From the NCBI GenBank assembly GCA_019637955.1, contig JAHBUS010000002.1, positions 372,001 to 436,000 on the forward strand: DNA of 64,000 nucleotides. The letters run 5' to 3'. The position numbers and the translations under genes were made by a program. The notes under the pieces are model-generated. The model was not told the origin of the DNA and did no database searches. It worked only from the letters and a program-made list of their open reading frames with translations. Source of the DNA: Pseudobdellovibrionaceae bacterium (lineage in GTDB: Bacteria; Bdellovibrionota; Bdellovibrionia; Bdellovibrionales; Bdellovibrionaceae). This document shows, one piece after another, positions 1-64,000 of the stretch. Numbering within the stretch: position 1 is the first letter of the stretch; each line of letters starts with the position of its first letter.

Positions 1-1
1 C

Positions 2-562
<561 letters not shown>

Positions 563-583
563 ATTTTTCGATACCATCAAAAT

Positions 584-612
584 AAAAAACCCAGCTCCGC
601 GCTGGGTTTTTT
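584..612 (+). terminator. Rho-independent terminator after aspS
   Basis: An A-run is followed by the stem CCCAGC, a five-base loop and GCTGGG, then six T residues. It lies 22 bases after the aspS stop. The A-run on its left would also pair with the T-run, so the hairpin could act in both directions. Confidence 0.9.
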
Positions 613-668
613 ATTGCCGCAAACTCCGGCCCAAGGGCCAGGTTTGGCGAAGGCAGGAGCTTCTCGTC

Positions 669-695
669 TCAAGTTGGGGCGGAATCTGCCGATCA
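669..695 (+). promoter_or_regulatory. Candidate sigma-28 (FliA-type) promoter
   Basis: TCAAGTTG at 669-676, an 11-base spacer, and GCCGATCA at 688-695 resemble the enterobacterial FliA consensus TAAAGTTT-N11-GCCGATAA (6 of 8 and 7 of 8 matches). A hairpin/palindromic sequence follows at 697-716 (TCCT, then the perfect 10-mer GAGAATTCTC, then AGGA), which would sit at the transcription start and could be an operator. The gene at 752 would be the target. Similar elements precede motA and the Met-rich gene at 4975. This is pattern matching by eye. Confidence 0.4.
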
Positions 696-751
696 GTCCT
701 AAGAGAATTCTCAGGATGAGGGTTCCTCAAGTCTCACATGGAGGTGAGGTC

Positions 752-1183
752 ATGGAAAAACTGAGTAGCATTCTGCCTTCGAGTCCGCGCATTAAAAATG
801 TGGACTTGAGCGACGCTCAGCCTGTGCGCCCCGGTGTCGCCACTTACGGCCGGCCGGTGGGGGTCAATCCGATGAAGGACCGCTTTACGGTTTCTCAGCA
901 GGCCAAGGACATCGCGTTCCGCGAGACCTTGGGCGCGGTGAATCCCAAAGAGGCCAAGTCGGTCAAAATCGTGGACGATCTTTCGAAGAAGTTCTTCGAA
1001 GGCAAGGTCGGCGAGGACATCAAAAAACGTCCCGCCAGCGAGGAAACCCAAGAGCGCACCACGGAAGCTGAAGACATGGTGCCGATGCAAGCCGCCCAGT
1101 TCTTTCCGCCCGCGGCCACTTCGACGCAGGCGCCTTCGCAAAAAGCCGCCGTCTCGGGCGATAATCTCGACGTTCAAGCTTAA
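752..1183 (+). CDS. Small hypothetical cytosolic protein
   Basis: A 143-residue protein with no signal peptide or membrane segment. I do not recognise a family. The start at 752 is chosen because GGAGGTGAGG lies just upstream; the frame stays open further upstream without a better site. The sequence is polar, rich in Lys, Glu, Ala and Pro; the middle part (VSQQAKDIAFRE to KKFFEGKVGEDI) looks helical, and the last 40 residues are low-complexity (Pro, Ala, Gln). The gene is monocistronic: a terminator precedes it, and it converges on the tadA-like gene with a hairpin between. The sigma-28-like promoter hints at coexpression with motility genes, which is an inference only. Confidence 0.75.
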   Translation: MEKLSSILPSSPRIKNVDLSDAQPVRPGVATYGRPVGVNPMKDRFTVSQQAKDIAFRETLGAVNPKEAKSVKIVDDLSKKFFEGKVGEDIKKRPASEETQERTTEAEDMVPMQAAQFFPPAATSTQAPSQKAAVSGDNLDVQA

Positions 1184-1193
1184 AAATATCAGC

Positions 1194-1238
1194 GGTGGTG
1201 AGAGGTCATCGGAAACTCAAGTCCTCTCACCATCACCT
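1194..1238. terminator. Hairpin between convergent genes
   Basis: GGTGAGAGG at 1197-1205 pairs perfectly with CCTCTCACC at 1223-1231, with a 17-base loop, and GGT/ACC triplets extend the stem across a bulge. T-rich sequence occurs on both sides (TCTTTT to the right, ATTTTT on the minus strand to the left) though several bases away. It probably ends transcription of both the 752 gene and the tadA-like gene, whose stop it overlaps. Confidence 0.5.
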
Positions 1239-2330
1239 GATCTTTTCGAGTAAAAGTCCGTTCTCTTCCAAAGAGCTGACCCGATAAACGCCTTCAAGCA
1301 GCCGCTCGCCGCGCGCATTTCGGCCTATCACCACGATCGCCTGCAAGCTCATCTGAATCAGCCTTCGCACCGCCGACAAACTCCAATTCGGAGCCCCGAT
1401 CTGAACCAACATCTCGAGACGGATCAACGCCTGCGCCGCACTGGCCGCGTGGAGCGTGCCGAAGCTGCCCGCATGTCCCGTGGCGAGCGCCATCAAAAAA
1501 TCCTTGGCTTCATCGCCGCGAATCTCGCCCATCACCAAACGGTCGGGACGCAGCCTTAAGGCATTTCGTACGAGCTCGGTTTGATCCACTCGCTTCAGGA
1601 TCCCGTTGGGGTCTTCGCGGGTGAGCAGGCGCATCGAGGCCGCATTCGGCACTTTGAGTTCTAACGTGTCTTCGATCAACACCGCCCGCTCGTTTTCCGG
1701 AAGGCGCTGCAGGCACGCGTTCAGCACGCTGGTTTTTCCGGTGCCGGTTCCGCCCACCACCAAAAAATTCATGTGCGAGTCAACGATGCGCTGAATTTCT
1801 TGGATTTGCTCGCCGTGCCCCCAGCCGCTGGCGCCGAGTTTTTCAAAGGTCCAAGGGTTCTCGGGGTGGCGACGAAAGCTCAGGTGCACGTTCGAGCCCG
1901 TGAGTTCACCGCCGATCATGTGCAGACGGAACTGTCGCAGATGTCCGTGCGCCGTGGGATGCTCGGTGGTGAGCTGAACCCGCGCCTCCTCCATGAGACG
2001 GAAGCAGTAGTTGCGAAAACTATTTCGGCTGGCAAACCGGTCCTCATATCTTTGCAAACGGCCGTTGCGCTCGAACCAAATGTCGAACGGGCCGTTCACC
2101 AAAATCTCCGTGATGTCGTTTTGTTTGAACAAGGCGCCGAGCGGTCCGTCGCCGTGAAACTCCGCTTGCACCCGTTCTTGTTCCGAGACAGAAAGCGCTT
2201 TGATCCGCTGATGAATCAAAGCTTGGATTTTTTCTTGGCGGCCCTGGTCGGGAGCCATCTGGTAGGATTCGAACTCGGTGGAAAGCGTTTGCAGTTCGGC
2301 TTCGATTTGATTGAGCAGCTCGTGCATCAT
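1233..2330 (-). CDS. tadA: TadA/CpaF-family pilus assembly ATPase
   Basis: The hexameric secretion ATPase that powers Flp/Tad (type IVb) pilus assembly from the inner face of the cytoplasmic membrane. Of 365 residues, an N-terminal domain (ITEILVNGPFDIWFERNG) leads to a RecA-like core with Walker A GGTGTGKT (about residues 193-200), an Asp-rich box (IEDTLEL), Walker B (RPDRLVMGEIRG, about 261-272) and the His box FGTLHA (about 290-295), all typical of CpaF. The first ATG at 2330 overlaps the secretin stop as ATGA, with AAGGAG seven bases before it; an open frame reaching 2453 has no such signal. It is translationally coupled to the secretin gene. It is the last Tad gene on this side; no TadB/TadC follows. 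Confidence 0.93.
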   Translation of the reverse strand: MMHELLNQIEAELQTLSTEFESYQMAPDQGRQEKIQALIHQRIKALSVSEQERVQAEFHGDGPLGALFKQNDITEILVNGPFDIWFERNGRLQRYEDRFASRNSFRNYCFRLMEEARVQLTTEHPTAHGHLRQFRLHMIGGELTGSNVHLSFRRHPENPWTFEKLGASGWGHGEQIQEIQRIVDSHMNFLVVGGTGTGKTSVLNACLQRLPENERAVLIEDTLELKVPNAASMRLLTREDPNGILKRVDQTELVRNALRLRPDRLVMGEIRGDEAKDFLMALATGHAGSFGTLHAASAAQALIRLEMLVQIGAPNWSLSAVRRLIQMSLQAIVVIGRNARGERLLEGVYRVSSLEENGLLLEKIR

Positions 2331-3592
2331 CGCGCGGCTCCTTGTTGCAGTTTCACCAGTTCGGGGCGGACCAAAATAATAAGTTCGGTCTTGTTTTTCT
2401 TGAACTCCTGGCTCGAGAACAAGCTTCCAAGAATCGGGACTTTCGAGAGCCACGGAAATCCTTGCGTGCTCTGACCATCCTCCATGCGAATCAAGCCCGA
2501 GAGCGCGATCGTGCGGGGTTCGGTCAAATCGAAGTGGCTTTGCACACGGTTGGTTTCAAACCCCGGAATGCCGTCCACCACGTGAGAATCGTCCACCTTC
2601 GAGATTTCGGTCTCGATTCCTAAGCTCATGCGTCCGGAAAAATCCGCCAGGGGCTTGAGGCGCAGTAAGATGCCGTACTTCTTCCAAATCACGTCGGATG
2701 TGAATCGGTTCAAGATTTTGATGGGGATCTCACCCCCGGCCAAGAACTCCGCGTCCTTGCCGCTGCGGCAAAGAAGATTGGGGCTCGCGAGCACCCGGCC
2801 CACCCCAGCGCTCTCGAGAAAGCTGGCGGTCATCATGAGCCCGTCGACGCTCTCGCTTTTGGGAAGAATCTGCGCCTGATAACCCGGTCCCCACACGATC
2901 CCGTACTTCAGAACTTCGGCTTTTTTCACTTCAAGGATCATGATCTGCACGCGAATTGACGGTGCCAGCTCGAGAGCCCCGGCCTCCTTGACGACCTCGG
3001 CGCCAAAACTCGCGGCGGCTTTTTCGAACGCGGCCGCATCGGCTGATTGCTGAGGGATCACGAGCTGAAGCTGAGGCTGCCAGCGTACGCGAAACGAGTT
3101 GAAGCCTTGATCTTCGAAGTGGCGAATCAATTCGGCCTGAACCTGATCCTGCATATCGGTATGGAGATCAAAGCGGGCGCGGTAATCACAGCCCGCAACC
3201 CGGCAACTGCGGGCGATCGAAAACCAATCGCGGACGGAATTCAGCCGGCCCGCCAACACGATGGTTCCTTCTTCGATTTTCACCTCCAGACCGAGACGCT
3301 TTTTCGTCTCTTGCTGCAAGAGCAAATGGGTTTCGAATTGCCGTTGTTGCAGAACGGAAATCCGGTAGGGGACGGAGCCCAATCGCATCTGCAGGTGTCC
3401 GGGCTTGAGGCCCGTGATCTGGTAACCGGAACCAAGATCCCGGACACCAACAACCTTGGTCTGAGGCAGGACCAAGGTGTTTGGAGAGGTGAGGATTTTT
3501 TGCTCGCCCACGCGGAGCACCAAGTCGCGCGCCTCACTTTGCGACCACGAATAACTTTGCATGAGAGCTAAAAGAGCCAAAATCACCAGCAT
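2327..3592 (-). CDS. rcpA: RcpA/CpaC-type secretin of the Tad pilus
   Basis: An outer-membrane secretin channel for the Flp pilus, 421 residues. The N-terminus is a short signal peptide (MLVILALLALMQSYSWS), followed by a pilus-secretin N-domain (VVGVRDLGSGYQITG to GHLQMRLG), a BON-like region, and the C-terminal secretin domain containing VLASPNLLCRSGKDAEFLAGG and the closing strands (RTIALSGLI, PWLSKVPILGSLFSS, ELIILVRPEL). GGAGG lies five bases before the ATG. A 111-base gap separates it from the upstream receiver-kinase gene, and its stop overlaps the tadA start. The gene could equally be named cpaC. Confidence 0.92.
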   Translation of the reverse strand: MLVILALLALMQSYSWSQSEARDLVLRVGEQKILTSPNTLVLPQTKVVGVRDLGSGYQITGLKPGHLQMRLGSVPYRISVLQQRQFETHLLLQQETKKRLGLEVKIEEGTIVLAGRLNSVRDWFSIARSCRVAGCDYRARFDLHTDMQDQVQAELIRHFEDQGFNSFRVRWQPQLQLVIPQQSADAAAFEKAAASFGAEVVKEAGALELAPSIRVQIMILEVKKAEVLKYGIVWGPGYQAQILPKSESVDGLMMTASFLESAGVGRVLASPNLLCRSGKDAEFLAGGEIPIKILNRFTSDVIWKKYGILLRLKPLADFSGRMSLGIETEISKVDDSHVVDGIPGFETNRVQSHFDLTEPRTIALSGLIRMEDGQSTQGFPWLSKVPILGSLFSSQEFKKNKTELIILVRPELVKLQQGAAR

Positions 3593-3703
3593 ATCGACCT
3601 CCGGGAAGAGGTCTTCAGCAAAGTCGGCGGGTGCTTTTGAAGAGATCAGTTGGTCGTCGAAGAGCGGAGGCGGATCTTTCCGGAGGACCGGACGGACGAG
3701 CGC

Positions 3704-4813
3704 TTAGATGTAGGCGAGCTCGAAAGAGACCCGCACGCCCTCGTCCTCATTCTGGATTTCGAGAGCGGAAGAGTGGGCCTTGAGCAGGGCCTGGCAGACG
3801 GTGAGCCCAAGACCGACACCGGTCGAATGCTTCATCACATCTTCATCCAAGAAAAAGGGCTTGAGAATCTTATCGCGCACGCTGTCCGGGATCATGGAGC
3901 CTTCGTTAAAAACCGAAAGGCGCACGCGGTGCGGGCCACTGATTTCGGTGCGCACCTGAATTTTGCTGCCTTCCTTGGCGAACTTGAGACCGTTGTGCAC
4001 CAGGCGGCGCAAGATCTGCGAGACGGCGCCGGCATCGCCGATCACCCGTTTGTCGAAGAAATCGGTTTCCACCGAGATTTGGCGCTGGGCTTTGAGCTTC
4101 TCGACCTCGGGCTTCAGGGTGAGATCGATGCTACCGGTCTCGAAAGGCTGTGTCTTGAGTTTGAGCGTCTTGGTTTCGGCCGAGACGATCAGGAGCGAAT
4201 CATCGACGAGTTCTTTGAGCCGTTCCGAGCTTTTCGAAATTCGGGCCACGCAAACGGCCTGCTCTTCGTTGAGACTGGTTTCTTTGAGCAGATCCGTGAA
4301 GCTGATCATCGAGGTCAGGGGCGTTTTCAACTCGTGATTGATCAAAATCATAAACTGACTCTTCGCCTGATCGAGCGTTCGCAGTTCCGTCAGGGCCTCG
4401 GCAAGTTCGATATTTTTCTGCTTGAGTTCTTTATTCAGGGTGAAACGCTCGACCGCGCGGTCCACCGTCGCCGTCAAGTCGATCGGGTCCCAGGGTTTAT
4501 TGATGTAGCGGTAGATCTGTCCCGAGTTGATGGCCGCGACAACCGATTCGATATCGGTATAACCGGTGAGCAGGATACGGACCGAATCGGGGTGGGTGGT
4601 GAGCGACTTTTCGAGGAACTCAACGCCCGTCATTTGCGGCATGCGCTGATCCGTCAGGATCAAAGAAATGGGCTCTGGATGTTGGTCCAGGATCTCCAAG
4701 GCTTCCGCGCCGGAGGTGGCTTTCAGGACTTTATACTTGGCCCGAAAGAGGCGCTCGAGCGCCTCGACATTGTCGACCTCATCATCCACGCAAAGAATCG
4801 TCTGTTTGACCAT
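3704..4813 (-). CDS. Receiver-histidine kinase hybrid (REC-HisKA-HATPase)
   Basis: A soluble 369-residue signalling protein with the receiver domain at the N-terminus: acidic pair DD at 10-11, phospho-acceptor Asp at about 55 (LILTDQRMP), and the conserved Lys in YINKPW. A coiled linker leads to a HisKA dimerisation domain with the phospho-acceptor His near residue 160 (INHELKTPLT) and a HATPase domain with an N box (HNGLKFA), G1 (FNEG) and G2 (GVGLGLTVCQ). No membrane segments. It is inserted between Tad genes and is divergent from the Met-rich gene at 4975, so control of one or both is a reasonable guess. Its partner kinase or output regulator is not evident nearby. Confidence 0.9.
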   Translation of the reverse strand: MVKQTILCVDDEVDNVEALERLFRAKYKVLKATSGAEALEILDQHPEPISLILTDQRMPQMTGVEFLEKSLTTHPDSVRILLTGYTDIESVVAAINSGQIYRYINKPWDPIDLTATVDRAVERFTLNKELKQKNIELAEALTELRTLDQAKSQFMILINHELKTPLTSMISFTDLLKETSLNEEQAVCVARISKSSERLKELVDDSLLIVSAETKTLKLKTQPFETGSIDLTLKPEVEKLKAQRQISVETDFFDKRVIGDAGAVSQILRRLVHNGLKFAKEGSKIQVRTEISGPHRVRLSVFNEGSMIPDSVRDKILKPFFLDEDVMKHSTGVGLGLTVCQALLKAHSSALEIQNEDEGVRVSFELAYI

Positions 4814-4906
4814 GAAAAGAGTTTAGAGAAGGGCGCGCGGGCGCGCAATCACGCCTCACTCAACGTCCAGATTTTGGCGCCACACGGACCTTTGCCTCAA
4901 ATTGTG

Positions 4907-4934
4907 TCAAGTTTGGCCCGCTTTTCGACGAAAA
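4907..4934 (+). promoter_or_regulatory. Candidate sigma-28-like promoter of the Met-rich gene
   Basis: TCAAGTTT (4907-4914), a 12-base spacer and GACGAAAA (4927-4934). The first box differs by one base from that at 669 and from the FliA -35 consensus; the second matches 6 of 8 positions. The gene start is 40 bases downstream with GAGGAG before it. Weak evidence, strengthened slightly by the two similar elements elsewhere in the window. Confidence 0.3.
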
Positions 4935-4974
4935 TGGAACTGGAGAAGTTTGTTTTTATGTTGAGGAGAACTCT

Positions 4975-7110
4975 ATGAAATTAGGGAAAGTGCATGTCCT
5001 TGTCTTGGGACTCGCGACCCTGCTTGGTGCCGAACGCGCAAGCGCGCAAAATTGGGGAACCGGTATGTACGGCGGTATGCAAGCCTGCCCCTACCAACTC
5101 CAGATCGGCGACGAAGCCACGAGTATCAAAGAAGATATGGAAGAGATGAACAAGGATTTGCGTGAAGTGAAATCCGAACTCTCCCGTTTGAAATCTCGAC
5201 TGAGCTCGCTGAAAACTTCGGTCAACTCGCAAAAAGACCTCTTCAAGTTGACCGGTTTTGAAGGTGAAGCGTTCTCGACAATCGAAAATCACATCACGGG
5301 CGGCTACAGCTGCGGAACTTATCAGCGCGTGACTTGCCCCGGTGGCCAAGCCAACGCCTCCGATGTCATCTCTTCAGGTGAAAACGCGCGGATGCCGGCA
5401 GCCGACATGCCTGGTGGTGGACGTCCGCAGCCCCCTCCTGGCAATCCTCGTCAAGGAACCCCGCAGGGCGATCCTTGCGGCAGCGGCACGTTGACCAGTC
5501 CCGCTCCCTTCGCTCCCGAAGTTTGGGCTCGTAGCTGCGAAAACGGTGGCGTGCGCGGATCGATCTGTGAACAGAATCTTCCCGGAAACCGCCCTCGTGG
5601 TTTCAACCCCGATTCTTGCCGTCGTTACTTGGGCACCTGGATCGAAAAACAACGTGAACTGCGCATGGCCGAAACGAAAGTCGCCGAACTCGATGCTCGC
5701 GTCAAAGAGCTCGAGGCGATGACCAAGGCCAAGAAACAAGAATTGCGCGAAGCCGTGAAAGAGTACGTTCGCGAACAGCGCCAGGCCCAGACCGAAGGTG
5801 GCTGTATCGATTGTATGATCATGGGCAACTCGGGCGTCATGCAGCAGCGCAAAGCCAGTGGCTGGGAGATCGGCGCGAACGTCGTGCTGGGGCTCGGCGC
5901 CATGTACCTCGGCAATCAAATGAATAAATACACGACCGATCAGAACGCGCGCCTCGGATTTCCGACGCAGCCGTATCCTGCTCTCGGTTACGGAATGCCG
6001 TTCTTCACCGGCGCGCTCTACGGCGCTCTCGGTGGGAGTACGGGCGGAGGCTCCTTCGGTTGCGCTGGCGGCGTGAACGGAAGCGGTTTCCCCAACGGTG
6101 CTTACGGTATGATGGGCCCCTTCGGCCAAGGCAGCATGTATGGCCCCATGGGCGGTGGTGCTTTCGGATATCCTGCGAACATGTTCGGCTCGCCCATGGG
6201 CGGCGGTATGTTCATGCCCGGGATGGGTCCGTTCGGCATGGGAATGCCCGGCGGTCTCGGCGGCGGCATGGGTATGGGAATGCCGATGGGCATGATGATG
6301 CCCGGTGGATTCCAAATGGGCGGAATGCCGATGGGGATGATGGTCTCCGGCGGCATCGGCATGATGGGTGGAATGCCCATGGGCATGCAGATGGGAATGA
6401 TGGGTGGCATGCCGATGGGTATGCAGATGGGGATGATGGGCGGAATGCCGATGGGCATGCAAATGGGCATGATGGGCGGCATCGGCATGATGGGCGGAAT
6501 GCCCATGGGAATGCAAATGGGAATGCCGATGGGCGCGATGGTCTCCGGCGGCAATATGATGGGCATGCCGATGGGAATGGCCATGGGAATGCCGATGCCG
6601 ATGATGGTTTCGGGCGGCATGATGATGGGCGGCGGAATGCCCATGGGTATGCAAATGGGAATGATGGGCGGCATGCCGATGGGGATGCAGATGGGAATGA
6701 TGGGCGGAATGCCCATGGGCATGCAAATGGGCGGCATGATGGACGGCGGAATGGCGATGCAAATGCAAATGCAGATGCAGCAGTCCATGATGCAAATGCA
6801 AATGCAGCAGTACCAACAATATGTGTCCATGCAGCAGCAGGCGTATCAGAGCCAAATGGCCCGCAGCCAAGTGGTGGCAGGTCTGACCCAAGAGATGTAC
6901 ACGCTCATGTTCCGCATTCAGCAGGCTCAAATGGGTGTTGGCACCGGCGGTTACATCGGTGTCGGAACTCCGGGAATGCCTGCACTTCCGGGTCAGCCTG
7001 GAGGCGTCAATATGATGGTGCCTTCAATGCCATACTCGACAACTCCCGGCGTGATGCCGATGACGCCCACCACACCCGGTACGGGCACGGCCGTTCCGAG
7101 TTACCGTTGA
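4975..7110 (+). CDS. Exported Met/Gly-rich repeat protein within the Tad locus
   Basis: A 711-residue protein of no family I can name. It has a signal peptide (residues 1-24, ending ASA), a coiled coil (about 47-95), a Cys-containing Pro/Gly region, a second long helix (about 220-272), a CIDC motif and a hydrophobic stretch (about 297-318). About 270 residues then follow in which roughly one in three is Met, built from the 12-mer GGMPMGMQMGMM, ending in a Gln/Met-rich segment and a Pro/Thr-rich tail. GAGGAG precedes the ATG. A terminator follows. It sits between the two halves of a Tad locus on the opposite strand, so a surface or pilus-related role is possible. Met-rich sequences can bind Cu(I) or absorb oxidants; nothing here proves either. 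Confidence 0.85.
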   Translation: MKLGKVHVLVLGLATLLGAERASAQNWGTGMYGGMQACPYQLQIGDEATSIKEDMEEMNKDLREVKSELSRLKSRLSSLKTSVNSQKDLFKLTGFEGEAFSTIENHITGGYSCGTYQRVTCPGGQANASDVISSGENARMPAADMPGGGRPQPPPGNPRQGTPQGDPCGSGTLTSPAPFAPEVWARSCENGGVRGSICEQNLPGNRPRGFNPDSCRRYLGTWIEKQRELRMAETKVAELDARVKELEAMTKAKKQELREAVKEYVREQRQAQTEGGCIDCMIMGNSGVMQQRKASGWEIGANVVLGLGAMYLGNQMNKYTTDQNARLGFPTQPYPALGYGMPFFTGALYGALGGSTGGGSFGCAGGVNGSGFPNGAYGMMGPFGQGSMYGPMGGGAFGYPANMFGSPMGGGMFMPGMGPFGMGMPGGLGGGMGMGMPMGMMMPGGFQMGGMPMGMMVSGGIGMMGGMPMGMQMGMMGGMPMGMQMGMMGGMPMGMQMGMMGGIGMMGGMPMGMQMGMPMGAMVSGGNMMGMPMGMAMGMPMPMMVSGGMMMGGGMPMGMQMGMMGGMPMGMQMGMMGGMPMGMQMGGMMDGGMAMQMQMQMQQSMMQMQMQQYQQYVSMQQQAYQSQMARSQVVAGLTQEMYTLMFRIQQAQMGVGTGGYIGVGTPGMPALPGQPGGVNMMVPSMPYSTTPGVMPMTPTTPGTGTAVPSYR
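6367..6738 (+). repeat. 36-bp in-frame tandem repeats encoding GGMPMGMQMGMM
   Basis: Three adjacent 36-bp units (6367-6474), a fourth at 6493-6528 after an 18-bp spacer, and three more at 6631-6738, with degenerate Met/Gly sequence between. Units differ mainly at third codon positions (GGT/GGC/GGA, CAG/CAA), so the amino-acid repeat is better conserved than the DNA. In-frame length change by slippage or recombination is likely. Confidence 0.9.
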
Positions 7111-7134
7111 TTTTTAGCTAAAACTTGGTACGAC

Positions 7135-7155
7135 AGGCCCTCGAAAGAGGGCTTT
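7135..7155 (+). terminator. Hairpin after the Met-rich gene
   Basis: GCCCTC, a GAAA tetraloop and GAGGGC (7137-7152), followed by TTT. The T-tract is short, so termination strength is uncertain. It lies 26 bases after the stop of the Met-rich gene and before the amidohydrolase. Confidence 0.6.
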
Positions 7156-7187
7156 GTCATTTCTAGGCCCTTCGAGAAGGGGCGCCG

Positions 7188-8528
7188 TTGAGAATCGAGA
7201 TTCCCAGATGCTACGACAGTCACTCGCATCTTTTGGCCACGGGCCAAATGCTGTCGATGGTTTCGCTTTGGGATCTCCAAGCTCCCGCCGATGTCCGTCA
7301 TCTCGAACTGCACCCCCGCTTTTACCGCGGGGAGTGGCTGTTGGGATTTGGCTGGGACCAACACCGTTTTCCGAGCCCGTCGTTTCCCACCCGCTTCGAT
7401 CTTGACGCCATTTTTCCGTCGACGCCGGTCGCCTTCTCGCGCGCCGATGGTCATGCACTCTGGGTGAATACCAAGGCGCTTGAAGTGACCGGTCTGCTCA
7501 AACCCGTCAGCGAGTGGCGACTTCCCGCCGGCGCCGAGGCCATCGCGGATGACCGCGGTTTACCAACGGGTCTTTTGATCGACCGGGCGATGGAGCTGAT
7601 CTTTTCCGTGATCCCGCAAGACTCTCTCACGCAAAAGAAGAAAGATCTGCTCGAAGCCTGCGCTTCTTACAACCGTGCGGGATTCACACATTTGCGAGAC
7701 ATGTCGGGCGACGAGAGCCAGTGGCAAGCGCTCTGTGAGCTCGAAGCCGAAAAGTCGCTGACGCTTTACTTGGATCAAAACTTCACGTTCGAGCGGGCGG
7801 AAGACTTTAGCAAGGCTTTGGATCTTTCGATCCGCGCTCGTCGTGAAAAACACTCGCACCTCCAGCCTCGCGGTCTCAAGTTTTATGTCGATGGTGCGCT
7901 GGGTTCTGAGGGGGCGCTCTTGAGCCGCCCTTATCCGGGCGGAAATTCGAAAGGACTGCAACTCTGGAGTCTCGAGCAGATTCAGGAGTGGACGCAAAAA
8001 GCGTGGGAGCAAAATCTCGAAATGAGCGTTCACGCCATCGGAGATGAGGCGAGCTTTTTGGTCGCCCAGGCCGCACGGCAAACTTGGGAGAAGGGCGTGC
8101 ACGGTGTTCTGAATCTCGAACATGCCGAAGTCGTTCGCCCGGAGACCTTCGATCTTCTCCGTGGTATCCCCACCGTTTTCCACATGCAGCCGTGTCACTG
8201 GAATTCGGACCGCCGTTGGCTCAAAGAAAAACTCGGCCCTTTGTACGCACACGTGTTTCGTTGGACCGAAGCCCGCGAGCGCGGCTTCGAAGTCATTTGG
8301 GGAAGCGATTCCCCCATCGAAAAGCCTTCGCTTTTCGACAACCAGTCTGCGCTTGAGCACTCGCCCGAAGCGGGGATTCCCGCCTTCCCTGGCGATTGGT
8401 GGCGGCCGCACGTGCACCCGAATCCAAAATGGGGAGAAGGCTGCCGAACCGTCATCGAAAATGGACAGGTCGTGCGCGTCGATTTCGACGACCGCACGGT
8501 GTTTGAGTCGACGGTCAATTCGAATTGA
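7188..8528 (+). CDS. Amidohydrolase family 3 (YtcJ-like) metal-dependent hydrolase
   Basis: A 446-residue TIM-barrel metallohydrolase of the amidohydrolase superfamily; the substrate is unknown. Metal-site motifs are present in order: DSHSHLLATG near the N-terminus, SRADGHALWVN, YVDGALGSEGALLSRPY, VHAIGDEA, LEHAEVV and IWGSDSPIEKP. The protein begins almost directly at the barrel and lacks much of the usual N-terminal beta-domain, which explains why it is shorter than typical YtcJ proteins. The start is TTG at 7188, with GAGAAGGGG upstream; no ATG serves. Its 3' end overlaps the convergent gene at 8515 by 14 bp. It appears unrelated to the Tad genes around it. Confidence 0.87.
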   Translation: MRIEIPRCYDSHSHLLATGQMLSMVSLWDLQAPADVRHLELHPRFYRGEWLLGFGWDQHRFPSPSFPTRFDLDAIFPSTPVAFSRADGHALWVNTKALEVTGLLKPVSEWRLPAGAEAIADDRGLPTGLLIDRAMELIFSVIPQDSLTQKKKDLLEACASYNRAGFTHLRDMSGDESQWQALCELEAEKSLTLYLDQNFTFERAEDFSKALDLSIRARREKHSHLQPRGLKFYVDGALGSEGALLSRPYPGGNSKGLQLWSLEQIQEWTQKAWEQNLEMSVHAIGDEASFLVAQAARQTWEKGVHGVLNLEHAEVVRPETFDLLRGIPTVFHMQPCHWNSDRRWLKEKLGPLYAHVFRWTEARERGFEVIWGSDSPIEKPSLFDNQSALEHSPEAGIPAFPGDWWRPHVHPNPKWGEGCRTVIENGQVVRVDFDDRTVFESTVNSN

Positions 8529-9435
8529 TTCGCAGTTTCTTTCCACTCGCGGACAAGGCGAGCATTCCCAAGCCCACCGCGATTACGGTCCACATCAAGG
8601 TTTTCTTGCCGTCAAAGCGCGAGCGCGACTCGATCGCGGGATCGTGATAAATCGGCGCCTGCGACAGTCCTTCCCCCTGACATTTAAAATCGAAGAAAGC
8701 CATTTTCTCTCGCGGCGCGAATCCCAGATCCTGAATCTCGGATTGATCGCAGGAACCCTTCACCCAATTCACGGGCTCTTGAGCGGGCTGCATGAGAAAC
8801 TCGGCCCAAGTTCCGTCAAAGAGCTTGGGCTTCCATTGACTCGACAGCATAATCCATTGTCCCGTGTCTTGTGCGTTCAAATCCCAACGCTCATTCCAAA
8901 GCACGCCGTTAAAAAAGAGGGCGGCGTCTTCCCCGCCAGGCTTGGACTTGAGCTGCGTCAGCCAAGACTTAATTTCTTGTTGGGTCAGCGTTGGTTTTTG
9001 CGTCCACTCGGAAGCAGCGACACCTTCGATTTTCTCAAGAGAGACTTTTTGTTGCCGGTAAACGTCGGCCTCGTCCGCCGGAACAATCGGAATCAGGCGT
9101 CCCAAAAGCGCCTTCGTCGTCTCGCGCACCGCCAGCGTGCGGGGGCCTTGAATGGCCAGTGCCAGAACCGATTTGTAAGCCTCACGGGCGCGATCGGGCG
9201 TTTGAGCCGCGAGCGTCAGCACCTCGTCGAGCTTGAGTTGCAGTTCGGCGGGAAGGTCGGCGGCCTTGAGGCGCGAGGCCATCACGTCGACGGGTGTGAT
9301 TCGAAACGAATTGCCCGTAATCGATTCACGGTATTGACGGATATCAGCTCCGGGCGCACGGTACACGGTCAATTGCGCCAGCGAAGTTGAGGACAGCATC
9401 GAGACAGCCAGACCCAGACAGATTGTTTTTTTCAC
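8515..9435 (-). CDS. Exported/membrane-anchored protein of the Tad operon, unknown
   Basis: A 306-residue protein I do not recognise. It has a signal peptide (MKKTICLGLAVSMLSSTSLA), a helical middle, a WNERWDLNAQDTG region, and a C-terminal transmembrane helix (about 281-297) followed by a short basic tail. The start is GTG at 9435, overlapping the preceding stop as GTGA, so it is translationally coupled to the RcpC/CpaB-like gene and most likely belongs to the pilus machinery, perhaps as a periplasmic component. It is the last gene of the flp-proximal block. Confidence 0.8.
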   Translation of the reverse strand: MKKTICLGLAVSMLSSTSLAQLTVYRAPGADIRQYRESITGNSFRITPVDVMASRLKAADLPAELQLKLDEVLTLAAQTPDRAREAYKSVLALAIQGPRTLAVRETTKALLGRLIPIVPADEADVYRQQKVSLEKIEGVAASEWTQKPTLTQQEIKSWLTQLKSKPGGEDAALFFNGVLWNERWDLNAQDTGQWIMLSSQWKPKLFDGTWAEFLMQPAQEPVNWVKGSCDQSEIQDLGFAPREKMAFFDFKCQGEGLSQAPIYHDPAIESRSRFDGKKTLMWTVIAVGLGMLALSASGKKLRINSN

Positions 9436-9932
9436 GGAGCATCTCCCGGTAAATATTGAACGCGCGATTTTTTGGGTTTCTTGTTAATCATCTCGGATTT
9501 TTCATTTTTTGCCCGGCTCAGAACGACCGCCATCAGCGGATGAGGCTGCGCGAGCAAAAGCGCCGCCTCATCCGAAGGCACGAGCGCCGAAAATTGCTCG
9601 GGATTATTCGGTGATCGAAGCAGCTTGATTTTTTTTCCGACCAAGGTGCCTTTGGTGATCCCGTCCATCGAAGGCGTGTACAGATTGACCACGGCAAAAG
9701 CCCCAATGAGAGACTGAAGCGCTTCGCTGTTTTGAATCATGAGCGGAACGAGCGAGTAGCCTTCAGGAATGTATTCATCGGGCGACGCATTTTCGACTTT
9801 AACGGCCTCGGGCACCGCCGTCTGCGCTTGGTAAACGGCTAGCATTGAGAGGATCACGAGACCCGCCATCAAACTCATGCGGTTGCGTGGGTTTTGAAAC
9901 CAGACGGTAAAATGTTTTTTCAGATCTTTCAT
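9432..9932 (-). CDS. RcpC/CpaB-like Flp pilus assembly protein (tentative)
   Basis: A 166-residue protein with one N-terminal membrane helix (about 21-38, MSLMAGLVILSMLAVYQ) and a periplasmic part. The segment YIPEGYSLVPLMIQN, then AFAVVNLYTP, LVGKKIKLL and SALVPSDEAALLLAQ resembles the SAF-like and RcpC domains of CpaB/RcpC, including the closing strand LMAVVLSR. It is shorter than usual CpaB. Start chosen at ATG 9932 with GGAG upstream; the frame opens earlier without a ribosome site. It overlaps its neighbours by 4 bases on both sides. The assignment rests on weak similarity plus context. Confidence 0.6.
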   Translation of the reverse strand: MKDLKKHFTVWFQNPRNRMSLMAGLVILSMLAVYQAQTAVPEAVKVENASPDEYIPEGYSLVPLMIQNSEALQSLIGAFAVVNLYTPSMDGITKGTLVGKKIKLLRSPNNPEQFSALVPSDEAALLLAQPHPLMAVVLSRAKNEKSEMINKKPKKSRVQYLPGDAP

Positions 9933-10150
9933 CGGGCTCTCCGTTTGTAGGTTTTTTGCATCGAGGACTCGACCGCACTGACGCGTGAATGCAGTGACCA
10001 AAGAATCGCGCTCAAGAGGACCGTTAGAACCAACGCCTCAAAGAGAACTTGCCCGTGTTCAGACGCACTTGCAGACGGTCTTTTGGGTCGGTTCGTTCTT
10101 GAAGGGTGACTTCGCAACTTTGAGGTTTGCTCCACGAGGCGCGGCTCCAT
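9929..10150 (-). CDS. Very small prepilin-like protein of the Tad locus
   Basis: A 73-residue protein with a long basic leader ending EHG, followed by QVLFEALVLTVLLSAILWSL: a Gly at the cleavage site, Glu at +5 and a hydrophobic helix, as in type IV prepilins and TadE/F pseudopilins. GGAGA lies seven bases before the ATG at 10150, and no later start is available in frame, so the gene overlaps the 3' end of the TadG-like gene by 127 bp. If real, it would be processed by a prepilin peptidase and act as a minor pilin. The unusual overlap keeps some doubt. Confidence 0.62.
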   Translation of the reverse strand: MEPRLVEQTSKLRSHPSRTNRPKRPSASASEHGQVLFEALVLTVLLSAILWSLHSRVSAVESSMQKTYKRRAR

Positions 10151-10872
10151 GATCGATTCTCCTTTGTGATTCCGTAGCTGGTCTTCCAAGAAATGGACTG
10201 GGCCTGCAGGGATGAGAACAACGGCATCAACTCGTATTCCGGATACTCTTCGCTCGGATCCGACGGACGGATCGCGAGGTAAGGAAAGGACCTTCGGGTC
10301 ACCGAGCCATGAACCGCCATGAGAGCGGTCGACTGCTGCTGGTGTTGCTGGCGCCATTCGTCCCGGAGAGCGCTCTCGGCTCGGCTCATGGCCGACCAGA
10401 GCTGTTGAGTTCCCATGATGATATGCATTTGACGTTTCGCCAGAAGCAACCGAAGGGTCAAAATCGCACCACTTCGAATTCTCTCGCCTTGAACAAGTGT
10501 GTATGGATTCGTCATCAGTGCTTCGCCAATAGCCTTCGCCTTTTTCGCCCAAAAAATTGGTCTATTGAGCGCCAGAATTTTTTCGATGACGTCGCCGGCT
10601 TGCCGCTGCCCTTCCGCCAGTTCGGCTTGGCAGATGAGCATTGATTTGCGTTCGACGAGAACCCCACCGATGTGGGCAAAAACCAAAAGAGCGGCGGTGA
10701 CCAGAACCGGCAGGAGCGCCAATGCTAGAATCGCGGCGAAACCGTCATCGGAATGAATCGGCCGGTAGGGGGCTGGGGGCCTGCAAATTCCATTGGACGG
10801 GGATCTTGCCCCAGTGTGCGCGGATAAAGAGATGAGCTGTGGGATTTTGAAACCAACCAACCACTTGGGCAT
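10024..10872 (-). CDS. TadG-like pseudopilin/pilus assembly protein
   Basis: A 282-residue protein with a single membrane helix (about residues 45-70, GFAAILALALLPVLVTAALLVF) preceded by a polar region and followed by a mostly helical extracytoplasmic part. This layout and position resemble TadG, which anchors or caps Flp pili. The ATG at 10872 has GAGGA seven bases upstream, but choosing it gives a 128-bp overlap with the TadE-like gene; there is no ATG, GTG or TTG between residue 5 and the membrane helix. The N-terminal 40 residues therefore come from sequence also read in another frame. Function inferred from context and topology. Confidence 0.68.
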   Translation of the reverse strand: MPKWLVGFKIPQLISLSAHTGARSPSNGICRPPAPYRPIHSDDGFAAILALALLPVLVTAALLVFAHIGGVLVERKSMLICQAELAEGQRQAGDVIEKILALNRPIFWAKKAKAIGEALMTNPYTLVQGERIRSGAILTLRLLLAKRQMHIIMGTQQLWSAMSRAESALRDEWRQQHQQQSTALMAVHGSVTRRSFPYLAIRPSDPSEEYPEYELMPLFSSLQAQSISWKTSYGITKENRSWSRASWSKPQSCEVTLQERTDPKDRLQVRLNTGKFSLRRWF

Positions 10873-11086
10873 TGGAGAATCCTCCGAGTTTGAGAAGATC
10901 TTGAGCGCGCTCGCGTGCTTCCAGCAGACAATGAACCGAGGTTTTGGTGCTGAGATGGCAACTCGCGTACTCTTCGGTGGTTTGAACTAGCGAAAGGCGC
11001 AAACCCCCGAGGACCAGCGTAAAGACCGCGAGAACAATCAGGGCGATCGTGGCCGGTAGGGCCACGAGCGACTCGACCGTGCTCAC
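10745..11086 (-). CDS. TadE-like minor pseudopilin
   Basis: A 113-residue protein beginning STVESLVALPATIALIVLAV, a pseudopilin-type N-terminus with a Glu followed by a long hydrophobic helix, as in TadE/TadF. Two Cys (CHLSTKTSVHC) may form a disulfide. The start is GTG at 11086, sharing one base with the Flp stop TAG, with GGAG seven bases upstream inside the pilin gene; it was chosen because the frame upstream is only the pilin gene's shadow. It would be processed by the prepilin peptidase and act in Flp pilus biogenesis at the inner membrane. Confidence 0.72.
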   Translation of the reverse strand: MSTVESLVALPATIALIVLAVFTLVLGGLRLSLVQTTEEYASCHLSTKTSVHCLLEARERAQDLLKLGGFSNAQVVGWFQNPTAHLFIRAHWGKIPVQWNLQAPSPLPADSFR

Positions 11087-11355
11087 TATTGAGCTCCGGT
11101 CATGAAGTCGTTCATGTCCTTTTTCTTCCAATTGGTTTTGATCACCGTGGCTTCGCCGATGTCGTCGGTGACCGTCGCGCCGAGGGCTTTGGCGACTTGG
11201 GCGAATTTGACCTGCACGCTTTGACCCACCACGCGCATCACCGATAGAGTCGCGACGGCGACGAGCGCGACGATGATCAGGTATTCGACCAGGCCCTGAC
11301 CGCGCTGATTTTTGACCGTTCGTAAGGGCGATTTCTGAATTTGTGTTTGAGACAT
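11086..11355 (-). CDS. flp: Flp (type IVb) major pilin
   Basis: An 89-residue prepilin. The leader ends QRG and the mature protein begins QGLVEYLIIVALVAVATLSV, matching the Flp motif (Gly before the cut, Glu at +5, Tyr at +6, then a hydrophobic helix). The mature part, about 70 residues, is longer than the shortest Flp pilins and ends in a polar Lys-rich tail. GAGGAGG precedes the ATG. It heads the minus-strand Tad operon, and the 118 bases upstream must contain its promoter, although no convincing one was seen. Type IVb pilins are reported to be needed for predation in Bdellovibrio-type predators, which would fit here. Confidence 0.93.
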   Translation of the reverse strand: MSQTQIQKSPLRTVKNQRGQGLVEYLIIVALVAVATLSVMRVVGQSVQVKFAQVAKALGATVTDDIGEATVIKTNWKKKDMNDFMTGAQ

Positions 11356-11473
11356 GTGTCCTCCTCAGGAGGAGTGCCTCAAGCAAAGGGGACGCAAGAT
11401 TAAAACGGAACGCAGGAGACTTTAGGTCCGGCCCAGGGGACTGGGCGCGGACGGTGGCCGGAGAGCCGGAAGA

Positions 11474-11983
11474 CTATTTCTTTTTGGCTTTGGCCGCCGG
11501 TTTTTTACCAGCGGGTTTTGCGGCTTTGGGCGCCGGCTTTTTGGCCGCCGTGGCTTTGGCGGCGGATTTTGCGGCGGCTTTGGGCGCCGGTTTGCTGGCG
11601 GGCTTCGCGGCCGGCTTGGCTTTGGCGGCCAACTTTGCGGCGGCCTTGGCTTTTTCGGCGGCTTCTTTTTGTTGTTTTTCGGCTTTCTCGGTCTCTTTGG
11701 CCTTCACGGCGGCCGCCTTCATGGCCGCTTTTTCGGCGTCTTTGGCGGCTTTCGATGCCTCTTTCACGGCGGCCTTTTCGGCGGCTTTCTTGGCTTTGCG
11801 CGACTGGATGATGCGCTCGAGGATTTCGTAAGCCTCACGTTGAAGGTCATTTTCGAAGATAAAGCGGTAGAAGCCTTCGATTTCCGGCGATTGACGGAAT
11901 TTCTTCATCGAGGTGGGGATCGATTCGGATTGGACGAAGTCGATTGAGCTTCCGTCTTTTGAGAGTTTCACTTTATCTGACAT
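11474..11983 (-). CDS. Small protein with histone H1-like Lys/Ala/Pro-rich tail
   Basis: A 169-residue, strongly basic protein. Residues 1-65 form an ordered-looking domain (SPEIEGFYRFIFENDLQREAYEILERI); the rest is Lys/Ala/Pro low-complexity sequence (AKPAAKPASKP type) like the C-terminal domain of bacterial histone H1-like proteins, which compact DNA. GGAGG lies just before the ATG at 11983; the frame remains open far upstream but that part is the shadow of folD. It is divergent from folD. DNA or RNA binding is inferred from composition only; it is not a histone-fold protein. Confidence 0.85.
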   Translation of the reverse strand: MSDKVKLSKDGSSIDFVQSESIPTSMKKFRQSPEIEGFYRFIFENDLQREAYEILERIIQSRKAKKAAEKAAVKEASKAAKDAEKAAMKAAAVKAKETEKAEKQQKEAAEKAKAAAKLAAKAKPAAKPASKPAPKAAAKSAAKATAAKKPAPKAAKPAGKKPAAKAKKK

Positions 11984-12067
11984 GGTGCCTCCATAGGTCG
12001 GCGGTGAGTGCGGCCTGACCATAAAACGGGCAAGACTTCGGGTCAAGAAAGATGGTAGGTAAGTCGC

Positions 12068-12937
12068 ATGCAAATCCTGGATGGAAAACTGGTTTCCCAG
12101 ACTCGTCGTGCGGCTCTTAAACCTCGCATCGAAGCCTTTCGCGAAAAGACGGGCCGAGCGCCCCATTTGGCGGTCGTTCTGGTCGGCAACGTGGTGGCGA
12201 GCCACGTGTATGTGCGCAACAAAGAGAAGTCCTGCGCCGACGTCGGCTTGCAATCGAGCCGGATTGATCTGCCGGAAACCATCACCCAGGCCGAATTCAA
12301 CGCCGTTCTTGATCGGCTCAATCAAGACGACGGCGTCGATGGCATCTTGGTGCAGCTCCCCCTGCCGAAAGCGCTGGATGCGGACGAGGTGAACCGCCGT
12401 CTGCGTCCCGATAAAGATGCCGATGGTTTCACGTTCGAAACTCTGGGACACCTGTGGTCGGGGCAGAAGATCGTCGCGCCCTGCACGCCGCAAGGAGTGA
12501 TGTCCATCTTGTCGCATTACCAAATCCCGGTGGCCGGGAAATACGCGGTGGTCGTGGGCCGGAGCATGATCGTCGGAAAACCGATGGCGCACCTTTTGAC
12601 CGAAGCCGATGCCACCGTAACGCTTTGCCATTCGAAAACACCGAACCTCGGGGACTTCACCCGCAAGGCCGACATCGTTGTCGTGGCCGCGGGAAAAAGG
12701 CACTTGCTGGGGAAGGATGATTTCAAACAGGGCGCGGTCGTGATTGACGTTGGCATGCACGGCACCGGTGATGGCAAGGGCCTCGCCGGTGATGTGCGCT
12801 TGTCGGAACTGAACGGCTGGGTCGCTTCGGCGACGCCCGTTCCGGGCGGCGTGGGTCCGATGACGATCACGACGCTTCTTGAAAACACCGTGCTGCTGGC
12901 CGAAAAACGCAAAGGCCTCACGAAATCACGGAGCTGA
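12068..12937 (+). CDS. folD: Bifunctional methylene-THF dehydrogenase / methenyl-THF cyclohydrolase
   Basis: A cytosolic enzyme of one-carbon metabolism that interconverts 5,10-methylene-, methenyl- and 10-formyl-tetrahydrofolate with NADP. The 289-residue length is normal. Motifs: YVRNKEKSCADVG with the catalytic Lys, GILVQLPLP, DKDADGF, PCTPQGV, the dinucleotide-binding GRSMIVGKPM (most homologues have Asn or His in place of Met), DIVVVAAG and PVPGGVGPMTI. It starts an apparent operon with the phytase-like lipoprotein (3-base gap) and the RlmI-like methyltransferase. Confidence 0.96.
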   Translation: MQILDGKLVSQTRRAALKPRIEAFREKTGRAPHLAVVLVGNVVASHVYVRNKEKSCADVGLQSSRIDLPETITQAEFNAVLDRLNQDDGVDGILVQLPLPKALDADEVNRRLRPDKDADGFTFETLGHLWSGQKIVAPCTPQGVMSILSHYQIPVAGKYAVVVGRSMIVGKPMAHLLTEADATVTLCHSKTPNLGDFTRKADIVVVAAGKRHLLGKDDFKQGAVVIDVGMHGTGDGKGLAGDVRLSELNGWVASATPVPGGVGPMTITTLLENTVLLAEKRKGLTKSRS

Positions 12938-12940
12938 CCG

Positions 12941-14068
12941 ATGCGCTTGAGCCTGGTTGGAATTTTACTCGTCAATTTTTGTTTGCTCTCGAGTGCGTGC
13001 GGGACCGGTCCGGTTCCGCAGACGGACCTGGCTGCTTCAGCACTCTCACCCGCGCGCAAAGAGATCGAGACGAGGCTCGAATTTTTGAGCCGCTTTGACA
13101 TGGCTTCGGGCGCAGACTTTAAGGGCACCACGGTGGGCGGTCTTTCGGGCGCGGTCTACAATCCCGACACGCAAACTTGGGCCGTGATTTCGGACGACCG
13201 CGGCCGCAAACAAGAACCTCGTTTTTACGAGTTTAAAATCACCGCCGACCCGTTCAAGGCAGAGCCCGTCAAGGTTCATTATCTGCACAAGAAAAATCAA
13301 AAACGTTGGGAGCCCAACGTCCTGGATTGCGAAAGCATCACGCTTTTACCCTGGGCCAATTATTTGATTGGCTCGGAAGGCGACCTGAACCGCAAGCCCC
13401 GTATTGCGCCCACGTTGATGGACGTGAAGCTGGATGGGACGTTCGCGCGCAACTTTGATTTGCCTGAGGCGATGATTCCCGAACTCGCGGGCGCGCAGAC
13501 CAAAGGCATCCAGAACAACATGGGGCCCGAGGGGCTGACATCGTCGGAAGACCGCCGTTTCTTGTGGGCGGCGATCGAAGGCACCTTGGTGCAAGACAAG
13601 GCACTGGAGCCTCAGCGCATTCGCATCGTTCAGTACGAAATGACCGAGGCCTGGATCATCAAGCCGACAAAGCAGTTTCTCTACGAACTCGAAGGCCCCG
13701 GAACCGGGGAGCTGATCTCGGTGCGCGGGGTGTCCGAAATTTTTTGGGTCCGCGATCAGGTTTTGTGGGTGATGGAGCGTGGGCTCGAAGTGGGACTCAA
13801 CGGGCTGAATCACAACGTGAAAATTTACGAAGTGGACCTGGCTGATGTGACCACGGGATTTTTGAAAAAGAAACTGATCCTCGATGCCGCGACCCTTCAG
13901 CGCAAGCTTCCGAATTTTGAAGCCATGGCCGAGGGCCCGGTTCTCGCGGATGGACGCAAGACCCTCGTGCTCATCAGCGACAACAACTTTCAAAAGGGTG
14001 AGCCGACCCAGTTCTGGCTCTTGGCCCGCAACGAAAAAGAAGTCGACGTACCCGGGAGAAAAAAATGA
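12941..14068 (+). CDS. Lipoprotein with esterase-like/phytase-like beta-propeller domain
   Basis: A 375-residue protein with a type II signal peptide ending in a lipobox (LSSAC, Cys at about 20). The mature part matches the esterase-like domain of phytase (a propeller-like fold): GLSGAVYNPDTQTWAVISDDRG, CESITLLP, NMGPEGLTSSEDRR, NFEAMAEGP and LVLISDNNF. Members are annotated from sequence and few have known substrates, so phytase activity should not be assumed. GGAG lies seven bases before the ATG. Its stop overlaps the start of the methyltransferase gene as ATGA. Confidence 0.85.
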   Translation: MRLSLVGILLVNFCLLSSACGTGPVPQTDLAASALSPARKEIETRLEFLSRFDMASGADFKGTTVGGLSGAVYNPDTQTWAVISDDRGRKQEPRFYEFKITADPFKAEPVKVHYLHKKNQKRWEPNVLDCESITLLPWANYLIGSEGDLNRKPRIAPTLMDVKLDGTFARNFDLPEAMIPELAGAQTKGIQNNMGPEGLTSSEDRRFLWAAIEGTLVQDKALEPQRIRIVQYEMTEAWIIKPTKQFLYELEGPGTGELISVRGVSEIFWVRDQVLWVMERGLEVGLNGLNHNVKIYEVDLADVTTGFLKKKLILDAATLQRKLPNFEAMAEGPVLADGRKTLVLISDNNFQKGEPTQFWLLARNEKEVDVPGRKK

Positions 14069-15387
14069 CGATTTGGAGATTGCAACCCGGAGCCGATAAA
14101 CGCATCCGTGGCGGCCACCCGTGGGTGTTCTCGAATGAACTGTCGGGTTCGCCCAAGGGTCATATTCAAGGCGCCCCCATCACGCTGCAGGACTCAAAAG
14201 GCTCGTTTCTCGCGCATGGCTACGGCAATCCGCACTCGTTGATCGCGTTTCGTGCCGTGAGCTTTGAGCAAAAAGAGGACGATTGTCTTCAGATCGAAAG
14301 TCTCGTGAACAAAGTGATTTCAGCCTGGGGCCACCGCCGCATGCTGGGCTATGAGCGCTCGTTCCGGCTGGTCTTTGGCGAATGCGACTTTTTGCCGGGC
14401 CTTGTGATCGACCGTTACCTTTTAGAGGCGGGTGGACAAGTCTTGGCCATCCAGATCACGACCGCAGGTATGGAAAAGGCGCTGACTGATCTTGAGTACT
14501 TCTCGCGCCGGATCGCCGAGGAGGCGATGGAGTCGGGACTAACGACCTTGAATTGGGCGTCGACCGCCGTGGTGATCCGCGCGGACGTGAACGTGCGCAA
14601 GCTCGAGGGGCTCGAGGTCAAAGAACCCAAGGTCATCAAAGAGATCGAAGGCTTTGATTTGCGAAACGCATGGGTCCTTGTCGATGCCGTGGGTTTTTCG
14701 CCCGTGGAAGGTCAAAGCCAGCCCGGCGCCGAAAAGCCGATCGCGATGAAGTGCGATCTCGTTGAAGGTCAGAAAACCGGGTTCTTTTTGGATCAGTCCT
14801 GGAACATCGAGATCTTGGGACAGCTCCTCAAGCGCAACCCCCATTTTGAATCCCACATTCGCATTTTGGACTTGTGCTGCTACGTGGGCCAGTGGTCGAC
14901 CAAGCTCACGCGCCTGTTTAAAAGCATGGGATTTGAGGTCGACGTGGAATTGGTTGATGTGTCGGCGTCCGCTCTGGCGTTCGCCAAAGAGAATGCCGAG
15001 CGCGAAGGCGCGCGCGTGCTGGCCCGTGAGCTCGACGTGATGGAGGAGCTCGGCAAACTGCCCGACCGCCATTACGACGTGGTCATTGCGGATCCTCCGG
15101 CGTTTATCAAAGCCAAGAAAGATCTGCCCACGGGCAAACACGCTTACTTGAAGTTCAACACGCAGGCGTTTCGCCTCGTGAACAAGGGTGGGCTGGTGGC
15201 ATCATGCTCGTGTTCGGGCCTGTTTCCGGAGGAAGAGCTTCGTGATGTCGTCCGCAAGTCTTTGCAGCGCAACCACGTGCAAGCGCGCATGGTGGGCAAA
15301 GGCGGACACGCTCCGGATCATCCCACTTTGGTAAGTTTTCCGGAGAGTGCCTACCTCAAGATGCTCGTGCATCAGGTGGCGTTCTAG
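14065..15387 (+). CDS. RlmI-like class I rRNA methyltransferase (PUA + SAM domain)
   Basis: A 440-residue SAM-dependent methyltransferase of the RlmI type, which in E. coli makes m5C1962 of 23S rRNA. An N-terminal PUA-like domain (GADKRIRGGHPWVFSNEL) is followed by an EEHEE-like linker and a Rossmann methyltransferase: LDLCCYVGQWS (motif I), VELVDVSASAL, VIADPPAFIKAKK (motif IV) and LVASCSCSGL with the catalytic Cys. It is longer than E. coli RlmI (about 396) owing to an insert around residues 170-215. GGAG six bases before the ATG; translationally coupled to the preceding gene. The exact target base is inferred. Confidence 0.85.
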   Translation: MTIWRLQPGADKRIRGGHPWVFSNELSGSPKGHIQGAPITLQDSKGSFLAHGYGNPHSLIAFRAVSFEQKEDDCLQIESLVNKVISAWGHRRMLGYERSFRLVFGECDFLPGLVIDRYLLEAGGQVLAIQITTAGMEKALTDLEYFSRRIAEEAMESGLTTLNWASTAVVIRADVNVRKLEGLEVKEPKVIKEIEGFDLRNAWVLVDAVGFSPVEGQSQPGAEKPIAMKCDLVEGQKTGFFLDQSWNIEILGQLLKRNPHFESHIRILDLCCYVGQWSTKLTRLFKSMGFEVDVELVDVSASALAFAKENAEREGARVLARELDVMEELGKLPDRHYDVVIADPPAFIKAKKDLPTGKHAYLKFNTQAFRLVNKGGLVASCSCSGLFPEEELRDVVRKSLQRNHVQARMVGKGGHAPDHPTLVSFPESAYLKMLVHQVAF

Positions 15388-15396
15388 CTTTTGCGA

Positions 15397-16317
15397 TTAA
15401 GCGCGAATTTCGGGCGTGCGGGTTTGGTGCAGGTTCGAAAGCTTGGCGATATAATCTTTGAGCGCGGCGTTTTCTTGGCGCAGAACCTGGATCTGCGTGA
15501 GGGCCTGCTGCAAGTGATTGTAGTAGTCGTGCGACTCGATGGTTTTTTTGTCCAACGCCAGCTTGAGTTCGATCAATTTTTTCTCGGCGACGTCCGAGAG
15601 ATTTTTCAGCACGCCATTTTGTTGAACCGCGTGGCTTTCGAATTGCCCGAGAATGTCGTTCAAACGGTTGATCTCTTCGAGATGCGATTTGAGCGCCAAT
15701 TCTTTTTCGTCCATTTCGAGCGCGCGTGAGTCGGCTTGAACCTCGAGATCTTTGATGCGGGCTTCGAGATTTTTGCGCTGCTGTTGCCACTGCTCGTTTT
15801 CGAGTTGAAAGCGGTCTTTGGCTTTGCTGAGTTCGAGACGGGTTTCATTTTGCAGCGCCTGGGCCAAATCGAGTTCGGCGAGGGCCGTGCGGTTTTTTTC
15901 GCTGAGGAACTGGTTCATCTTGCGTTCTTCAACGACCATGTTGTTGGCTTTGGTGCGGATCTCTTCGAGATCGAACTGCAATTTGAGATTGAGTTCGAGC
16001 GATTTGGCCAAGTCGGTGCTGATCTTTGAATTGGCCATGCGCTCTTGCTCGAGCTGCTCGGCGATTTTTTTGATCTCTTGGTTCATGTCGTTTTGCGAAC
16101 CGCCCAGGGCGTCCATTGAACGGATTTTGGCTTGCAGCTCGGTCTGCGTCGCTTTGAGCTCTTCTTGCGAAATGCGCAGGTTGTACTGCATTTTTTCCAG
16201 CCTTTCGGACCAGAGATCCTGTTTGCTTTGCAGGTCGGACTTTTGACTGAGTTCGTTCAGCTTGCCGCTGATTTCATCAAAAAGTTTTTCGTGGGTCTGA
16301 GGTGTATTGGTTTTCAT
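15397..16317 (-). CDS. Long coiled-coil protein, unknown function
   Basis: A 306-residue, almost wholly alpha-helical coiled-coil protein (about residues 10-290) with no signal peptide and no membrane helix. Heptad-rich stretches such as LEQERMANSK and LEARIKDLEVQADS make a rod-like cytosolic dimer likely. No family recognised. It stands alone: it converges on the RlmI-like gene with a 9-base gap and is divergent from the YkgJ-like gene. A structural or scaffold role is a guess. Confidence 0.8.
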   Translation of the reverse strand: MKTNTPQTHEKLFDEISGKLNELSQKSDLQSKQDLWSERLEKMQYNLRISQEELKATQTELQAKIRSMDALGGSQNDMNQEIKKIAEQLEQERMANSKISTDLAKSLELNLKLQFDLEEIRTKANNMVVEERKMNQFLSEKNRTALAELDLAQALQNETRLELSKAKDRFQLENEQWQQQRKNLEARIKDLEVQADSRALEMDEKELALKSHLEEINRLNDILGQFESHAVQQNGVLKNLSDVAEKKLIELKLALDKKTIESHDYYNHLQQALTQIQVLRQENAALKDYIAKLSNLHQTRTPEIRA

Positions 16318-16458
16318 CTTGAAAGCCTTTGTTCAGTCGAGGGACGTCAGGATCATCGTAGAGTGGCCCTAAGTCGTGGTCATCAAAGAAATGGGAGGGG
16401 TCGAGGCCGCAACATAATTCTTTTTACTTCGTGGGCCGGTTGTGCGAATTCACCTGTG

Positions 16459-16836
16459 ATGAGACCCGACAAAGACAAACCTTGGACATGGATTCGCTAC
16501 CGCACCGGCATGTGCACGGGCTGTAGCGGTGATTGTTGCACGATGCCCGTCGAAGTGACGGCGTCGGATCTTGTTCGTCTGGGCGTGATTGGTGCCGATG
16601 AGATGGCGGCTTCGCCTAAAAAAGCGGCAAAGCAACTTCAGAAACAAGGACTGATTCAAAACTACCGAGAGGGGACGGGACTCTTCACGATGCAGGCGCG
16701 GCCCAATGGCGACTGTCACTTCTTGCATCCGGTGACCCGGCTCTGCACGGTTTATGAAAAAAGGCCCGAGGTCTGCCGGAAGTTTCCTTCAGACCTCGGG
16801 CCCAAGCCGGGGTTCTGTCCGAAGAACCCCAAGTAG
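16459..16836 (+). CDS. YkgJ-type zinc/iron-chelating cysteine-cluster protein
   Basis: A 125-residue protein of the YkgJ/CxxCxxCC family, small cytosolic proteins thought to bind a metal through a Cys cluster; the function is not established. Cys residues: CTGCSGDCC (about 19-27), then HFLHPVTRLCTVYEKRPEVCRKFP (the CxxYxxRPxxCRxFP signature) and a last Cys near the C-terminus. A ribosome site is not obvious; the ATG at 16459 directly follows a GTG, so the start is approximate. The 3' part of the coding region contains a strong hairpin that looks like the terminator of the opposite-strand operon. Confidence 0.82.
   Translation: MRPDKDKPWTWIRYRTGMCTGCSGDCCTMPVEVTASDLVRLGVIGADEMAASPKKAAKQLQKQGLIQNYREGTGLFTMQARPNGDCHFLHPVTRLCTVYEKRPEVCRKFPSDLGPKPGFCPKNPK
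16757..16802 (-). terminator. Intrinsic terminator of the minus-strand redoxin operon, inside the YkgJ-like CDS
   Basis: A perfect 13-bp inverted repeat, GGCCCGAGGTCTG (16763-16775) with CAGACCTCGGGCC (16790-16802), and an inner GGAA/TTCC stem. Read on the minus strand the hairpin is followed by TTTTTT (16762-16757), the classic intrinsic terminator form. It lies 58 bases past the stop of the YtkA-like gene, within codons of the convergent gene. Confidence 0.8.
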
Positions 16837-16860
16837 TCAGCGTTCAGAGGTCGTGAGTGT

Positions 16861-17274
16861 TTACTTCGCGACCTGAATGGGAACGATGATTTGATCTTTG
16901 ACACCGTCGTGTTCGAAATTCACGCGGATCTGCCACGGCCCTGCCATGACGAACCACGCTTCGGTCACCGCGAAGTGATCGGCGTTCAAGCGCTGCATTT
17001 TAACCGGAGCGGTCCCATGACCGTGGCCGTGACCCATGTCCATCCAAAGATCGACCGCGACGTTGTCGAGAGCGGCGAGATCCAGCGACCCCGACGTGAA
17101 GTGAACCATGAACTCCGAAGCTTCCGTTGAAACGGGAGCTTTGTGAAAGCCCATGTGAACGCAGAGGTCCGCGACTTGAGTGCTGCACACCTCATCGGTG
17201 TGAATGTCGTGAGCAGAGGCGCTCAAGCCCAAACCCAGGATCAAGGCGGCGATGATGGATGAAACAGCTTTCAT
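16861..17274 (-). CDS. Exported YtkA/FixH-like domain protein
   Basis: A 137-residue periplasmic protein with a signal peptide (to about ASA, residue 20) and an immunoglobulin-like YtkA/FixH-type domain: VHFTSGSLDLAALDNVAVDLWMDMGHGHG, then FVMAGPWQIRVNFE. The His/Met-rich MDMGHGHGHG loop may bind metal; two Cys (CSTQVADLC) lie near the mature N-terminus. GGAG lies before the ATG at 17274. It is the last gene of a four-gene operon (redoxin, YtkA-like lipoprotein, outer-membrane protein, this). A role in copper or other metal handling is suggested by the context and the MGHG motifs but not shown. Confidence 0.82.
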   Translation of the reverse strand: MKAVSSIIAALILGLGLSASAHDIHTDEVCSTQVADLCVHMGFHKAPVSTEASEFMVHFTSGSLDLAALDNVAVDLWMDMGHGHGHGTAPVKMQRLNADHFAVTEAWFVMAGPWQIRVNFEHDGVKDQIIVPIQVAK

Positions 17275-17312
17275 TGAAATCTCCTTGAAGGTTGAACCTT
17301 CGGTTTTGTTTT

Positions 17313-18203
17313 TTACCGGGCCCAGCGGCGCTGCAAGAGCACCGTGAGACTTTGATTGAGTGACGTATTCACGGGGCTTCCGAACCAAGATTGATCCGAA
17401 TACGAGCCGGTAACGGCCCATTCGTCACTCACCAGATAACTGGCCATCAGTGAAGCGGTCACGAAGCGCTTGAGGCTGCCGTCGCTCGTGACGGTACCGC
17501 GGCTTTCGATGGGATCCTCGTACGACTGGGCGATGCTCATGCCGAGTCTCAGATCGTTTTGATTAAAACCCGCGCCGAGCGTGGCGGTGCCGCCCCAACC
17601 CGGGCTCAGCGTACCGTCAAAGCCGGAAGCCGAAACCTGTTTTTCGAACGAGCGGTGCGCCTCAAGCGAAGCATTGAAATCCCATAGACGAATGGTTTTG
17701 GTCAGCAGGAGGCCCGCGCCCAGCGCCCAAAAACCCTGGCCGCGCGCCTCGAGCCCAAAGGTATCTTCGGCTTCGAACGAGGATTTTCCGGTGGGCACCG
17801 TGAGCGAGGTGAACACGATCCCTTTGGGGCGGTAAGGGTTGTAGTCCCAATCGGGCAGGGCCTCGTAGCCGAGGCCCACTTGCAAGTCGGCTAGTCCCGT
17901 GGAGCGCGCGCCCGCACGCTCACGCGCCAGCACCGGGATCGCGGCATTGGCTTGCCAGCGGTCGGCAAAAATATGGGCGGCTTCAATTTTCAGAGTTTGC
18001 GTGGTCTCGCCTTGAGTGCGGTGAACCCACTCGCCATTCGGTAGAACATCGCGATCTGTCTGGGATGTCGCCAGAGACGTGGTGAACTGGGCTTTCTCAT
18101 CGCCCGCGATGAGCGAAGGGATCGCAAAATTGCCTCCGCAGCAGGGAGCCGCCATCGCGGCTCTCGAGAACATGAAGAAGGCGCCGAGGATGAGAAGCTT
18201 CAC
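17313..18203 (-). CDS. Outer-membrane beta-barrel protein
   Basis: A 296-residue protein with a signal peptide (MKLLILGAFFMFSRAAMA) followed by CCGG and many alternating amphipathic beta-strands (for example GFWALGAGLLLTKTIRLWDFNASLEAH and LMASYLVSDEWAVTGSYSDQS), ending in an aromatic/Arg-rich C-terminus, as in outer-membrane barrels of the transporter/MetA-like type. The GTG start overlaps the previous stop as GTGA, giving tight coupling to the YtkA-like lipoprotein gene. Its substrate is unknown; it may be the outer-membrane part of a small metal- or redox-related system. Confidence 0.8.
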   Translation of the reverse strand: MKLLILGAFFMFSRAAMAAPCCGGNFAIPSLIAGDEKAQFTTSLATSQTDRDVLPNGEWVHRTQGETTQTLKIEAAHIFADRWQANAAIPVLARERAGARSTGLADLQVGLGYEALPDWDYNPYRPKGIVFTSLTVPTGKSSFEAEDTFGLEARGQGFWALGAGLLLTKTIRLWDFNASLEAHRSFEKQVSASGFDGTLSPGWGGTATLGAGFNQNDLRLGMSIAQSYEDPIESRGTVTSDGSLKRFVTASLMASYLVSDEWAVTGSYSDQSWFGSPVNTSLNQSLTVLLQRRWAR

Positions 18204-18655
18204 AGAATCATCCTTTGCGTGGCTTCATCGACCTTGGTGCCGCCGTTCCAGAGTTGGAAGTGCAAGTCCCACTCGCCGGGCATGATGAAGAACACATTTT
18301 TGATGCGGTAAAGACCGGGCGTGACCATTTCGATTTGGACGGGGATGGATCCATGGCCCATCGAAGGCATCCAGAGCAAAACTTTAAGTTCGGCGGCCGG
18401 CGCACGCAGCATGAGTCCTTGATTTTGCGGGAACGCCGTTTGCAGCAAGAAGCTTCCGTACTGCGTGGTGGAAGCGACGTTTTCCCAAGCCCAAGACACA
18501 CAGAGATTTTCACTTTCGAATTTAAGTTCACAGCTTCCGAGAGCTTGGGTGTTGGGCTCGCCGCCGCCTTTGCTGTCCGCGTAGTTGGGCTTCGCGCAGC
18601 CCGCCAGAAGCGCCGCTGTCAAAATCAGAAATCGCAGATTATTTTTTCCAGACAT
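18200..18655 (-). CDS. Lipoprotein with YtkA/FixH-like domain
   Basis: A 151-residue protein with a lipoprotein signal peptide (lipobox LLAGC). The domain resembles that of the last gene in the operon: LKVLLWMPSMGHGSIPVQIEM followed by VFFIMPGEWDLHFQLWNGG, including a MGHG motif, so the two are probably paralogues at different anchoring sites. The ATG at 18655 was chosen because GGAG lies nine bases upstream, inside the redoxin gene; an earlier ATG is too close to it. It overlaps the redoxin gene by 17 bases and the next gene by 4. Confidence 0.82.
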   Translation of the reverse strand: MSGKNNLRFLILTAALLAGCAKPNYADSKGGGEPNTQALGSCELKFESENLCVSWAWENVASTTQYGSFLLQTAFPQNQGLMLRAPAAELKVLLWMPSMGHGSIPVQIEMVTPGLYRIKNVFFIMPGEWDLHFQLWNGGTKVDEATQRMIL

Positions 18656-19208
18656 CGGCATTTTCTCCGCGTTCGATCGCGCAGCCAAGCACTCGTGTTT
18701 CGCTTGTGCGCACGGGTTTATCTTGCGCCAGATCCGCGAGGGCCTCGCGCAGATAAAGTTTACGGGCTTTTTCGAACTTGGCCGAGTCGCTCACGCCGCC
18801 TTTGTAGAAGACCTCGCCTTGAGCACCCACGACGAAAACGTGCGGCGTTTTGAGAGCTTTCCACTCGTTGGCGATTTTAGCGCCCTCGTCTTGCACAACC
18901 GGAAATCCCAGGTCTTGCGCCTTGAAGTACTCCTGCGTGGACTCGCGGTTTTCATCGGTGTTCGAGTGGACGGCGACGAATTGAAACTGCGGATAATCCT
19001 TGGCGAGCTTGCGGACCTCGGCGACGTGACTGCGTGAGCAGGGGCACTTGACCGACAGGAACACCAGCACCAGCGCCTTTTTTCCGGGATCGAGCGCGAT
19101 TTTGAGAGGGGCGTGGGTTTCGGCCGAAACCCCGTCCACGATGGGAGAGGTCGCTTCCGCGCCCAGTGGGAGAAGGGCACAAATTAAAATCGAGATGAGC
19201 GTTCGCAT
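18639..19208 (-). CDS. Exported redoxin/thioredoxin-fold protein with CPC motif
   Basis: A 189-residue protein with a signal peptide (about residues 1-19, ending AEA) and a thioredoxin fold of the redoxin type: LVLVFLSVKCPCSRSH, FVAVHSNTDEN, FPVVQDEG and TPHVFVVGAQGEV. The active site is CPC rather than CxxC, and a further Cys occurs near the C-terminus (LGCAIER), a combination seen in a subgroup of bacterial redoxins. It heads a four-gene operon with two YtkA-like proteins and a barrel. No clear Shine-Dalgarno precedes the ATG; the leader contains the alternative stems at 19231-19320. Confidence 0.85.
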   Translation of the reverse strand: MRTLISILICALLPLGAEATSPIVDGVSAETHAPLKIALDPGKKALVLVFLSVKCPCSRSHVAEVRKLAKDYPQFQFVAVHSNTDENRESTQEYFKAQDLGFPVVQDEGAKIANEWKALKTPHVFVVGAQGEVFYKGGVSDSAKFEKARKLYLREALADLAQDKPVRTSETRVLGCAIERGENADVWKK

Positions 19209-19230
19209 GCCGGGGTCGTAGCACGGAAGG

Positions 19231-19320
19231 CCCCCAAATGTGAGGGGGGTGCAACAAAATGAGACAGTGCTTCCGGCTGGGAATTAGACAGGTGCGGAAC
19301 CCAAAACTGTCACCCCCCTC
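19231..19320. other. Intergenic region with nested and mutually exclusive stems
   Basis: GAGGGGGGTG (19242-19251) pairs perfectly with CACCCCCCTC (19311-19320). Nested inside are GACAGT (19263-19268) with ACTGTC (19306-19311), sharing one base with the outer stem, and TTCCG (19271-19275) with CGGAA (19295-19299). The G-run at 19244-19249 can instead pair with CCCCC at 19231-19235. Such competing pairings are typical of attenuators and switches. The region lies between the divergent redoxin operon and the gene at 19418 and could serve either transcript. No known RNA class was recognised. Confidence 0.45.
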
Positions 19321-19417
19321 GGAACCGTCTCGTCCTGAGACCCCAAAACCGCCCTGGTTTCGCTGGGAAGCACGGGGATGGCACATTTCGTGGACTCCTT
19401 CATTTCAGGAGGCTTTT

Positions 19418-20551
19418 ATGGAAAACATCAGTACACGCACTTGGACCGCGATCGGTGTCGTTGGCTTGCTGCTGTTCTTGGCCTCTGCGGCCCGCTGGGG
19501 TGTTCAGCGTGAAGCCTGGGCGCCGACGTCGGCGAGCTTCTCGTACGAAATGCCCCGCCCGCAAAACTACGAGCCCGGCTTTGACCTGTCGGACCGCGAA
19601 GTTGAGCGCGATTTCACCAAGCTTCCCGGTCTTCCCGCGATGAAAAAGGCCACCGAGAAAGCAAAAGCCAAAGTGGATCCCAAGAAGGCCGAGGCCGATA
19701 AAAAAGCCGTGGCCGCTAAGAAAGCCGCTGAGGCCAAAGCCCGTGCCGCCGCTCTGGCTGCCGCGAAACGCCGCCTACAGGTTAAAACCGTGAACACGGC
19801 GCGCGCCTCGACTTTGACCGCGAACTTCATTCCCGGTTCGAACTCGCAAACTGGAATGTACGGAGATTCGGGCATCGCGGGTACGGACACCACGGCAAAT
19901 CCCGCCGACAACAAAAAAGAAGACGAGGACGAGCAGTTGACCGCGAGCCAATGGCGCTCGCTTCTGCAGAGCTCACCCTCGGCCGAGAATATCGCCAAGT
20001 TCATTAAGGCCAAGCACGAAGGCAAAATCGATTCGACGACTTACTACCAAATCGTTCACGAACTCTTGGTGGATTCGGCTTCGGACCGCCGCCGGGCTGC
20101 TCTGGCCATCTTGGACCAAGATATCAGCGCAAAGACTTTCGAGTTTTTGGTGACGTCTCTGGCGTCGGCGCCCTCGGATGCGAAAGCGCAAATTCAAAAG
20201 GCCCTGGCGAGCTACGCTCAGCCTTCAAAAATGGCTTTGTTGATTCGCGTTCTTTCGTCCTCGAAAGACGCGGCCGTTCTGCAAACCGCGGCGACCCAGT
20301 TGTCGACGGCTTTTAGCGATTTCAAAAAAGTCTACACGTCGAGCGAAAATCAGAACCGCCGCCTCGCCGGTGGATTTAGCCTGCAACAGTTCTTGGCGAT
20401 GGTGTCTCCCTTGAAGCGCCTCGCGGAGGGCGGCTCAAGCCCCGTTGCGTCGCAAATGTCGCAGCTGGTTTCGGAGATTGAAGCGCTCAAGGCGACGGCG
20501 GGTCCCTCTCAGGCCAGTCGTCTGGCGATGCCCGGCACCGACATCTACTAA
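19418..20551 (+). CDS. Membrane-anchored hypothetical protein with Lys/Ala-rich stalk and helical repeat domain
   Basis: A 377-residue protein with one N-terminal transmembrane helix (about 10-27), a Lys/Ala-rich charged stalk (about 75-125), a short Ser/Thr/Gly-rich linker, and a C-terminal alpha-helical domain (about 170-365) whose repeats (RRAALAILDQDISAKTF, SKMALLIRVLSSSKDAAVLQ) resemble HEAT/ARM-type solenoids. GGAGG lies five bases before the ATG; the frame is open upstream without a better start. It is followed after 40 bases by an outer-membrane barrel gene. No family recognised. Confidence 0.78.
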   Translation: MENISTRTWTAIGVVGLLLFLASAARWGVQREAWAPTSASFSYEMPRPQNYEPGFDLSDREVERDFTKLPGLPAMKKATEKAKAKVDPKKAEADKKAVAAKKAAEAKARAAALAAAKRRLQVKTVNTARASTLTANFIPGSNSQTGMYGDSGIAGTDTTANPADNKKEDEDEQLTASQWRSLLQSSPSAENIAKFIKAKHEGKIDSTTYYQIVHELLVDSASDRRRAALAILDQDISAKTFEFLVTSLASAPSDAKAQIQKALASYAQPSKMALLIRVLSSSKDAAVLQTAATQLSTAFSDFKKVYTSSENQNRRLAGGFSLQQFLAMVSPLKRLAEGGSSPVASQMSQLVSEIEALKATAGPSQASRLAMPGTDIY

Positions 20552-20591
20552 GCTCTCGACAGCCCCGAAGAGAATTGCCAAGATCAGGATT

Positions 20592-21332
20592 GTGAAAACG
20601 GTCCTGATCTTTTGCATTTTGTTGCTCTTTTCGCCTGGCGGATTCGCCAAGGTGGACTTACCGCGCGGATTGAATGCGCAGGAGCGAGGGCGGGTGCTCG
20701 AGATTTTGGGGCCCAGCTCCGGTCTTCGCGTTTTGGGAGATCCCTATCCCCTCGGCGGCTATTCGGGTGTCGAAATCGGCGTGTCGTACGAGACGATTTC
20801 CACCACGGATTTTTCTGGATTGGGAAGCAAGCCCACGCTGCAAGGGGAGACCTCGTACTTGCAACTCGGTTTTGCCAAGGGTCTCTACTACAATTTCGAT
20901 TTGTTCGTGAACGTCGCGCCCATGGGTCAAAGCGAAGAGGTGTCGAGCTTCGGCGGCGGTTTTCGCTGGGGTTTTTTTGAGGCCGAGTACATGCCCATCT
21001 CGCTCTCTTTGCAAGTGGGCGCCAATTCGACCAGTTTCCAGGATCAAGTCAACGTCACGACTCAATCCATCGATCTCATCGCGGGTTTCGCGGTTGAAGA
21101 CATCACGATGTACGTCGGCGCGGGCACCATCAAGGCCGCCGGGAGCTTTTTGGGAAACAAGGCGAACCCCTCGCGAGGCATGACCGACACGGGCGAGACC
21201 ATTGAGGAGTCGCTCTCCACGTCGCGCTTTCTGGCGGGCCTTGTGATCAAATATTCGAAAGCCTTTTTCTCTCTTGAAGTGGCCCGGTCTTACGACCCCA
21301 CTTACGGCGCCAAGATCGGCGTTCGCTTCTAG
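20592..21332 (+). CDS. Outer-membrane beta-barrel protein, unknown
   Basis: A 246-residue exported protein. The start is taken as GTG at 20592, giving the signal peptide MKTVLIFCILLLFSPGGFA; AGGA lies just upstream, and the longer open frame is only a shadow of the preceding gene. The rest alternates hydrophobic and polar residues in beta-strand patterns (SYLQLGFAKGLYYNFDLFVNVAP, ISLSLQVGANSTS, MYVGAGTIKAAG) and ends in Phe (GAKIGVRF), the usual barrel-assembly signal. No paralogue or function recognised. Confidence 0.78.
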   Translation: MKTVLIFCILLLFSPGGFAKVDLPRGLNAQERGRVLEILGPSSGLRVLGDPYPLGGYSGVEIGVSYETISTTDFSGLGSKPTLQGETSYLQLGFAKGLYYNFDLFVNVAPMGQSEEVSSFGGGFRWGFFEAEYMPISLSLQVGANSTSFQDQVNVTTQSIDLIAGFAVEDITMYVGAGTIKAAGSFLGNKANPSRGMTDTGETIEESLSTSRFLAGLVIKYSKAFFSLEVARSYDPTYGAKIGVRF

Positions 21333-21357
21333 CACGCTCCTTGCTTAGTTCAAGAGT

Positions 21358-21765
21358 ATGAATTTGCGGCTGTTCGGCCTTATTTTAGCTCTGATTTCGA
21401 CGGTGCTCGTGATGCCTGCTTGCGTGACGCTCTCGGAGCGCCAAGACGGTCCCATGACCCGCCACGAGCAGCTCTTGGCCGAATTCAGAGCCGAGCGCGA
21501 AGCCAAAGAACGGGGAGCCCGCCGCCAAACGACCAAATCTTGGTCGCCTGTCTACCGACGTGGGGCTTATGAGCCCGACGAGTGGAACCGCACGGTCAAT
21601 AAGCTCAGCACCCGCCGCGCCTTGAGCCGCCAAGATGAGGGCGGCCGTTTTCAAAGCCTGCACACCGAAGCCGGATGGACCAGCAGCTCCGGGCATTTCT
21701 ACCAGAATTCGAATCCCGCCGACCGGGCCGCCGCGATTGAAGATGGCGACCTCGGAACCCGCTAG
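21358..21765 (+). CDS. Small lipoprotein, unknown
   Basis: A 135-residue protein with a signal peptide and lipobox (VMPAC, Cys about 22). The mature part is polar and Arg-rich with few hydrophobic residues, probably largely unstructured or bound to something. The ATG is preceded by a weak AAGAG. It ends 10 bases before the stop of the convergent hldE-like gene. No family recognised. Confidence 0.7.
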   Translation: MNLRLFGLILALISTVLVMPACVTLSERQDGPMTRHEQLLAEFRAEREAKERGARRQTTKSWSPVYRRGAYEPDEWNRTVNKLSTRRALSRQDEGGRFQSLHTEAGWTSSSGHFYQNSNPADRAAAIEDGDLGTR

Positions 21766-21775
21766 AGCCTGACCG

Positions 21776-22237
21776 TTAAGACATTTTGTTGACGATGTTG
21801 GTGGTCGATTTTCCTTCGACGAATTGAAGCGACATCACTTGACCGCCGTACGACTGCACGAAAGGTCCGCCGGCGATTTGATCGATTTTCCAATCGCCGC
21901 CTTTGACGAGAATGTCGGGCTTGATCATTTTGATCAGGTTTTCGGGCGTGTCTTCCTCAAACAAAGTCGTGAAGTCCACACAGCCGAGCGCCGCTAAAAT
22001 CTCGGCGCGGTCGTTTTCGGATTGCAGCGGACGGGTGGGACCTTTGAGGCGCTTCACGCTGGCATCGGCATTGAGGCCCACGACGAGCAGATCGCCCAAA
22101 CGGCGGGCCTCCTGCAAGTAGCGGACATGTCCGACATGCAGGAGATCAAAGCAGCCATTGGTGAAGACGATTTTTTGGCCCGAACGGACGGAGGACAATT
22201 TCGCTTCGATCTCGGACCGTGAACAGAATTGTCCCAT
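21776..22237 (-). CDS. rfaE2: D-glycero-beta-D-manno-heptose 1-phosphate adenylyltransferase (HldE C-domain type)
   Basis: A 153-residue cytidylyltransferase-fold enzyme that activates heptose-1-phosphate with ATP for the ADP-heptose of the LPS inner core. Signature: [20 protein letters not shown] with the HxGH nucleotide-binding motif, [28 protein letters not shown] and a C-terminal [12 protein letters not shown]. It is the stand-alone form; the kinase half (RfaE1) is not adjacent. It lies 6 bases after the RDD gene and ends a five-gene operon beginning at 25333. Confidence 0.92.
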
Positions 22238-22243
22238 GGGGAA

Positions 22244-23020
22244 TTAAACTTTCCGCAAGAGCTCAGCTCCCGAGATTTTACCCGCCAAATCTTGGCGGAC
22301 GATCATCGAGAGCAGAGGGAGCAAGAACATGCCGGTCGCGATCACGAGGGTCGCGCGTAAAAGCACGCGGCCCGCGTAAACCGTGGTTCCCAGCTGCGCG
22401 GGAAGCCCCACGCGCTGATCGAACACCCATTCTCCGGGCGTGTAGCCCAAGAACACGCGGCAAAGTGCGAGGTAAATCCAAGCAACACCCGCGAACATCA
22501 GGCCTAAGCCCAAAAAGACGGTGTTCTCGCCGACTTGATTGAGAAGCAGGAACAAGTCCACGCGCGTGACCATCAACAAGATGATCATGCACGCAAGCGT
22601 GCCGGCGGTGACGAGCATCGAATCCAAGATCAAAGACGACACGTCGGGGAACGATGTGCGGAAGGCCGGAGCGGTGGACTGATCCAGACGCTTCGAACCG
22701 TGCTCTTGAAATTCGAGTTTGCGTTTGTTTTGCAGAGTTTTGAGGATCTCGTCGACCGTCTCGGTTCCTGCTGTCGGCTTACTGCCAGGTTTTGTCGGAA
22801 GGTCGGCAACAGGTCGGCGGACCTGAGTTTGCGGCATCTCAATCTCGGGAAGACGGCTGTCTTTAAGCTGCGTCGGGGCCTCGGGAATACCGTTATTGAG
22901 TTCGAAACGTGCCGGTTCGGCGGCGGAACGGCCCGCCTGGCGGGGCTCCGACTTCTTGTGAAAGCCAAGACCTTCGGTCAGTGGACGAAACTCAAATTCT
23001 TCAAACGGATCGTTCGACAT
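22244..23020 (-). CDS. RDD-family membrane protein
   Basis: A 258-residue protein with a long polar N-terminal region (about 1-130, Pro/Glu/Lys-rich) and a C-terminal RDD-type module of three or four membrane helices: SLILDSMLVTAGTLACMIILL, VFLGLGLMFAGVAWIYLAL, GYTPGEWVFDQRVGLP and LLRATLVIATGMFLLPLL. RDD proteins are integral membrane proteins of mostly unknown, possibly transport, function. The ATG at 23020 follows GGGGA; the 68-base gap to rsmE holds two palindromic repeats. It overlaps nothing and is 6 bases from rfaE2. Confidence 0.82.
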   Translation of the reverse strand: MSNDPFEEFEFRPLTEGLGFHKKSEPRQAGRSAAEPARFELNNGIPEAPTQLKDSRLPEIEMPQTQVRRPVADLPTKPGSKPTAGTETVDEILKTLQNKRKLEFQEHGSKRLDQSTAPAFRTSFPDVSSLILDSMLVTAGTLACMIILLMVTRVDLFLLLNQVGENTVFLGLGLMFAGVAWIYLALCRVFLGYTPGEWVFDQRVGLPAQLGTTVYAGRVLLRATLVIATGMFLLPLLSMIVRQDLAGKISGAELLRKV

Positions 23021-23046
23021 CAGTCCCCCGGCTGCGACTTTATTTG

Positions 23047-23096
23047 CCCGTGGCGCTTTCAGCGCCTGATTACTGGCCCGTGGCGCCTTCAGCGCC
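23047..23096. repeat. Two copies of a dispersed GC-rich palindromic repeat
   Basis: CCCGTGGCGCTTTCAGCGCC at 23047-23066 and CCCGTGGCGCCTTCAGCGCC at 23077-23096, spaced 30 bases, each able to form a stem GGCGC/GCGCC. The second copy overlaps the end of the rsmE gene. The same unit occurs at 36260-36279 and, inverted, four times at 42941-43115. Confidence 0.85.
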
Positions 23097-23850
23097 TCTC
23101 TAAAAGTCCGAATTCGTACTTTAGGACGGCTAAAAGGGCGATGCAAGCCGTTTCAACCCGCAAAACCTGGTCCCCGAGAGTGACCGGGGCTAGCCCAAGG
23201 TCCTGAATTCTTTGAACTTCCTGAGTTGAGAAGCCCCCTTCGCTCCCCACAAAGACCCAGAGTTCATCGAGGCCTTTGAGACCCGTTGTGCGGGTAAAAT
23301 CTTGGACGGCGGTGGGGGCCGCTCCCTCATAAGCAAACAGACCCGCGCGGCGGACCGACGGGTTAGTGAAGTCTTTAAGAAGAGCGTCGAAGGAGATGGG
23401 CTCACTGAGGGGCATCAAATCGCCGCGGCCCGATTGCTGGGTGGCCGAGACGATGATCTTTTTCCAGCGCTCCATTTTGCTGGCAGGGAGCGAATCGGCT
23501 TTGCGGACAAAGCTGAAGTCCGAAAAGAACGGTTGGATGCGCGTGGCGCCCATTTCCACCGCTTTTTCCACGACGGCGTCCATGACATTGAAGCGCGGAA
23601 CCGAAAGACAGAGCACGATGTGGGGTTTGGAAAGCTCGGCGACTTTGCGCTCTTCGATTTTACGGGCGTACGCGCGTTTCTTGCCGACTTCGGTGACTTC
23701 GACGAGCCAAGCCGTGCCGGATTTGCCGAGGACTTCGAATTTCGATCCCCGCTCTTGGCGGCACACATCGAAGATGTGATGGAAGGGATCGCCTTCGATC
23801 GTCACGCCCTCGTCGTCATAAGCGGAAGCTTCGAGCCAATAGCGTCTCAT
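23089..23850 (-). CDS. rsmE: 16S rRNA (uracil1498-N3)-methyltransferase
   Basis: A 253-residue SPOUT-class methyltransferase that makes m3U1498 in 16S rRNA. An N-terminal PUA-like domain (HHIFDVCRQERGSKFEV) is followed by the SPOUT knot with VEKAVEMGATRIQPFFS, FVGSEGGFSTQEV and VTLGDQVLRVETACIALLAVL, the family signature. The ATG at 23850 overlaps the prmA stop as ATGA; an upstream in-frame extension is prmA shadow. Its last codons lie inside a palindromic repeat, so the protein's end (LLERR) is partly repeat-encoded. Length is normal. Confidence 0.93.
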   Translation of the reverse strand: MRRYWLEASAYDDEGVTIEGDPFHHIFDVCRQERGSKFEVLGKSGTAWLVEVTEVGKKRAYARKIEERKVAELSKPHIVLCLSVPRFNVMDAVVEKAVEMGATRIQPFFSDFSFVRKADSLPASKMERWKKIIVSATQQSGRGDLMPLSEPISFDALLKDFTNPSVRRAGLFAYEGAAPTAVQDFTRTTGLKGLDELWVFVGSEGGFSTQEVQRIQDLGLAPVTLGDQVLRVETACIALLAVLKYEFGLLERR

Positions 23851-24734
23851 GCCTGCAACCAGTAACCGACCCACTCGTCTTTTTCGAGACGGCGCACGAC
23901 TTTGAGGCCCGAGCCTTCAATGAAGTTTTCGAAGAAGTGGTCCTCACGCTCGAGCAGGATGCCGGTGAGAAACAGGTGGCCGCCGGGATTCAAGATGCGC
24001 ATGAGATCCGCTTTGATGCGAATCAAAACGCCATCGATGATATTGGCGATCACGACGTCGAAAGTATCGTCCACCTCTTCGATCAATTGATCGCGGATGT
24101 CGATATCGTCGAGCTTATTGAGTTTGATATTCTCGCGCGCCACGCGGCGGGCTTCGGGGTCGATCTCGATTCCGGCCACCAGGCCGAAACCGATGCGCGA
24201 AGCGAGCATCGCCAAGATCGCGGTGCCGGTGCCGACATCCATCAAGGTCATCTCTTGGCGGCCGGGAAGTTCTTTGGCGACTTTATTCAAGAAGGCCGAA
24301 GCCATCTTCGTGGTGGCGTGCGTGCCGGTCCCGAAGGCCATGCCCGGATCGATCAGGATCGCGTGGTGGGCGTCGACGGGTGAAGGGAGCCATGAGGGCA
24401 CGACCCAGTAGTCGCCCACGAGATTAAAGGCTTCAAATCCCTTTTTCCATTCGGCGAGCCAGTCTTTATTTTCTTCTTCGAGACTTTCCCAGCTGAGGCG
24501 TTCATCGAGTGCTTTGAGGCGCTTGAAGAATTCGTCTTCGGGTTGGGTCAAAAAATAGACGTCGATGTCGTGAAATTTAACGGGGATGAGATCGGGATCG
24601 TAGGTCAGATCCGGTTGCTGGTAAGCCAGGGCTTCGCTCACGCCCGTGGCCCCATGCTCGAACGCGATGGTGGTGATGATGTCTTCGAGCTGGCTCGTGA
24701 CTTTGTGGACCCGGACGCGAAAGTAAGAACTCAT
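23847..24734 (-). CDS. prmA: Ribosomal protein L11 methyltransferase
   Basis: A 295-residue SAM-dependent enzyme that methylates ribosomal protein L11. The N-terminal substrate domain (YFRVRVHKVTSQLEDII) is followed by the Rossmann domain with DPGMAFGTGTHATTKM, LMDVGTGTAILAML, VAGIEIDPEARRVARENIKLN and VIANIIDGVLI, the usual PrmA motifs. Both ends overlap neighbours by four bases, so hyp-prmA-rsmE form one coupled unit. The prmA-rsmE pairing is common in bacteria. Confidence 0.95.
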   Translation of the reverse strand: MSSYFRVRVHKVTSQLEDIITTIAFEHGATGVSEALAYQQPDLTYDPDLIPVKFHDIDVYFLTQPEDEFFKRLKALDERLSWESLEEENKDWLAEWKKGFEAFNLVGDYWVVPSWLPSPVDAHHAILIDPGMAFGTGTHATTKMASAFLNKVAKELPGRQEMTLMDVGTGTAILAMLASRIGFGLVAGIEIDPEARRVARENIKLNKLDDIDIRDQLIEEVDDTFDVVIANIIDGVLIRIKADLMRILNPGGHLFLTGILLEREDHFFENFIEGSGLKVVRRLEKDEWVGYWLQA

Positions 24735-25333
24735 TCCTTATGGTCAGCGACTTTTCCCATGGCTTCGGCCATTGAATCCATCACGGATCTCTGAATGACG
24801 GCCGGATTCAAGCTCGCGGTCGGTGGAGCTTCGGAACCGGGTTCTCGTTCGCCCGTCTCAGAGGTCGCTGTCTCCTTCTGGACGATTTTATGAACTGGCG
24901 GAGGGCTGTTGTCAACGAACGAGCCTTTGAGATCGATCAGATCGCCGCCCATGATTCCGGTCTGCTCCAGCATTGGATAAAGCTCGCGGCCGTAAGGTTT
25001 GTGCTCACGCGCAACGGCGATGCCGTGCTGAACAAAAATCACTTTGAGTTGGCCGACGGGGATCAGAAGTTCGCCGAAGGCTTGGGTGCCTGTCGCGTCC
25101 TTGACGTTCACTTTGCGAACCGCGCTCACGACGAGATTGGGTTTGAGGCCCGCTTCGCCGCCGGCGTTGATGTAGAAGTCTTTGTAAACGGGATCGGTGT
25201 CCGCGAGCGGAATGTTTCGGCGAACCTCGATGATGCGCACATCACCTTCGGCGGCGAACACTTCCCACGTGAAAAGCGCGACGAGCAGCGCGAGACCCGC
25301 GGTCAAAAAGATGCGTCCCAATTTTCCTGGCAT
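24731..25333 (-). CDS. Membrane-anchored/exported protein, FlgT-C-like domain possible
   Basis: A 200-residue protein with an N-terminal hydrophobic segment (about 8-27, perhaps cleaved after FAA). The region YKDFYINAGGEAGLKPNLVVSAVRKV, then FGELLIPVGQLKVIFVQHGIAVARE, resembles the small beta-rich C-terminal domain of the flagellar protein FlgT; the remaining 80 residues are polar. The ATG at 25333 has GAGGAGG six bases upstream. It heads the operon through prmA, rsmE, the RDD gene and rfaE2. The domain assignment is tentative; nothing links it otherwise to flagella. Confidence 0.7.
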   Translation of the reverse strand: MPGKLGRIFLTAGLALLVALFTWEVFAAEGDVRIIEVRRNIPLADTDPVYKDFYINAGGEAGLKPNLVVSAVRKVNVKDATGTQAFGELLIPVGQLKVIFVQHGIAVAREHKPYGRELYPMLEQTGIMGGDLIDLKGSFVDNSPPPVHKIVQKETATSETGEREPGSEAPPTASLNPAVIQRSVMDSMAEAMGKVADHKE

Positions 25334-25418
25334 AACCGTCCTCCTCATCCTGAGGGTTCATGCCATTTGTTTCGGAATGAGATGGCCGGAGCTGAAGGCG
25401 GCCTTGGTCGAGATCGTC

Positions 25419-26294
25419 TTAAGCCGGAGGCGCATTCGTGGGGATTTCGGGACGTCGATTCAGGACCAAAGCCGAGAGAATGAGGCCAGCCCCCACGCTC
25501 TGAACGGCGGAGAGGCGCTCTTGAAAGATCACGGCACCGGCGATGGTGGCCACCACCGGCTCGATCATCACCAGCAAGGAGGCGCGCGAGCTCGACATCT
25601 TTTGCAAACCCGAGAGGAACAGCGTGAGCGGTGCGATCGTGCAAATCACCGCAATGCCGAGCAAAACCACGAACCTCTCTGGCGGCCACTCGATCCAGGC
25701 CGTGGGAGAGGGATGATGGTAGAGCGCGAGGCCCAGGCTGGCGCCGATCATCACGTAAAAACTGGACGACAGCGGCCGCACGTCTTTTTGCACGACCCCC
25801 GAAATCAAGACGTAGCCGGCGTAGGCCAAGGCCGCGCCGATTCCGGCGATCACCGCCGACACTTTTTCGACGCTCCAGTCGCCCCAGACGAGAAGCACAA
25901 GTCCCGTGCCCGCGATCACGAGGCTGAGCGCCCGCAGCGGCGTCAGGCGTTCTTTCAAAAAGACCACGGCGCCGATATTCACGAACAGCGGAAAGGTGAA
26001 TAGCAAAAGGGCCGCAAGACCCACGGTGATGCCTTTGATCGAAACAAAGTACAGCGTCGAGAAAACGGCATAACCCAGAAGCCCGAGGAGGAGCGAGATC
26101 ACGACTTGCCGGCGTGGCAGGACCAGCCACTCGCGCTTAAAGATCGCGAGCGCCGCGCCCAAGACGAGCGCGGCGATTAAAAATCGAAACGTCAGAACTT
26201 CGCCCACCGAGAAGCCCAAGCTGTAAGCCCACTTGGCAAAAATGCCGAGAAAGCCAAAGCAGGCCCCTGCGAGAAGGACTTGAAGAGAACCCAT
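25419..26294 (-). CDS. EamA/DMT-family transporter
   Basis: A 291-residue integral membrane protein with about ten hydrophobic helices arranged as two EamA repeats (residues about 4-136 and 147-282). Typical features are LTFRFLIAALVLG, TVGLAALLLFTFPLFVNIGAVVFLKERLTPLRALSLVIAGTGLVLL and its counterpart SSRASLLVMIEPVVATIAGAVIFQERLSAVQSVGAGLILSALVL. The family exports amino acids, nucleotides and other metabolites; the substrate cannot be read here. It begins 9 bases after the pseudouridine synthase stop and is probably cotranscribed with it. Confidence 0.9.
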   Translation of the reverse strand: MGSLQVLLAGACFGFLGIFAKWAYSLGFSVGEVLTFRFLIAALVLGAALAIFKREWLVLPRRQVVISLLLGLLGYAVFSTLYFVSIKGITVGLAALLLFTFPLFVNIGAVVFLKERLTPLRALSLVIAGTGLVLLVWGDWSVEKVSAVIAGIGAALAYAGYVLISGVVQKDVRPLSSSFYVMIGASLGLALYHHPSPTAWIEWPPERFVVLLGIAVICTIAPLTLFLSGLQKMSSSRASLLVMIEPVVATIAGAVIFQERLSAVQSVGAGLILSALVLNRRPEIPTNAPPA

Positions 26295-26303
26295 GCGAAA
26301 AGG

Positions 26304-27149
26304 TTAGCGGCGTTTGGTGGCGGTGTCACGAGCGCTCGTTTTGAGCGACTTCTGACGGCCTTGATAGGTTTTCTTTTTACGAACCTCATCGGGCTCATCC
26401 GGCAAGAACACGCGTTCGGCGGCCACTTCGTTTAAGAAGAGCAGCTCGCCGCGGTCCATGGCCCCGATACGCAGACGGCCGATGGCCACGCGCTGGAGTT
26501 TCAGAACGTCGAAGCCGATCTTCTCGAACATCTGACGGATCTGACGGTTTTTACCCTCGGTAATGACGATTTTAAGCCACGCGTACTGGTCTTTACCGCG
26601 CTTGATACGCTCGACGCTCTTGGCGGCGACTTTGCCGCCTTCGATGGTCACGCCGCGCAGAAGCTTTTGGATCTTCTCTTCGGGGGGCTGACCATCGACT
26701 TTGACGAGGTAGGTTTTGGTGACTTCGGCTTTGGGGTGCATCACGCGGTTGGCGTAGTCGCCGTCGTTGGTGAGCAGCAAGAGGCCTTCGGAATCCCAGT
26801 CAAGACGGCCCACGGGGAACAGGCGCACGGGGAGGTCTTCGATGTATTCTTTGATCGTGGGTCGCTCGAGCGGATCTTCCATCGTCGTCAAGACGCCGGT
26901 GGGCTTGTAAAGAACCGCGTAGACGGGAGCCGCCTTGGAGCGAAGAGGTTTGCCATCGACGACGATTTTATCTTCAGAGGGGTCAACTTTGATGCCGAGC
27001 TCGTAGACTTTTTTGCCGTTTACGACGACGCGGCCTTCTTCGATGATTCGGTCGGCCGCGCGGCGCGAGGCCAAACCGCTATCGGCGATCAGTTTGTTGA
27101 GTCGAACTCGGGTGTCCGTGGCCGATTTTTGGGATTGTCGTTGTTCCAT
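26304..27149 (-). CDS. RluB/RsuA-family pseudouridine synthase
   Basis: A 281-residue enzyme that converts a uridine of rRNA to pseudouridine. It has an S4 RNA-binding domain (VRLNKLIADSGLASRRAADRIIEEGRV), then the catalytic domain: YKPTGVLTT, VGRLDWDSEGLLLLTNDG with the catalytic Asp, and EGKNRQIRQMF. The C-terminus is a Lys/Arg-rich tail as in RluB. RluB (23S U2605) is the most likely type, but RsuA/RluE/RluF share these motifs. GGAG seven bases before the ATG sits inside the upstream gene, giving a 61-base overlap. Confidence 0.9.
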   Translation of the reverse strand: MEQRQSQKSATDTRVRLNKLIADSGLASRRAADRIIEEGRVVVNGKKVYELGIKVDPSEDKIVVDGKPLRSKAAPVYAVLYKPTGVLTTMEDPLERPTIKEYIEDLPVRLFPVGRLDWDSEGLLLLTNDGDYANRVMHPKAEVTKTYLVKVDGQPPEEKIQKLLRGVTIEGGKVAAKSVERIKRGKDQYAWLKIVITEGKNRQIRQMFEKIGFDVLKLQRVAIGRLRIGAMDRGELLFLNEVAAERVFLPDEPDEVRKKKTYQGRQKSLKTSARDTATKRR

Positions 27150-28180
27150 TTGCTGTCTCCGGCCTCACGGGCGTCCTGAACAAAATCCAGGTGGCTGAGG
27201 TTGCCGAAGCGAAGTTCGGGAGTACTCGCCGAAGCCCGATTTTGGGGGCGGGGCGCGGCCATCTGATTTTCGAGATCTCTTAGCAGAAGGCGCAAAAGTT
27301 TGTCACCGTGAAACACGTACTCAAGGGCGTTTTGAGAGCGGACTTGCAGGTCGGTCACCTGGGCGGGATCCAGGGGTTCGCCGTGGCGTAAAAGATTCAG
27401 GGTGCGCTCGAGATCCTGGGTCAGTTGCACGTAGAACGGGTCGGACTCACGGCGTAAGAAGGTCTGCTCAATACGTTTGAGCGTGTAGAACAGGCGGGGG
27501 TACGACTCAATGGGCGCCATCTTGAACTCGTGGAACTTCTGGCAAATGTAGCCGCGAACCAGGCTCGCGCTGACCACCTCGCCGGTGCGCATGAACCGGC
27601 ACGTGACGAAAGGTGCAACCTCGAGCTTGAAGTGAAGGTCCTCTTCGAGATTAAGTTCAGAATCGTAATGAACCTCGAGATCCGTGCGCAGAGGCTCGAG
27701 ATGGCCTTCGCGCATGGTGAACTTGCGGTCGAACTGGCGCACGGTGAGGCTGCGGTCGGGGTGCAAGATGACCGCGAAAACCATTTTTTCGGTTTCGTGC
27801 ACGAGGCGAAATTTAGATCCGGTCTTTTGGTACTGAAACGTCAGGAATGAGTTGATCAGGTCCGCAAAGTCGCGCTTGGTCTCGACTTCGACCACTTGGG
27901 TTTCATTGGGCCAGCGCACGTGCTCAAGCCCGAGATTTGCCTGATGGATCACTTGGTACTGCTGCAAACACTGCTGCAGATCTTCGGTGAGCGAGACCCG
28001 GTTCTGAATCCAGTGCGGGTATTGCAGACAATCGTTGAAAAAGTGCGTGAGGATTGAGGGCGACCATGTCTCGTCTTCGCCGTGCAAATGCTGCAGATAG
28101 TTATGAAAGGTCAGCAGGCCCGGCGACAGCTGGAACTTTTGTGACGAAATGTACTTTAAGACCGAGCCAACATTCTGCAT
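27089..28180 (-). CDS. Conserved-looking hypothetical cytosolic protein
   Basis: A 363-residue protein without signal peptide or membrane helices. I do not recognise the family. It has a mixed alpha/beta middle (VVEVETKRDFADLINSFL, FRLVHETEKMVFAVILHPDRS) and a polar C-terminal 60 residues rich in Arg, Asn and Pro that overlap the start of the pseudouridine synthase gene. It is divergent from the coiled-coil gene at 28197 with only 16 bases between starts, so promoters must overlap coding sequence. Start as given is the first ATG of the frame; no strong ribosome site was seen. Confidence 0.72.
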   Translation of the reverse strand: MQNVGSVLKYISSQKFQLSPGLLTFHNYLQHLHGEDETWSPSILTHFFNDCLQYPHWIQNRVSLTEDLQQCLQQYQVIHQANLGLEHVRWPNETQVVEVETKRDFADLINSFLTFQYQKTGSKFRLVHETEKMVFAVILHPDRSLTVRQFDRKFTMREGHLEPLRTDLEVHYDSELNLEEDLHFKLEVAPFVTCRFMRTGEVVSASLVRGYICQKFHEFKMAPIESYPRLFYTLKRIEQTFLRRESDPFYVQLTQDLERTLNLLRHGEPLDPAQVTDLQVRSQNALEYVFHGDKLLRLLLRDLENQMAAPRPQNRASASTPELRFGNLSHLDFVQDAREAGDSKWNNDNPKNRPRTPEFDSTN

Positions 28181-28196
28181 ACTTAAAACGATAGGG

Positions 28197-28742
28197 ATGA
28201 CTCAAAGGATGAGTCAATTGCAAAGGATGGCAGAGATGCAAAAAGAGCTGAATCCGGATCTCTTCGGGGAGCCCAGCACCTCGAAAACCCGCACCGTCGA
28301 GGCTCCCAGCCCCGTGGCCACGATGGGTTTGCTTCACGTCAAAGAGGTCGACACCAAACTCGCCGAAATGCGTTCGCAGATGAACGTGATGATCGACAAC
28401 ATGAACCGCTTCGCGGTCCAGGTGAACGACGCGATGAAAGCCAACCATCAGCGCGTGGACAAAATGGGCGAGGCGATCCGCAAGCTCGAACAGAGCGACG
28501 AAGCGCTGACGTTGGACAACACGCAAAAGCTCAGTCAGCTGGCGCAAAAATTGGGCGAGCGCCGCACGCTCGACATGAAAGTTCAAGAGATGATCGACCG
28601 CCACAATTCGGTTTTGAAATCTTACGAACTGCGCCTGAGCCAATTGCAAAAACTGATCGCCGAACGCGAACAGCAAATCATGAACACGCAGTCGGCTTTG
28701 AACGAAGCAAAGATGGAAATCGCGCGGATGAAGCGCTTCTGA
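28197..28742 (+). CDS. Coiled-coil protein, unknown
   Basis: About 181 residues, helical and Met/Gln-rich, with a predicted coiled coil over most of residues 60-175 (VDTKLAEMRSQMNVMIDNMNRFAVQ, LSQLQKLIAEREQQIM). No signal peptide. Several in-frame ATGs occur within the first 50 bases (28197, 28209, 28230, 28239), so the exact start is uncertain. It is followed after 16 bases by another helical, but exported, protein, suggesting a two-gene unit. Confidence 0.7.
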   Translation: MTQRMSQLQRMAEMQKELNPDLFGEPSTSKTRTVEAPSPVATMGLLHVKEVDTKLAEMRSQMNVMIDNMNRFAVQVNDAMKANHQRVDKMGEAIRKLEQSDEALTLDNTQKLSQLAQKLGERRTLDMKVQEMIDRHNSVLKSYELRLSQLQKLIAEREQQIMNTQSALNEAKMEIARMKRF

Positions 28743-28758
28743 TTTTTTGGGAGGTTGT

Positions 28759-29109
28759 ATGAAATTTTTGATGGCTTTGATGGTGTCGCTCACGTTCTCG
28801 GTTTCAGGATTCGCTCTGGAAACCGTTGAAGGCGCGAAAAAAGATTACGAGGCGGCAAAAGTTGAAATGAAGGCGAAGCTCGATGCGCTGGATGCAAAAA
28901 TCGATCAGCTCAAAGCAAGCACCGCCGAAAAAAGCACCGCCGCCAAAGAGAAGACCTTGAAAGAGGTTCAAGAGACCCGTGACAAACTGCGCGCGGACTA
29001 CGAACTCATGAAGAACGAGACCGACAGCAAGTGGAAGTCGTTCAAAAAACGCATGGGACGCACGATCGACAAGCTCAACGCCAAAGCTCAAAAAGCCCTG
29101 AACGACTAG
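28759..29109 (+). CDS. Small exported coiled-coil protein
   Basis: A 116-residue protein with a signal peptide (MKFLMALMVSLTFSVSGFA) and a mature part that is a single Lys/Glu-rich helix (YEAAKVEMKAKLDALDAKIDQLKAS and following), probably a periplasmic coiled coil. GGGAGG lies before the ATG at 28759. A hairpin with a T-run overlaps the stop. No family recognised; similar small periplasmic helical proteins are often envelope stress or structural factors, but that is only an analogy. Confidence 0.75.
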   Translation: MKFLMALMVSLTFSVSGFALETVEGAKKDYEAAKVEMKAKLDALDAKIDQLKASTAEKSTAAKEKTLKEVQETRDKLRADYELMKNETDSKWKSFKKRMGRTIDKLNAKAQKALND

Positions 29110-29120
29110 GGTCGCTTTTT
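29091..29120. terminator. Imperfect hairpin between convergent genes
   Basis: AAAAGC at 29091-29096 can pair with GCTTTT at 29114-29119, with CCT/AGG pairing inside and a small bulge, followed by a T-run on the plus strand. It spans the stop of the coiled-coil gene and reaches the end of the minus-strand gene. Confidence 0.4.
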
Positions 29121-29709
29121 AGGGTTCGAGGAACCAAACTCCGAAGTCGGGGATTTGGCATCCCGTTTTTCCGGCAAAGGTGATGCGGCAAGTTTCAAAA
29201 AAAGAGAGCGTCTCGGTGCGTTTGTTTTTTTTTAACGTCAGGCCGTTGGTTTTTTCCAGGGCCTCGCGCTCGACCGCCAGATTCGGAAATCGATTGGTCA
29301 TGGTCGCGCCTTCCTGCAAGGACCAGCGAGAGTCTTCGATCTGTTTGAGAATCAGATCGAACGCTTTATCATAGCGGGGATCTCCCGGATGAATTTGGCT
29401 CCCCTTCACGAAGACTTTCCAGTTGTGCAGGTCCCGCGCGAGGTTCGGCGGTTGTGAGGGGAGTTTTGGAGATTCGGCCAGAAGGGCTTCCGCTTTCGCC
29501 TTCAGATTGGTTGCAGGCCGAGTCAAGCGCCCCAAGGTGTTTCGTTTTAATTGCAGAACATTGGTGTTGATCAAAAGTTCTTCGCGTCCGCCGTCTCCTT
29601 CGCGAATCAGGATCCGTTCTTGAAGGTAAGGTTGAGATCTGAGCAGACTCAAAATTTCATCGGCCCTTGCGGGGCCGGCCAAGAGCAAGAACAAAAGACA
29701 AAGTTTCAT
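29119..29709 (-). CDS. Small exported protein, unknown
   Basis: A 196-residue protein with a signal peptide (MKLCLLFLLLAGPARA) and an all-alpha-looking mature part. Two Cys near the end (ETCRITFAGKTGCQIPDFGVWF) could form a disulfide. GGAGG lies six bases before the ATG, which overlaps the protease stop as ATGA. It is the last gene of the dsbD-protease operon, so it may be a partner, inhibitor or propeptide-like helper of the protease; this is context inference. No family recognised. Confidence 0.75.
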   Translation of the reverse strand: MKLCLLFLLLAGPARADEILSLLRSQPYLQERILIREGDGGREELLINTNVLQLKRNTLGRLTRPATNLKAKAEALLAESPKLPSQPPNLARDLHNWKVFVKGSQIHPGDPRYDKAFDLILKQIEDSRWSLQEGATMTNRFPNLAVEREALEKTNGLTLKKNKRTETLSFFETCRITFAGKTGCQIPDFGVWFLEP

Positions 29710-30821
29710 TGAAGACCTCCGCATTCAGGTGGCTGAACGAGGCAGGTGTCCTCCGTGCGCGTGCGGTAGGCATTGCTCGTGCACCGGTGGTAGTAACCGC
29801 GGAAGCACCGAGGTTTTAAGATCGTTTCGGTGTGTGCCCGCAAGAGAGTCGTGGCGGGTCTCGGCGCGGACGAGCGGCGTGAAATCATGACCCGACCCGG
29901 CTCGTTCACGACAAACTTGCCCCAGTTGCGCGCGCTGGTTTGGGCGGCGGTTCCGGAGTAAAAGGTGGAATACCCCGGCGGACAAGTGAGAGCGCCGGTG
30001 GCGGTCGAAACTTCGTGCCTGGAGGGTGCCGTTCGGCATCCATCCGAGGAGCAATTGCAGTAAAGAACATCATCGCGATCTTCAAGGGCGTCCCATTGGT
30101 TGTTCATCACCGAGCCATCTCGTTCGGTATTTCGGCAGTCGTATCGGTACTGACTCGCCGTCGGGTCGTTTTCTCGCTGTCCATTGTGGGCTTTTAAGGT
30201 GCGCTCGTGATAGCCATCACAAAGTCCCATGAGGTGAAGAGCTTCATGAACGATCGTGGGACAGTCGATTTGACTCTCCCATTGAGAGGCGTTCGAGCGA
30301 AAATTTTGTTTTTCGATCCAGACGGTGTTCGACGGGACCGCTTCGTCGTTGGTCATGTTGAGATGCAGTTCGTTTCCATCGGGATCTTTGAGGCGACCCT
30401 GCATTTGACGAAAGCACTCCTGCGCTTTCTGGCTGAAGCGTTGATGGGTCTCGCCGTGACGGGGAAAATATCCAAAACCCGAGCCGAGACGGCCGTACTG
30501 CTCTTGAACGTAATCTTGGTTGCCCCAAAATCGAATGTTCAAATCGACCTTGTAGACCCGTGGATTGGTGGTGTCGCGGGTGACCCGGTAACGACGCGTG
30601 ACTCCCGTCGGTGAGTTGCGGCTGGCCTCATCGACCGTGCGAGACTCTCCCGGTTTCATGTCGGCGCAGAGCTGATCTTGACGAGCCTCCGCGATGCGAT
30701 CCAAGCCACTGAGTTCATGTCCCGGAGCCGATCGTGGGGAGCCACCACTTCGGGGAGCCATGTCCAATCGGGCCCAGGCCGCGCTGCTGATCACGGTGAG
30801 TAAGAGAACCCAGGACTTCAC
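29706..30821 (-). CDS. Secreted cysteine-rich metzincin-type metalloprotease
   Basis: A 371-residue exported protein (signal peptide to about Ala17). The zinc site is HEALHLMGLCD at about 192-202, that is HExxHxxGxxD with Asp as third ligand, as in snapalysin-like metzincins, and GSVMNN (about 236-241) can be the Met-turn. The mature protein has 13 Cys, several in the C-terminal region (CNCSSDGC; CFRGYYHRC; CLVQPPEC), so disulfides are likely. It is overlapped by dsbD on one side and by a small exported protein on the other. A role in degrading host or prey protein is plausible in a predator but not shown. Confidence 0.82.
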   Translation of the reverse strand: MKSWVLLLTVISSAAWARLDMAPRSGGSPRSAPGHELSGLDRIAEARQDQLCADMKPGESRTVDEASRNSPTGVTRRYRVTRDTTNPRVYKVDLNIRFWGNQDYVQEQYGRLGSGFGYFPRHGETHQRFSQKAQECFRQMQGRLKDPDGNELHLNMTNDEAVPSNTVWIEKQNFRSNASQWESQIDCPTIVHEALHLMGLCDGYHERTLKAHNGQRENDPTASQYRYDCRNTERDGSVMNNQWDALEDRDDVLYCNCSSDGCRTAPSRHEVSTATGALTCPPGYSTFYSGTAAQTSARNWGKFVVNEPGRVMISRRSSAPRPATTLLRAHTETILKPRCFRGYYHRCTSNAYRTRTEDTCLVQPPECGGLQ

Positions 30822-32629
30822 GGTGCCTCCGCTTTTTCTCTGAGGGCCTCGACCCGTTTCAAAAAGGCCGAGACATCCTCAAACTCGGTGAGGGTCAAAT
30901 CGTGATGCCAAGTTCCCTTGGCGTCATGAAAGACCACCGTCGGAAGACCGACGATCTTGTAGGTCTTTTTGAGTTCGTCCAGTTCAGGAGAGCTGTTGGT
31001 GGCGTCAAAGCGCAACAGGGCGAATCCCGCCGTGGCCAGTTTGAAGCGAGGATCGGCAAAGGTGATGTGCTCAAGTTCTTTACAGGCCGCGCACCAGTCC
31101 GCATAAAAGTCCAAGATCACGGGCTTGCCTTCACGCGCGGCTTCGGCCAGAGCCTCTTTTGAATAAGGCTTCCATTGATCCACATGAGGTCCCGGGGCGC
31201 TGATGTCATGGGTGTTGGTCGCCGTTCTGACATCAAAGAGGCTCACCACGATGAGACTGGCACCGATCAAGATCAACGCTTGGCAGAGGCCTTTGCGCAC
31301 TTTCTTCCAAGCGGTGTTGAGCTTGTCGTTGGTTTCAAAAGCGCCTTTCAGTGAACCGAGCAGGATCAGGCCCAAACCGACGCAGGCTTCGAACCATCGA
31401 GTGGGAACGAGTAGATCCAGGTAATAGTAGAATCCGCCGAGCATCAAGAGGCCGAAGAAGTGCTTCACGCCGTCCATCCACGCTCCGGATTTGGGAAGCA
31501 GTTTGGTGGCGCCGCTAAAAATGCCCAAGATTAAAAAGAGCTGGCCGAGACCCAGTGCAAACACGAAGAGCGCGCCAAATCCGAGCGCCAGATTCTTGGT
31601 CTGCGCGATCCACGTCAGCACGCCCACCAAGACGGGACCCACGCAGGGGCTGGCTACGAGACCCGCGATCACGCCCATCAAGAAAGCGCCGCCGTAGCCG
31701 TCGGCATGGGCGCGGCCCAAGCGGTTTTGCAACCACTGCGGCGGCTGAAGGTCGTATAGCCCAAACATCGAGAGGGCCATCGCCAAAAACACGATGCAGA
31801 CAAATCCCAAGACCCACGGCGAGCTCATCATTGATCCGAACAGCGCGCCCGTGCTTGCGGCGAAGACGCCCAAAAGCGAGTAGGTGAGCGCGATGCCCAA
31901 GACGTAAGCCACCGAAACCAATGCGTTCTGAAATTTCGTGCGCGCGTGGGCTTGGCGTCCAAGCACACTGAGCGTAATCGGGATCATCGGAAAAATACAG
32001 GGTGTGAGGCTTGTCAAAAAGCCCGCAATGAACAAGAAAACAAAAACAAAAATCAGGCTCTCTTTTTCAAAAATCTCGTGGACTGGGCGCTTAAAGAATT
32101 GATCCCAGCTCACCTCCGCCGACGTCGCCGGCAAGAGGGGCGGGTCGCGCAAGGTGGGCGGGGTTTGAAAGCTTACCGGCACTTCAAGCGTGGTCGGAAA
32201 AAGACAGAAGGTCTTTGTGCAGGCCTGGTAAGTCACGCGGATGATCAGCGGGTTGGTCTCGGCATCCAAATCGGCAGGGGCTTCGATCGGGGCGATCAGC
32301 GTGGCCTGATGGATGACGCCCAATTTCTTTTTCTTGGAAGTTTCGTCGAAGAATTCTTTGAGCGGAGTGATGCGGAACTGGCCGATTTTAAATTTTGACG
32401 CCTCGGTGGCCTTGACCACGAACTGATCCGCGTAGGCGCGATAACCTTCGGGGAGACGCAGTTCCAAACGAAGTTCGGCGCCTTGTTCGGGGCTCAGCAA
32501 AATGGGGTTCAGGCGGCCCGTGGCTTGAAGGGGATTTTCTTCATCGAGCGCACGTGCGCCCCAAGCCGGAGTCCATCCCACCTGAGCCGTGACTAATAAT
32601 AGAAGGGCCGCACGCGCCAAAAAAGTCAT
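30818..32629 (-). CDS. dsbD: Thiol:disulfide interchange protein DsbD
   Basis: A 603-residue membrane protein that carries electrons from cytosolic thioredoxin to periplasmic thiol proteins. Domains: signal peptide, alpha domain (about 25-165, with CTKTFCLFPTT holding the Cys pair), eight-helix CcdA-like core (about 195-475, TPCIFPMIPITLS and ASPCVGPVLVG with paired Cys) and a C-terminal thioredoxin domain with DFYADWCAACKELE. The ATG follows GAGG. It heads an operon whose second gene encodes a 13-Cys protease, so supplying disulfide isomerisation for that protein is a natural reading. Confidence 0.94.
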   Translation of the reverse strand: MTFLARAALLLLVTAQVGWTPAWGARALDEENPLQATGRLNPILLSPEQGAELRLELRLPEGYRAYADQFVVKATEASKFKIGQFRITPLKEFFDETSKKKKLGVIHQATLIAPIEAPADLDAETNPLIIRVTYQACTKTFCLFPTTLEVPVSFQTPPTLRDPPLLPATSAEVSWDQFFKRPVHEIFEKESLIFVFVFLFIAGFLTSLTPCIFPMIPITLSVLGRQAHARTKFQNALVSVAYVLGIALTYSLLGVFAASTGALFGSMMSSPWVLGFVCIVFLAMALSMFGLYDLQPPQWLQNRLGRAHADGYGGAFLMGVIAGLVASPCVGPVLVGVLTWIAQTKNLALGFGALFVFALGLGQLFLILGIFSGATKLLPKSGAWMDGVKHFFGLLMLGGFYYYLDLLVPTRWFEACVGLGLILLGSLKGAFETNDKLNTAWKKVRKGLCQALILIGASLIVVSLFDVRTATNTHDISAPGPHVDQWKPYSKEALAEAAREGKPVILDFYADWCAACKELEHITFADPRFKLATAGFALLRFDATNSSPELDELKKTYKIVGLPTVVFHDAKGTWHHDLTLTEFEDVSAFLKRVEALREKAEAP

Positions 32630-32733
32630 TCACCCTCTCTTCGTCCTGAAGGCGCTTTCAGTGTACTGGCAAAAGGGCGGGTTCATCAATCACGACCTCC
32701 GTCTTGATTTCAGCAACAGGCCTCCTAAGGTCC

Positions 32734-32761
32734 TCAGGTCTCTTTCGTCTCGTTCCGATAA
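32734..32761 (+). promoter_or_regulatory. Candidate sigma-28 promoter of motAB
   Basis: TCAGGTCT (32734-32741), a 12-base spacer and TCCGATAA (32754-32761). The second box matches the FliA -10 consensus GCCGATAA at 7 of 8 positions; the first is weaker (5 of 8). It lies 20 bases before the motA ATG. In many bacteria motAB are FliA-dependent, which supports the call. Confidence 0.5.
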
Positions 32762-32780
32762 CTTGCCTGAAGAGGTGAGT

Positions 32781-33647
32781 ATGGGTTTTGTCGGTATATT
32801 ACTGGTTTTCGGCTTGGTGTTCGGCGGTTTCATCATCGCCGGCGGTCACATCCACGTGATCTTAAAAGCCGCTCCCATCGAGATGATGATCATCGGTGGT
32901 GCCGCTCTCGGCGCTTACGTGATCGCCAATCCCATGAAGGTCATCAAGATGGGGATCAAGCTCTCCATCAAAGCGATGACATCAAAGGGACCTCAGAAGA
33001 AAGAGTACACCGAACTTCTACAGATGCTCTTCCAACTCTTCCAGCTGTTCCGTAAAGACGGACCCCAGGCGGTGGAGAAGCACATCGAGAATCCCGACAA
33101 ATCGGAGATCTTCACGGCTTACCCCAGCTTCATGAAGAATCACCATGCGGTTCATTATCTTTGCGACACGATGAAAGTGGTTTTCGCGGCAGACTTGTCT
33201 CCTTATGACGTGGACGATCTTTTGAATGACGACTTGAAAGCGATTCACTCCGAAGAGCACATGGCTCAGCACGCGATCCAAGCGGTTGCCGACGGGTTTC
33301 CGGGTCTGGGGATCGTCGCGGCGGTTTTGGGTATCGTGAAAACGATGGGACACTTGACCGAAGGAACCGAAGTCATCGGTAGCCTCATCGGGGCCGCCCT
33401 CGTCGGAACGATGCTCGGGGTTTTTTGCGCCTACGGTTTGATCGGTCCCACCGCCACCAAAATGGCCGCGGACATCGAAGCCGAAGGCCGTTATTTGCAA
33501 GTCATTAAAGCCGCACTGGTTGCTTTGCAGCGCGGTTCGCCTCCGATCGTTTGTATCGAGTACGCTCGCCGTACCATTCAGCCTGAAGAGCGCCCGAGCT
33601 TCGACGAAGCTGACAAGGCGACCAAAGAAATCAAGAAGGCAGCGTAA
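32781..33647 (+). CDS. motA: Flagellar motor stator protein MotA
   Basis: A 288-residue inner-membrane protein, the proton- or sodium-channel stator subunit of the flagellar motor. Four helices are visible: GILLVFGLVFGGFIIAGG, PIEMMIIGGAALGAYVIA, and the pair VADGFPGLGIVAAVLGIVKTMG and SLIGAALVGTMLGVFCAYGLIGP, with the large cytoplasmic loop between. The MotA signature region around GLGIVAAVLGIV is clear. The ATG at 32781 follows AGAGGTGAG. motB follows after 3 bases. Confidence 0.96.
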   Translation: MGFVGILLVFGLVFGGFIIAGGHIHVILKAAPIEMMIIGGAALGAYVIANPMKVIKMGIKLSIKAMTSKGPQKKEYTELLQMLFQLFQLFRKDGPQAVEKHIENPDKSEIFTAYPSFMKNHHAVHYLCDTMKVVFAADLSPYDVDDLLNDDLKAIHSEEHMAQHAIQAVADGFPGLGIVAAVLGIVKTMGHLTEGTEVIGSLIGAALVGTMLGVFCAYGLIGPTATKMAADIEAEGRYLQVIKAALVALQRGSPPIVCIEYARRTIQPEERPSFDEADKATKEIKKAA

Positions 33648-33650
33648 TCC

Positions 33651-34562
33651 ATGGCAGCAGAGAAGAAGGGTCAAACCATCGTTATCAAGAAGATCATCGT
33701 GGCCGGCGCGGGCCACCACGGCGGATCTTGGAAGGTCGCTCTTGCCGACTTCATGACGGCGATGATGGCCTTCTTCCTCGTCATGTGGCTTCTCGGGCAA
33801 ACATCCGAGACCAAGAAAGCCGTGTCGGATTATTTCTCGACGCCCAGCTTGATCGAATACAGTTTTCAAAACTTCGGCGTGGAGATCACGCTCGAAAAAT
33901 TGTTCCTCGATTTCGTGAACGAGCCGCTCAAAGCGTTTGCTTCTTTCATGGAGCCGATGGACAAGACGCCGAACATCATGGATTTCGGCTCGCAGAGCAC
34001 GGTCGCCGCTTTCATGGCCGACAAGCTCTCGGATATCATCGTCGGTAAAAAGAACATGAGCATCGGCTCGGACAAAGTGGACTTCGACATCCTGGACGAT
34101 AAATTCTTCGTTCCCGGAACCGCGATCCCGAACGAGCAGTTCATCACCAACATGGACCGCCTGAAAGCGGTCACGCAAGGTCTGGAAGACTCGATCATCG
34201 ACATCGATGTTCGCCTGTTCTACCAGTCGGTGGAAGGCTCAAATCCCGATCTCGCCAAAAAAGTCGCTCTCGAGCGTTTGGATCTGATCCGCAATAAAAT
34301 CCAGGCCGGTCTTGAGCATCCCACGGTTGAAGTGAAGGGCAATATGTCCGTCACGGGCAAAAAGGGATTCATCGACGGCCAGAGCCAGCGCCCTCCGGGC
34401 ATGATCCACTTCGAGATCAAGCAGAAGGAAGTCAAAGCCAACGGCAAAAAGCCGCGCAAGCTGGAAACCGCGTTCGGCAATCCCGACGACGGCATGGACG
34501 TTTACGACAGCTTCGTGAAGCAGTTGAACGATCAAAAGAAAAAGAAACCCGCGAACCCGTAG
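33651..34562 (+). CDS. motB: Flagellar motor stator protein MotB
   Basis: A 303-residue protein that with MotA forms the stator and anchors it to peptidoglycan. After a basic N-terminus, one helix, [19 protein letters not shown], carries the ion-binding Asp (about residue 33). The C-terminal OmpA-like domain is divergent: the stretch [22 protein letters not shown] and [11 protein letters not shown] correspond to it, but the textbook GHTD motif is not visible. The tail is Lys-rich. A hairpin that terminates the convergent gene lies 17 bases after the stop. Confidence 0.94.
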
Positions 34563-34575
34563 GGCGCCGCGTTTC

Positions 34576-34593
34576 AAAAAGGTGCCAGGCACC
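34576..34593 (-). terminator. Terminator GGTGCCTGGCACC of the minus-strand TorF-like gene
   Basis: On the minus strand the TAA stop is followed at once by GGTGCCTGGCACC, an exact 6-bp-stem hairpin, then TTTTT. It lies between convergent genes and its mirror form could also slow transcription from motB. Confidence 0.7.
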
Positions 34594-35295
34594 TTAAAAT
34601 TTGGCGGTGGCTTGAAGGAAGAAGTAGAGGCCGCCGCGGCCGTCGAATTGGCCGCTGTTCGAATTGAACGTGTTTCCGACCGCGTAGGTCACTCCCGCCC
34701 ATTCATAGTTGACGAGCGTTTTGACGTCGAAGTAGTTGGAAAAGCCGTCCGCTTTGACCATATTGTACCCGCCGTCGACCGACAACGTCAGGTTGTAGGG
34801 GATTTGCCAGTCGCGTGTGAGCGCGACCCGCGTGGAGGGATCGAGTCCTTCCCAGTTGCTGTTCACCTCGTACAAGAAGTGATACTCATAAATGCGCAAA
34901 TCGATTCCGGTGAGCGCGCCGTTGTTCGAGCCACCCTGGTAGTAGCGATTGAAGGTGTAGCGTGCGGTCAGGTCGGCGTTCGTGGTGAGCACGAATTTAT
35001 AGGCCAGGTACAGACGCAAGTTGAGATTGTCGTCAGTTCCCGGAAGTTTCACGTTCGATCCCCAGAGACCCATCTTGAATTGAGTCCAACGGTAACCCAC
35101 TCCGGCTTGGAGCGCGTAGCCTTTGTCGGTCTGCGTGACTCCGCGTTCGACCCAGTTGGTGGTCAGCCCCGCTTCGCCAAAGATCTTTCCGGGCTGGAGG
35201 CTGTCGCTGGTCTCTTGCGCGTTGGCGCGAATGCAGAATTTCAGTCCGATCAGGATGATCGCACCCGCTAGTAAAAATCGAAGACGAGGATTCAT
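34594..35295 (-). CDS. TorF-type putative outer-membrane porin
   Basis: A 233-residue barrel protein with a signal peptide (to about ANA, residue 26). It shows the pattern of the TorF/TIGR02001 family: GEAGLTTNWVERGVTQTDKGYALQAGVGYRW, FKMGLWGSNVKL, then repeated strands with central charged residues (YLAYKF, RYTFNRYYQGG, YEYHFLYEV), and a terminal Phe (LQATAKF). Function in this family is uncertain. AGGA lies eight bases before the ATG. The gene stands alone, divergent from the exonuclease gene. Confidence 0.83.
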   Translation of the reverse strand: MNPRLRFLLAGAIILIGLKFCIRANAQETSDSLQPGKIFGEAGLTTNWVERGVTQTDKGYALQAGVGYRWTQFKMGLWGSNVKLPGTDDNLNLRLYLAYKFVLTTNADLTARYTFNRYYQGGSNNGALTGIDLRIYEYHFLYEVNSNWEGLDPSTRVALTRDWQIPYNLTLSVDGGYNMVKADGFSNYFDVKTLVNYEWAGVTYAVGNTFNSNSGQFDGRGGLYFFLQATAKF

Positions 35296-35414
35296 CCTCT
35301 TGATCCTATCGAACCCCTTGAAACTCTTGCACTCCTCGCGAAACCGGGGAAGGTGTTCTGGACCTTCGGCCCGCGCTTGCTTAATTTCGCCCCTCGCACT
35401 AGTCTCGGGAACTC

Positions 35415-36239
35415 ATGAATTGGTTGGAACAAAAGCTCTCGGACATCACGCTCATCGCCTTCGACACCGAAACCACCGGCGCGTATCCGCTTGGGGATGA
35501 GGTCGTCGAGTTCGGCGCCGTCAAATGGCGCGGCGGTCAGATCATCGACGAACTGCAAGTCCTGGTAAAGCCCTCGCAGCCGATGACCCCGTTCAACATG
35601 AGCATTCACGGCATCACCAACGAAATGGTCGAGAACTGTCCGCCGATGTCGACGCAAATTCAGAAAATTCGCGACTTCATGTCGGACGGCGTCTTGGTCG
35701 CCCACCATGCGCCGTTTGATATTGGCTTCATGACGGTCGAATTCGAAAAAGCGGGACTTCCGTTTCCGAACGATCCTGTCCTGTGCAGCAGCTTGCTCGC
35801 CCGCCGCTTGATTGAAGAGTCGCCCAATCACAAGTTGCAGACGCTCATCAAAGTTTTGAAAATTGATGGCGGCACCGCGCACCGCGCTCTGGACGATGCG
35901 CGCGCCTGTCTGTACGTGGAGCTCGAGTGCTGGAAACGAGCCGGCGAAGACAAAACCTTGGCCGAGATCTCGAAGCTGCAAGGCAAAGAGCTCAAATGGG
36001 CCGACTACGTCTTGCTGAAAAATCCGTCCAACTTGATCCAGGCGCTCGCGCTCGCGATTCTGCATAAAAAAGATTTCGACATCGTTTACGATGGCGGGAG
36101 CCTTAAAGGGAAAACCCGCCGGATCACTCCCCAAGGGATCGTGCGCAACCCCGATGGCGACTATGTGTCTGCGATTTGCCACATCGACCGTGCCCAAAAG
36201 CGTTTTTACTTGGGTAAGATCTTAGATTTTAGCTCGTAA
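35415..36239 (+). CDS. DnaQ-type 3'-5' exonuclease with C-terminal WYL-like domain
   Basis: A 274-residue protein. Residues about 10-180 form a DEDDh exonuclease: AFDTETTG with catalytic Asp17/Glu19, HHAPFDIGF, and HRALDDAR, similar to DNA polymerase III epsilon. After a helical linker, residues about 210-274 (FDIVYDGGSLKGKTRRITPQGIV ... RFYLGKI) resemble the WYL fold, which in regulators senses nucleic acids or ligands. It may therefore be a nucleic-acid-sensing nuclease rather than the replicative proofreader. The ribosome site is weak. It is monocistronic, followed by a palindromic repeat. Confidence 0.85.
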   Translation: MNWLEQKLSDITLIAFDTETTGAYPLGDEVVEFGAVKWRGGQIIDELQVLVKPSQPMTPFNMSIHGITNEMVENCPPMSTQIQKIRDFMSDGVLVAHHAPFDIGFMTVEFEKAGLPFPNDPVLCSSLLARRLIEESPNHKLQTLIKVLKIDGGTAHRALDDARACLYVELECWKRAGEDKTLAEISKLQGKELKWADYVLLKNPSNLIQALALAILHKKDFDIVYDGGSLKGKTRRITPQGIVRNPDGDYVSAICHIDRAQKRFYLGKILDFSS

Positions 36240-36243
36240 CGCC

Positions 36244-36284
36244 TCCTGCGATCTGTTGGCCCGTGGCGCTTCCGGCGCCTCTCT
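36244..36284. repeat. Single copy of the dispersed 45-bp palindromic repeat
   Basis: CTCCTGCGATCTGTTGG followed by CCCGTGGCGCTTCCGGCGCC (36260-36279) and TCTCT. It aligns along its whole length with the inverse of the array unit at 42941-43115 (CCTGCGCTCTGT then the GGCGCC palindrome), so the repeat unit is longer than the palindrome alone. It lies 4 bases after the exonuclease stop. Confidence 0.8.
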
Positions 36285-36389
36285 CTTCGGGATTCTCAAC
36301 CTGTTTTCAGTTAGAAATGACCCCGGCTGGTGCTTGAACTTTGGGCTCGAGAACGGGAAAAAGGGCCTCTTTTTTGAGGAGCTTTTTCG

Positions 36390-36896
36390 ATGAAACGCTT
36401 GGTCTCCATCTCGTTACTGGCTTTGATTTTTTCGGTGCTTTCGCTCGCGGCGGCTTTGGCTGATGCCTGTCCCCTCGGCCCGCGCGAAACCGAACTCTCG
36501 CTCGCGCGCGTGATGCGCAATTTTGGCCGCGGCACCATGCAGGCCAGCACGTCCATTCAGCGCGGGACTCGCGACGCCGGTGACGTGACCGAGGCGATGT
36601 TCAAGGCTTCGATCGACGGTTTGGCGATGGCGCAATCTTGCGTGGAGGCGGCGTTGACCGTGAACACCCGCGAGATGCTCCCGCTCAAGGCGCGTGACCT
36701 GAGCGGCGCGGCTCTTGATTCTTACATGGTGAAGTACCACGCCCTGATGCGCGAATTCGCGGTGATCTTGAACGATTTCCGCAACGAGTTCATCAAGCAG
36801 TCCGAACTCGCCGTCGGTCAGCGCGACTTCGGCGCGGCCGCGGCTCTCGAAAAAACCATGAATGAAAAAGTGAATGAGGCGCACGGCCTTCTTTAA
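36390..36896 (+). CDS. Small exported helical protein, unknown
   Basis: A 168-residue protein with a signal peptide (to about ALA, residue 24) and a helical mature part (MFKASIDGLAMAQSCVEAALTVNT, YHALMREFAVILNDFRNEFIKQ), arranged like a small periplasmic helical bundle of the cytochrome b562 type, though no heme ligands were identified. GAGGAG precedes the ATG by eight bases. Its stop and that of the convergent lspA gene share the palindrome TTAA. No family recognised. Confidence 0.75.
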   Translation: MKRLVSISLLALIFSVLSLAAALADACPLGPRETELSLARVMRNFGRGTMQASTSIQRGTRDAGDVTEAMFKASIDGLAMAQSCVEAALTVNTREMLPLKARDLSGAALDSYMVKYHALMREFAVILNDFRNEFIKQSELAVGQRDFGAAAALEKTMNEKVNEAHGLL

Positions 36897-37846
36897 GTCT
36901 TCTCTGAAGGCTCGATGATTTCGGGCTCGGGGTGATCGAACCCGGGCTGTAAGCGCACCATCGTCTGGCGCAAATGCGCCGCCAATTGTTCGAGATTCTT
37001 AAACTCATCCTTCGTGCGCAGTTTGAAATTGCGCAGTTCGTTCGGATTTTTACCGGCTTCGGTCATTTCTTGGATGTAGCGTTCAAACGCGTAAATCGGG
37101 CCCGCGATTTTATGCGAGATGATTTTGCCGACGGCGAAAAGGCCCACCGAAAAGCCGATGCAAACCAGCGCGAAGGTCAGCGCGAAGGGGATCAAGAACT
37201 TGTCGAGCAAGATCGGGTTGTTGCCGACGAGCTCTAAAATCGTCACGCGCAGGTAGGTGTAGCTGAAGACCATGGTCACGAGGCTGATCCCCAGTCCCAC
37301 GCCGAGCAGCAAGAAGCAGTACTTCAATTGAAAGTGCGGATTGATCCAATACACTTTGCGCGCGTTGTTCTCGGGCCAAAGAAGTTCGCCATCGCGGATG
37401 ATCGCGGTGACGATCAAGCCGTAACCCACCCACTGGAGCGCATCGGCCAGGTTGAAGGCCGGTGAAGCCATGTTCGGAGGGCCGAGGATGATGAAATCCA
37501 CGACGTGGCCCCAGATGATACGGTCGGAAACGTTGCCGAGAATCCCGCCGAGCAGGATCGACATGCCCGTGCGCAACGTGAGGCTCTTGATCGGAAGCAG
37601 GTACTGGATCAAAGCGTAGGTGCAAACCAAGAATGCGCCGCCGGTCGAAAGCGAAACGATGCGCAAGACGGGCGGGAGGTCCGCGAACAATCCAAGCATG
37701 GCACCCGGATTGTGGTGCAATGAAAAATGCAGCCATCCATAGGACAGGACGCCGGGAATGTCGAGGGCCCAGAGTTTGGTCAATCGGTCCACGGCCCACG
37801 TGGCGATCAGCGGCAGAAATACGAGCGTCCATTCTTTTCGAGTCAT
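36893..37846 (-). CDS. lspA: Lipoprotein signal peptidase II fused to a two-helix HAMP module
   Basis: 317 residues, twice the usual LspA length. Residues about 1-155 are a complete aspartic peptidase that cleaves prolipoprotein signal peptides: DRLTK, NPGAMLGLF, GGILGNVSDRIIWGHVVDFI with catalytic Asp108, and FNLADA with catalytic Asp135. Two further membrane helices follow (about 175-197 and 217-240), then a HAMP domain (about 241-295, SHKIAGPIYAFERYIQEM ... KDEFKNLEQLA), with no kinase or other output. It lies 7 bases downstream of a diguanylate cyclase gene. The fusion suggests signal-dependent control, or a scaffold; neither is shown. Confidence 0.9.
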   Translation of the reverse strand: MTRKEWTLVFLPLIATWAVDRLTKLWALDIPGVLSYGWLHFSLHHNPGAMLGLFADLPPVLRIVSLSTGGAFLVCTYALIQYLLPIKSLTLRTGMSILLGGILGNVSDRIIWGHVVDFIILGPPNMASPAFNLADALQWVGYGLIVTAIIRDGELLWPENNARKVYWINPHFQLKYCFLLLGVGLGISLVTMVFSYTYLRVTILELVGNNPILLDKFLIPFALTFALVCIGFSVGLFAVGKIISHKIAGPIYAFERYIQEMTEAGKNPNELRNFKLRTKDEFKNLEQLAAHLRQTMVRLQPGFDHPEPEIIEPSEKT

Positions 37847-37853
37847 GATTGGA

Positions 37854-38753
37854 TCAGTCTATCCTTGAGTTCTTCGTCGCCGCAATCACAGTTCGGTTGC
37901 GACCTTGACTCTTGGCCGAATAGAGAGCCGTGTCGGCATGGGCCAGAAGCTCTTCATAGCTGGTGCTCGGGTCCGGAAAGCAAGAAACGCCTAGACTGAT
38001 CGTCACGGCAGATTCGGCCTCGACCTTTTTGCGCAGGCGCTCTGAAATTTCGAAAGCCGTTTTTAAATCCGTTTCTTGCAGCACGATGCAAAATTCATCG
38101 CCGCCGTAGCGACAGATGCAGTCAAAGGTCCGGAGAGAGTCGCGCAAAATTTGGGCGATCTGCTTGAGCACGGCATCGCCGCCCAGGTGCCCGGCGTTGT
38201 CGTTGCGAATCTTGAACCCGTCGACGTCGGCCATGACGACCGACAGAGGGCGCTGCTGTCTTTGCGCGCGGTCCAGTTCTTTGGCGAGCCGCTGCTGCAG
38301 GTATCTATAATTATAGAGTCCGGTGAGCGCGTCGGTCGCCGAAAGCTGTTCGAGATGCGATTTCTGTTTGAGAAGTTCGTGAATTTGCTGCGCTTCTTTG
38401 ATCTGCAAAATCAAGGTCGAAGGCTCCCAAGGTTTTTGCAGAACCTTGTGCACAAGATTGGTCTCGAGCGAATCGACGAGCGAGTTCAAGTTGAGCGCTC
38501 CCGAGATCAGGACCCGCGCGGTGGTGGGCGAGAGCGTTTGCAATTCGCGAAAAAAATCGAGGCTGGTGCCTTCAGCCAGATGAAGGTCGATAAGCGCCAT
38601 ATCGAATTTTTTTTGTCGAATGAGAGTTCTTGCTTGGGTGAGGTCTTGCACGAGACTCAGATCGAACTCGTGACGCAAAAGACGTTCGAGCGCCGATAGA
38701 ACCATCGGATCGTCATCGACCACCAAGAGGAAGGCTTTCTTTGCTTCACCCAC
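37854..38753 (-). CDS. Receiver-GGDEF diguanylate cyclase
   Basis: A 299-residue soluble response regulator that should make cyclic di-GMP when phosphorylated. The receiver domain has DDD at 13-15, phospho-acceptor Asp56 (LIDLHLAEG) and Lys in LQKPW; the GGDEF domain (about 140-295) has intact GGDEF (217-221) and, five residues before it, RTFD (208-211), a product-inhibition I-site. So it is predicted active and feedback-controlled. The start is GTG at 38753, 23 bases from the divergent PBP4 start, with no Shine-Dalgarno visible. It is probably cotranscribed with lspA. Confidence 0.92.
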   Translation of the reverse strand: MGEAKKAFLLVVDDDPMVLSALERLLRHEFDLSLVQDLTQARTLIRQKKFDMALIDLHLAEGTSLDFFRELQTLSPTTARVLISGALNLNSLVDSLETNLVHKVLQKPWEPSTLILQIKEAQQIHELLKQKSHLEQLSATDALTGLYNYRYLQQRLAKELDRAQRQQRPLSVVMADVDGFKIRNDNAGHLGGDAVLKQIAQILRDSLRTFDCICRYGGDEFCIVLQETDLKTAFEISERLRKKVEAESAVTISLGVSCFPDPSTSYEELLAHADTALYSAKSQGRNRTVIAATKNSRID

Positions 38754-38776
38754 CGAAAAAGAATAGCATTGAGTCT

Positions 38777-40156
38777 ATGCTGAAAACATCATCTATCTTT
38801 TGTGCCATCTTGGTTCTGAGTTCCTCGTTGTGGGCGGCGGATTTTGATGACGCCGCGGTCGAGAAGGCCCTGCGTCCGTTGGGAGATTGGAAATCGAAGA
38901 CGACAATTTACATCGCCGAAAATCCCGGCAAAATTCTTTATCAAAATCAGGGCACGAAGGAGTTGATCCCCGCGTCGGTCACCAAAATCCTGACGGCCGG
39001 CGCCGTGCTGAAGCATTTTCCTCCGGGCACGAAGCTCAAAACGCAGATCTACATGGCGGGCAAAGATCTTTACCTCAAGGGCGGCGGTGATCCTGGATTC
39101 GTCTCCGAGACGATGTGGTTTTTGGTGAATCAATTCACGCGCGCGCAGATTCAAACGATTGAGGGCGATATCGTGGTTGACGACACGCTCTTTGACTCGC
39201 TCCGCTTCGATCCCAGCCGCCAAAAAGAGCGTGTCGACCGCGCTTACGATGCGCCGACCAGCGCGATGTCGTTCAATTGGAATTCAATCAACGTTTTTAT
39301 CCGTCCCGGAAAGTCGGCGGGCGAGCCGGCTTCGGTTTTTTTGGATCCCGAAAACGAATACACCACCCTGCGCGCGAGCGTGCAAACCGTCGCGGGTTCC
39401 GGCAACGAGCTGATCGTGGACCGAGATGAAACGAAAACCGGAGATCTGTTGATCGTCAAGGGCAAGATCGGCGTGAATTCGAAGGAAATCGCGGTCTTTA
39501 AAAACATCACCAAGCCCGAACTCTGGGCGGGCGCGCAGCTCAAGTCATTTTTGAAGCAGCGGGGAATCGACGTGAAGGGCAAGATCCGCGCGGGCACCTT
39601 GCCCGAGAGCGCGAAACTCGTGGCCGAAGCCGAGAGCAAGCCCATCGAGCAGATGGTGGCCGATATGAATAAATTCTCGAATAACTACGTTGCCGAAATG
39701 TTGACCAAAAATCTGGGCGCCATTCAGGGGCCCCCCGGAACCATCACCCGCGGGATCGAAGTGATTCGCGAGTACGTGAAAAGTTTGGGCGTGGACGCCA
39801 CCGAAGCGCAGATTTTCAATCCTTCGGGGCTCACGCGCACCAACCGTCTGAGTGGACGAGCCCTTTGGCGGGTCCTGTGGGACCTGCATTCGCAGCTGAT
39901 GTACGAGCCGGAGTTTCTCACCTCGCTCCCGATCGCGGGCGTGGACGGCACTTTGAAGAAGCGCATGAAGGGCAGCCCGGCCGAACGTTGGGTTCGCGCC
40001 AAGACCGGATACCTGGACGGGGTCGTGTCTTTGGCCGGGTATGCTGGACGCAAGGATGGAAGAGTGATTCCCTTCGTTTTGATTTACAACGGATCTGCCG
40101 ATGAGTCCAAAGTGCGAAACGCATTTGATGATGTCATGAAGGTGTTGGTCAAATAA
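38777..40156 (+). CDS. dacB: PBP4-family D-alanyl-D-alanine carboxypeptidase/endopeptidase (S13)
   Basis: A 459-residue exported peptidoglycan enzyme that trims terminal D-Ala or cleaves cross-links in the periplasm. Signal peptide to about Ala21; active-site motifs in order are SVTK (Ser67/Lys70), SNN (in NKFSNNYVAEML) and KTG (in RAKTGYLDG), with the family's inserted domains between the first two. In Bdellovibrio bacteriovorus, PBP4-like enzymes of this family are secreted into prey to round the cell; this homologue could act so, or on the cell's own wall. The next gene, a lytic transglycosylase, follows with no gap. Confidence 0.94.
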   Translation: MLKTSSIFCAILVLSSSLWAADFDDAAVEKALRPLGDWKSKTTIYIAENPGKILYQNQGTKELIPASVTKILTAGAVLKHFPPGTKLKTQIYMAGKDLYLKGGGDPGFVSETMWFLVNQFTRAQIQTIEGDIVVDDTLFDSLRFDPSRQKERVDRAYDAPTSAMSFNWNSINVFIRPGKSAGEPASVFLDPENEYTTLRASVQTVAGSGNELIVDRDETKTGDLLIVKGKIGVNSKEIAVFKNITKPELWAGAQLKSFLKQRGIDVKGKIRAGTLPESAKLVAEAESKPIEQMVADMNKFSNNYVAEMLTKNLGAIQGPPGTITRGIEVIREYVKSLGVDATEAQIFNPSGLTRTNRLSGRALWRVLWDLHSQLMYEPEFLTSLPIAGVDGTLKKRMKGSPAERWVRAKTGYLDGVVSLAGYAGRKDGRVIPFVLIYNGSADESKVRNAFDDVMKVLVK

Positions 40157-41578
40157 ATGAAGAGATTCAATCTAGGCAGTGCTTTGCTCTCGTTGGCTGT
40201 GTCTTTGGTTTTTGTTTCCGCGCGCGCGCATGATGATGCCGCGATGGTGGAGCGTGAACCTGCGGAGGTTCCCGCGTCGATCGCGCTCCCTGAGCCGACG
40301 GGTGATGCCGAAATCGCGACCGACACGCCCGTCACGCACGAGGCCATCGAGGGTGATCAGTCCCTGACGAGTTCGCGTCCTTGGCGCGCGCCCGAGTATT
40401 TGAATCAAACCTCGCAGCTCGGCTGGAATGAAGCGGCTTTCGCCGTCCCCAAGGGACTCGAGACGCAAGTGAATTTCTGGGTCGATATTTACAGCAAATA
40501 CACGACCGATCAGGGCGTTTTGCACGACAGCGAGTACATCGATCTCGTGTATGAGGTTTTGGACTTCACGTACATTTCGAGCCGCGCCGACCTGAACGGC
40601 TTTCAAAAAGAGCGCATGAAAATCAAGATGGTCAAAGACGCCAAGAAGCGCGTGATCGACATGCTCAAGCGCTTTGAAACCGTGACCGACGCGACCACTT
40701 TGCCTGAGAACGAGAAGAAGGCCTGGGATTATTTCACCAAGATCGAAGGCAAGAAAAAGTTTAAAGAGGCGACAAGCAATTCGCGTTTACGATTTCAGCT
40801 GGGCCAGCGCGATCGGATCGTCCAGGGCGTGTTCTTCTCGGGCCGTTATCTTGAGGAGTTTGAGAAGATTTTTAAAGACGCCGGATTGCCGATCGAGCTG
40901 ACACGCTTGGTGTTCGTCGAGAGTTCGTTCAACGTACTCGCGCGCTCGAAGGTCGGCGCCAGTGGTCTGTGGCAGATCATGCGCTACACCGGCAAACCTT
41001 ACATGATGATCAACGACGCGATCGACAAACGCAATCACCCCACCGAAGCCACCAAGCTCGCGGCCAAGCTCCTACGCAACAACTACCAAATGCTGCAGGC
41101 CTGGCCTTTGGCGGTCACCGGCTACAATCACGGACCGAGCGGCGTTTTGAAGCTGACCAAATTGTACAAGTCCCGCGAATTGGGCGATCTCACGCAAAAC
41201 AACGGTTCGAAGAAACGCCTGGGGTTTGCTTCGCGCAATTTCTATGCAAGTTTCTTGGCGATTCTGGAAGTCGAGAAGAATGCGCCGAAGTATTTCGGTA
41301 CGGTTCAATGGTCAAATCCCTTGGGAGCTTCGGATCTCGTGCTCCCGAAACCCTTGACCTACACCAAGCTGCTCGAGTGGTTTGATGGTGACGACCACAA
41401 GGCGCAGATTTTCAATCCGCACATCACGTCGCTCACGCGCAAGGGAAAAAAGACTTTGCCGAAAGGGGCGGTGATCTCAGTGCCCCAAAATAAAGAGGGC
41501 GAGGTCCGTGAAGCCCTCGCCCAGCCTGAAATCGTTCGTAAAAAAGGTCAGAAGGCCGCTTCGTCCAACGATCTGTAA
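40157..41578 (+). CDS. Exported lytic murein transglycosylase, MltD/Slt-like
   Basis: A 473-residue protein with a signal peptide (to about ARA, residue 24), a polar N-terminal region, and a goose-type lysozyme/SLT domain (about 235-345): FVESSFNVLARSKVGASGLWQIMRYTG with the catalytic Glu at about 255, and LAVTGYNHGPSGV. It cleaves glycan strands with formation of 1,6-anhydroMurNAc. There is no LysM motif that I could see. Start directly follows the PBP4 stop, so the two wall enzymes are made together; the 3' end overlaps the convergent M14 gene by 31 bp. Confidence 0.91.
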   Translation: MKRFNLGSALLSLAVSLVFVSARAHDDAAMVEREPAEVPASIALPEPTGDAEIATDTPVTHEAIEGDQSLTSSRPWRAPEYLNQTSQLGWNEAAFAVPKGLETQVNFWVDIYSKYTTDQGVLHDSEYIDLVYEVLDFTYISSRADLNGFQKERMKIKMVKDAKKRVIDMLKRFETVTDATTLPENEKKAWDYFTKIEGKKKFKEATSNSRLRFQLGQRDRIVQGVFFSGRYLEEFEKIFKDAGLPIELTRLVFVESSFNVLARSKVGASGLWQIMRYTGKPYMMINDAIDKRNHPTEATKLAAKLLRNNYQMLQAWPLAVTGYNHGPSGVLKLTKLYKSRELGDLTQNNGSKKRLGFASRNFYASFLAILEVEKNAPKYFGTVQWSNPLGASDLVLPKPLTYTKLLEWFDGDDHKAQIFNPHITSLTRKGKKTLPKGAVISVPQNKEGEVREALAQPEIVRKKGQKAASSNDL

Positions 41579-42768
41579 GGATTGTCCGCGTACTCGAGAA
41601 GATACATGCAGGGCTCGATGTTTTTTTGCACGACGCCCTGGATGACGCCCTGACCGGGATAAAATCCGCCCGATCCCCACTGATTCGCGGGATCCAATTC
41701 AAACGTGAATGAAATCACTTTCTGCGTTCCGTAGGCCCAGTCGGTCAAGTCGCCGCTGGCGATGTACAGATCCGACGATTGCTCGGGCGTGTACTTGTTC
41801 CAGGTCGCCATTTTGCGGGCCATCTTTTCGTGAACGGCTTTGTCACGCGCTTCGCTGATGCTGCCATTCGACCAGCCCCAAGGATAGAGAATCAACTCCG
41901 AGAAGGTGTGGAACGAGAGCAGGATCGAGATGTTTTTGTGGGTCTCGATATAGAGCTTGATCGCCTGGGTTTCGGGTTCGCTAAACGCTTGGGGACCCAT
42001 ATAGGTCTCGCTGTTCGGGCTGTTCGAAGAGCCGCCGGTTCCCCATTGGTAACCGTAGTTGCGGTTCAGATCGACGCCGTAGGTGCCGTCGCGGTTCACG
42101 CGTCGGTTTTTACGCCAAGTTTTGTAGCGTCCGCCTTCGATGTCGTACTCAAGGCCGTCGGGATTGACCATCGGGATCAAGTGAATTTCTCGGGTTTCAA
42201 CGTAGCGAACGGCTCGGGGATTGCCTTTTTTGTACTCGCTCATCAGCCACTGCACAAAACGCAGAGGGACCTCGACGCTGAGGTGTTCACGCGCGTGGTG
42301 TCCACCTAAGAACAGAACGGCGGGTTTGTTCTCGGAGAAGTCGGGATTCGTCGAAATGCGCAGCGACCAGATGTCGCGGCCTTGATGGGTCATGCCGATC
42401 GAACCCAAGCGCATCAGATCAGGGTACTGATTCACGAGTTCGTCGAGAGCCGCCTTCACTTCGGTGTAATTGTGAAAATCGCGGTCCTGATCGGGGAAAT
42501 CCATCGTGCTCGTGAGGACCGAAGAGTGCTCGACCCAGCCCAGCTTCTCGAGCTGATTCTTTTCTTCGAGATTGGCGATGGCCAAAACCCAGTCTTCACC
42601 CACGCGTTCGATGGAGGCACCGGTGTTGGCAACCACGCTGCGTTCGAACTTATCTTTGGCGCGGACTTTGAGCATGTATTGAGTGGAATCAATCGACTCG
42701 GCTTGATGGATGGGCAAGAACGCCAATCCCGCAAGTGTCAGGCAAGCTAAACAACTTTTAATTTTCAT
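41548..42768 (-). CDS. Secreted M14 zinc carboxypeptidase
   Basis: A 406-residue exported carboxypeptidase A-type enzyme. After the signal peptide and an N-terminal propeptide-like domain (about 28-90), the catalytic domain has the zinc ligands in GGHHAREHLS (His158, Glu161), the specificity region VNPDGLEYD and DLNRNYGYQW, the third ligand in SFHTFSELILYPWGW, and the catalytic Glu in FTFELDP. It cuts C-terminal residues of peptides or peptidoglycan stems. It stands alone behind a region with an 18-bp perfect palindrome. Digestive use is inferred. Confidence 0.92.
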   Translation of the reverse strand: MKIKSCLACLTLAGLAFLPIHQAESIDSTQYMLKVRAKDKFERSVVANTGASIERVGEDWVLAIANLEEKNQLEKLGWVEHSSVLTSTMDFPDQDRDFHNYTEVKAALDELVNQYPDLMRLGSIGMTHQGRDIWSLRISTNPDFSENKPAVLFLGGHHAREHLSVEVPLRFVQWLMSEYKKGNPRAVRYVETREIHLIPMVNPDGLEYDIEGGRYKTWRKNRRVNRDGTYGVDLNRNYGYQWGTGGSSNSPNSETYMGPQAFSEPETQAIKLYIETHKNISILLSFHTFSELILYPWGWSNGSISEARDKAVHEKMARKMATWNKYTPEQSSDLYIASGDLTDWAYGTQKVISFTFELDPANQWGSGGFYPGQGVIQGVVQKNIEPCMYLLEYADNPYRSLDEAAF

Positions 42769-42851
42769 CTTTGCGATCCCTTCCGTGGAACGTCTTTTGT
42801 GCCCCTGAAACTAGCACGTCCCATTTTGGCACCACAAAGAGGCAAGAATTT

Positions 42852-42869
42852 CCTAGACCATGGTCTAGG
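42852..42869. promoter_or_regulatory. 18-bp perfect palindrome, possible operator of the M14 gene
   Basis: CCTAGACCATGGTCTAGG is a perfect inverted repeat with no loop, 83 bases before the M14 carboxypeptidase start and just past the hpt terminator. Its form fits the binding site of a dimeric repressor or activator rather than a terminator, since no T-run follows. Confidence 0.5.
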
Positions 42870-42885
42870 CGCCTGTCAGAGCACA

Positions 42886-42914
42886 AAAACAAAACCCGGC
42901 GCGCGGCCGGGTTT
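42886..42914 (-). terminator. Intrinsic terminator of the hpt-upp operon
   Basis: CCCGGC (42895-42900), a five-base loop and GCCGGG (42906-42911), with A-rich sequence to the left that reads as GTTTTGTTTTTG on the minus strand. It lies about 200 bases after the hpt stop, beyond the repeat array. Confidence 0.85.
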
Positions 42915-42940
42915 CAATAAAATCAGTCTAAGGATAGAGA

Positions 42941-43115
42941 GGCGCCGAAGGCGCCACGGGTAAATAGAGCGCAGGATGCGCGATCGGCGCCGAAGGCGCC
43001 ACGGGTAAATAGAGCGCAGGATGCGCGATCGGCGCCGAAGGCGCCACGGGAGACAGAGCGCAGGATGCGCGATCGGCGCCGAAGGCGCCACGCGAGACAG
43101 AGCGCAGGATGCGCG
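42941..43115. repeat. Array of four ~45-bp palindromic repeats
   Basis: Units begin at 42941, 42986, 43031 and 43075 (lengths 45, 45, 44 and at least 41). Each holds GGCGCCGAAGGCGCC, an ACGGG (ACGCG in the last) spacer, and a second hairpin GCGCAGGATGCGC. Units 1 and 2 are identical; 3 and 4 have agacag in place of taaatag. The array starts immediately at the hpt stop and fills most of the 347-bp gap to the M14 gene, together with the terminator and the palindrome. The unit is too short and lacks unique spacers, so it is not CRISPR. Confidence 0.92.
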
Positions 43116-43646
43116 TTATTGGAAGTTTTGAACTTGGGCGATGTACGGGAGATTGCGGTAGTAACCGTCGTAATCGAGGCCGTAGCCCACGACGAAGTCG
43201 TTCGGGATTTTGAAGCCGACCATGTCAATCTCGCAGGGAACTTTGAGCGCGTCGGGCTTCTCAAGAAGCGCGATCGTGGTGAGGCTCTTGGGCTTGCGCG
43301 AGAGGATGTTGCTTTTCAGGTAGTTCATGGTGAGGCCGGTATCGATGATGTCTTCAACGAGGATGACATGTTTGCCTTCAACCGAGTGGGCGAGGTCGAG
43401 AGTGACCTTCACTTCGCCCGACGAGCTGGTGCCCGAGTACGACGAAACGCCGAAGAATTCGCAGTGAACGTCGCCTTGGATGGCGCGAATCAGATCGGAG
43501 TAGAACATGAACGAGCCTTTGAGCACGCAGATCGCGACGATCTCGGTGTCTTTGAACTTCTTGGTGAGTTGATCGCCCAGCTCTTGGACCTTTTTCTGAA
43601 TTTGTTCTTCAGAGATGTACGTCGAAAGTTTCAAGTTCATGGTCAT
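43116..43646 (-). CDS. hpt: Hypoxanthine phosphoribosyltransferase
   Basis: A 176-residue purine-salvage enzyme making IMP or GMP from the base and PRPP. The PRPP signature is VILVEDIIDTGLTMNYL (about 96-112); also present are VCVLKGSFMF-like ICVLKGSFMF, SYSGTSSSG, and DFVVGYGLDYDGYYRNLPYI with the purine-binding end. The start may be ATG 43646 or 43640; AGGA lies 4 and 10 bases before them respectively. It follows the uracil phosphoribosyltransferase-like gene by 11 bases, forming a nucleobase-salvage pair, useful to an organism living on other cells. Confidence 0.94.
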   Translation of the reverse strand: MTMNLKLSTYISEEQIQKKVQELGDQLTKKFKDTEIVAICVLKGSFMFYSDLIRAIQGDVHCEFFGVSSYSGTSSSGEVKVTLDLAHSVEGKHVILVEDIIDTGLTMNYLKSNILSRKPKSLTTIALLEKPDALKVPCEIDMVGFKIPNDFVVGYGLDYDGYYRNLPYIAQVQNFQ

Positions 43647-43657
43647 AAAGTCCTCGT

Positions 43658-44440
43658 TCACACGAAAGAGTTGTTCATAATTTCGCCGAAGCCGCCGCCG
43701 CCAGGAACGATGTAATCGGAGTCGTTCAGACCCTTTTCCTGATCCCACAGTTTGCCGGGCTCGGTCTCCAAAACTGCCTTGGAAGAAAGGCCCCGGTCAA
43801 GGCGAAGAGCATAGATCTGCAAATCGGGATGGGCCGTCAAGACCCGGCGCAGGTATTCGGGCGTCACGATCAGGTGCAAAGCCAGGTAACGGGCCGCCGT
43901 GCCGGGAACATTCTTTTTGTAATGATCCACCGCCGCCACCAGGGTGCTGCCGGTCGCTCCCATGGGATCCGGAAAAAACACGAACGCGCCGTCTTGGCCG
44001 CCGCCGATTTTGCTGGCGCCGAACTCGGTGCCCGTGACGTGATGGCTTTCGTTGGTTTTGCGGGCCGCGAAGATGTGATCTTGGCGGATCAATGCGGGCT
44101 CGAGGTAATCATGCAGAGCCTCGTAGCACAGATGCGACGGGTACGTGCCGGCGCGGGCCAGATTGACCGAAATCGCTTTGGTTTGGGGCTTGATGCGCAG
44201 GCCTTCCAGAAGAGCATCGGGATGCGTTTCGGTCATGCGCGTGGCGACTTTAAAGCTCTCACTTGGCAGCTGCTGGTCGATCGCGAAACGGAGCATGTTT
44301 TGGTAGAGCCGGGTGACCAGGTGGTTGATGCGCGGCTGAAAGGTTTCGGGGGAACAGAGGTCAGCGAGCCAACCCTGAAGCGACGGGCTGCTCAGGAGGT
44401 GGACCTGAGACCCATAGTGGTGTTTTTGCTCATGAATCAT
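43658..44440 (-). CDS. Uracil phosphoribosyltransferase-family protein
   Basis: A 260-residue protein of the UPRTase family, expected to make UMP from uracil and PRPP. Motifs: VNLARAGTYPSHLCYEALHDYL, the PRPP loop FFPDPMGATGSTLVAAVDHY, and DYIVPGGGGFGEIMNN at the C-terminus where uracil binds in homologues (usual form YIVPGLGDAGDR). It is about 50 residues longer than E. coli Upp and quite divergent, so the substrate should be regarded as probable. Start overlaps the stop of the zinc-ribbon gene by 4 bases (ATGA). Confidence 0.83.
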   Translation of the reverse strand: MIHEQKHHYGSQVHLLSSPSLQGWLADLCSPETFQPRINHLVTRLYQNMLRFAIDQQLPSESFKVATRMTETHPDALLEGLRIKPQTKAISVNLARAGTYPSHLCYEALHDYLEPALIRQDHIFAARKTNESHHVTGTEFGASKIGGGQDGAFVFFPDPMGATGSTLVAAVDHYKKNVPGTAARYLALHLIVTPEYLRRVLTAHPDLQIYALRLDRGLSSKAVLETEPGKLWDQEKGLNDSDYIVPGGGGFGEIMNNSFV

Positions 44441-45516
44441 GGAGCCGAAGTATCAAAATCAATGAACAAAGTAAACTCGGAGCTTTGGTTTTTAAAAGCC
44501 GCCGATTCGAAGATCCTCATGATGCCTTCGGGACCCAGAAGATCTTCGCCATCTTTGGCGATCTGACGGGGCAGCGCCATGTGAACCATCATTCCGTATT
44601 TGTTCGGGATATCGAAATTCATGGCGGGCGAGGAGCTTTTGCGAAGCGTGACATCGCCTTGAACCTGCTCGGGAAAAGATTTCAAGAGTTCGATCTCGCC
44701 GCGCAGGCGCCCCGGGATGCTGGTGTCCAAGACGATCAGGGTGGTGATGCCCACATCTTGATTGTCGGCCGTTTTATTGCCCACGAACCACTGCTGTTGG
44801 GCGTTGCGGGCGTCGAAGGCGCGCGAAACTTTTTGCAGCACCTGCACGCCGTTTTGTCGGGTCAGACGTTTCGCGATGTCGGCGACGGGACCGGCTTTGA
44901 ATTCACCGAAATCGGTGAATTGGCCGGAGCCTTGAGACTCTTCTTCCATTTGATCGAGCGCCTGACGGCTGACTTCGGTGTAATAAATGACCGCATTGAC
45001 GACGCGGTCGCGGCGCGCGGCCGCGCCCGCGGCGCTGGCGTCGGGCGTCGGTGTCGCGGACGGCGTGGCGGTTGCGGCGGTCGTGGGGTTCATGGCGGCC
45101 GACGCGAGCATCTTTACGGGCGCCGCCGACGCGGCCGACGCGTCTGAGGCGTGTTCGGGCGGAGCGGGCGTTTGCGCCGAGGCTTGCGCGGTTTCTTGAA
45201 CGATCGGCTGTGCGGTTTGAGCGGGGACGGCGGCGGGGCCACTGGCGGCAAGGTTGTCGCTTTGATCGACCATCATGGGTCCCGAACGCAGAAGCCGTGC
45301 GCGGCTCGCGAGTTCATCGCGCTGGCCCTGCCGGATGTAGACCACCGAGCCCGCCACCACCGACATCGTGATCGCGATCAAGAAGACGGGATTCACCAGA
45401 ACTTGCTTCCAGAGCGGCGGAGCCGCCGGAACATACGACAGCATATCGACGCCGCAGCTGGCGCAATACTGATCTTTCGGTTGTGAAAACCCGCACTTGG
45501 GACAATTGATGAGCAT
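44437..45516 (-). CDS. Zinc-ribbon membrane protein with Ala-rich linker, unknown
   Basis: A 359-residue protein. The N-terminus is a zinc ribbon (CPKCGFSQPKDQYCASCG), then one membrane helix (about 42-60), a long Ala/Pro/Thr/Ser linker (about 80-165) and a C-terminal domain (about 170-355: VVNAVIYYTEVSRQALDQM, ITTLIVLDTSIPGRLRGEIELLKS) of unknown fold, presumably periplasmic. The ATG at 45516 was preferred because it begins the zinc ribbon and AGGA lies close by. It heads the operon with the upp-like and hpt genes. Confidence 0.77.
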   Translation of the reverse strand: MLINCPKCGFSQPKDQYCASCGVDMLSYVPAAPPLWKQVLVNPVFLIAITMSVVAGSVVYIRQGQRDELASRARLLRSGPMMVDQSDNLAASGPAAVPAQTAQPIVQETAQASAQTPAPPEHASDASAASAAPVKMLASAAMNPTTAATATPSATPTPDASAAGAAARRDRVVNAVIYYTEVSRQALDQMEEESQGSGQFTDFGEFKAGPVADIAKRLTRQNGVQVLQKVSRAFDARNAQQQWFVGNKTADNQDVGITTLIVLDTSIPGRLRGEIELLKSFPEQVQGDVTLRKSSSPAMNFDIPNKYGMMVHMALPRQIAKDGEDLLGPEGIMRIFESAAFKNQSSEFTLFIDFDTSAP

Positions 45517-45534
45517 TTTCCTGATCTTAGCATA

Positions 45535-45540
45535 TATAAT
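45535..45540 (+). promoter_or_regulatory. Candidate -10 element for the dcw cluster
   Basis: A TATAAT hexamer lies 65 bases before the rsmH ATG in the divergent gap. No good -35 hexamer sits 16-18 bases upstream, so the call is tentative. The same AT-rich patch could serve the minus-strand gene. Confidence 0.35.
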
Positions 45541-45604
45541 TTGTTTTCCCTCAAGGAGAAACACTTGACCCCCGCGCCTCGGGCACGCGAAGTTCCTGAT
45601 TCTT

Positions 45605-46543
45605 ATGACCAAGGTCGAGAAAGAACTGCACGTTCCGGTGATGTTGAAGGAGATCCTCGAGATCGCCTCTCCCGTTTTGCTCGATCCCGAAAACGAATCG
45701 CCCCGCTACTTCGACGGCACTCTTGGCCGCGGCGGTCATCTTTCCGAAATCATGAAATTGGATTCACGGATCAAAGGAGTCGCTTTCGACCGCGATCCCG
45801 AGGCGCTCGAGTACGTTTCAAATTTGCGTTCCGACTGGATTCAAGACGGCCGACTGTTGCTCAAACATTCGAACTACGTGGATTTTTCTCCAAGCACCGA
45901 AGGGCTTTTCGATTTCATGTTGCTCGATTTGGGCGTGAGTTCCCCGCAACTCGACGAAGGTCGTAGGGGCTTTAGCTTTTATCATGAAGGCCCTTTGGAT
46001 ATGCGAATGGACAACACCAAAGGGGACACTGCCGCGGATCTCATTGCGAATTACGACGAAGAGGATCTGACCACGTTGTTTCAAAAATACGGCGAAATTT
46101 CACGTCCCTACCGGGTGATCCGCGCGATCTTGCACGATCGAAAAGACAAGCCCTTTGAGACCACTCGCCAACTCGCCGGACTCATTGAGCGCGTTGACGG
46201 ATGGCATCGAAAAGGTCATCACCCCGCCACGAATTACTTCATGGCGCTGCGCTTGAAAGTGAACGAAGAGCTCGATTCGACCGAGCGGAGTTTGCGTCCG
46301 CTCATCCACGGACTAAAGCCGGGGGGCCGACTTGCGGTGCTGACGTTTCATTCTCTCGAAGATAGAATTGTTAAGAATCTCTTCAAGGATGAAGAAGAGC
46401 TCGGATCTCCGTTGTTCAAAAAAGTGATCAAGCCCACGTGGGAAGAGTCACAAAAGAATTCACGGGCCCGTAGCGCTAAACTCCGAGTTTTCGAGCGAGG
46501 TAACCACCGTGTCGATACAGCTCAAGGATTGGGCTCCACTTAA
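45605..46543 (+). CDS. rsmH: 16S rRNA (cytosine1402-N4)-methyltransferase RsmH
   Basis: A 312-residue SAM methyltransferase, formerly MraW, that methylates N4 of C1402 in the ribosomal P site. Motifs: HVPVMLKEIL, DGTLGRGGHLSEI (SAM binding), LLDLGVSSPQLDEGRRGFSFYHEGPLDMRMD, ATNYFMALRLKVNEEL and GGRLAVLTFHSLEDRIVKN, and a C-terminal NSRARSAKLRVFER. It opens the dcw cluster; no mraZ precedes it. Its own ribosome site is poor, whereas a strong AAGGAG sits 50 bases upstream. Its 3' end overlaps ftsL by 35 bases. Confidence 0.96.
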   Translation: MTKVEKELHVPVMLKEILEIASPVLLDPENESPRYFDGTLGRGGHLSEIMKLDSRIKGVAFDRDPEALEYVSNLRSDWIQDGRLLLKHSNYVDFSPSTEGLFDFMLLDLGVSSPQLDEGRRGFSFYHEGPLDMRMDNTKGDTAADLIANYDEEDLTTLFQKYGEISRPYRVIRAILHDRKDKPFETTRQLAGLIERVDGWHRKGHHPATNYFMALRLKVNEELDSTERSLRPLIHGLKPGGRLAVLTFHSLEDRIVKNLFKDEEELGSPLFKKVIKPTWEESQKNSRARSAKLRVFERGNHRVDTAQGLGST

Positions 46544-46838
46544 ACCGTTCTTCAGTGTCGTTCTGATTATCTCCACGCTATTTTTTCTCGTCTTCCTGCA
46601 GATGGAAGAACGCCGGATGGGCTACGAGATCCTCAAAGTCACGCGCGTGCAAAAGCGCATGATGGAAGAGCGCCGCGTGAAAGAGATGCAGCTCGCCAAG
46701 CTCACGCGCCCGCAGGCCGTGGAGCGCGCGGCGACCTCGCGCCTGACTCTCCGAAAAGTTCAAGCCAGTCAGATCATTCACCTCTCGGGTGCGCAACCTT
46801 TGTTCCGCTCCGGAAATGAACGCGGAGAAGTGAATTGA
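46509..46838 (+). CDS. ftsL: FtsL-like division protein
   Basis: A 109-residue bitopic membrane protein: short cytoplasmic N-terminus, one helix (about 13-31, PFFSVVLIISTLFFLVFLQ), and a coiled-coil periplasmic part (EERRVKEMQLAKLTRPQAVERAATSRL). The GTG start has GAGG upstream inside rsmH. Position between rsmH and ftsI, size and topology identify it; sequence conservation in this family is always low. It would join FtsQ and FtsB in the divisome and activate FtsWI. Confidence 0.85.
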   Translation: MSIQLKDWAPLKPFFSVVLIISTLFFLVFLQMEERRMGYEILKVTRVQKRMMEERRVKEMQLAKLTRPQAVERAATSRLTLRKVQASQIIHLSGAQPLFRSGNERGEVN

Positions 46839-48817
46839 AATCTCGTGTCTTGCTCCTGTTTTGCGGATTGATGGTGCTGTGGGGGGCTCTCGTTCTTAGG
46901 GCCGGTTGGTTGCAGATCGTTCCCGATGAGCGGCTCGCGCAGTTGCAAGAGCGCCAGTTTCAAACGGTGATCACCTTGCAAAACCGCCGGGGTGCGATTG
47001 TCGACCGCAACGGACGCGATCTCGCGCTCTCGATGACCGCGTATTCGCTGTATGCCGATCCTAAAATCCTCGAGGGCCGCAAGGCGCTTTCGAAAAAATT
47101 GGGTAAAGCTTTGGGCCTGAGCCCCGAGAGTGTTTACGCCAAGCTCAAAGATCCGACCAAGCGTTTCATCTGGCTCGCGCGCCTCCTGCCTCGCGAGAAG
47201 TACGACGAAATCAAAGCTTGGGACGTTCGCGGTCTGTCGTTCGTCGAAGAGTTCAAGCGCGTTTATCCCAATGAAAATCTGCTCTCGTCGACGCTCGGGT
47301 TCGTGGGCGGGGAGGGGCAAGGTCTCGAAGGGCTTGAGCTTGCGTACGACAAAGTTCTTCGCGGCGATAAGAAAAAAGTCATCGCCCGCCGCGACGCCCG
47401 CGGCCGCCCGTTGGTGGCGCAAGGAATGATGTTTGCCGAGAACATCGAGGGCTCCGAGATCCGCTTGACGATCGATGCCGAAGTTCAGCACGTGCTCGAG
47501 AATGAGATCGAAAAAGCCGTGCGCGAATTCGATGCGGAGCAGGCGTTCGGCGTGGTTCTGCACGCGAAGACCTCGGCGATCGTGGCGATGGCCAACACGC
47601 CGACTTTCGACCCCAACCGCGCGCTCAAAATTCCGAACGAACTGCGCCGCAACCGCGTGGTCACCGACACCTTCGAGCCCGGCTCGGTCTTGAAGACTTT
47701 CGCCATCGCCGCCGCTCTTCGCGAGAAAAAAATCGCGCCCAACACGCGCATTGACACCGAGAACGGACGTTTCGTTGTCGGCGATCGCATCATCCGTGAG
47801 GCCGAGACCACGCACCGCTGGAGCAATCTGACGGTGAGCGAAGTCCTGGCGTTCTCTTCGAATATCGGGACCACGAAAATCGCGTTCATGCTCGGGCCGG
47901 AAAGTTTGCGCTCCTCGCTCTTGGATTTTGGCTTCGGTATCAAAAACGGCATCGATCTTCCGGGCGAGGCTCGCGGCGCGCTTTTGCCTTTGCCTTGGCG
48001 CCCCCACTTGCTTAGCAACATCTCTTTCGGACAGGGAATCACCGCCACGCCTTTGCAGGTCGCCAATGCTTACGCCGTCATCGCGAACGGCGGGGTGTTG
48101 AATGAGCCCTACCTGGTGGCCTCGCTTCGCGACCCCGAAACCGGCAAGATCCAGCAGCGTGAACCCAAACAGGTGAAGCGCGTGCTGAGTCCCGAAGACG
48201 CGGCCGCGATGCGCATGATGCTCGCGGGAGCCACGGGCGCGGGCGGCACTGGAACCAATGCGCAGGTTGACGGCTTCGTGGTCGCCGGCAAAACCGGAAC
48301 CGCGCAGAAGGTCGATCCTAATGGCCGCGGCTATTTGAAGGGGGCTTACATTTCAAGTTTTGCGGGCTTTATCCCGGCCAACGACCCTGAGTACGTGATT
48401 TTCGTCGCTGTCGATCATCCCAAGAAAAATTCGTACTACGGCTCGCAAGTGGCGGCCCCGGTGTTCTCGCGGGTGGCATCCTACATCGTACGCAAAGACG
48501 GCCTGGCTCCGCTCAGCCTCAGTGAGAAAAATCTGATTCCGCGCGTGAAGCGCGAACTCGCGGGCGAGCACGACCGTCACGACTCGGTCTTCGCCGAGAC
48601 GGCAAAAACCGCCGCCGACATTTTGTCGCTTCAAGCGGCGGCGATGATGGATGTGATTCCCGATTTGAGCGGCATGACCGCGCGCCAAGTTCTGCAAAAG
48701 TTTTCGGGTCAGCCCGTGCATGTCCAGATCCGCGGACAAGGCACCGTCGCCGACGTGATTCCGGCGGCGGGAACCCCGATGGTGGATCTCAAGCGTATCA
48801 CGGTGATTCTGCGCTGA
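46835..48817 (+). CDS. ftsI: Septal peptidoglycan transpeptidase FtsI (PBP3) with PASTA-like tail
   Basis: A 660-residue class B penicillin-binding protein that cross-links septal peptidoglycan. It has an N-terminal membrane helix, a pedestal domain (NRRGAIVDRNGRDLALS) and a transpeptidase domain with active-site SVLK (in FEPGSVLKTF), SSN and KTGTAQ. The last 60 residues, VIPDLSGMTARQVLQKFSGQPVHVQIRGQG and on, match one PASTA domain, common in Gram-positive PBPs and also found in some deltaproteobacterial relatives. The TTG start overlaps the ftsL stop as TTGA, with GGAG upstream. Convergent genes follow 8 bases later. Confidence 0.95.
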   Translation: MKSRVLLLFCGLMVLWGALVLRAGWLQIVPDERLAQLQERQFQTVITLQNRRGAIVDRNGRDLALSMTAYSLYADPKILEGRKALSKKLGKALGLSPESVYAKLKDPTKRFIWLARLLPREKYDEIKAWDVRGLSFVEEFKRVYPNENLLSSTLGFVGGEGQGLEGLELAYDKVLRGDKKKVIARRDARGRPLVAQGMMFAENIEGSEIRLTIDAEVQHVLENEIEKAVREFDAEQAFGVVLHAKTSAIVAMANTPTFDPNRALKIPNELRRNRVVTDTFEPGSVLKTFAIAAALREKKIAPNTRIDTENGRFVVGDRIIREAETTHRWSNLTVSEVLAFSSNIGTTKIAFMLGPESLRSSLLDFGFGIKNGIDLPGEARGALLPLPWRPHLLSNISFGQGITATPLQVANAYAVIANGGVLNEPYLVASLRDPETGKIQQREPKQVKRVLSPEDAAAMRMMLAGATGAGGTGTNAQVDGFVVAGKTGTAQKVDPNGRGYLKGAYISSFAGFIPANDPEYVIFVAVDHPKKNSYYGSQVAAPVFSRVASYIVRKDGLAPLSLSEKNLIPRVKRELAGEHDRHDSVFAETAKTAADILSLQAAAMMDVIPDLSGMTARQVLQKFSGQPVHVQIRGQGTVADVIPAAGTPMVDLKRITVILR

Positions 48818-48825
48818 CGTGCCGG

Positions 48826-49671
48826 TCACTTCTCGAGAGAATCGAGCTCCTGAGCTCGGTTCTCGAGCGTGTCGATGAATCTCTTTTTCTGTTTTTCCGT
48901 TAAATTTAAGAGCATCCAGGCGAGCGTTTTTTTGAGCTCAAGGCGAGAGACTTCTTTTTTAGCCTTGTACTCGGGAATCGAAATTTCACGCTGCTTGTCG
49001 CTCCAGGCTTCGAGACTGTCGACAAATTTGGGACCGTTGAAGGATTTTTCGGTGATCCCGGCGAACTCCTCGAATTTGGGGAGCAGGAAATCGCGATTCT
49101 TCGCGCGTTCTTCCGGAGGCCACGCGTTGCTTTTGCAATAGTCGTCGATGCGCTTTTCTTGCTCATTCGTCACGCTGCCGGTCCAAATTTCGACTTGGTC
49201 TTCGAGGCGGCCCGCGCATTTGCCGCTCGATTCACGTTTGATTTTGCCGCTCTGCTTGGCGTAGTTCTTTCGAAACGACTCCCAGTTGTGCCACTGCAAA
49301 ACCTCAGAAGCCTTTTTCATCTCGGGCGTCACGACATGCCACGCGGCTTTAAAAAGGTTTTCCCAGGTCTGCTCTTTTTGATCGAGAAGCTTGATCGCGT
49401 CGGCCTCGGTTTGGGGCGGTGATGTGCGCATCGTTTCGGCCGTCGCGCGAAACTCAGCCGTGACGGAAGGGATCCACTCTTTGCGAAGTTTGGTCTTGGC
49501 TTTGGCGAGTTCGGCTTTGACCTTGGCGGATTGATCGCCTTTGAAATCGAAATGATCGTCAAGAGCCCAGTGCGCGCTGGTATCCGCGAACCGGTAGGCC
49601 AGCGACATCCGGCTGCAGCCCGTCGACAAAGCGGCGAGGGCCAAAAAAAAAGACATCAAAAGTTTCGCCAT
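48826..49671 (-). CDS. Lipoprotein of DUF6279 type, unknown function
   Basis: A 281-residue lipoprotein (lipobox LSTGC, Cys about 19) with an all-helical mature part. The start of the mature sequence, SRMSLAYRFADTSAHWALDDHFDFKGDQ, fits the DUF6279 pattern of envelope lipoproteins with an early Y..AD...LDD.FD..  motif; the match is by eye. It is one of two minus-strand genes that break the dcw cluster between ftsI and murE. GGAGG lies a few bases before the ATG. Function unknown. Confidence 0.78.
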   Translation of the reverse strand: MAKLLMSFFLALAALSTGCSRMSLAYRFADTSAHWALDDHFDFKGDQSAKVKAELAKAKTKLRKEWIPSVTAEFRATAETMRTSPPQTEADAIKLLDQKEQTWENLFKAAWHVVTPEMKKASEVLQWHNWESFRKNYAKQSGKIKRESSGKCAGRLEDQVEIWTGSVTNEQEKRIDDYCKSNAWPPEERAKNRDFLLPKFEEFAGITEKSFNGPKFVDSLEAWSDKQREISIPEYKAKKEVSRLELKKTLAWMLLNLTEKQKKRFIDTLENRAQELDSLEK

Positions 49672-49704
49672 CGCAAACCTCCTGGCGGAAGGTGGCAGCT
49701 CCCT

Positions 49705-50397
49705 TTAGAGCGACTTGAGGTAGTCGTTCAGTTTTTGGATGGCGTTCATGGGGATTTCGTGTCCGCCTTGGAACGTCATCAGCGAGCCTTTCAGGCCCGC
49801 TTGGTTCAGTAGGGTTTCAAGTTGGGCCGCGCCTTTGTGCGAAAGCACCATGTCGCTCTGGCCGTGACTCATGAAGAAGCGGCTGCCGGCGCGTTTTTGC
49901 GCGAGCTCTTTCCATTCGGTTTTATTCACCAAGGCGCCCGACAGAATCACGAGGCCCTTGGGCGTTTCGGGCGCGCGCAAGAAAATGTCAGTGGCCAGCA
50001 TCGCGCCTTGCGAGAAGCCGCCCAGGATGAGGCGGTTCCAGGGCACTTTGAGCGCGGCGATCATCTCGAAGATGCGCGCGGTGAGCTTTTCGTGGCCATC
50101 GGCTTTGGACTCGCTCAAGTCTCGCGGAACTCCCGTCATGGCCGCACGCTGCAAGGCCTCGACGTCGATGTTCCACCAAGCGCGGCCGGTCCAGCCGGGG
50201 CCGATCGGAACTTCAAGAACGCCTTGCGGAAAAATCATGTGCGTGGGCTTGCTCGTGACGATCACGTCCGACAGCGAGCGCAGGTCGTAGGCGTCGGCAC
50301 CGTAGCCGTGAAACAGGATCAAATAATCCGCGTTCGCCTCTTGCTGGGGATCTTCGACCGGGACTTCCAAACATTGCACTGTGCCGAGTTTTCTCAT
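49705..50397 (-). CDS. Alpha/beta-hydrolase, phospholipase/carboxylesterase type
   Basis: A 230-residue cytosolic serine hydrolase. Fold markers: ADYLILFHGYGADAYDL (oxyanion strand), GRAWWNID, the nucleophile elbow ILGGFSQGAMLA with catalytic Ser, FMSHGQSDMVLSHKGA with the Asp, and GGHEIPMNAI with the His. It resembles acyl-protein thioesterase/carboxylesterase enzymes. ATG 50397 is taken as start; a GTG at 50436 would extend it by 13 residues to within 3 bases of the divergent murE start. Substrate unknown. Confidence 0.86.
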   Translation of the reverse strand: MRKLGTVQCLEVPVEDPQQEANADYLILFHGYGADAYDLRSLSDVIVTSKPTHMIFPQGVLEVPIGPGWTGRAWWNIDVEALQRAAMTGVPRDLSESKADGHEKLTARIFEMIAALKVPWNRLILGGFSQGAMLATDIFLRAPETPKGLVILSGALVNKTEWKELAQKRAGSRFFMSHGQSDMVLSHKGAAQLETLLNQAGLKGSLMTFQGGHEIPMNAIQKLNDYLKSL

Positions 50398-50438
50398 CCC
50401 TTGAGTCTTACCACTATCGACCCCAGAATGAAACACCG

Positions 50439-51953
50439 ATGAAGCTCAAAGAGTTGATCGAAAGCCTCGATCCCAATCCGTTGCGAAAAAACAAGGAGCC
50501 CTTGGCTTTCAGCCGGCTCGATCCGGTTTGGATGGATGTGCGCGAGCTGCAAATCGATTCGCGTCAGGTGCTGCCTGGTGACATTTTTGTCGCGATGAAG
50601 GGCACTCGTTTTGACTCGCATGGTGAGCTGGCATCCGTGTGTGGCCGAGAGCCCGCCGCCGTGGTGGTCGAGAGCCGCGCTCAGGTCCCCGCGACTTACA
50701 AAGGGGTTGTTCTTGAGGTTCCGTCGAGCCGCCGCGCCTTGGCGCAGCTCGCGGCTCGTTACAATGCGGACCCTTCACTGAGCCTGTTTTGCTTTGGGGT
50801 CACGGGCACCAATGGCAAGACGTCGTGCACCTACTTGATGGAAAAAATCCTCTCGGCTCTGCACATGCCTACGGGAATCATCGGCACGATTCAGCACAAG
50901 CTGCGCGACCATGTTTGGCCGACAGAGGCGACAACGCCCGGGCCCATCGAGCTGCAAAAGCGTATCGCCGAGATGAAGGACGCCGGCGCCAAAGCGCTCG
51001 CGATGGAAGTCTCCAGCCATGCGCTCGATCAGTTTCGCGCCGACGGGATTCACTTCAACGCGGTCATGTTCACGAACTTGACTCGCGATCATCTGGATTA
51101 CCATCAAACCATGGACGCTTATTTCGCGGCGAAGCAGCGTCTCTTCACCGATTTGATGTGGGACTCGCGCAAAGGACCGCTTGTCGCGGCGGTCAACGGC
51201 GACGGTCCGTGGGGGCGCCGGCTGAAAGTGGCGTTTCCGGCCGAGGTCATCACTTACGGGCAAACCAAAGACGTCGATTTTTACGCACGTATCACCGAAA
51301 TGAGTTTTCGTGAAACCAAGTTTGAACTGCAAACCCACTTGGGAAACTTCAAAGCGGCAATTCCCCTCTGCGGCCGTTACAATGTGGACAATGCCGTGGG
51401 CTGCGTGGCTTCGGCGCTCGCGCTCGGAATTCCGCCGAACGTCAGCCTTGCGGCCCTCGAAAGTTTCGCGGGCGTGCCGGGCCGGCTCCAGATGGTGCCG
51501 AACAACCGCGGCGTGCATGTTTTTGTCGATTACGCCCATTCGCCCGATGCGCTGGAAAACGTGCTCGGGGCCCTTCGCCAAGTGCGAACGGATGCGAAGG
51601 CCGATGCTAAAATCACGACCGTCTTTGGCTGCGGCGGTGACCGCGATAAAGGCAAGCGCCCGCTCATGGCCGGTGTCGCCGAAACTTTCAGCGACCGCGT
51701 GATCGTGACCAGCGACAATCCGCGCACTGAAGATGCGGGTCAGATCGTGCGCGAGATCGAAGCCGGTTTTAAAACTCAAGGGCCTCGTGAGTCGATCTTG
51801 GACCGCCGCGAGGCCATCGCGGCGGCGCTTCGTGGCGCCGGCCCCGGCGACGTCGTTTTAATCGCGGGCAAGGGACACGAGGACTACCAAATCATCGGGA
51901 CCGAGAAGAGACACTTCTCGGATTACGAAACGGCACAGGAGCTGCTCAGATGA
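50439..51953 (+). CDS. murE: UDP-MurNAc-L-Ala-D-Glu:meso-diaminopimelate ligase
   Basis: A 504-residue Mur ligase that adds the third stem residue to the cytosolic peptidoglycan precursor. It has the N-terminal UDP-binding domain (LQIDSRQVLPGDIFVAMKG), the ATP loop GVTGTNGKTSCTY, and a C-terminal domain with SDNPRTED. The DNPR sequence indicates meso-DAP, not lysine, as substrate. It restarts the plus-strand cluster after the two-gene interruption and overlaps murF by 4 bases. Confidence 0.96.
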   Translation: MKLKELIESLDPNPLRKNKEPLAFSRLDPVWMDVRELQIDSRQVLPGDIFVAMKGTRFDSHGELASVCGREPAAVVVESRAQVPATYKGVVLEVPSSRRALAQLAARYNADPSLSLFCFGVTGTNGKTSCTYLMEKILSALHMPTGIIGTIQHKLRDHVWPTEATTPGPIELQKRIAEMKDAGAKALAMEVSSHALDQFRADGIHFNAVMFTNLTRDHLDYHQTMDAYFAAKQRLFTDLMWDSRKGPLVAAVNGDGPWGRRLKVAFPAEVITYGQTKDVDFYARITEMSFRETKFELQTHLGNFKAAIPLCGRYNVDNAVGCVASALALGIPPNVSLAALESFAGVPGRLQMVPNNRGVHVFVDYAHSPDALENVLGALRQVRTDAKADAKITTVFGCGGDRDKGKRPLMAGVAETFSDRVIVTSDNPRTEDAGQIVREIEAGFKTQGPRESILDRREAIAAALRGAGPGDVVLIAGKGHEDYQIIGTEKRHFSDYETAQELLR

Positions 51954-53368
51954 AAGCTTGTCGATTGCAAGAGCTGGCGGACGCCACGCACGGGCAAATT
52001 CTTTCGCAATTGCAAACCGAGTTCTCGGGGATCGGCACGGACACGCGCAAAGATCTCAAGGGGCAAGTGTTCTGGGCGCTGAAGGGTGAGTCTTTCGACG
52101 CGCACGATTTTCTCGACGTCGCGATCAAGCAGGGGGCCGGCGCGCTGGTCGTCGATCACCTTCCCGAAAAATTCAGAGGCCTCGAAAAGACCGTCAGCAT
52201 CCTGAAGGTCGAAGACTCCCTGCGCGCGCTGCAGGATTACGCTCACGACGTTCGCAAAAAATGGGGCGGCGTCGTGATCGGCATCACGGGCTCGAATGGC
52301 AAGACCACCAGCAAAGAGTTTTCGCAGGCCGTTCTTGAGACCGCCTTCGAAGTGCATTCGAACAAGGGCAGCTTCAACAACCACTTCGGTCTGCCATTTA
52401 ATCTTTTGCAGGCGCCGGCTTCGAGCGAAATCATTCTGGCTGAGATGGGCATGAATCACTTCGGTGAAATCACGCGGTTGTGCGAGATCGCCGAACCCGA
52501 CATCGTCGTGTGCTCGATGGTGGGACGCGCGCACATCGAGCACTTCGGTTCGATCGATCAGATCGCCAAAGCCAAGGAAGAGATCTACAAGGCCGCGCCC
52601 GCCAAGGCGATCCGCATCTACAATCTCGACAACGAATGGACGCAAAAGATGCACGAGCGGGCTTGGAAAGACTACCCGCACGCAAAAAAAACGATCACGT
52701 TTTCGGAAACCAAGCGCGCCGACATTCAGCTCAAGATCAAATCGATGACCATGCGAAGCCTTACGGTCACCGGCCACATCATGGGAATGCCGGGTGAGGC
52801 GACGGTGCCCGTGTTCGGGGCCCAAAACCTGACCAACCTGTGCGTGGCCGCGGCCTGCGGCTCGGCCGCAGGGATGACGGCGGCCTTGATTTGGGACGCG
52901 CTTCCGAATTGCAAAACCACCTGGGGGCGCAATCAATTCGTGCAAACCAAGTCGGGTGCCGAGATCTTGTTCGATGCTTACAACGCCAATCTCGACAGTA
53001 TGAAAGCGCTGCTCGACAACATGAAGCTCCTGGAGGGCACGGGTCAAAAAATCGGGGTCTTCGGTGAAATGCTCGAGATGGGCGAGCACTCAGGGCCGGG
53101 CCACCGCGAGCTGGGCGAGCAGGTGGGCCGCGCGGGGTTTGACGTTGTCTACTTTTATGGCAAACCGAGTGCGGAGTTCGCGGCCGGCGTGAAGTCTTCG
53201 GGTTTCTCAAAAACCCTTCTTATTTCAAATGCTTACGAAGAAAAACTTGCATCTGAAGTCGCCCGCATGCTACAGGATGGAGATCTGGTTCTCGTGAAAG
53301 GCTCACGGGGCATGAAGCTTGAGCGCTTCGTGCTTCTTTGTGATCCCGTCAATTTCGAGAACAAGTGA
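51950..53368 (+). CDS. murF: UDP-MurNAc-tripeptide:D-Ala-D-Ala ligase
   Basis: A 472-residue Mur ligase that adds D-Ala-D-Ala to the UDP-MurNAc-tripeptide. Motifs: [28 protein letters not shown], the ATP loop [37 protein letters not shown] and the C-terminal [14 protein letters not shown]. Length is normal. Start overlaps the murE stop as ATGA. Its substrate dipeptide needs a D-Ala-D-Ala ligase (ddl), which is not in this cluster. Confidence 0.96.
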
Positions 53369-53415
53369 GCTGTGCCTCTGAAGGCGCGGTCTTAAACTTA
53401 GAGGGATCTTCATCG

Positions 53416-54492
53416 ATGTTGTATCAGCTGCTCTACTCGATGGCCGACCAAGTTTCGGCCTTGAACGTTTTCCGTTACATCACCGTTCGCACCTTCATCT
53501 CCTTCTTCACGGCCTTTTTCTTGTGCTGGATGTGGGGCCCTTACTTCATCCGCCGCTTGCGCGAAAAACAAATCGGCCAATCGATCCGTGAAGACGGACC
53601 CCAATCGCACAAGAAAAAAGCAGGCACTCCCACCATGGGCGGCGGCCTGATCCTGATCTCGACAATGATTCCCTGTTTGCTTTGGATCGAGATGACCAAT
53701 CCTCTGATCTGGGCGGTCATCATCGTGACTTGGGGATTTGGATTGATTGGTTACTTGGACGACTGGCTCAAAGTTTCAAAACGCAACTCGAAAGGTCTTT
53801 CGGGAAAAGTGCGTTTGGCCTGCGAGTTTTTGATTTCGGGCGCCGTGGTGGCTTACTTGATCGGCTTTCACCAATTCTCGACCGTGGTCCACATTCCGTT
53901 CTTCAAGAATGTCGTGATGGACATGGGCTACTTTTACGTGGTCTTCGCGTCGCTCGTCATCGTCGGCACCGCGAACGCGGTCAACTTGACCGATGGTCTT
54001 GACGGGCTCGCGATCGTGCCCGTGATCATCTCGGCCAGCACGCTGGGGCTGTTCGCGTACGTGACCGGCCACATGGGCATCGCGAATTACCTGCAGATCC
54101 CGCACGTGGCGGGCGCCGGCGAACTCGCTCCGCTCGCGGCCACCATCGTGGCGGCGGGCTTGGGCTTTTTGTGGTTCAACACCTACCCCGCGCAAGTCTT
54201 CATGGGCGACGTGGGCAGTCTGTCGCTGGGCGGCTTCTTGGGCGTGATGGCGGTTCTGACGAAGAACGAACTCTTGATGGCGCTTTTGGGCGGTGTTTTC
54301 GTCGTGGAAGCCCTTTCGGTGATCACGCAGGTGATCTCGTTTAAATTGACCGGCAAACGCATTTTTAAAATGGCTCCGATTCACCACCACTTTGAGTTGG
54401 GCGGGATGACGGAGACGAAAATTATCGTTCGCTTTTGGATTATTTCGATTTTGCTCGCGATCTTGAGCTTGAGCACCCTGAAACTGAGGTAA
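53416..54492 (+). CDS. mraY: Phospho-MurNAc-pentapeptide transferase MraY
   Basis: A 358-residue, ten-helix membrane enzyme that makes lipid I from UDP-MurNAc-pentapeptide and undecaprenyl phosphate. Motifs: [54 protein letters not shown] and [12 protein letters not shown]. The start ATG at 53416 matches the family N-terminus (MLYQLLYS); the frame is open back into murF without a better start. GAGGGA lies 11 bases upstream, somewhat far. Confidence 0.96.
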
Positions 54493-54495
54493 GTG

Positions 54496-55884
54496 ATGAT
54501 GACAGATGTGAGTGAACTGAAAGATAAGAAAATTTTGGTCGTGGGTCTCGGCAAGACCGGGGTGAGCCTCGCTCATTTTCTTGTCCAGCATGGTGCGATC
54601 GTCACGTTGACCGATCACAAGTCAAAACCGGAACTGTCGAACCAGCTTGAGCTGCTGGGCGATTTGCCGGTGAAGTACGAACTCGGCGGCCACAGCCCGA
54701 AAGTCTTCTTGGCGCAGGATCTCGTGATTCTTTCGCCCGGCGTTCCTTCGAATCTCAAAATTTTCGAATATGCCCGCTCGCAAGGGATCAGGATCACCGG
54801 CGAACTGGAGTTCGTTTCGCAATTCATCAAAGAACCCGTGATCGCCGTCACGGGGACCAACGGTAAAACGACGTGCGCGCGCCTCATCGAAGCCATGCTC
54901 AAAGAGTCGGGCGTCAACGTGTGGGTCGGCGGCGCCATCGGCGTTCCCGTGACCGATTACTTGCGTTTTGGCGTGAAGGCTCAAGTCGTGGTGATCGAAG
55001 TGTCGAGCTACATGCTCGAAACTTGCGAGAACTTCAACCCGTCGAACATCGTCTTCATGAATTTGGCCGAGAACCATCTCGACCGCTACCGTTCGATGGA
55101 AGATTACGTCAATGCGAAACGCCGCATTTTCCGCAACGTGAATTTGGCGACAACCTCGATCTTGAACGCCGACGACAACGCGGTGGTTGAGCTCGCGCGC
55201 GATCCTGCCGTTCAACGCGGACGCATTTTTTATCTCTCGCGCAAACAGGCGCTGGAGCCCCAGATCATGAACATCGGCGGCGCCGTGAACATCGGCAATC
55301 AAGTCGTCGTTCGCACGGGTCCCGAAAAAGAGAGCTTCTCGGTTGGCAATTTGAAACTGCGTGGAAAGCACTCGATCGAAAACATCATGGCGGCCATCTT
55401 GGCGGCGCGTGAGCACGGCGCGACCCACGATGCGGTTCAACGCGTGATCGACGGCTTCGGGGGCCTTCCGCACCGTTTGGAGTATGTTCGCAAAGTCGGC
55501 GGCGTGTTCTTCTTCAACGACTCGAAAGCGACCAATGTGCACGCGGTTTTGCGCGCCTTGGACTCGTTCGACGAGAACGTGATCTTGATCGCCGGCGGAA
55601 AAGACACCAACCTCAGCTTTGAAGCCCTGCGCGGCATGATCAAGAAGAAGGTCAAGACTTTGATCCTGTTCGGTGAGGCCAAAGAGCGCATCAACCGCGA
55701 CCTTGGCGACTTCAGCGAGACCTTCTTGATCGGAACTTTCGAGGAGGCGGTTTTGATCGCTTACCAAAAGTCCAGGATCAACGACATCGTGCTCTTGTCA
55801 CCCGGCTGTCCCAGCTTTGATCTGTTTGACAGCTACGAAGAGCGCGGAGACTATTTTAAAGAGATCGTTCGCAAATTCTCGTGA
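54496..55884 (+). CDS. murD: UDP-MurNAc-L-Ala:D-Glu ligase MurD
   Basis: A Mur ligase of about 462 residues that adds D-Glu to UDP-MurNAc-L-Ala. It has an N-terminal Rossmann-like domain (KILVVGLGKTGVSLAHFL), the ATP loop AVTGTNGKTTCARL, the region NIVFMNLAENHLDRY, and a C-terminal domain with FFNDSKATNVHAVLRAL and LLSPGCPSFDLFDSYEERGD. Start may be GTG 54493, ATG 54496 or ATG 54499; GAGG lies six bases before 54496. It follows mraY by a few bases. Confidence 0.96.
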   Translation: MMTDVSELKDKKILVVGLGKTGVSLAHFLVQHGAIVTLTDHKSKPELSNQLELLGDLPVKYELGGHSPKVFLAQDLVILSPGVPSNLKIFEYARSQGIRITGELEFVSQFIKEPVIAVTGTNGKTTCARLIEAMLKESGVNVWVGGAIGVPVTDYLRFGVKAQVVVIEVSSYMLETCENFNPSNIVFMNLAENHLDRYRSMEDYVNAKRRIFRNVNLATTSILNADDNAVVELARDPAVQRGRIFYLSRKQALEPQIMNIGGAVNIGNQVVVRTGPEKESFSVGNLKLRGKHSIENIMAAILAAREHGATHDAVQRVIDGFGGLPHRLEYVRKVGGVFFFNDSKATNVHAVLRALDSFDENVILIAGGKDTNLSFEALRGMIKKKVKTLILFGEAKERINRDLGDFSETFLIGTFEEAVLIAYQKSRINDIVLLSPGCPSFDLFDSYEERGDYFKEIVRKFS

Positions 55885-55965
55885 TTTCCCGGCGTTAGCC
55901 AGCGGCGGGAAGCCCGCGCGCCGAGCGCACGGGCAATTCGACGACAGATGTTTCAAGGAGGAAAC

Positions 55966-56478
55966 ATGTCTTGTATCCCGTCGGCCCGCCAGGCCGCCTC
56001 TTTTTCGTTTCTTGTTCTCGCCGCTATTTTCGTCTTGGGCGGCTGCGCCTCCTCCGCGCAGAAAGCGCGCAAAGAGCAGCGCGATAAACTGATTCAAACC
56101 AACAAATTGTACTGCGAATTTTTGAACGGGGAGCAGTATCCCGACATCGACGTTGCGCTGAATGTGCAAATGGCTCAACGTTGTGACGCCGAGAAATCCT
56201 TTACGATCACGAGCTACAAAACGCCCTCGGAAATTCCGGGCGTTCTGTACTGCTGCGCGCTCGCCGGTAAGCACTCGGCGACCCGCACGGAACGTCCCGC
56301 TCCGGTCAAGGCGCCCGCACCTCCGGCGATCGCCAAGCCCATAGAAGCGCCGACGGCCGCTCCCGCCGCAGCCGCCACCGCCACTGCGGGCAGCGCGACG
56401 GCGACGACGGCCGCCCCCAAAGCCGAAGCGCCCAAGGTTGAAGCCGAAAAAAACAACAACGACGGCCTCGACGAGTAA
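55966..56478 (+). CDS. Small Cys-containing lipoprotein inside the dcw cluster
   Basis: A 170-residue lipoprotein. The signal peptide ends in a lipobox (LGGC), followed by a globular-looking segment of about 70 residues with four Cys (KLYCEFLNGEQYPD, AQRCDAEKS, VLYCCALAG) and an Ala/Pro/Thr-rich low-complexity tail ending in acidic residues. AGGAGG lies before the ATG at 55966. It sits between murD and ftsW (3 bases before ftsW), so it is cotranscribed with division genes and could be a cell-wall or division-linked lipoprotein. No family recognised. Confidence 0.78.
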   Translation: MSCIPSARQAASFSFLVLAAIFVLGGCASSAQKARKEQRDKLIQTNKLYCEFLNGEQYPDIDVALNVQMAQRCDAEKSFTITSYKTPSEIPGVLYCCALAGKHSATRTERPAPVKAPAPPAIAKPIEAPTAAPAAAATATAGSATATTAAPKAEAPKVEAEKNNNDGLDE

Positions 56479-56481
56479 TTC

Positions 56482-57621
56482 ATGCTGAGACACCTTTCAA
56501 GCCCACTCCTGCTCGCCATTCTTAGCCTCATGGGAATCGGTCTTGTTCAGGTGTATTCATCGTCTTACGTTTTCGCCTCCGAGTCTTTTGGCGACAGTCA
56601 CTACTTTTTTGAACGTCAGCTCGCGTTCGCGGGCATCGCCTTCGTCGCGCTCTTGACGGCGGCGCAGGTGCCGATCCGTTGGGTGGAGCGTTGGGGTTGG
56701 ATGATCTGGCTCGCGGCTTCTTTGGGCGTCATGGCCACCTTGATCCCCGGCTTGGGCGTGCGCGTGGGCGGCGCGGTTCGATGGCTCAATCTTCCCTTCG
56801 GTCTTCGCTTTGAGCCCTCCGAAGTCTTGAAGCTTTCGTTCAGTCTTTTGTTCGCCTCGATCCTGGTGAAATCGCGCACGTCGCTCAAGTCGGTGAAGTG
56901 GCCTTGGCTCGTGGTGATGACCTGCGCGCCGCTCGTTTTGCTGCTCCGGCAGCCCGATTTCGGGAGTTTTGCGATCATCGTTCTCGTCGCGCTCGCGCTT
57001 TTGTTCGCTTTCGGGTTGAAGTGGCGCTTCGTGATCGCGGGTCTGGCGACGGCGCTTCCGGCGTTTTACATCTTGGTGATGAGCGTTCCCTACCGCCGCG
57101 CGCGCGTTCTGGCGTTTTTGGATCCCTGGGCCGATCCCGATCAGAAGGGCTTTCAGGTCATTCAATCGATGCTCAGCTTTTCGAACGGTGGTATTTTTGG
57201 GGCCGGCCTCGGGCAGGGGCAGGGCAAATTGTTTTTCTTGCCCGAAGCGCACACCGATTTTACGCTCGCCGTGCTGGGTGAGGAGATCGGATTCTTGGGT
57301 TTTATCACCGTGATGGCCTTGTACGGGTTTATCGTCGTGCGCGGTTTTCAAATCGCGCTCAAGACGGAGAACACGTTTCGCCGCGCGCTCGCTTTGGGCA
57401 TCACAATCACCTTCGCGCTCAGCGTGTTTATCAATGCGGGCGTGGTCATGGGACTTTTGCCCACCAAAGGACTGACGCTTCCGTTCTTAAGCTACGGCGG
57501 AAGTTCGCTGGTCGCGCTGAGCCTGGTCCTCGGGCTGCTTCTCAACATCGAGAAGCATTTGGAAGACGAGCCTCTCGCGTCGTCGGCCGCGCGCGGCTCG
57601 GGTCTGAGCCCGCGCCCTTAA
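56482..57621 (+). CDS. ftsW: Septal peptidoglycan glycosyltransferase FtsW
   Basis: A 379-residue SEDS-family membrane protein with about ten helices that polymerises glycan strands with FtsI at the septum. Family motifs: VYSSSYVFASESFGDSHYFFERQL, RWLNLPFGLRFEPSEVLKLSF, LRQPDFGSFAIIVLVALALLFAFG, RRARVLAFLDPWADPDQKGFQVIQSMLSFSNGGIFGAGLGQG, LPEAHTDFTLAVLGEEIGFLG and GLLPTKGLTLPFLSYGGSSL. No clear ribosome site precedes the ATG, so translation may depend on coupling with the lipoprotein gene three bases upstream. Confidence 0.96.
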   Translation: MLRHLSSPLLLAILSLMGIGLVQVYSSSYVFASESFGDSHYFFERQLAFAGIAFVALLTAAQVPIRWVERWGWMIWLAASLGVMATLIPGLGVRVGGAVRWLNLPFGLRFEPSEVLKLSFSLLFASILVKSRTSLKSVKWPWLVVMTCAPLVLLLRQPDFGSFAIIVLVALALLFAFGLKWRFVIAGLATALPAFYILVMSVPYRRARVLAFLDPWADPDQKGFQVIQSMLSFSNGGIFGAGLGQGQGKLFFLPEAHTDFTLAVLGEEIGFLGFITVMALYGFIVVRGFQIALKTENTFRRALALGITITFALSVFINAGVVMGLLPTKGLTLPFLSYGGSSLVALSLVLGLLLNIEKHLEDEPLASSAARGSGLSPRP

Positions 57622-57649
57622 GCTTTGCGGGGGCCTCTAAAGGAGTCTT

Positions 57650-58729
57650 GTGAAAAAAATCATGATGATCGCAGGCGGCGGCACGGGCGGGCACATCTAT
57701 CCCGGCCTCGCGCTCGCGCGCGCCTTGCAAGCCCGCGATCCCGAAATCGAAATTCATTTTGTCGGGACCGCCAGTGGGCTTGAAACGAAGATCATCCCAC
57801 GAGAAGGTTTTGCGCTGCATTTGATCACCGGCGGAAAGCTCAACTTCAAGGGCCGTTTTTTTGAGAAAATCAAAACGGTGGTCAAGCTGCCTTGGGGTTT
57901 TGTGCAGGCGGTGAGCCTGCTCACGAAATACCGGCCGCAGTTCGTGCTGGGTGTGGGCGGTTACGCTTCGGGGCCTTTCGTGTTGGCGGCGGCGATCATG
58001 GGATTTCCGAGCGGAATTTGGGAGCCCAATGCGCACCCGGGCCTGGCCAACCGCTGGCTCGCCCGCTTCGTCGACGTGTGCTTCATCGTGTTCGAAGAGG
58101 CTCGCGGCTACTTGAAAAGTAAAAACATCTTTTTGACGGGGATGCCCGTACGCGCCGAAATCGAGTCGGGCGCTAAGGCGGTCGAGCGCGAAAAAGACTT
58201 TCATCTGCTCTGTTTCGGCGGCAGCCAAGGCTCGCGCGTGATCAACACCGCGCTCTGCGATCTGCTGCTGACAAAGAAGGATTGGATGAAGAACCTTCAG
58301 GTCGTGCACCAAATCGGCTCCACCGACTGGAAGGTGTTTCAAGAAAAGTACCAAGCTCATGACACTTGGATCAAACCCATGGAGTTCATCTACGACATGC
58401 CCCACCACTATTCCTGGGCGGATTTGGTTCTTTGCCGGGGCGGCGCGAGCACGCTCTCGGAAGTGGCCGCCTTCGGCGTCGTGCCGATCGTGGTGCCCTT
58501 GCCGGCCGCCGACAATCACCAGGTCAAGAATGCCGAAGCGCTGGTGAAAGCGGGAGCCGCGATCCTCATTCCGCAGAGTGAGCTGAGTCCCGCGCGCCTT
58601 GAAAAGGAAATCACCGCGCTCATGTCGCAGCCCGAAAAGCGAAAACAGATGGCCGAGGCCTTAAAAAGGTTTTACAAACCACAGTCGGCGAAAAAGATCG
58701 CCGAACAAATCCTCGAACTGGGGGGCTGA
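57650..58729 (+). CDS. murG: UDP-GlcNAc transferase MurG (lipid II synthesis)
   Basis: A 359-residue GT-B glycosyltransferase acting on the inner face of the membrane: it adds GlcNAc to lipid I to give lipid II. Motifs: GGGTGGHIYPGLALA, GTASGLETKIIPREGF, LGVGGYASGP, HPGLANRWLA, GGSQGSRVIN and CRGGASTLSEVAAFGVVPIVVPLPAADNHQVKNAEAL. The start is GTG at 57650 behind AGGAG; ATGs at codons 5 and 6 are less likely. Its stop overlaps the murC start (TGATG). Confidence 0.96.
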   Translation: MKKIMMIAGGGTGGHIYPGLALARALQARDPEIEIHFVGTASGLETKIIPREGFALHLITGGKLNFKGRFFEKIKTVVKLPWGFVQAVSLLTKYRPQFVLGVGGYASGPFVLAAAIMGFPSGIWEPNAHPGLANRWLARFVDVCFIVFEEARGYLKSKNIFLTGMPVRAEIESGAKAVEREKDFHLLCFGGSQGSRVINTALCDLLLTKKDWMKNLQVVHQIGSTDWKVFQEKYQAHDTWIKPMEFIYDMPHHYSWADLVLCRGGASTLSEVAAFGVVPIVVPLPAADNHQVKNAEALVKAGAAILIPQSELSPARLEKEITALMSQPEKRKQMAEALKRFYKPQSAKKIAEQILELGG

Positions 58730-60075
58730 TGCGTTTGCAAAGATCGAAATTTCACTTCGTCGGTGTCGGCGGAATCGGCATGTGCGGTCTCGCGGAGCTT
58801 CTCAAAAATATGGGAGCGCAGGTGAGCGGTTCGGATCTTTCCGAGAACGCAAACACCGACCGGTTGAAAGGTCTTGGCGTCACCGTGCATAAAGGTCACC
58901 GCAAAGAGAACGTGGGCGACGTCGACGTGCTTGTTTATTCCAGCGCCGTTTCCATGGACAATCCCGAAATGCAGGAGGCGCTCGCGCGTCAGATTCCGTT
59001 GATTCCGCGCGCGGAAGCGCTGGCCGAAATCATGCATCTCAAGCGCGGGGTTGCCGTCGCAGGGACGCACGGCAAGACGACCACCACTTCGATGACGGCT
59101 TCGATTTTTTTGGCCGCGAAAGTCAAACCCACGATCGTGGTCGGTGGGCGATTGGATTTGATTCAATCCACGGCGCTGCTCGGAACCGGCGAATGGATGG
59201 TGGTCGAGGCCGACGAGAGCGATGGCAGTTTCTCGAAGCTCTCGCCCGAAATCGCGATCATCACCAATATTGATTCGGACCATCTCGACTACTACAAGAG
59301 CTTCGACAATTTGAAGAACGCTTTCCTGAACTTTGCCCTGAAGATCCCGTTCTACGGGTCGGTGATCGTTTGGGGCGACGACCCCTCGATCCGCGAAATC
59401 TTTCAGCGGTTTCCGAAGCGCGTGCTCATGTATGGCTTTGAGCCCCACAACGATTTCGTTCTGAAAGGCGAAAAAGGCCGCTACGAACTTTTCGAAGGCG
59501 AAAAGAGCCGCGGCTTTTTTGAAGTTCATATTCCCGGGAAGCACAACGCTCTGAACGCGGCCGCGAGCATGATCGCGGGTCTGCAAGCCGGGTTCTCCTT
59601 CGAAACCTGTGCCGAAGGCTTGCGTCAGTTCAGCGGCGTGGACCGGCGTTTTCAGCTCAAAGGCGAGGCGGGCGGTGTGCAGGTGTTCGATGACTACGGT
59701 CACCATCCGACGGAGGTGCGGGCGGCCCTTCAAGGTTTTCGCGAGAAATTTCCGGACCGCCGTTTGGTGGTCATGTTTCAACCTCACCGGTATTCGCGAA
59801 CGCAGATCTGCTGGCACGAATTCACGACCTGCTTTAGCCAGTGCGACGAACTGATTTTGACCGATATCTACGCCGCGGGTGAGGCGCCCATCGACGGTAT
59901 CACGTCCGAGCGTTTAGTTTCGGAAGTGAAGCACGGTTCGGCCCTTTATTTGAAAAAAGATGGCGAGCTCTCGGCCAAAATCAAATCGCAGATAAAGCCC
60001 GGTGATGTCTTCGTCACGCTTGGTGCGGGCGACGGCTGGAAAGTCGGTCTCGAGCTTTTGCAAATGCTGAAGTAA
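58729..60075 (+). CDS. murC: UDP-MurNAc:L-Ala ligase MurC
   Basis: A 448-residue Mur ligase that adds the first amino acid, L-Ala, to UDP-MurNAc. Motifs: FHFVGVGGIGMCGLAELL, VSGSDLSENANTDRL, the ATP loop VAGTHGKTTTTSM, EADESDGSF, NIDSDHLDYY, IPGKHNALNAAA and DDYGHHPTEV, with FQPHRYSRT in the C-domain. Length is normal. It is coupled to murG by a one-base overlap. Confidence 0.97.
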   Translation: MRLQRSKFHFVGVGGIGMCGLAELLKNMGAQVSGSDLSENANTDRLKGLGVTVHKGHRKENVGDVDVLVYSSAVSMDNPEMQEALARQIPLIPRAEALAEIMHLKRGVAVAGTHGKTTTTSMTASIFLAAKVKPTIVVGGRLDLIQSTALLGTGEWMVVEADESDGSFSKLSPEIAIITNIDSDHLDYYKSFDNLKNAFLNFALKIPFYGSVIVWGDDPSIREIFQRFPKRVLMYGFEPHNDFVLKGEKGRYELFEGEKSRGFFEVHIPGKHNALNAAASMIAGLQAGFSFETCAEGLRQFSGVDRRFQLKGEAGGVQVFDDYGHHPTEVRAALQGFREKFPDRRLVVMFQPHRYSRTQICWHEFTTCFSQCDELILTDIYAAGEAPIDGITSERLVSEVKHGSALYLKKDGELSAKIKSQIKPGDVFVTLGAGDGWKVGLELLQMLK

Positions 60076-60128
60076 AAAGTGCGCGGGCCCGCTCTTGGCT
60101 TCGCTAACCTTGAGGAGGGGAGGTCGAG

Positions 60129-60593
60129 ATGTGGTTCCCATTTTTGTTTATTGGTCTGGTTTGGGGCGCCCCGAGCGTTCGCTGTGATTACGCCCTGCTG
60201 AATTCGATGGTTCCCAAGCTCGAGGAGGGCGTGTTCTCTTACGTCGCCCAGCACTCGGGTCTTCGTCTTGAAGTTGGCGGAAAAGCCGAGTCCTTGGCCG
60301 GCCCTTTCGACCGCGAGGCGCTAAAGCGCAAACTGACTTCGTGCACCCCGGCGGTCCTTGCCTGTTTGGATCCGAAGGTCCTTCCCAGCTCGATCGAGGT
60401 GTCCTTCGATCTCGCCTTCAAAAAAAAGACCTCGGTGACTTCGGGGTTCGAAGTGTCGGCAGCTCCCGCCCTCAAGCCTGAGCAGCGTCAATGCATCATC
60501 GATGCGTGGTCGACGTTGTCGTTCGCGGCGCCGGGCCGCGACTACGAAAAAGTGCGCGTGCGCATTCCCATACGCATTGCCAAAGCTCCCTGA
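60129..60593 (+). CDS. Small exported protein between murC and murB, unknown
   Basis: A 154-residue protein with a short signal peptide (MWFPFLFIGLVWGAPSVRC; the Cys at 19 lacks a convincing lipobox). The C-terminal 75 residues (EVSFDLAFKKKTSVTSGFEVSA, QRQCIIDAWSTLSFAAPGRDYEKVRVRIPIRI) resemble the AgmX/PglI or TonB-like C-terminal fold, in which a Cys pair and a W.L.FPAPG-type motif occur; the match is by eye. GGAGGGGAGG precedes the ATG. It lies 19 bases before murB and is probably cotranscribed with it. Confidence 0.72.
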   Translation: MWFPFLFIGLVWGAPSVRCDYALLNSMVPKLEEGVFSYVAQHSGLRLEVGGKAESLAGPFDREALKRKLTSCTPAVLACLDPKVLPSSIEVSFDLAFKKKTSVTSGFEVSAAPALKPEQRQCIIDAWSTLSFAAPGRDYEKVRVRIPIRIAKAP

Positions 60594-60612
60594 CGCGGAG
60601 AGAATCATCGCT

Positions 60613-61500
60613 GTGGAGATCCAAAACAACGTCGCGCTCGCGACCTACACCTCTTGGCTGATCGGCGGACCGGCGGATCATTTTTGTCGACCCAAAGATG
60701 TCGAGCAGCTGCGTGAAGCTCAAAGCTGGGCGCGGGCGAAGGGCCTGCCGATCACGGTTTTAAGTGGTGGTAGCAACGTGCTGATCAGCGATCAAGGTGT
60801 GCGAGGGTTGGTGATTTGCCTTAAGGATTTCGCCGGCACCGAGATGAGCGTCGAGGGTGGCCGGTTCCGTCTGACCGTCAAGGCGGGCACGGGCAAGTCC
60901 GAGCTTCTCAAAATCTTCTTGAAAGAAAAACTCGCCCCCGCTTTGTTCTTGGCCGGAATTCCCGGCGATGTCGGTGGCGGCGTTGTGATGAATGCGGGCG
61001 TTGCTGAAGCGATGGTGCCTCGAGAATTTACCGAGATCACCGAATGGATCGAGGTGCTCAAGCCCGACGGTTCGCTCAAGACGTACCAACATGGCGAACT
61101 CAAATGGTCGTACCGTCACTCGAGCGGTTGGGAGCCGGGGATCATCACGCGCGTCGGGATTCAGTGGCCGCACCGGCAAGATCCCTCCATTTTGGAGCAG
61201 GTGCGCGCGGCGAACAAAGTGCGCCTCAGCAAACAGCCTTTGGATATGCCCAGTTGCGGCTCCGTTTTCGTCAATCCGCCTGGACTTAAGGCCGCGCAGC
61301 TCATCGACTCCTCGGGGCTGAAGGGCTACACTGTGGGCGAAGCGCAAGTCTCGACGAAGCACGCCAATTTTATCGTCAATTTGGGAGCGGCCAAGGCGCA
61401 AGATATCTGGAGCGTCATTCAGCACGTCAAGGCCACGGTGAAGAGCCAAAAATCCGTCGAACTTCAAACCGAAGTCGTCCGGATGGGAGACTGGGCTTAA
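60613..61500 (+). CDS. murB: UDP-N-acetylenolpyruvoylglucosamine reductase MurB
   Basis: A flavoenzyme of about 295 residues that reduces UDP-GlcNAc-enolpyruvate to UDP-MurNAc with NADPH. Motifs: TSWLIGGPADHFCRP, VLSGGSNVLISDQGVRGLVI (FAD binding), GIPGDVGGGVVMNAG, WSYRHSSG, CGSVFVNP with the catalytic Ser, and GEAQVSTKHANFIVN with the catalytic Glu downstream. The start is taken as GTG at 60613; GGAG lies 13 bases upstream, rather far, and no ATG is available, so the first few residues are uncertain. Confidence 0.94.
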   Translation: MEIQNNVALATYTSWLIGGPADHFCRPKDVEQLREAQSWARAKGLPITVLSGGSNVLISDQGVRGLVICLKDFAGTEMSVEGGRFRLTVKAGTGKSELLKIFLKEKLAPALFLAGIPGDVGGGVVMNAGVAEAMVPREFTEITEWIEVLKPDGSLKTYQHGELKWSYRHSSGWEPGIITRVGIQWPHRQDPSILEQVRAANKVRLSKQPLDMPSCGSVFVNPPGLKAAQLIDSSGLKGYTVGEAQVSTKHANFIVNLGAAKAQDIWSVIQHVKATVKSQKSVELQTEVVRMGDWA

Positions 61501-61530
61501 GGAATCAGCGTCTTGCCAGGAGGGCGAGTT

Positions 61531-62271
61531 TTGAAAGCAGCGGCAAAAACGTTTTTGTACCTGGTTCTGTTGATCGCGAGCGTGGGCGGTTCTTTCTATG
61601 GACTTGAGCGCAAAGGATTTTTCGCTCTCGAGCAGATCGACATCGTCGTCACGCAAAATACCGATCAGCCTCGATTCATGAAACCCGCGGTGACCGAACT
61701 CGATGCGCAAATGGAAAAGTTGCGCGGACAATCTTTGTGGCGTTTGGATCTCGACGACGTGAACGCGCAGGTGTCGAGTCTTCCGTGGGTGTCGAATCTT
61801 CAGGTGCGCCGTCATTGGCCGGACCGTCTCGAGGTTCGCATCGCCCCGAAGCTCGTCAAATTTTTGTTCGTCGGTAAAGACGGCAAGTTGTTTCCGGTCC
61901 TCGAAGACGGAACTTTCTTGAATCCCGTTGCGGTTGAAAACATGCCCGATGTGGTTCTCTTGCGCGGCGATCGCTTCGCGACGGACAAACAACTTTTGCA
62001 CCGCGCGCTCTCCACGCTGAACGAAATTCCCGACGACGGAAGCTTCTCGAAGAAAACGATTTCGGAAATCCGTTTCGACAACAAAGAAGGTTTCTGGGCG
62101 ACGATGATGAAGCAAGGCGTGCGCGTGAAGCTCGGCGATGACGGCGTGAATTTGAAAGCGGATCGCATTTCTCAAGTGCTTGACTACCTCGAAGCGCACC
62201 AGTTGGATGCGCGCGTCATCGACGCCAATTTGACAAAGAAAGTTCTTGTCAGGCTGCGTAAGGGCCCCTAG
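61531..62271 (+). CDS. ftsQ: Cell division protein FtsQ
   Basis: A 246-residue bitopic protein of the FtsQBL complex. It has a short cytoplasmic N-terminus, one helix (about 7-24), then a POTRA-like domain (ERKGFFALEQIDIVV to WRLDLDDVNAQVSSLPWVSNLQVRRHWPDRLEVRI) and the FtsQ beta-domain. The segment PWVSNLQVRRHWPDRLEV is the family signature. TTG at 61531 is chosen because AGGAGG lies eight bases before it; an earlier TTG at 61513 lies upstream of that ribosome site. ddl, often found just before ftsQ, is absent. Confidence 0.9.
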   Translation: MKAAAKTFLYLVLLIASVGGSFYGLERKGFFALEQIDIVVTQNTDQPRFMKPAVTELDAQMEKLRGQSLWRLDLDDVNAQVSSLPWVSNLQVRRHWPDRLEVRIAPKLVKFLFVGKDGKLFPVLEDGTFLNPVAVENMPDVVLLRGDRFATDKQLLHRALSTLNEIPDDGSFSKKTISEIRFDNKEGFWATMMKQGVRVKLGDDGVNLKADRISQVLDYLEAHQLDARVIDANLTKKVLVRLRKGP

Positions 62272-62278
62272 GCTAAAA

Positions 62279-62363
62279 GTCGTAGGACATGAGTCCTGCT
62301 CGAGACTTACCTCACTGTACTTAGGTCTCGAAGTCGCTCAAGACTGAGCTTAAGGATGAGTAT
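62279..62363 (+). promoter_or_regulatory. ftsQ-ftsA intergenic leader with three hairpins
   Basis: Three consecutive stems: AGGAC/GTCCT (62284-62297), CGAGAC/GTCTCG (62301-62330) and GCTCA/TGAGC (62336-62349). The last ends only a few bases before the GGATGAG ribosome site (62353-62359) of ftsA. No T-run follows any of them, so they are not intrinsic terminators. They may affect ftsA translation or mRNA processing. Confidence 0.4.
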
Positions 62364-63629
62364 ATGAAATCCAGTCTGCCCGTGATTGCGGGACTCGACA
62401 TTGGATCTAGCAAAGTCTCCGTCGTTATCGGAGTCGTCAACCAGTCCGCTGGATCTGAGCCTATCCTTGAAGTTGTTGGCGTCGGCACTGCTCCCAATAC
62501 CGGGATCCGCCAAGGCGTCGTCGTGAATATCGAAGCCACCACCGAAAGCATCCGCAAAGCCCGCGAAGAAGCCGAACTGATGTCCGGCTACAAAATCGAA
62601 GAAGTCTGGGTCAGCGTTTCGGGTTCGCACATCCGCTCGTTTGATTCGCGCGGCATGGTCGCGATCAAGAATAAAGAAGTCACCAAGCAAGACATGGACC
62701 GCGTGATCGAAGCCGCGAAAGCGGTGGCCGTTCCCACGGACCGCACCGTTTTGCACGTCATCCCCCGCGAGTACAAAGTCGATGGGCAAGATGGCATCTT
62801 GGACCCGATCGGCATGGCGGGTATCCGCCTTGAAGCCAACGTTCACATCGTGACCGGCGGCCAAACCGCGATCGCCAACAATTTGAAATGCATCGAACGC
62901 GCCGGCCTGCACGTGGCCGGACTCGTTTTGGATCAACTCGCTTCGGCGATGTCGGTCTTGAGCGAAGACGAAAAGAACCTGGGCGTGTGCGTGGCCGATC
63001 TCGGCGCGGGCTCTTGCCACATGGTTTACTTCGTGAACGGAAGCGTGGCGCAGACGTCGGCGATCCCGATCGGCGGTCAGCACTTCACGCACGATATTGC
63101 CATCGGTCTGCGCACGCCGCAGATCTCGGCCGAAGATTTGAAAAAACGTTATGGCTGCGCGCTTGCGACCTTGATTCATGAAGACGAAACGATCGAGGTC
63201 GAAGGCGTGGGCGGCCGGAAGTCGCGCACGGTCTTGCGCCGCGATTTGGCCGAGGTGATCGAGCCTCGCGCCGAAGAGTGTTTGCAGATGATTCAGAACG
63301 ATCTTCGCATGAGCGGTCTGGTTCCGCTGCTCGGTTCGGGCATTGTCCTGACCGGCGGCGCAGCTGAGCTCGAAGGCATGATCGAAATGGGCGAATTCTT
63401 GTTCGATATTCCCGCTCGCCGCGGGATGCCCGGTCACATCGGTGGTCTTACCGAAGTTGTGAAGTCGGGCGCATTCGCGACGGCCGTGGGCCTCTTGCTC
63501 TACGGTCACGCTCAAAAACGGTACACAAAAGCATTCAATCAGCAGGATGAAGGACTCTCCGATTCGATCAACTCGTCGTTGAACACGATTTCGAGCCGGG
63601 TGAAAGGGTTCTTCCAGGATTTATTCTAG
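62364..63629 (+). CDS. ftsA: Cell division protein FtsA
   Basis: A 421-residue actin-like ATPase that tethers FtsZ filaments to the membrane. Motifs: AGLDIGSSKVSVVIG (phosphate 1), the SHS2/1C domain, VADLGAGSCHMVYFVNGS (phosphate 2), GSGIVLTGGAAELEGM (adenosine) and a C-terminal amphipathic helix SSRVKGFFQDLF for membrane binding. GGATGAG precedes the ATG. ftsZ follows after 30 bases. Confidence 0.97.
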   Translation: MKSSLPVIAGLDIGSSKVSVVIGVVNQSAGSEPILEVVGVGTAPNTGIRQGVVVNIEATTESIRKAREEAELMSGYKIEEVWVSVSGSHIRSFDSRGMVAIKNKEVTKQDMDRVIEAAKAVAVPTDRTVLHVIPREYKVDGQDGILDPIGMAGIRLEANVHIVTGGQTAIANNLKCIERAGLHVAGLVLDQLASAMSVLSEDEKNLGVCVADLGAGSCHMVYFVNGSVAQTSAIPIGGQHFTHDIAIGLRTPQISAEDLKKRYGCALATLIHEDETIEVEGVGGRKSRTVLRRDLAEVIEPRAEECLQMIQNDLRMSGLVPLLGSGIVLTGGAAELEGMIEMGEFLFDIPARRGMPGHIGGLTEVVKSGAFATAVGLLLYGHAQKRYTKAFNQQDEGLSDSINSSLNTISSRVKGFFQDLF

Positions 63630-63659
63630 TCGGCGTCACCGCCGGCAAGAGGGGGCATC

Positions 63660-64000
63660 ATGTTTGAACTCGAAGAAAACATCAGCATCGGGGCGAATAT
63701 CAAAGTGGTCGGCGTCGGCGGCGGCGGAAGCAACGCGGTCTCGACCATGATCGAAGGACAAATGAACGGCGTTTCGTTCATCGTCGCCAACACGGACATC
63801 CAAGCACTCAACGCCAACAAAGCGCCCGGTAAAATTCAACTGGGCCTCGATCTCACAAAAGGTCTCGGCGCGGGCGCGAATCCCGACGTCGGCCGCCGGG
63901 CCGCGATCGAATCTTACAACGAAATCGTCGAAAAACTTCAGGGCGCCGACATGGTGTTCGTCACGGCCGGTATGGGCGGTGGAACCGGAACGGGCGGAGC
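63660..64000 (+). CDS. ftsZ: Cell division protein FtsZ, N-terminal part (truncated by window end)
   Basis: The first 113 residues of the tubulin-like GTPase that forms the division ring. Visible are [18 protein letters not shown] (nucleotide-binding loop), [26 protein letters not shown] and the start of the tubulin signature [22 protein letters not shown] lies just before the ATG. The rest of the gene is beyond the right edge. Confidence 0.97.

Follow-up and report, generated by a model that had tools for sequence, protein, structure and literature searches.

Beside a second set of Tad-pilus genes, nearly all relatives of Bdellovibrio carry a gene for an exported protein whose homologues form an uncatalogued family. 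This family, with its conserved head and low-complexity tail, is a near-constant neighbour of the Tad locus throughout Bdellovibrionales, including Bdellovibrio bacteriovorus HD100. The member described here, for which MetP is used as the working name, is an exported protein with a Gly/Met-rich tail encoded at positions 4975 to 7110 (plus strand) of the window, the whole stretch of 64,000 nucleotides analysed. Our tentative view is that MetP is a structural component, probably adhesive, that belongs to the envelope or surface and serves the second Tad pilus system, the one with the flp3-type pilin, as an accessory.

The split Tad locus around MetP

The genes of the locus are as follows.

1233 to 2453, minus strand: TadA/CpaF-type ATPase (PF00437, E = 5e-37; TIGR03819, E = 3.5e-64, below the equivalog cut-off)
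2327 to 3592, minus strand: secretin (PF00263, E = 6.6e-32)
3704 to 4813, minus strand: soluble receiver-histidine kinase fusion, the divergent neighbour (Pfam Response_reg, HisKA and HATPase_c)
4975 to 7110, plus strand: MetP, 711 aa (ORF with ribosome-binding site; 88 homologues)
7188 to 8528, plus strand: amidohydrolase (PF07969), present in the interruption only in some families
9432 to 10001, minus strand: RcpC-position protein, 189 aa, membrane-anchored (no Pfam match; conserved synteny)
11086 to 11355, minus strand: Flp pilin, corresponding by position to HD100 flp3 (PF04964, E = 1.1e-6, below the curated cut-off)

The minus-strand Tad genes form two blocks, one comprising TadA, the secretin and the receiver-kinase (1233 to 4813) and the other extending from the RcpC-position protein to the Flp pilin (8515 to 11355), and the interruption between them consists of MetP and the amidohydrolase, both on the plus strand. 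The MetP ORF begins with an ATG preceded by an AGGAGA ribosome-binding site. The sequence-only reading of an exported repeat protein encoded opposite to the Tad genes and between their two blocks is confirmed. Two large antisense ORFs over MetP (5374 to 6930 and 6102 to 6830) were rejected as shadows of ATG-rich DNA, and a terminator-like hairpin 3' of the gene (7135 to 7154, plus strand) is at chance level (one found versus 2.1 expected in shuffles).

The locus resembles known Tad (type IVb/c, Flp) loci in that a TadA-family ATPase, a secretin, a Flp pilin with a class-III signal and small membrane proteins surround MetP; the pilin is the best Flp match in the genome, and its match to Class_IIIsignal (E = 9e-4) is below the curated cut-off. 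It differs from these loci in lacking TadB and TadC and in being split by a divergent unit, and the standard Tad components described in the literature cited here include no counterpart of MetP. Because the TadB/TadC platform is absent, we speak of a Tad locus rather than of a self-sufficient Tad system; the two single-domain T2SSF proteins of the genome are encoded on contigs C13 and C9 and may serve the other Tad system as well. Genome-wide, these two TadB/TadC-like proteins stand against four TadA matches at 1e-20, and the two Tad systems of the window genome may share one inner-membrane platform.

The recurrent gene order across genomes is AspRS, a small ORF, TadA, secretin and receiver-kinase and then, divergently, MetP (with or without the amidohydrolase), p306, the RcpC-position protein, a TadE/G-like protein, Flp and FolD. 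Among the 86 homologues that could be placed, 73 are divergent from, and at most 3.5 kb away from, the receiver-kinase, secretin or TadA gene, and 12 of the other 13 are second copies, a linked one being present in the same genome; the linked copies are on other contigs in G029 and G035 and, in the named isolates represented by L084 and L087, at L080 and L090. The sole case of MetP away from the TadA half is G042, where the gene is nevertheless beside the amidohydrolase. With 73 of the 86 linked and all but one of the rest being second copies, the adjacency to Tad genes that had been set as a check on the sequence-only reading holds strongly.

The neighbours themselves are less constant. The amidohydrolase directly follows MetP in many families, but several others lack it at this place, which leaves MetP as the constant part of the interruption. 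Loci without the receiver-kinase (L114, L115 and L127) still have MetP next to the secretin. Three genomes of two genera (G041, G048 and G039) have kept both halves of the split locus, that with TadA and that with the pilin, and have lost MetP. In genus g25 (L105 and L106), the TadA/secretin/receiver-kinase half is found beside ftsQ-ftsA-ftsZ-like genes, and MetP has been lost.

The window genome has a second copy of its own (L037, 8487 to 10244), and the HD100 paralogue is encoded near 0.527 Mb. The second copies in genera g1 and g7 (L037 as compared with L047, L039, L049 and L058) occupy a similar locus, flanked by an OmpR-type regulator/kinase on one side and an L,D-transpeptidase on the other, in the window genome as well as in the HD100 relatives, and yet the two copies of the window genome are sisters in the phylogenetic tree (support 99/95). 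Gene conversion between these copies would explain both observations and appears likely, independent duplication into the same place being less likely.

Conserved head and drifting tail

Searches of related genomes yielded 88 non-redundant MetP homologues in genomes of the Bdellovibrionaceae type, in other families of Bdellovibrionales and in the neighbouring family f11. A contig scan with a subset alignment produced matches in Bdellovibrionota-type genomes only; three genomes further out in the phylum gave weak matches only (E about 1e-5), and a tblastn search of plasmids gave none. Searches against Pfam, NCBIfam, PHROGs and PDB sequences returned only sub-threshold coiled-coil matches, and Foldseek detected no structural match in the PDB (best E = 3.5), in agreement with the earlier statement that no family of this type is known. 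What the homologues have in common is a Sec signal peptide, the N-terminal motif WGxGMYGGMQxC, a pair of coiled coils and a set of eight near-invariant cysteines; the last three of these features, together with a Gly/hydrophobic tail and adjacency to Tad genes, characterise the proposed new family. The parts of MetP, all on the plus strand, are listed below.

4975 to 5046, plus strand: Sec signal peptide, residues 1-24, cleavage between ASA and Q (read from the sequence)
5047 to 5088, plus strand: mature N-terminal motif QNWGTGMYGGMQAC, including the first conserved cysteine, C38 (alignment A1)
5110 to 5247, plus strand: coiled coil 1, residues ~46-91 (AlphaFold2 helix, pLDDT mostly 79-95)
5608 to 5796, plus strand: coiled coil 2, residues ~212-274 (63-residue AlphaFold2 helix, pLDDT ~65-94)
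5794 to 5814, plus strand: EGGCxxC motif, residues 274-280, with C277 and C280 (alignment A1)
5860 to 5952, plus strand: hydrophobic glycine-spaced helix, residues ~296-326 (AlphaFold2, low confidence, pLDDT ~50-64)
6064 to 6756, plus strand: low-complexity Gly/Met tail core (Gly 35%, Met 36%, charge 0)
6367 to 6474, plus strand: three exact GGMPMGMQMGMM units
6493 to 6528, plus strand: one variant unit (GGMPMGMQMGMP)
6631 to 6738, plus strand: two exact units and one variant unit
6766 to 6933, plus strand: Gln/Met-rich C-terminal helix, residues ~598-653 (AlphaFold2 residues 574-629 of the mature chain, modest confidence)
7096 to 7107, plus strand: C-terminal PSYR, the terminal Arg being invariant in family f1

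The signal peptide (MKLGKVHVLVLGLATLLGAERASA followed by Q) reads as Sec type I, without a lipobox; its A24 is near-invariant in alignment A1, in which G28, G30 and C38 are invariant. C38 is present in 86 of 87 further homologues, and 77 of the 87 keep at least seven of the eight conserved cysteines (38, 113, 188, 198, 215, 277, 280 and 363), a pattern that would fit disulfides and an oxidising compartment. The two coiled coils, which like the signal peptide had been proposed from the sequence, are borne out by confident AlphaFold2 helices (residues 46-91 and 212-274), and the hydrophobic helix that follows them carries invariant and near-invariant glycines.

The tail is disordered in the AlphaFold2 model (pLDDT mostly below 50), and the full-length prediction yielded no fold for it. 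Its densest 270 residues include 96 methionines (36%), and in residues 401-600 Met reaches 42% and Gly 34%. The GGMPMGMQMG.. unit occurs seven times, as five exact 12-mers (residues 465, 477, 489, 553 and 565) and two copies with one change each (residues 507 and 577); the sequence-only reading was thus right about the extent, the methionine content and the number of units, only five of which are identical. The nucleotide differences among the exact units (3-5 per pair) all fall on third codon positions, so selection maintains the repeat at the protein level.

Comparison of the tail cores of all 88 homologues reveals what is maintained in the family. Glycine (mean 37%, CV 0.21) and the summed hydrophobic residues (41%, SD 5.6, CV 0.135) are steady and charged residues are mostly zero, whereas methionine ranges from 0 to 37% (CV 0.60), exceeding 20% in many relatives, dropping to no more than 10% in some lineages from several families and being traded for Leu, Ala, Phe and Tyr; the negative correlation between Met and the other hydrophobics (Spearman rho -0.86) is partly a consequence of their near-constant sum. 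Accordingly, the conserved property of the tail is its bulk physical character and not thioether chemistry. The repeat unit differs between lineages, being GGMPMGMQ in MetP, GMMGAYPG in HD100 relatives, GLGGLGGL in genus g6 and L068, and GGFQMPGG in genus g3. Among HD100 and three close relatives, the 342-aa head is unchanged and the tail varies between 258 and 278 aa, with 8-9 MMGAYPG units, as expected from the earlier prediction that repeat number would differ among strains. The swapping of hydrophobic side chains within one family makes the tail a natural experiment, useful for the study of elastic or adhesive low-complexity proteins.

The C-terminal helix has the consensus QMQQQMMQMQMQQYQ...LQQE.Y.L..RIQQ. 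The terminal Arg is found in all 35 complete gap-free homologues of family f1 and in 18 of 29 from other families, compared to about 8% of Arg-ending genes as the background in the same loci. Two candidate exceptions in f1, L063 and L074, were rejected: N-filled gaps in these assemblies shift the frame, and the correct one ends in Arg. We know of no sorting signal that accounts for this residue, and the C-terminal Arg (within a motif like PS.R) is possibly a sorting or processing signal. Many draft assemblies (L041, L042, L044, L045, L013, L082, L084, L097 and others) end within the repeat tail, and MetP is therefore often truncated or split in databases.

Possible functions of MetP

Under the tentatively preferred reading, that of a Tad-associated structural accessory, MetP would be exported by Sec, as its signal peptide suggests, and its head, given the eight cysteines and the predicted helices, would form disulfides in the oxidising periplasm and oligomerise via the two coiled coils. 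The charge-free Gly/hydrophobic tail would serve as a spacer, elastic and sticky in the manner of silk or elastin, with the Gln-rich helix and the C-terminal Arg at its end. Selection would act on the bulk physical character of the tail alone, as the comparison of homologues supports, so that Met, Leu, Ala and aromatic residues could interchange and the repeat number could drift. The reading draws on the divergent position next to Tad genes across many families and on the Flp pilin of the same locus. The loss of MetP from the three genomes in which the Tad halves remain suggests an accessory rather than a core part of the machine. Counted against this reading are the silence of flp3 and the lack of a predation phenotype upon its deletion (PMC5430801). 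The second copies away from Tad genes and the lack of a Foldseek match also weigh against it.

Elastin, silk and glycine-rich proteins combine charge-free Gly/hydrophobic tandem repeats and fast repeat turnover with helical or disulfide-joined terminal domains. MetP seems alike in all three respects but is bacterial, has a cysteine-stapled head and shows no detectable sequence relation to these proteins. A bolder idea, which we consider doubtful, is that of a lineage-wide "bacterial silk", in which a Cys-stapled coiled-coil head with an elastic, drifting tail, encoded in the second Tad locus, would mediate attachment of the predators to cells or surfaces.

A possible, if rather improbable, alternative places MetP in the periplasm as a Tad scaffold, where the head would bind the secretin or peptidoglycan and act as an atypical pilotin or alignment component, while the tail would span or fill the periplasm instead of being exposed on the surface. 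The disulfide and coiled-coil head would suit such a role, as would the position next to the secretin in loci that lack the receiver-kinase. So would the second copies that, in two genera, adjoin an L,D-transpeptidase bearing a peptidoglycan-binding domain. However, three genomes from two genera retain TadA and the secretin without MetP, and the tail is much more variable in length and sequence than would be expected of a fitted machine part.

It is also conceivable, though we think it unlikely, that MetP is a structural protein of the envelope, part of a sheath or matrix or associated with the cell wall, and that its position beside Tad genes reflects gene order only. The entire block from AspRS to FolD is conserved, housekeeping genes included, second copies are located elsewhere, and in HD100 the silent flp3 can be dispensed with (PMC5430801), all of which agree with such a history. 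Nevertheless, MetP stays while the amidohydrolase of the same interruption comes and goes, and the three genomes with a broken-up block have also lost MetP, as if its function needed the block.

Methionine-specific chemistry can be set aside with more assurance. MrpX-type periplasmic methionine-rich peptides occur with a methionine sulfoxide reductase, and MetP is likewise exported and of Met-rich low complexity, but it differs in its non-conserved methionines, its coiled-coil/Cys head, its place in a Tad locus and the lack of an adjoining reductase. Cu(I) binding or a sacrificial oxidant sink, suggested in the sequence-only reading, fits the tail of MetP itself (36% Met) and those of the many relatives above 20%, but not the lineages of several families in which Met makes up 10% or less and Leu, Ala, Phe and Tyr take its place, and no copper or methionine-sulfoxide-reductase genes are seen among the annotated neighbours of MetP or in the conserved block. 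Since tail Met varies from 0 to 37% among the 88 homologues while glycine and hydrophobics persist, copper or oxidant chemistry is unlikely to be the ancestral role, and as the function of the family we consider it highly improbable.

The least credible reading, a large tip (minor pilin) protein comparable to the Kil tips of Myxococcus xanthus, would suit a large exported protein of a Tad locus, given that tip complexes bear variable exposed domains and that one has been predicted in Bdellovibrio (PMC12075869), but it was rejected on the type-I signal peptide. Kil tips, which resemble what is proposed for MetP in being Tad-linked, in belonging to a predator and in having a variable exposed part, are minor pilins with class-III signals (PMC12075869), whereas MetP has a Sec type-I signal peptide, neither a class-III (pilin) motif nor an N-terminal pilin helix, and no match to pilin families in Pfam.

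The counterpart in Bdellovibrio bacteriovorus HD100 and the predation link

Genome G036 matches HD100, as the bd0110 primer published in PMC3818213 has an exact match in it at 99.3 kb. In HD100, bd3306 is the pilQ secretin and bd3307 is cpaF (PMC3818213), bd3297 is flp3 (PMC5430801), and bd3311 is mentioned in a paper on aspartyl-tRNA synthetase (PMC4206432). Between flp3 and the receiver-kinase there are seven genes, as many as there are gene numbers, and by this count the MetP orthologue would be Bd3304; a literature search on MetP and its HD100 counterpart found no study mentioning the gene.

The flp3 gene has been reported as silent, deletable without loss of predation and outside the TAD locus (PMC5430801). 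Contrary to the last of these assignments, the loci compared here place flp3 within a second Tad locus that has a TadA ATPase, a secretin and an RcpC-position protein of its own, as well as a large exported protein, so that work on the function of flp3 can turn to conditions in which this locus is used. A flp3-type pilin is seen at 3035 to 3334 in L057 and at 11086 to 11355 in the window, each within a Tad locus.

The sequence-only reading had connected MetP with the host-interaction (hit) region and with predation. The hit locus, with Bd0108 and Bd0109 (PMC3818213, PMC4267844), offers a parallel in its small disordered or repeat proteins beside Tad genes of the same organisms; however, these have no known similarity to MetP and the Tad locus is a different one, TadA of the hit locus being at about 100 kb in HD100 and that of the MetP-type locus at 3.225 Mb. 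On this genome position the connection with the hit locus was rejected. The predation link, too, is weakened, given that flp3 is silent and dispensable (PMC5430801). By contrast, bd3307 is listed among the genes whose expression in host-independent strains is below that of attack phase (PMC3818213), so regulation with the life cycle applies to at least part of the locus.
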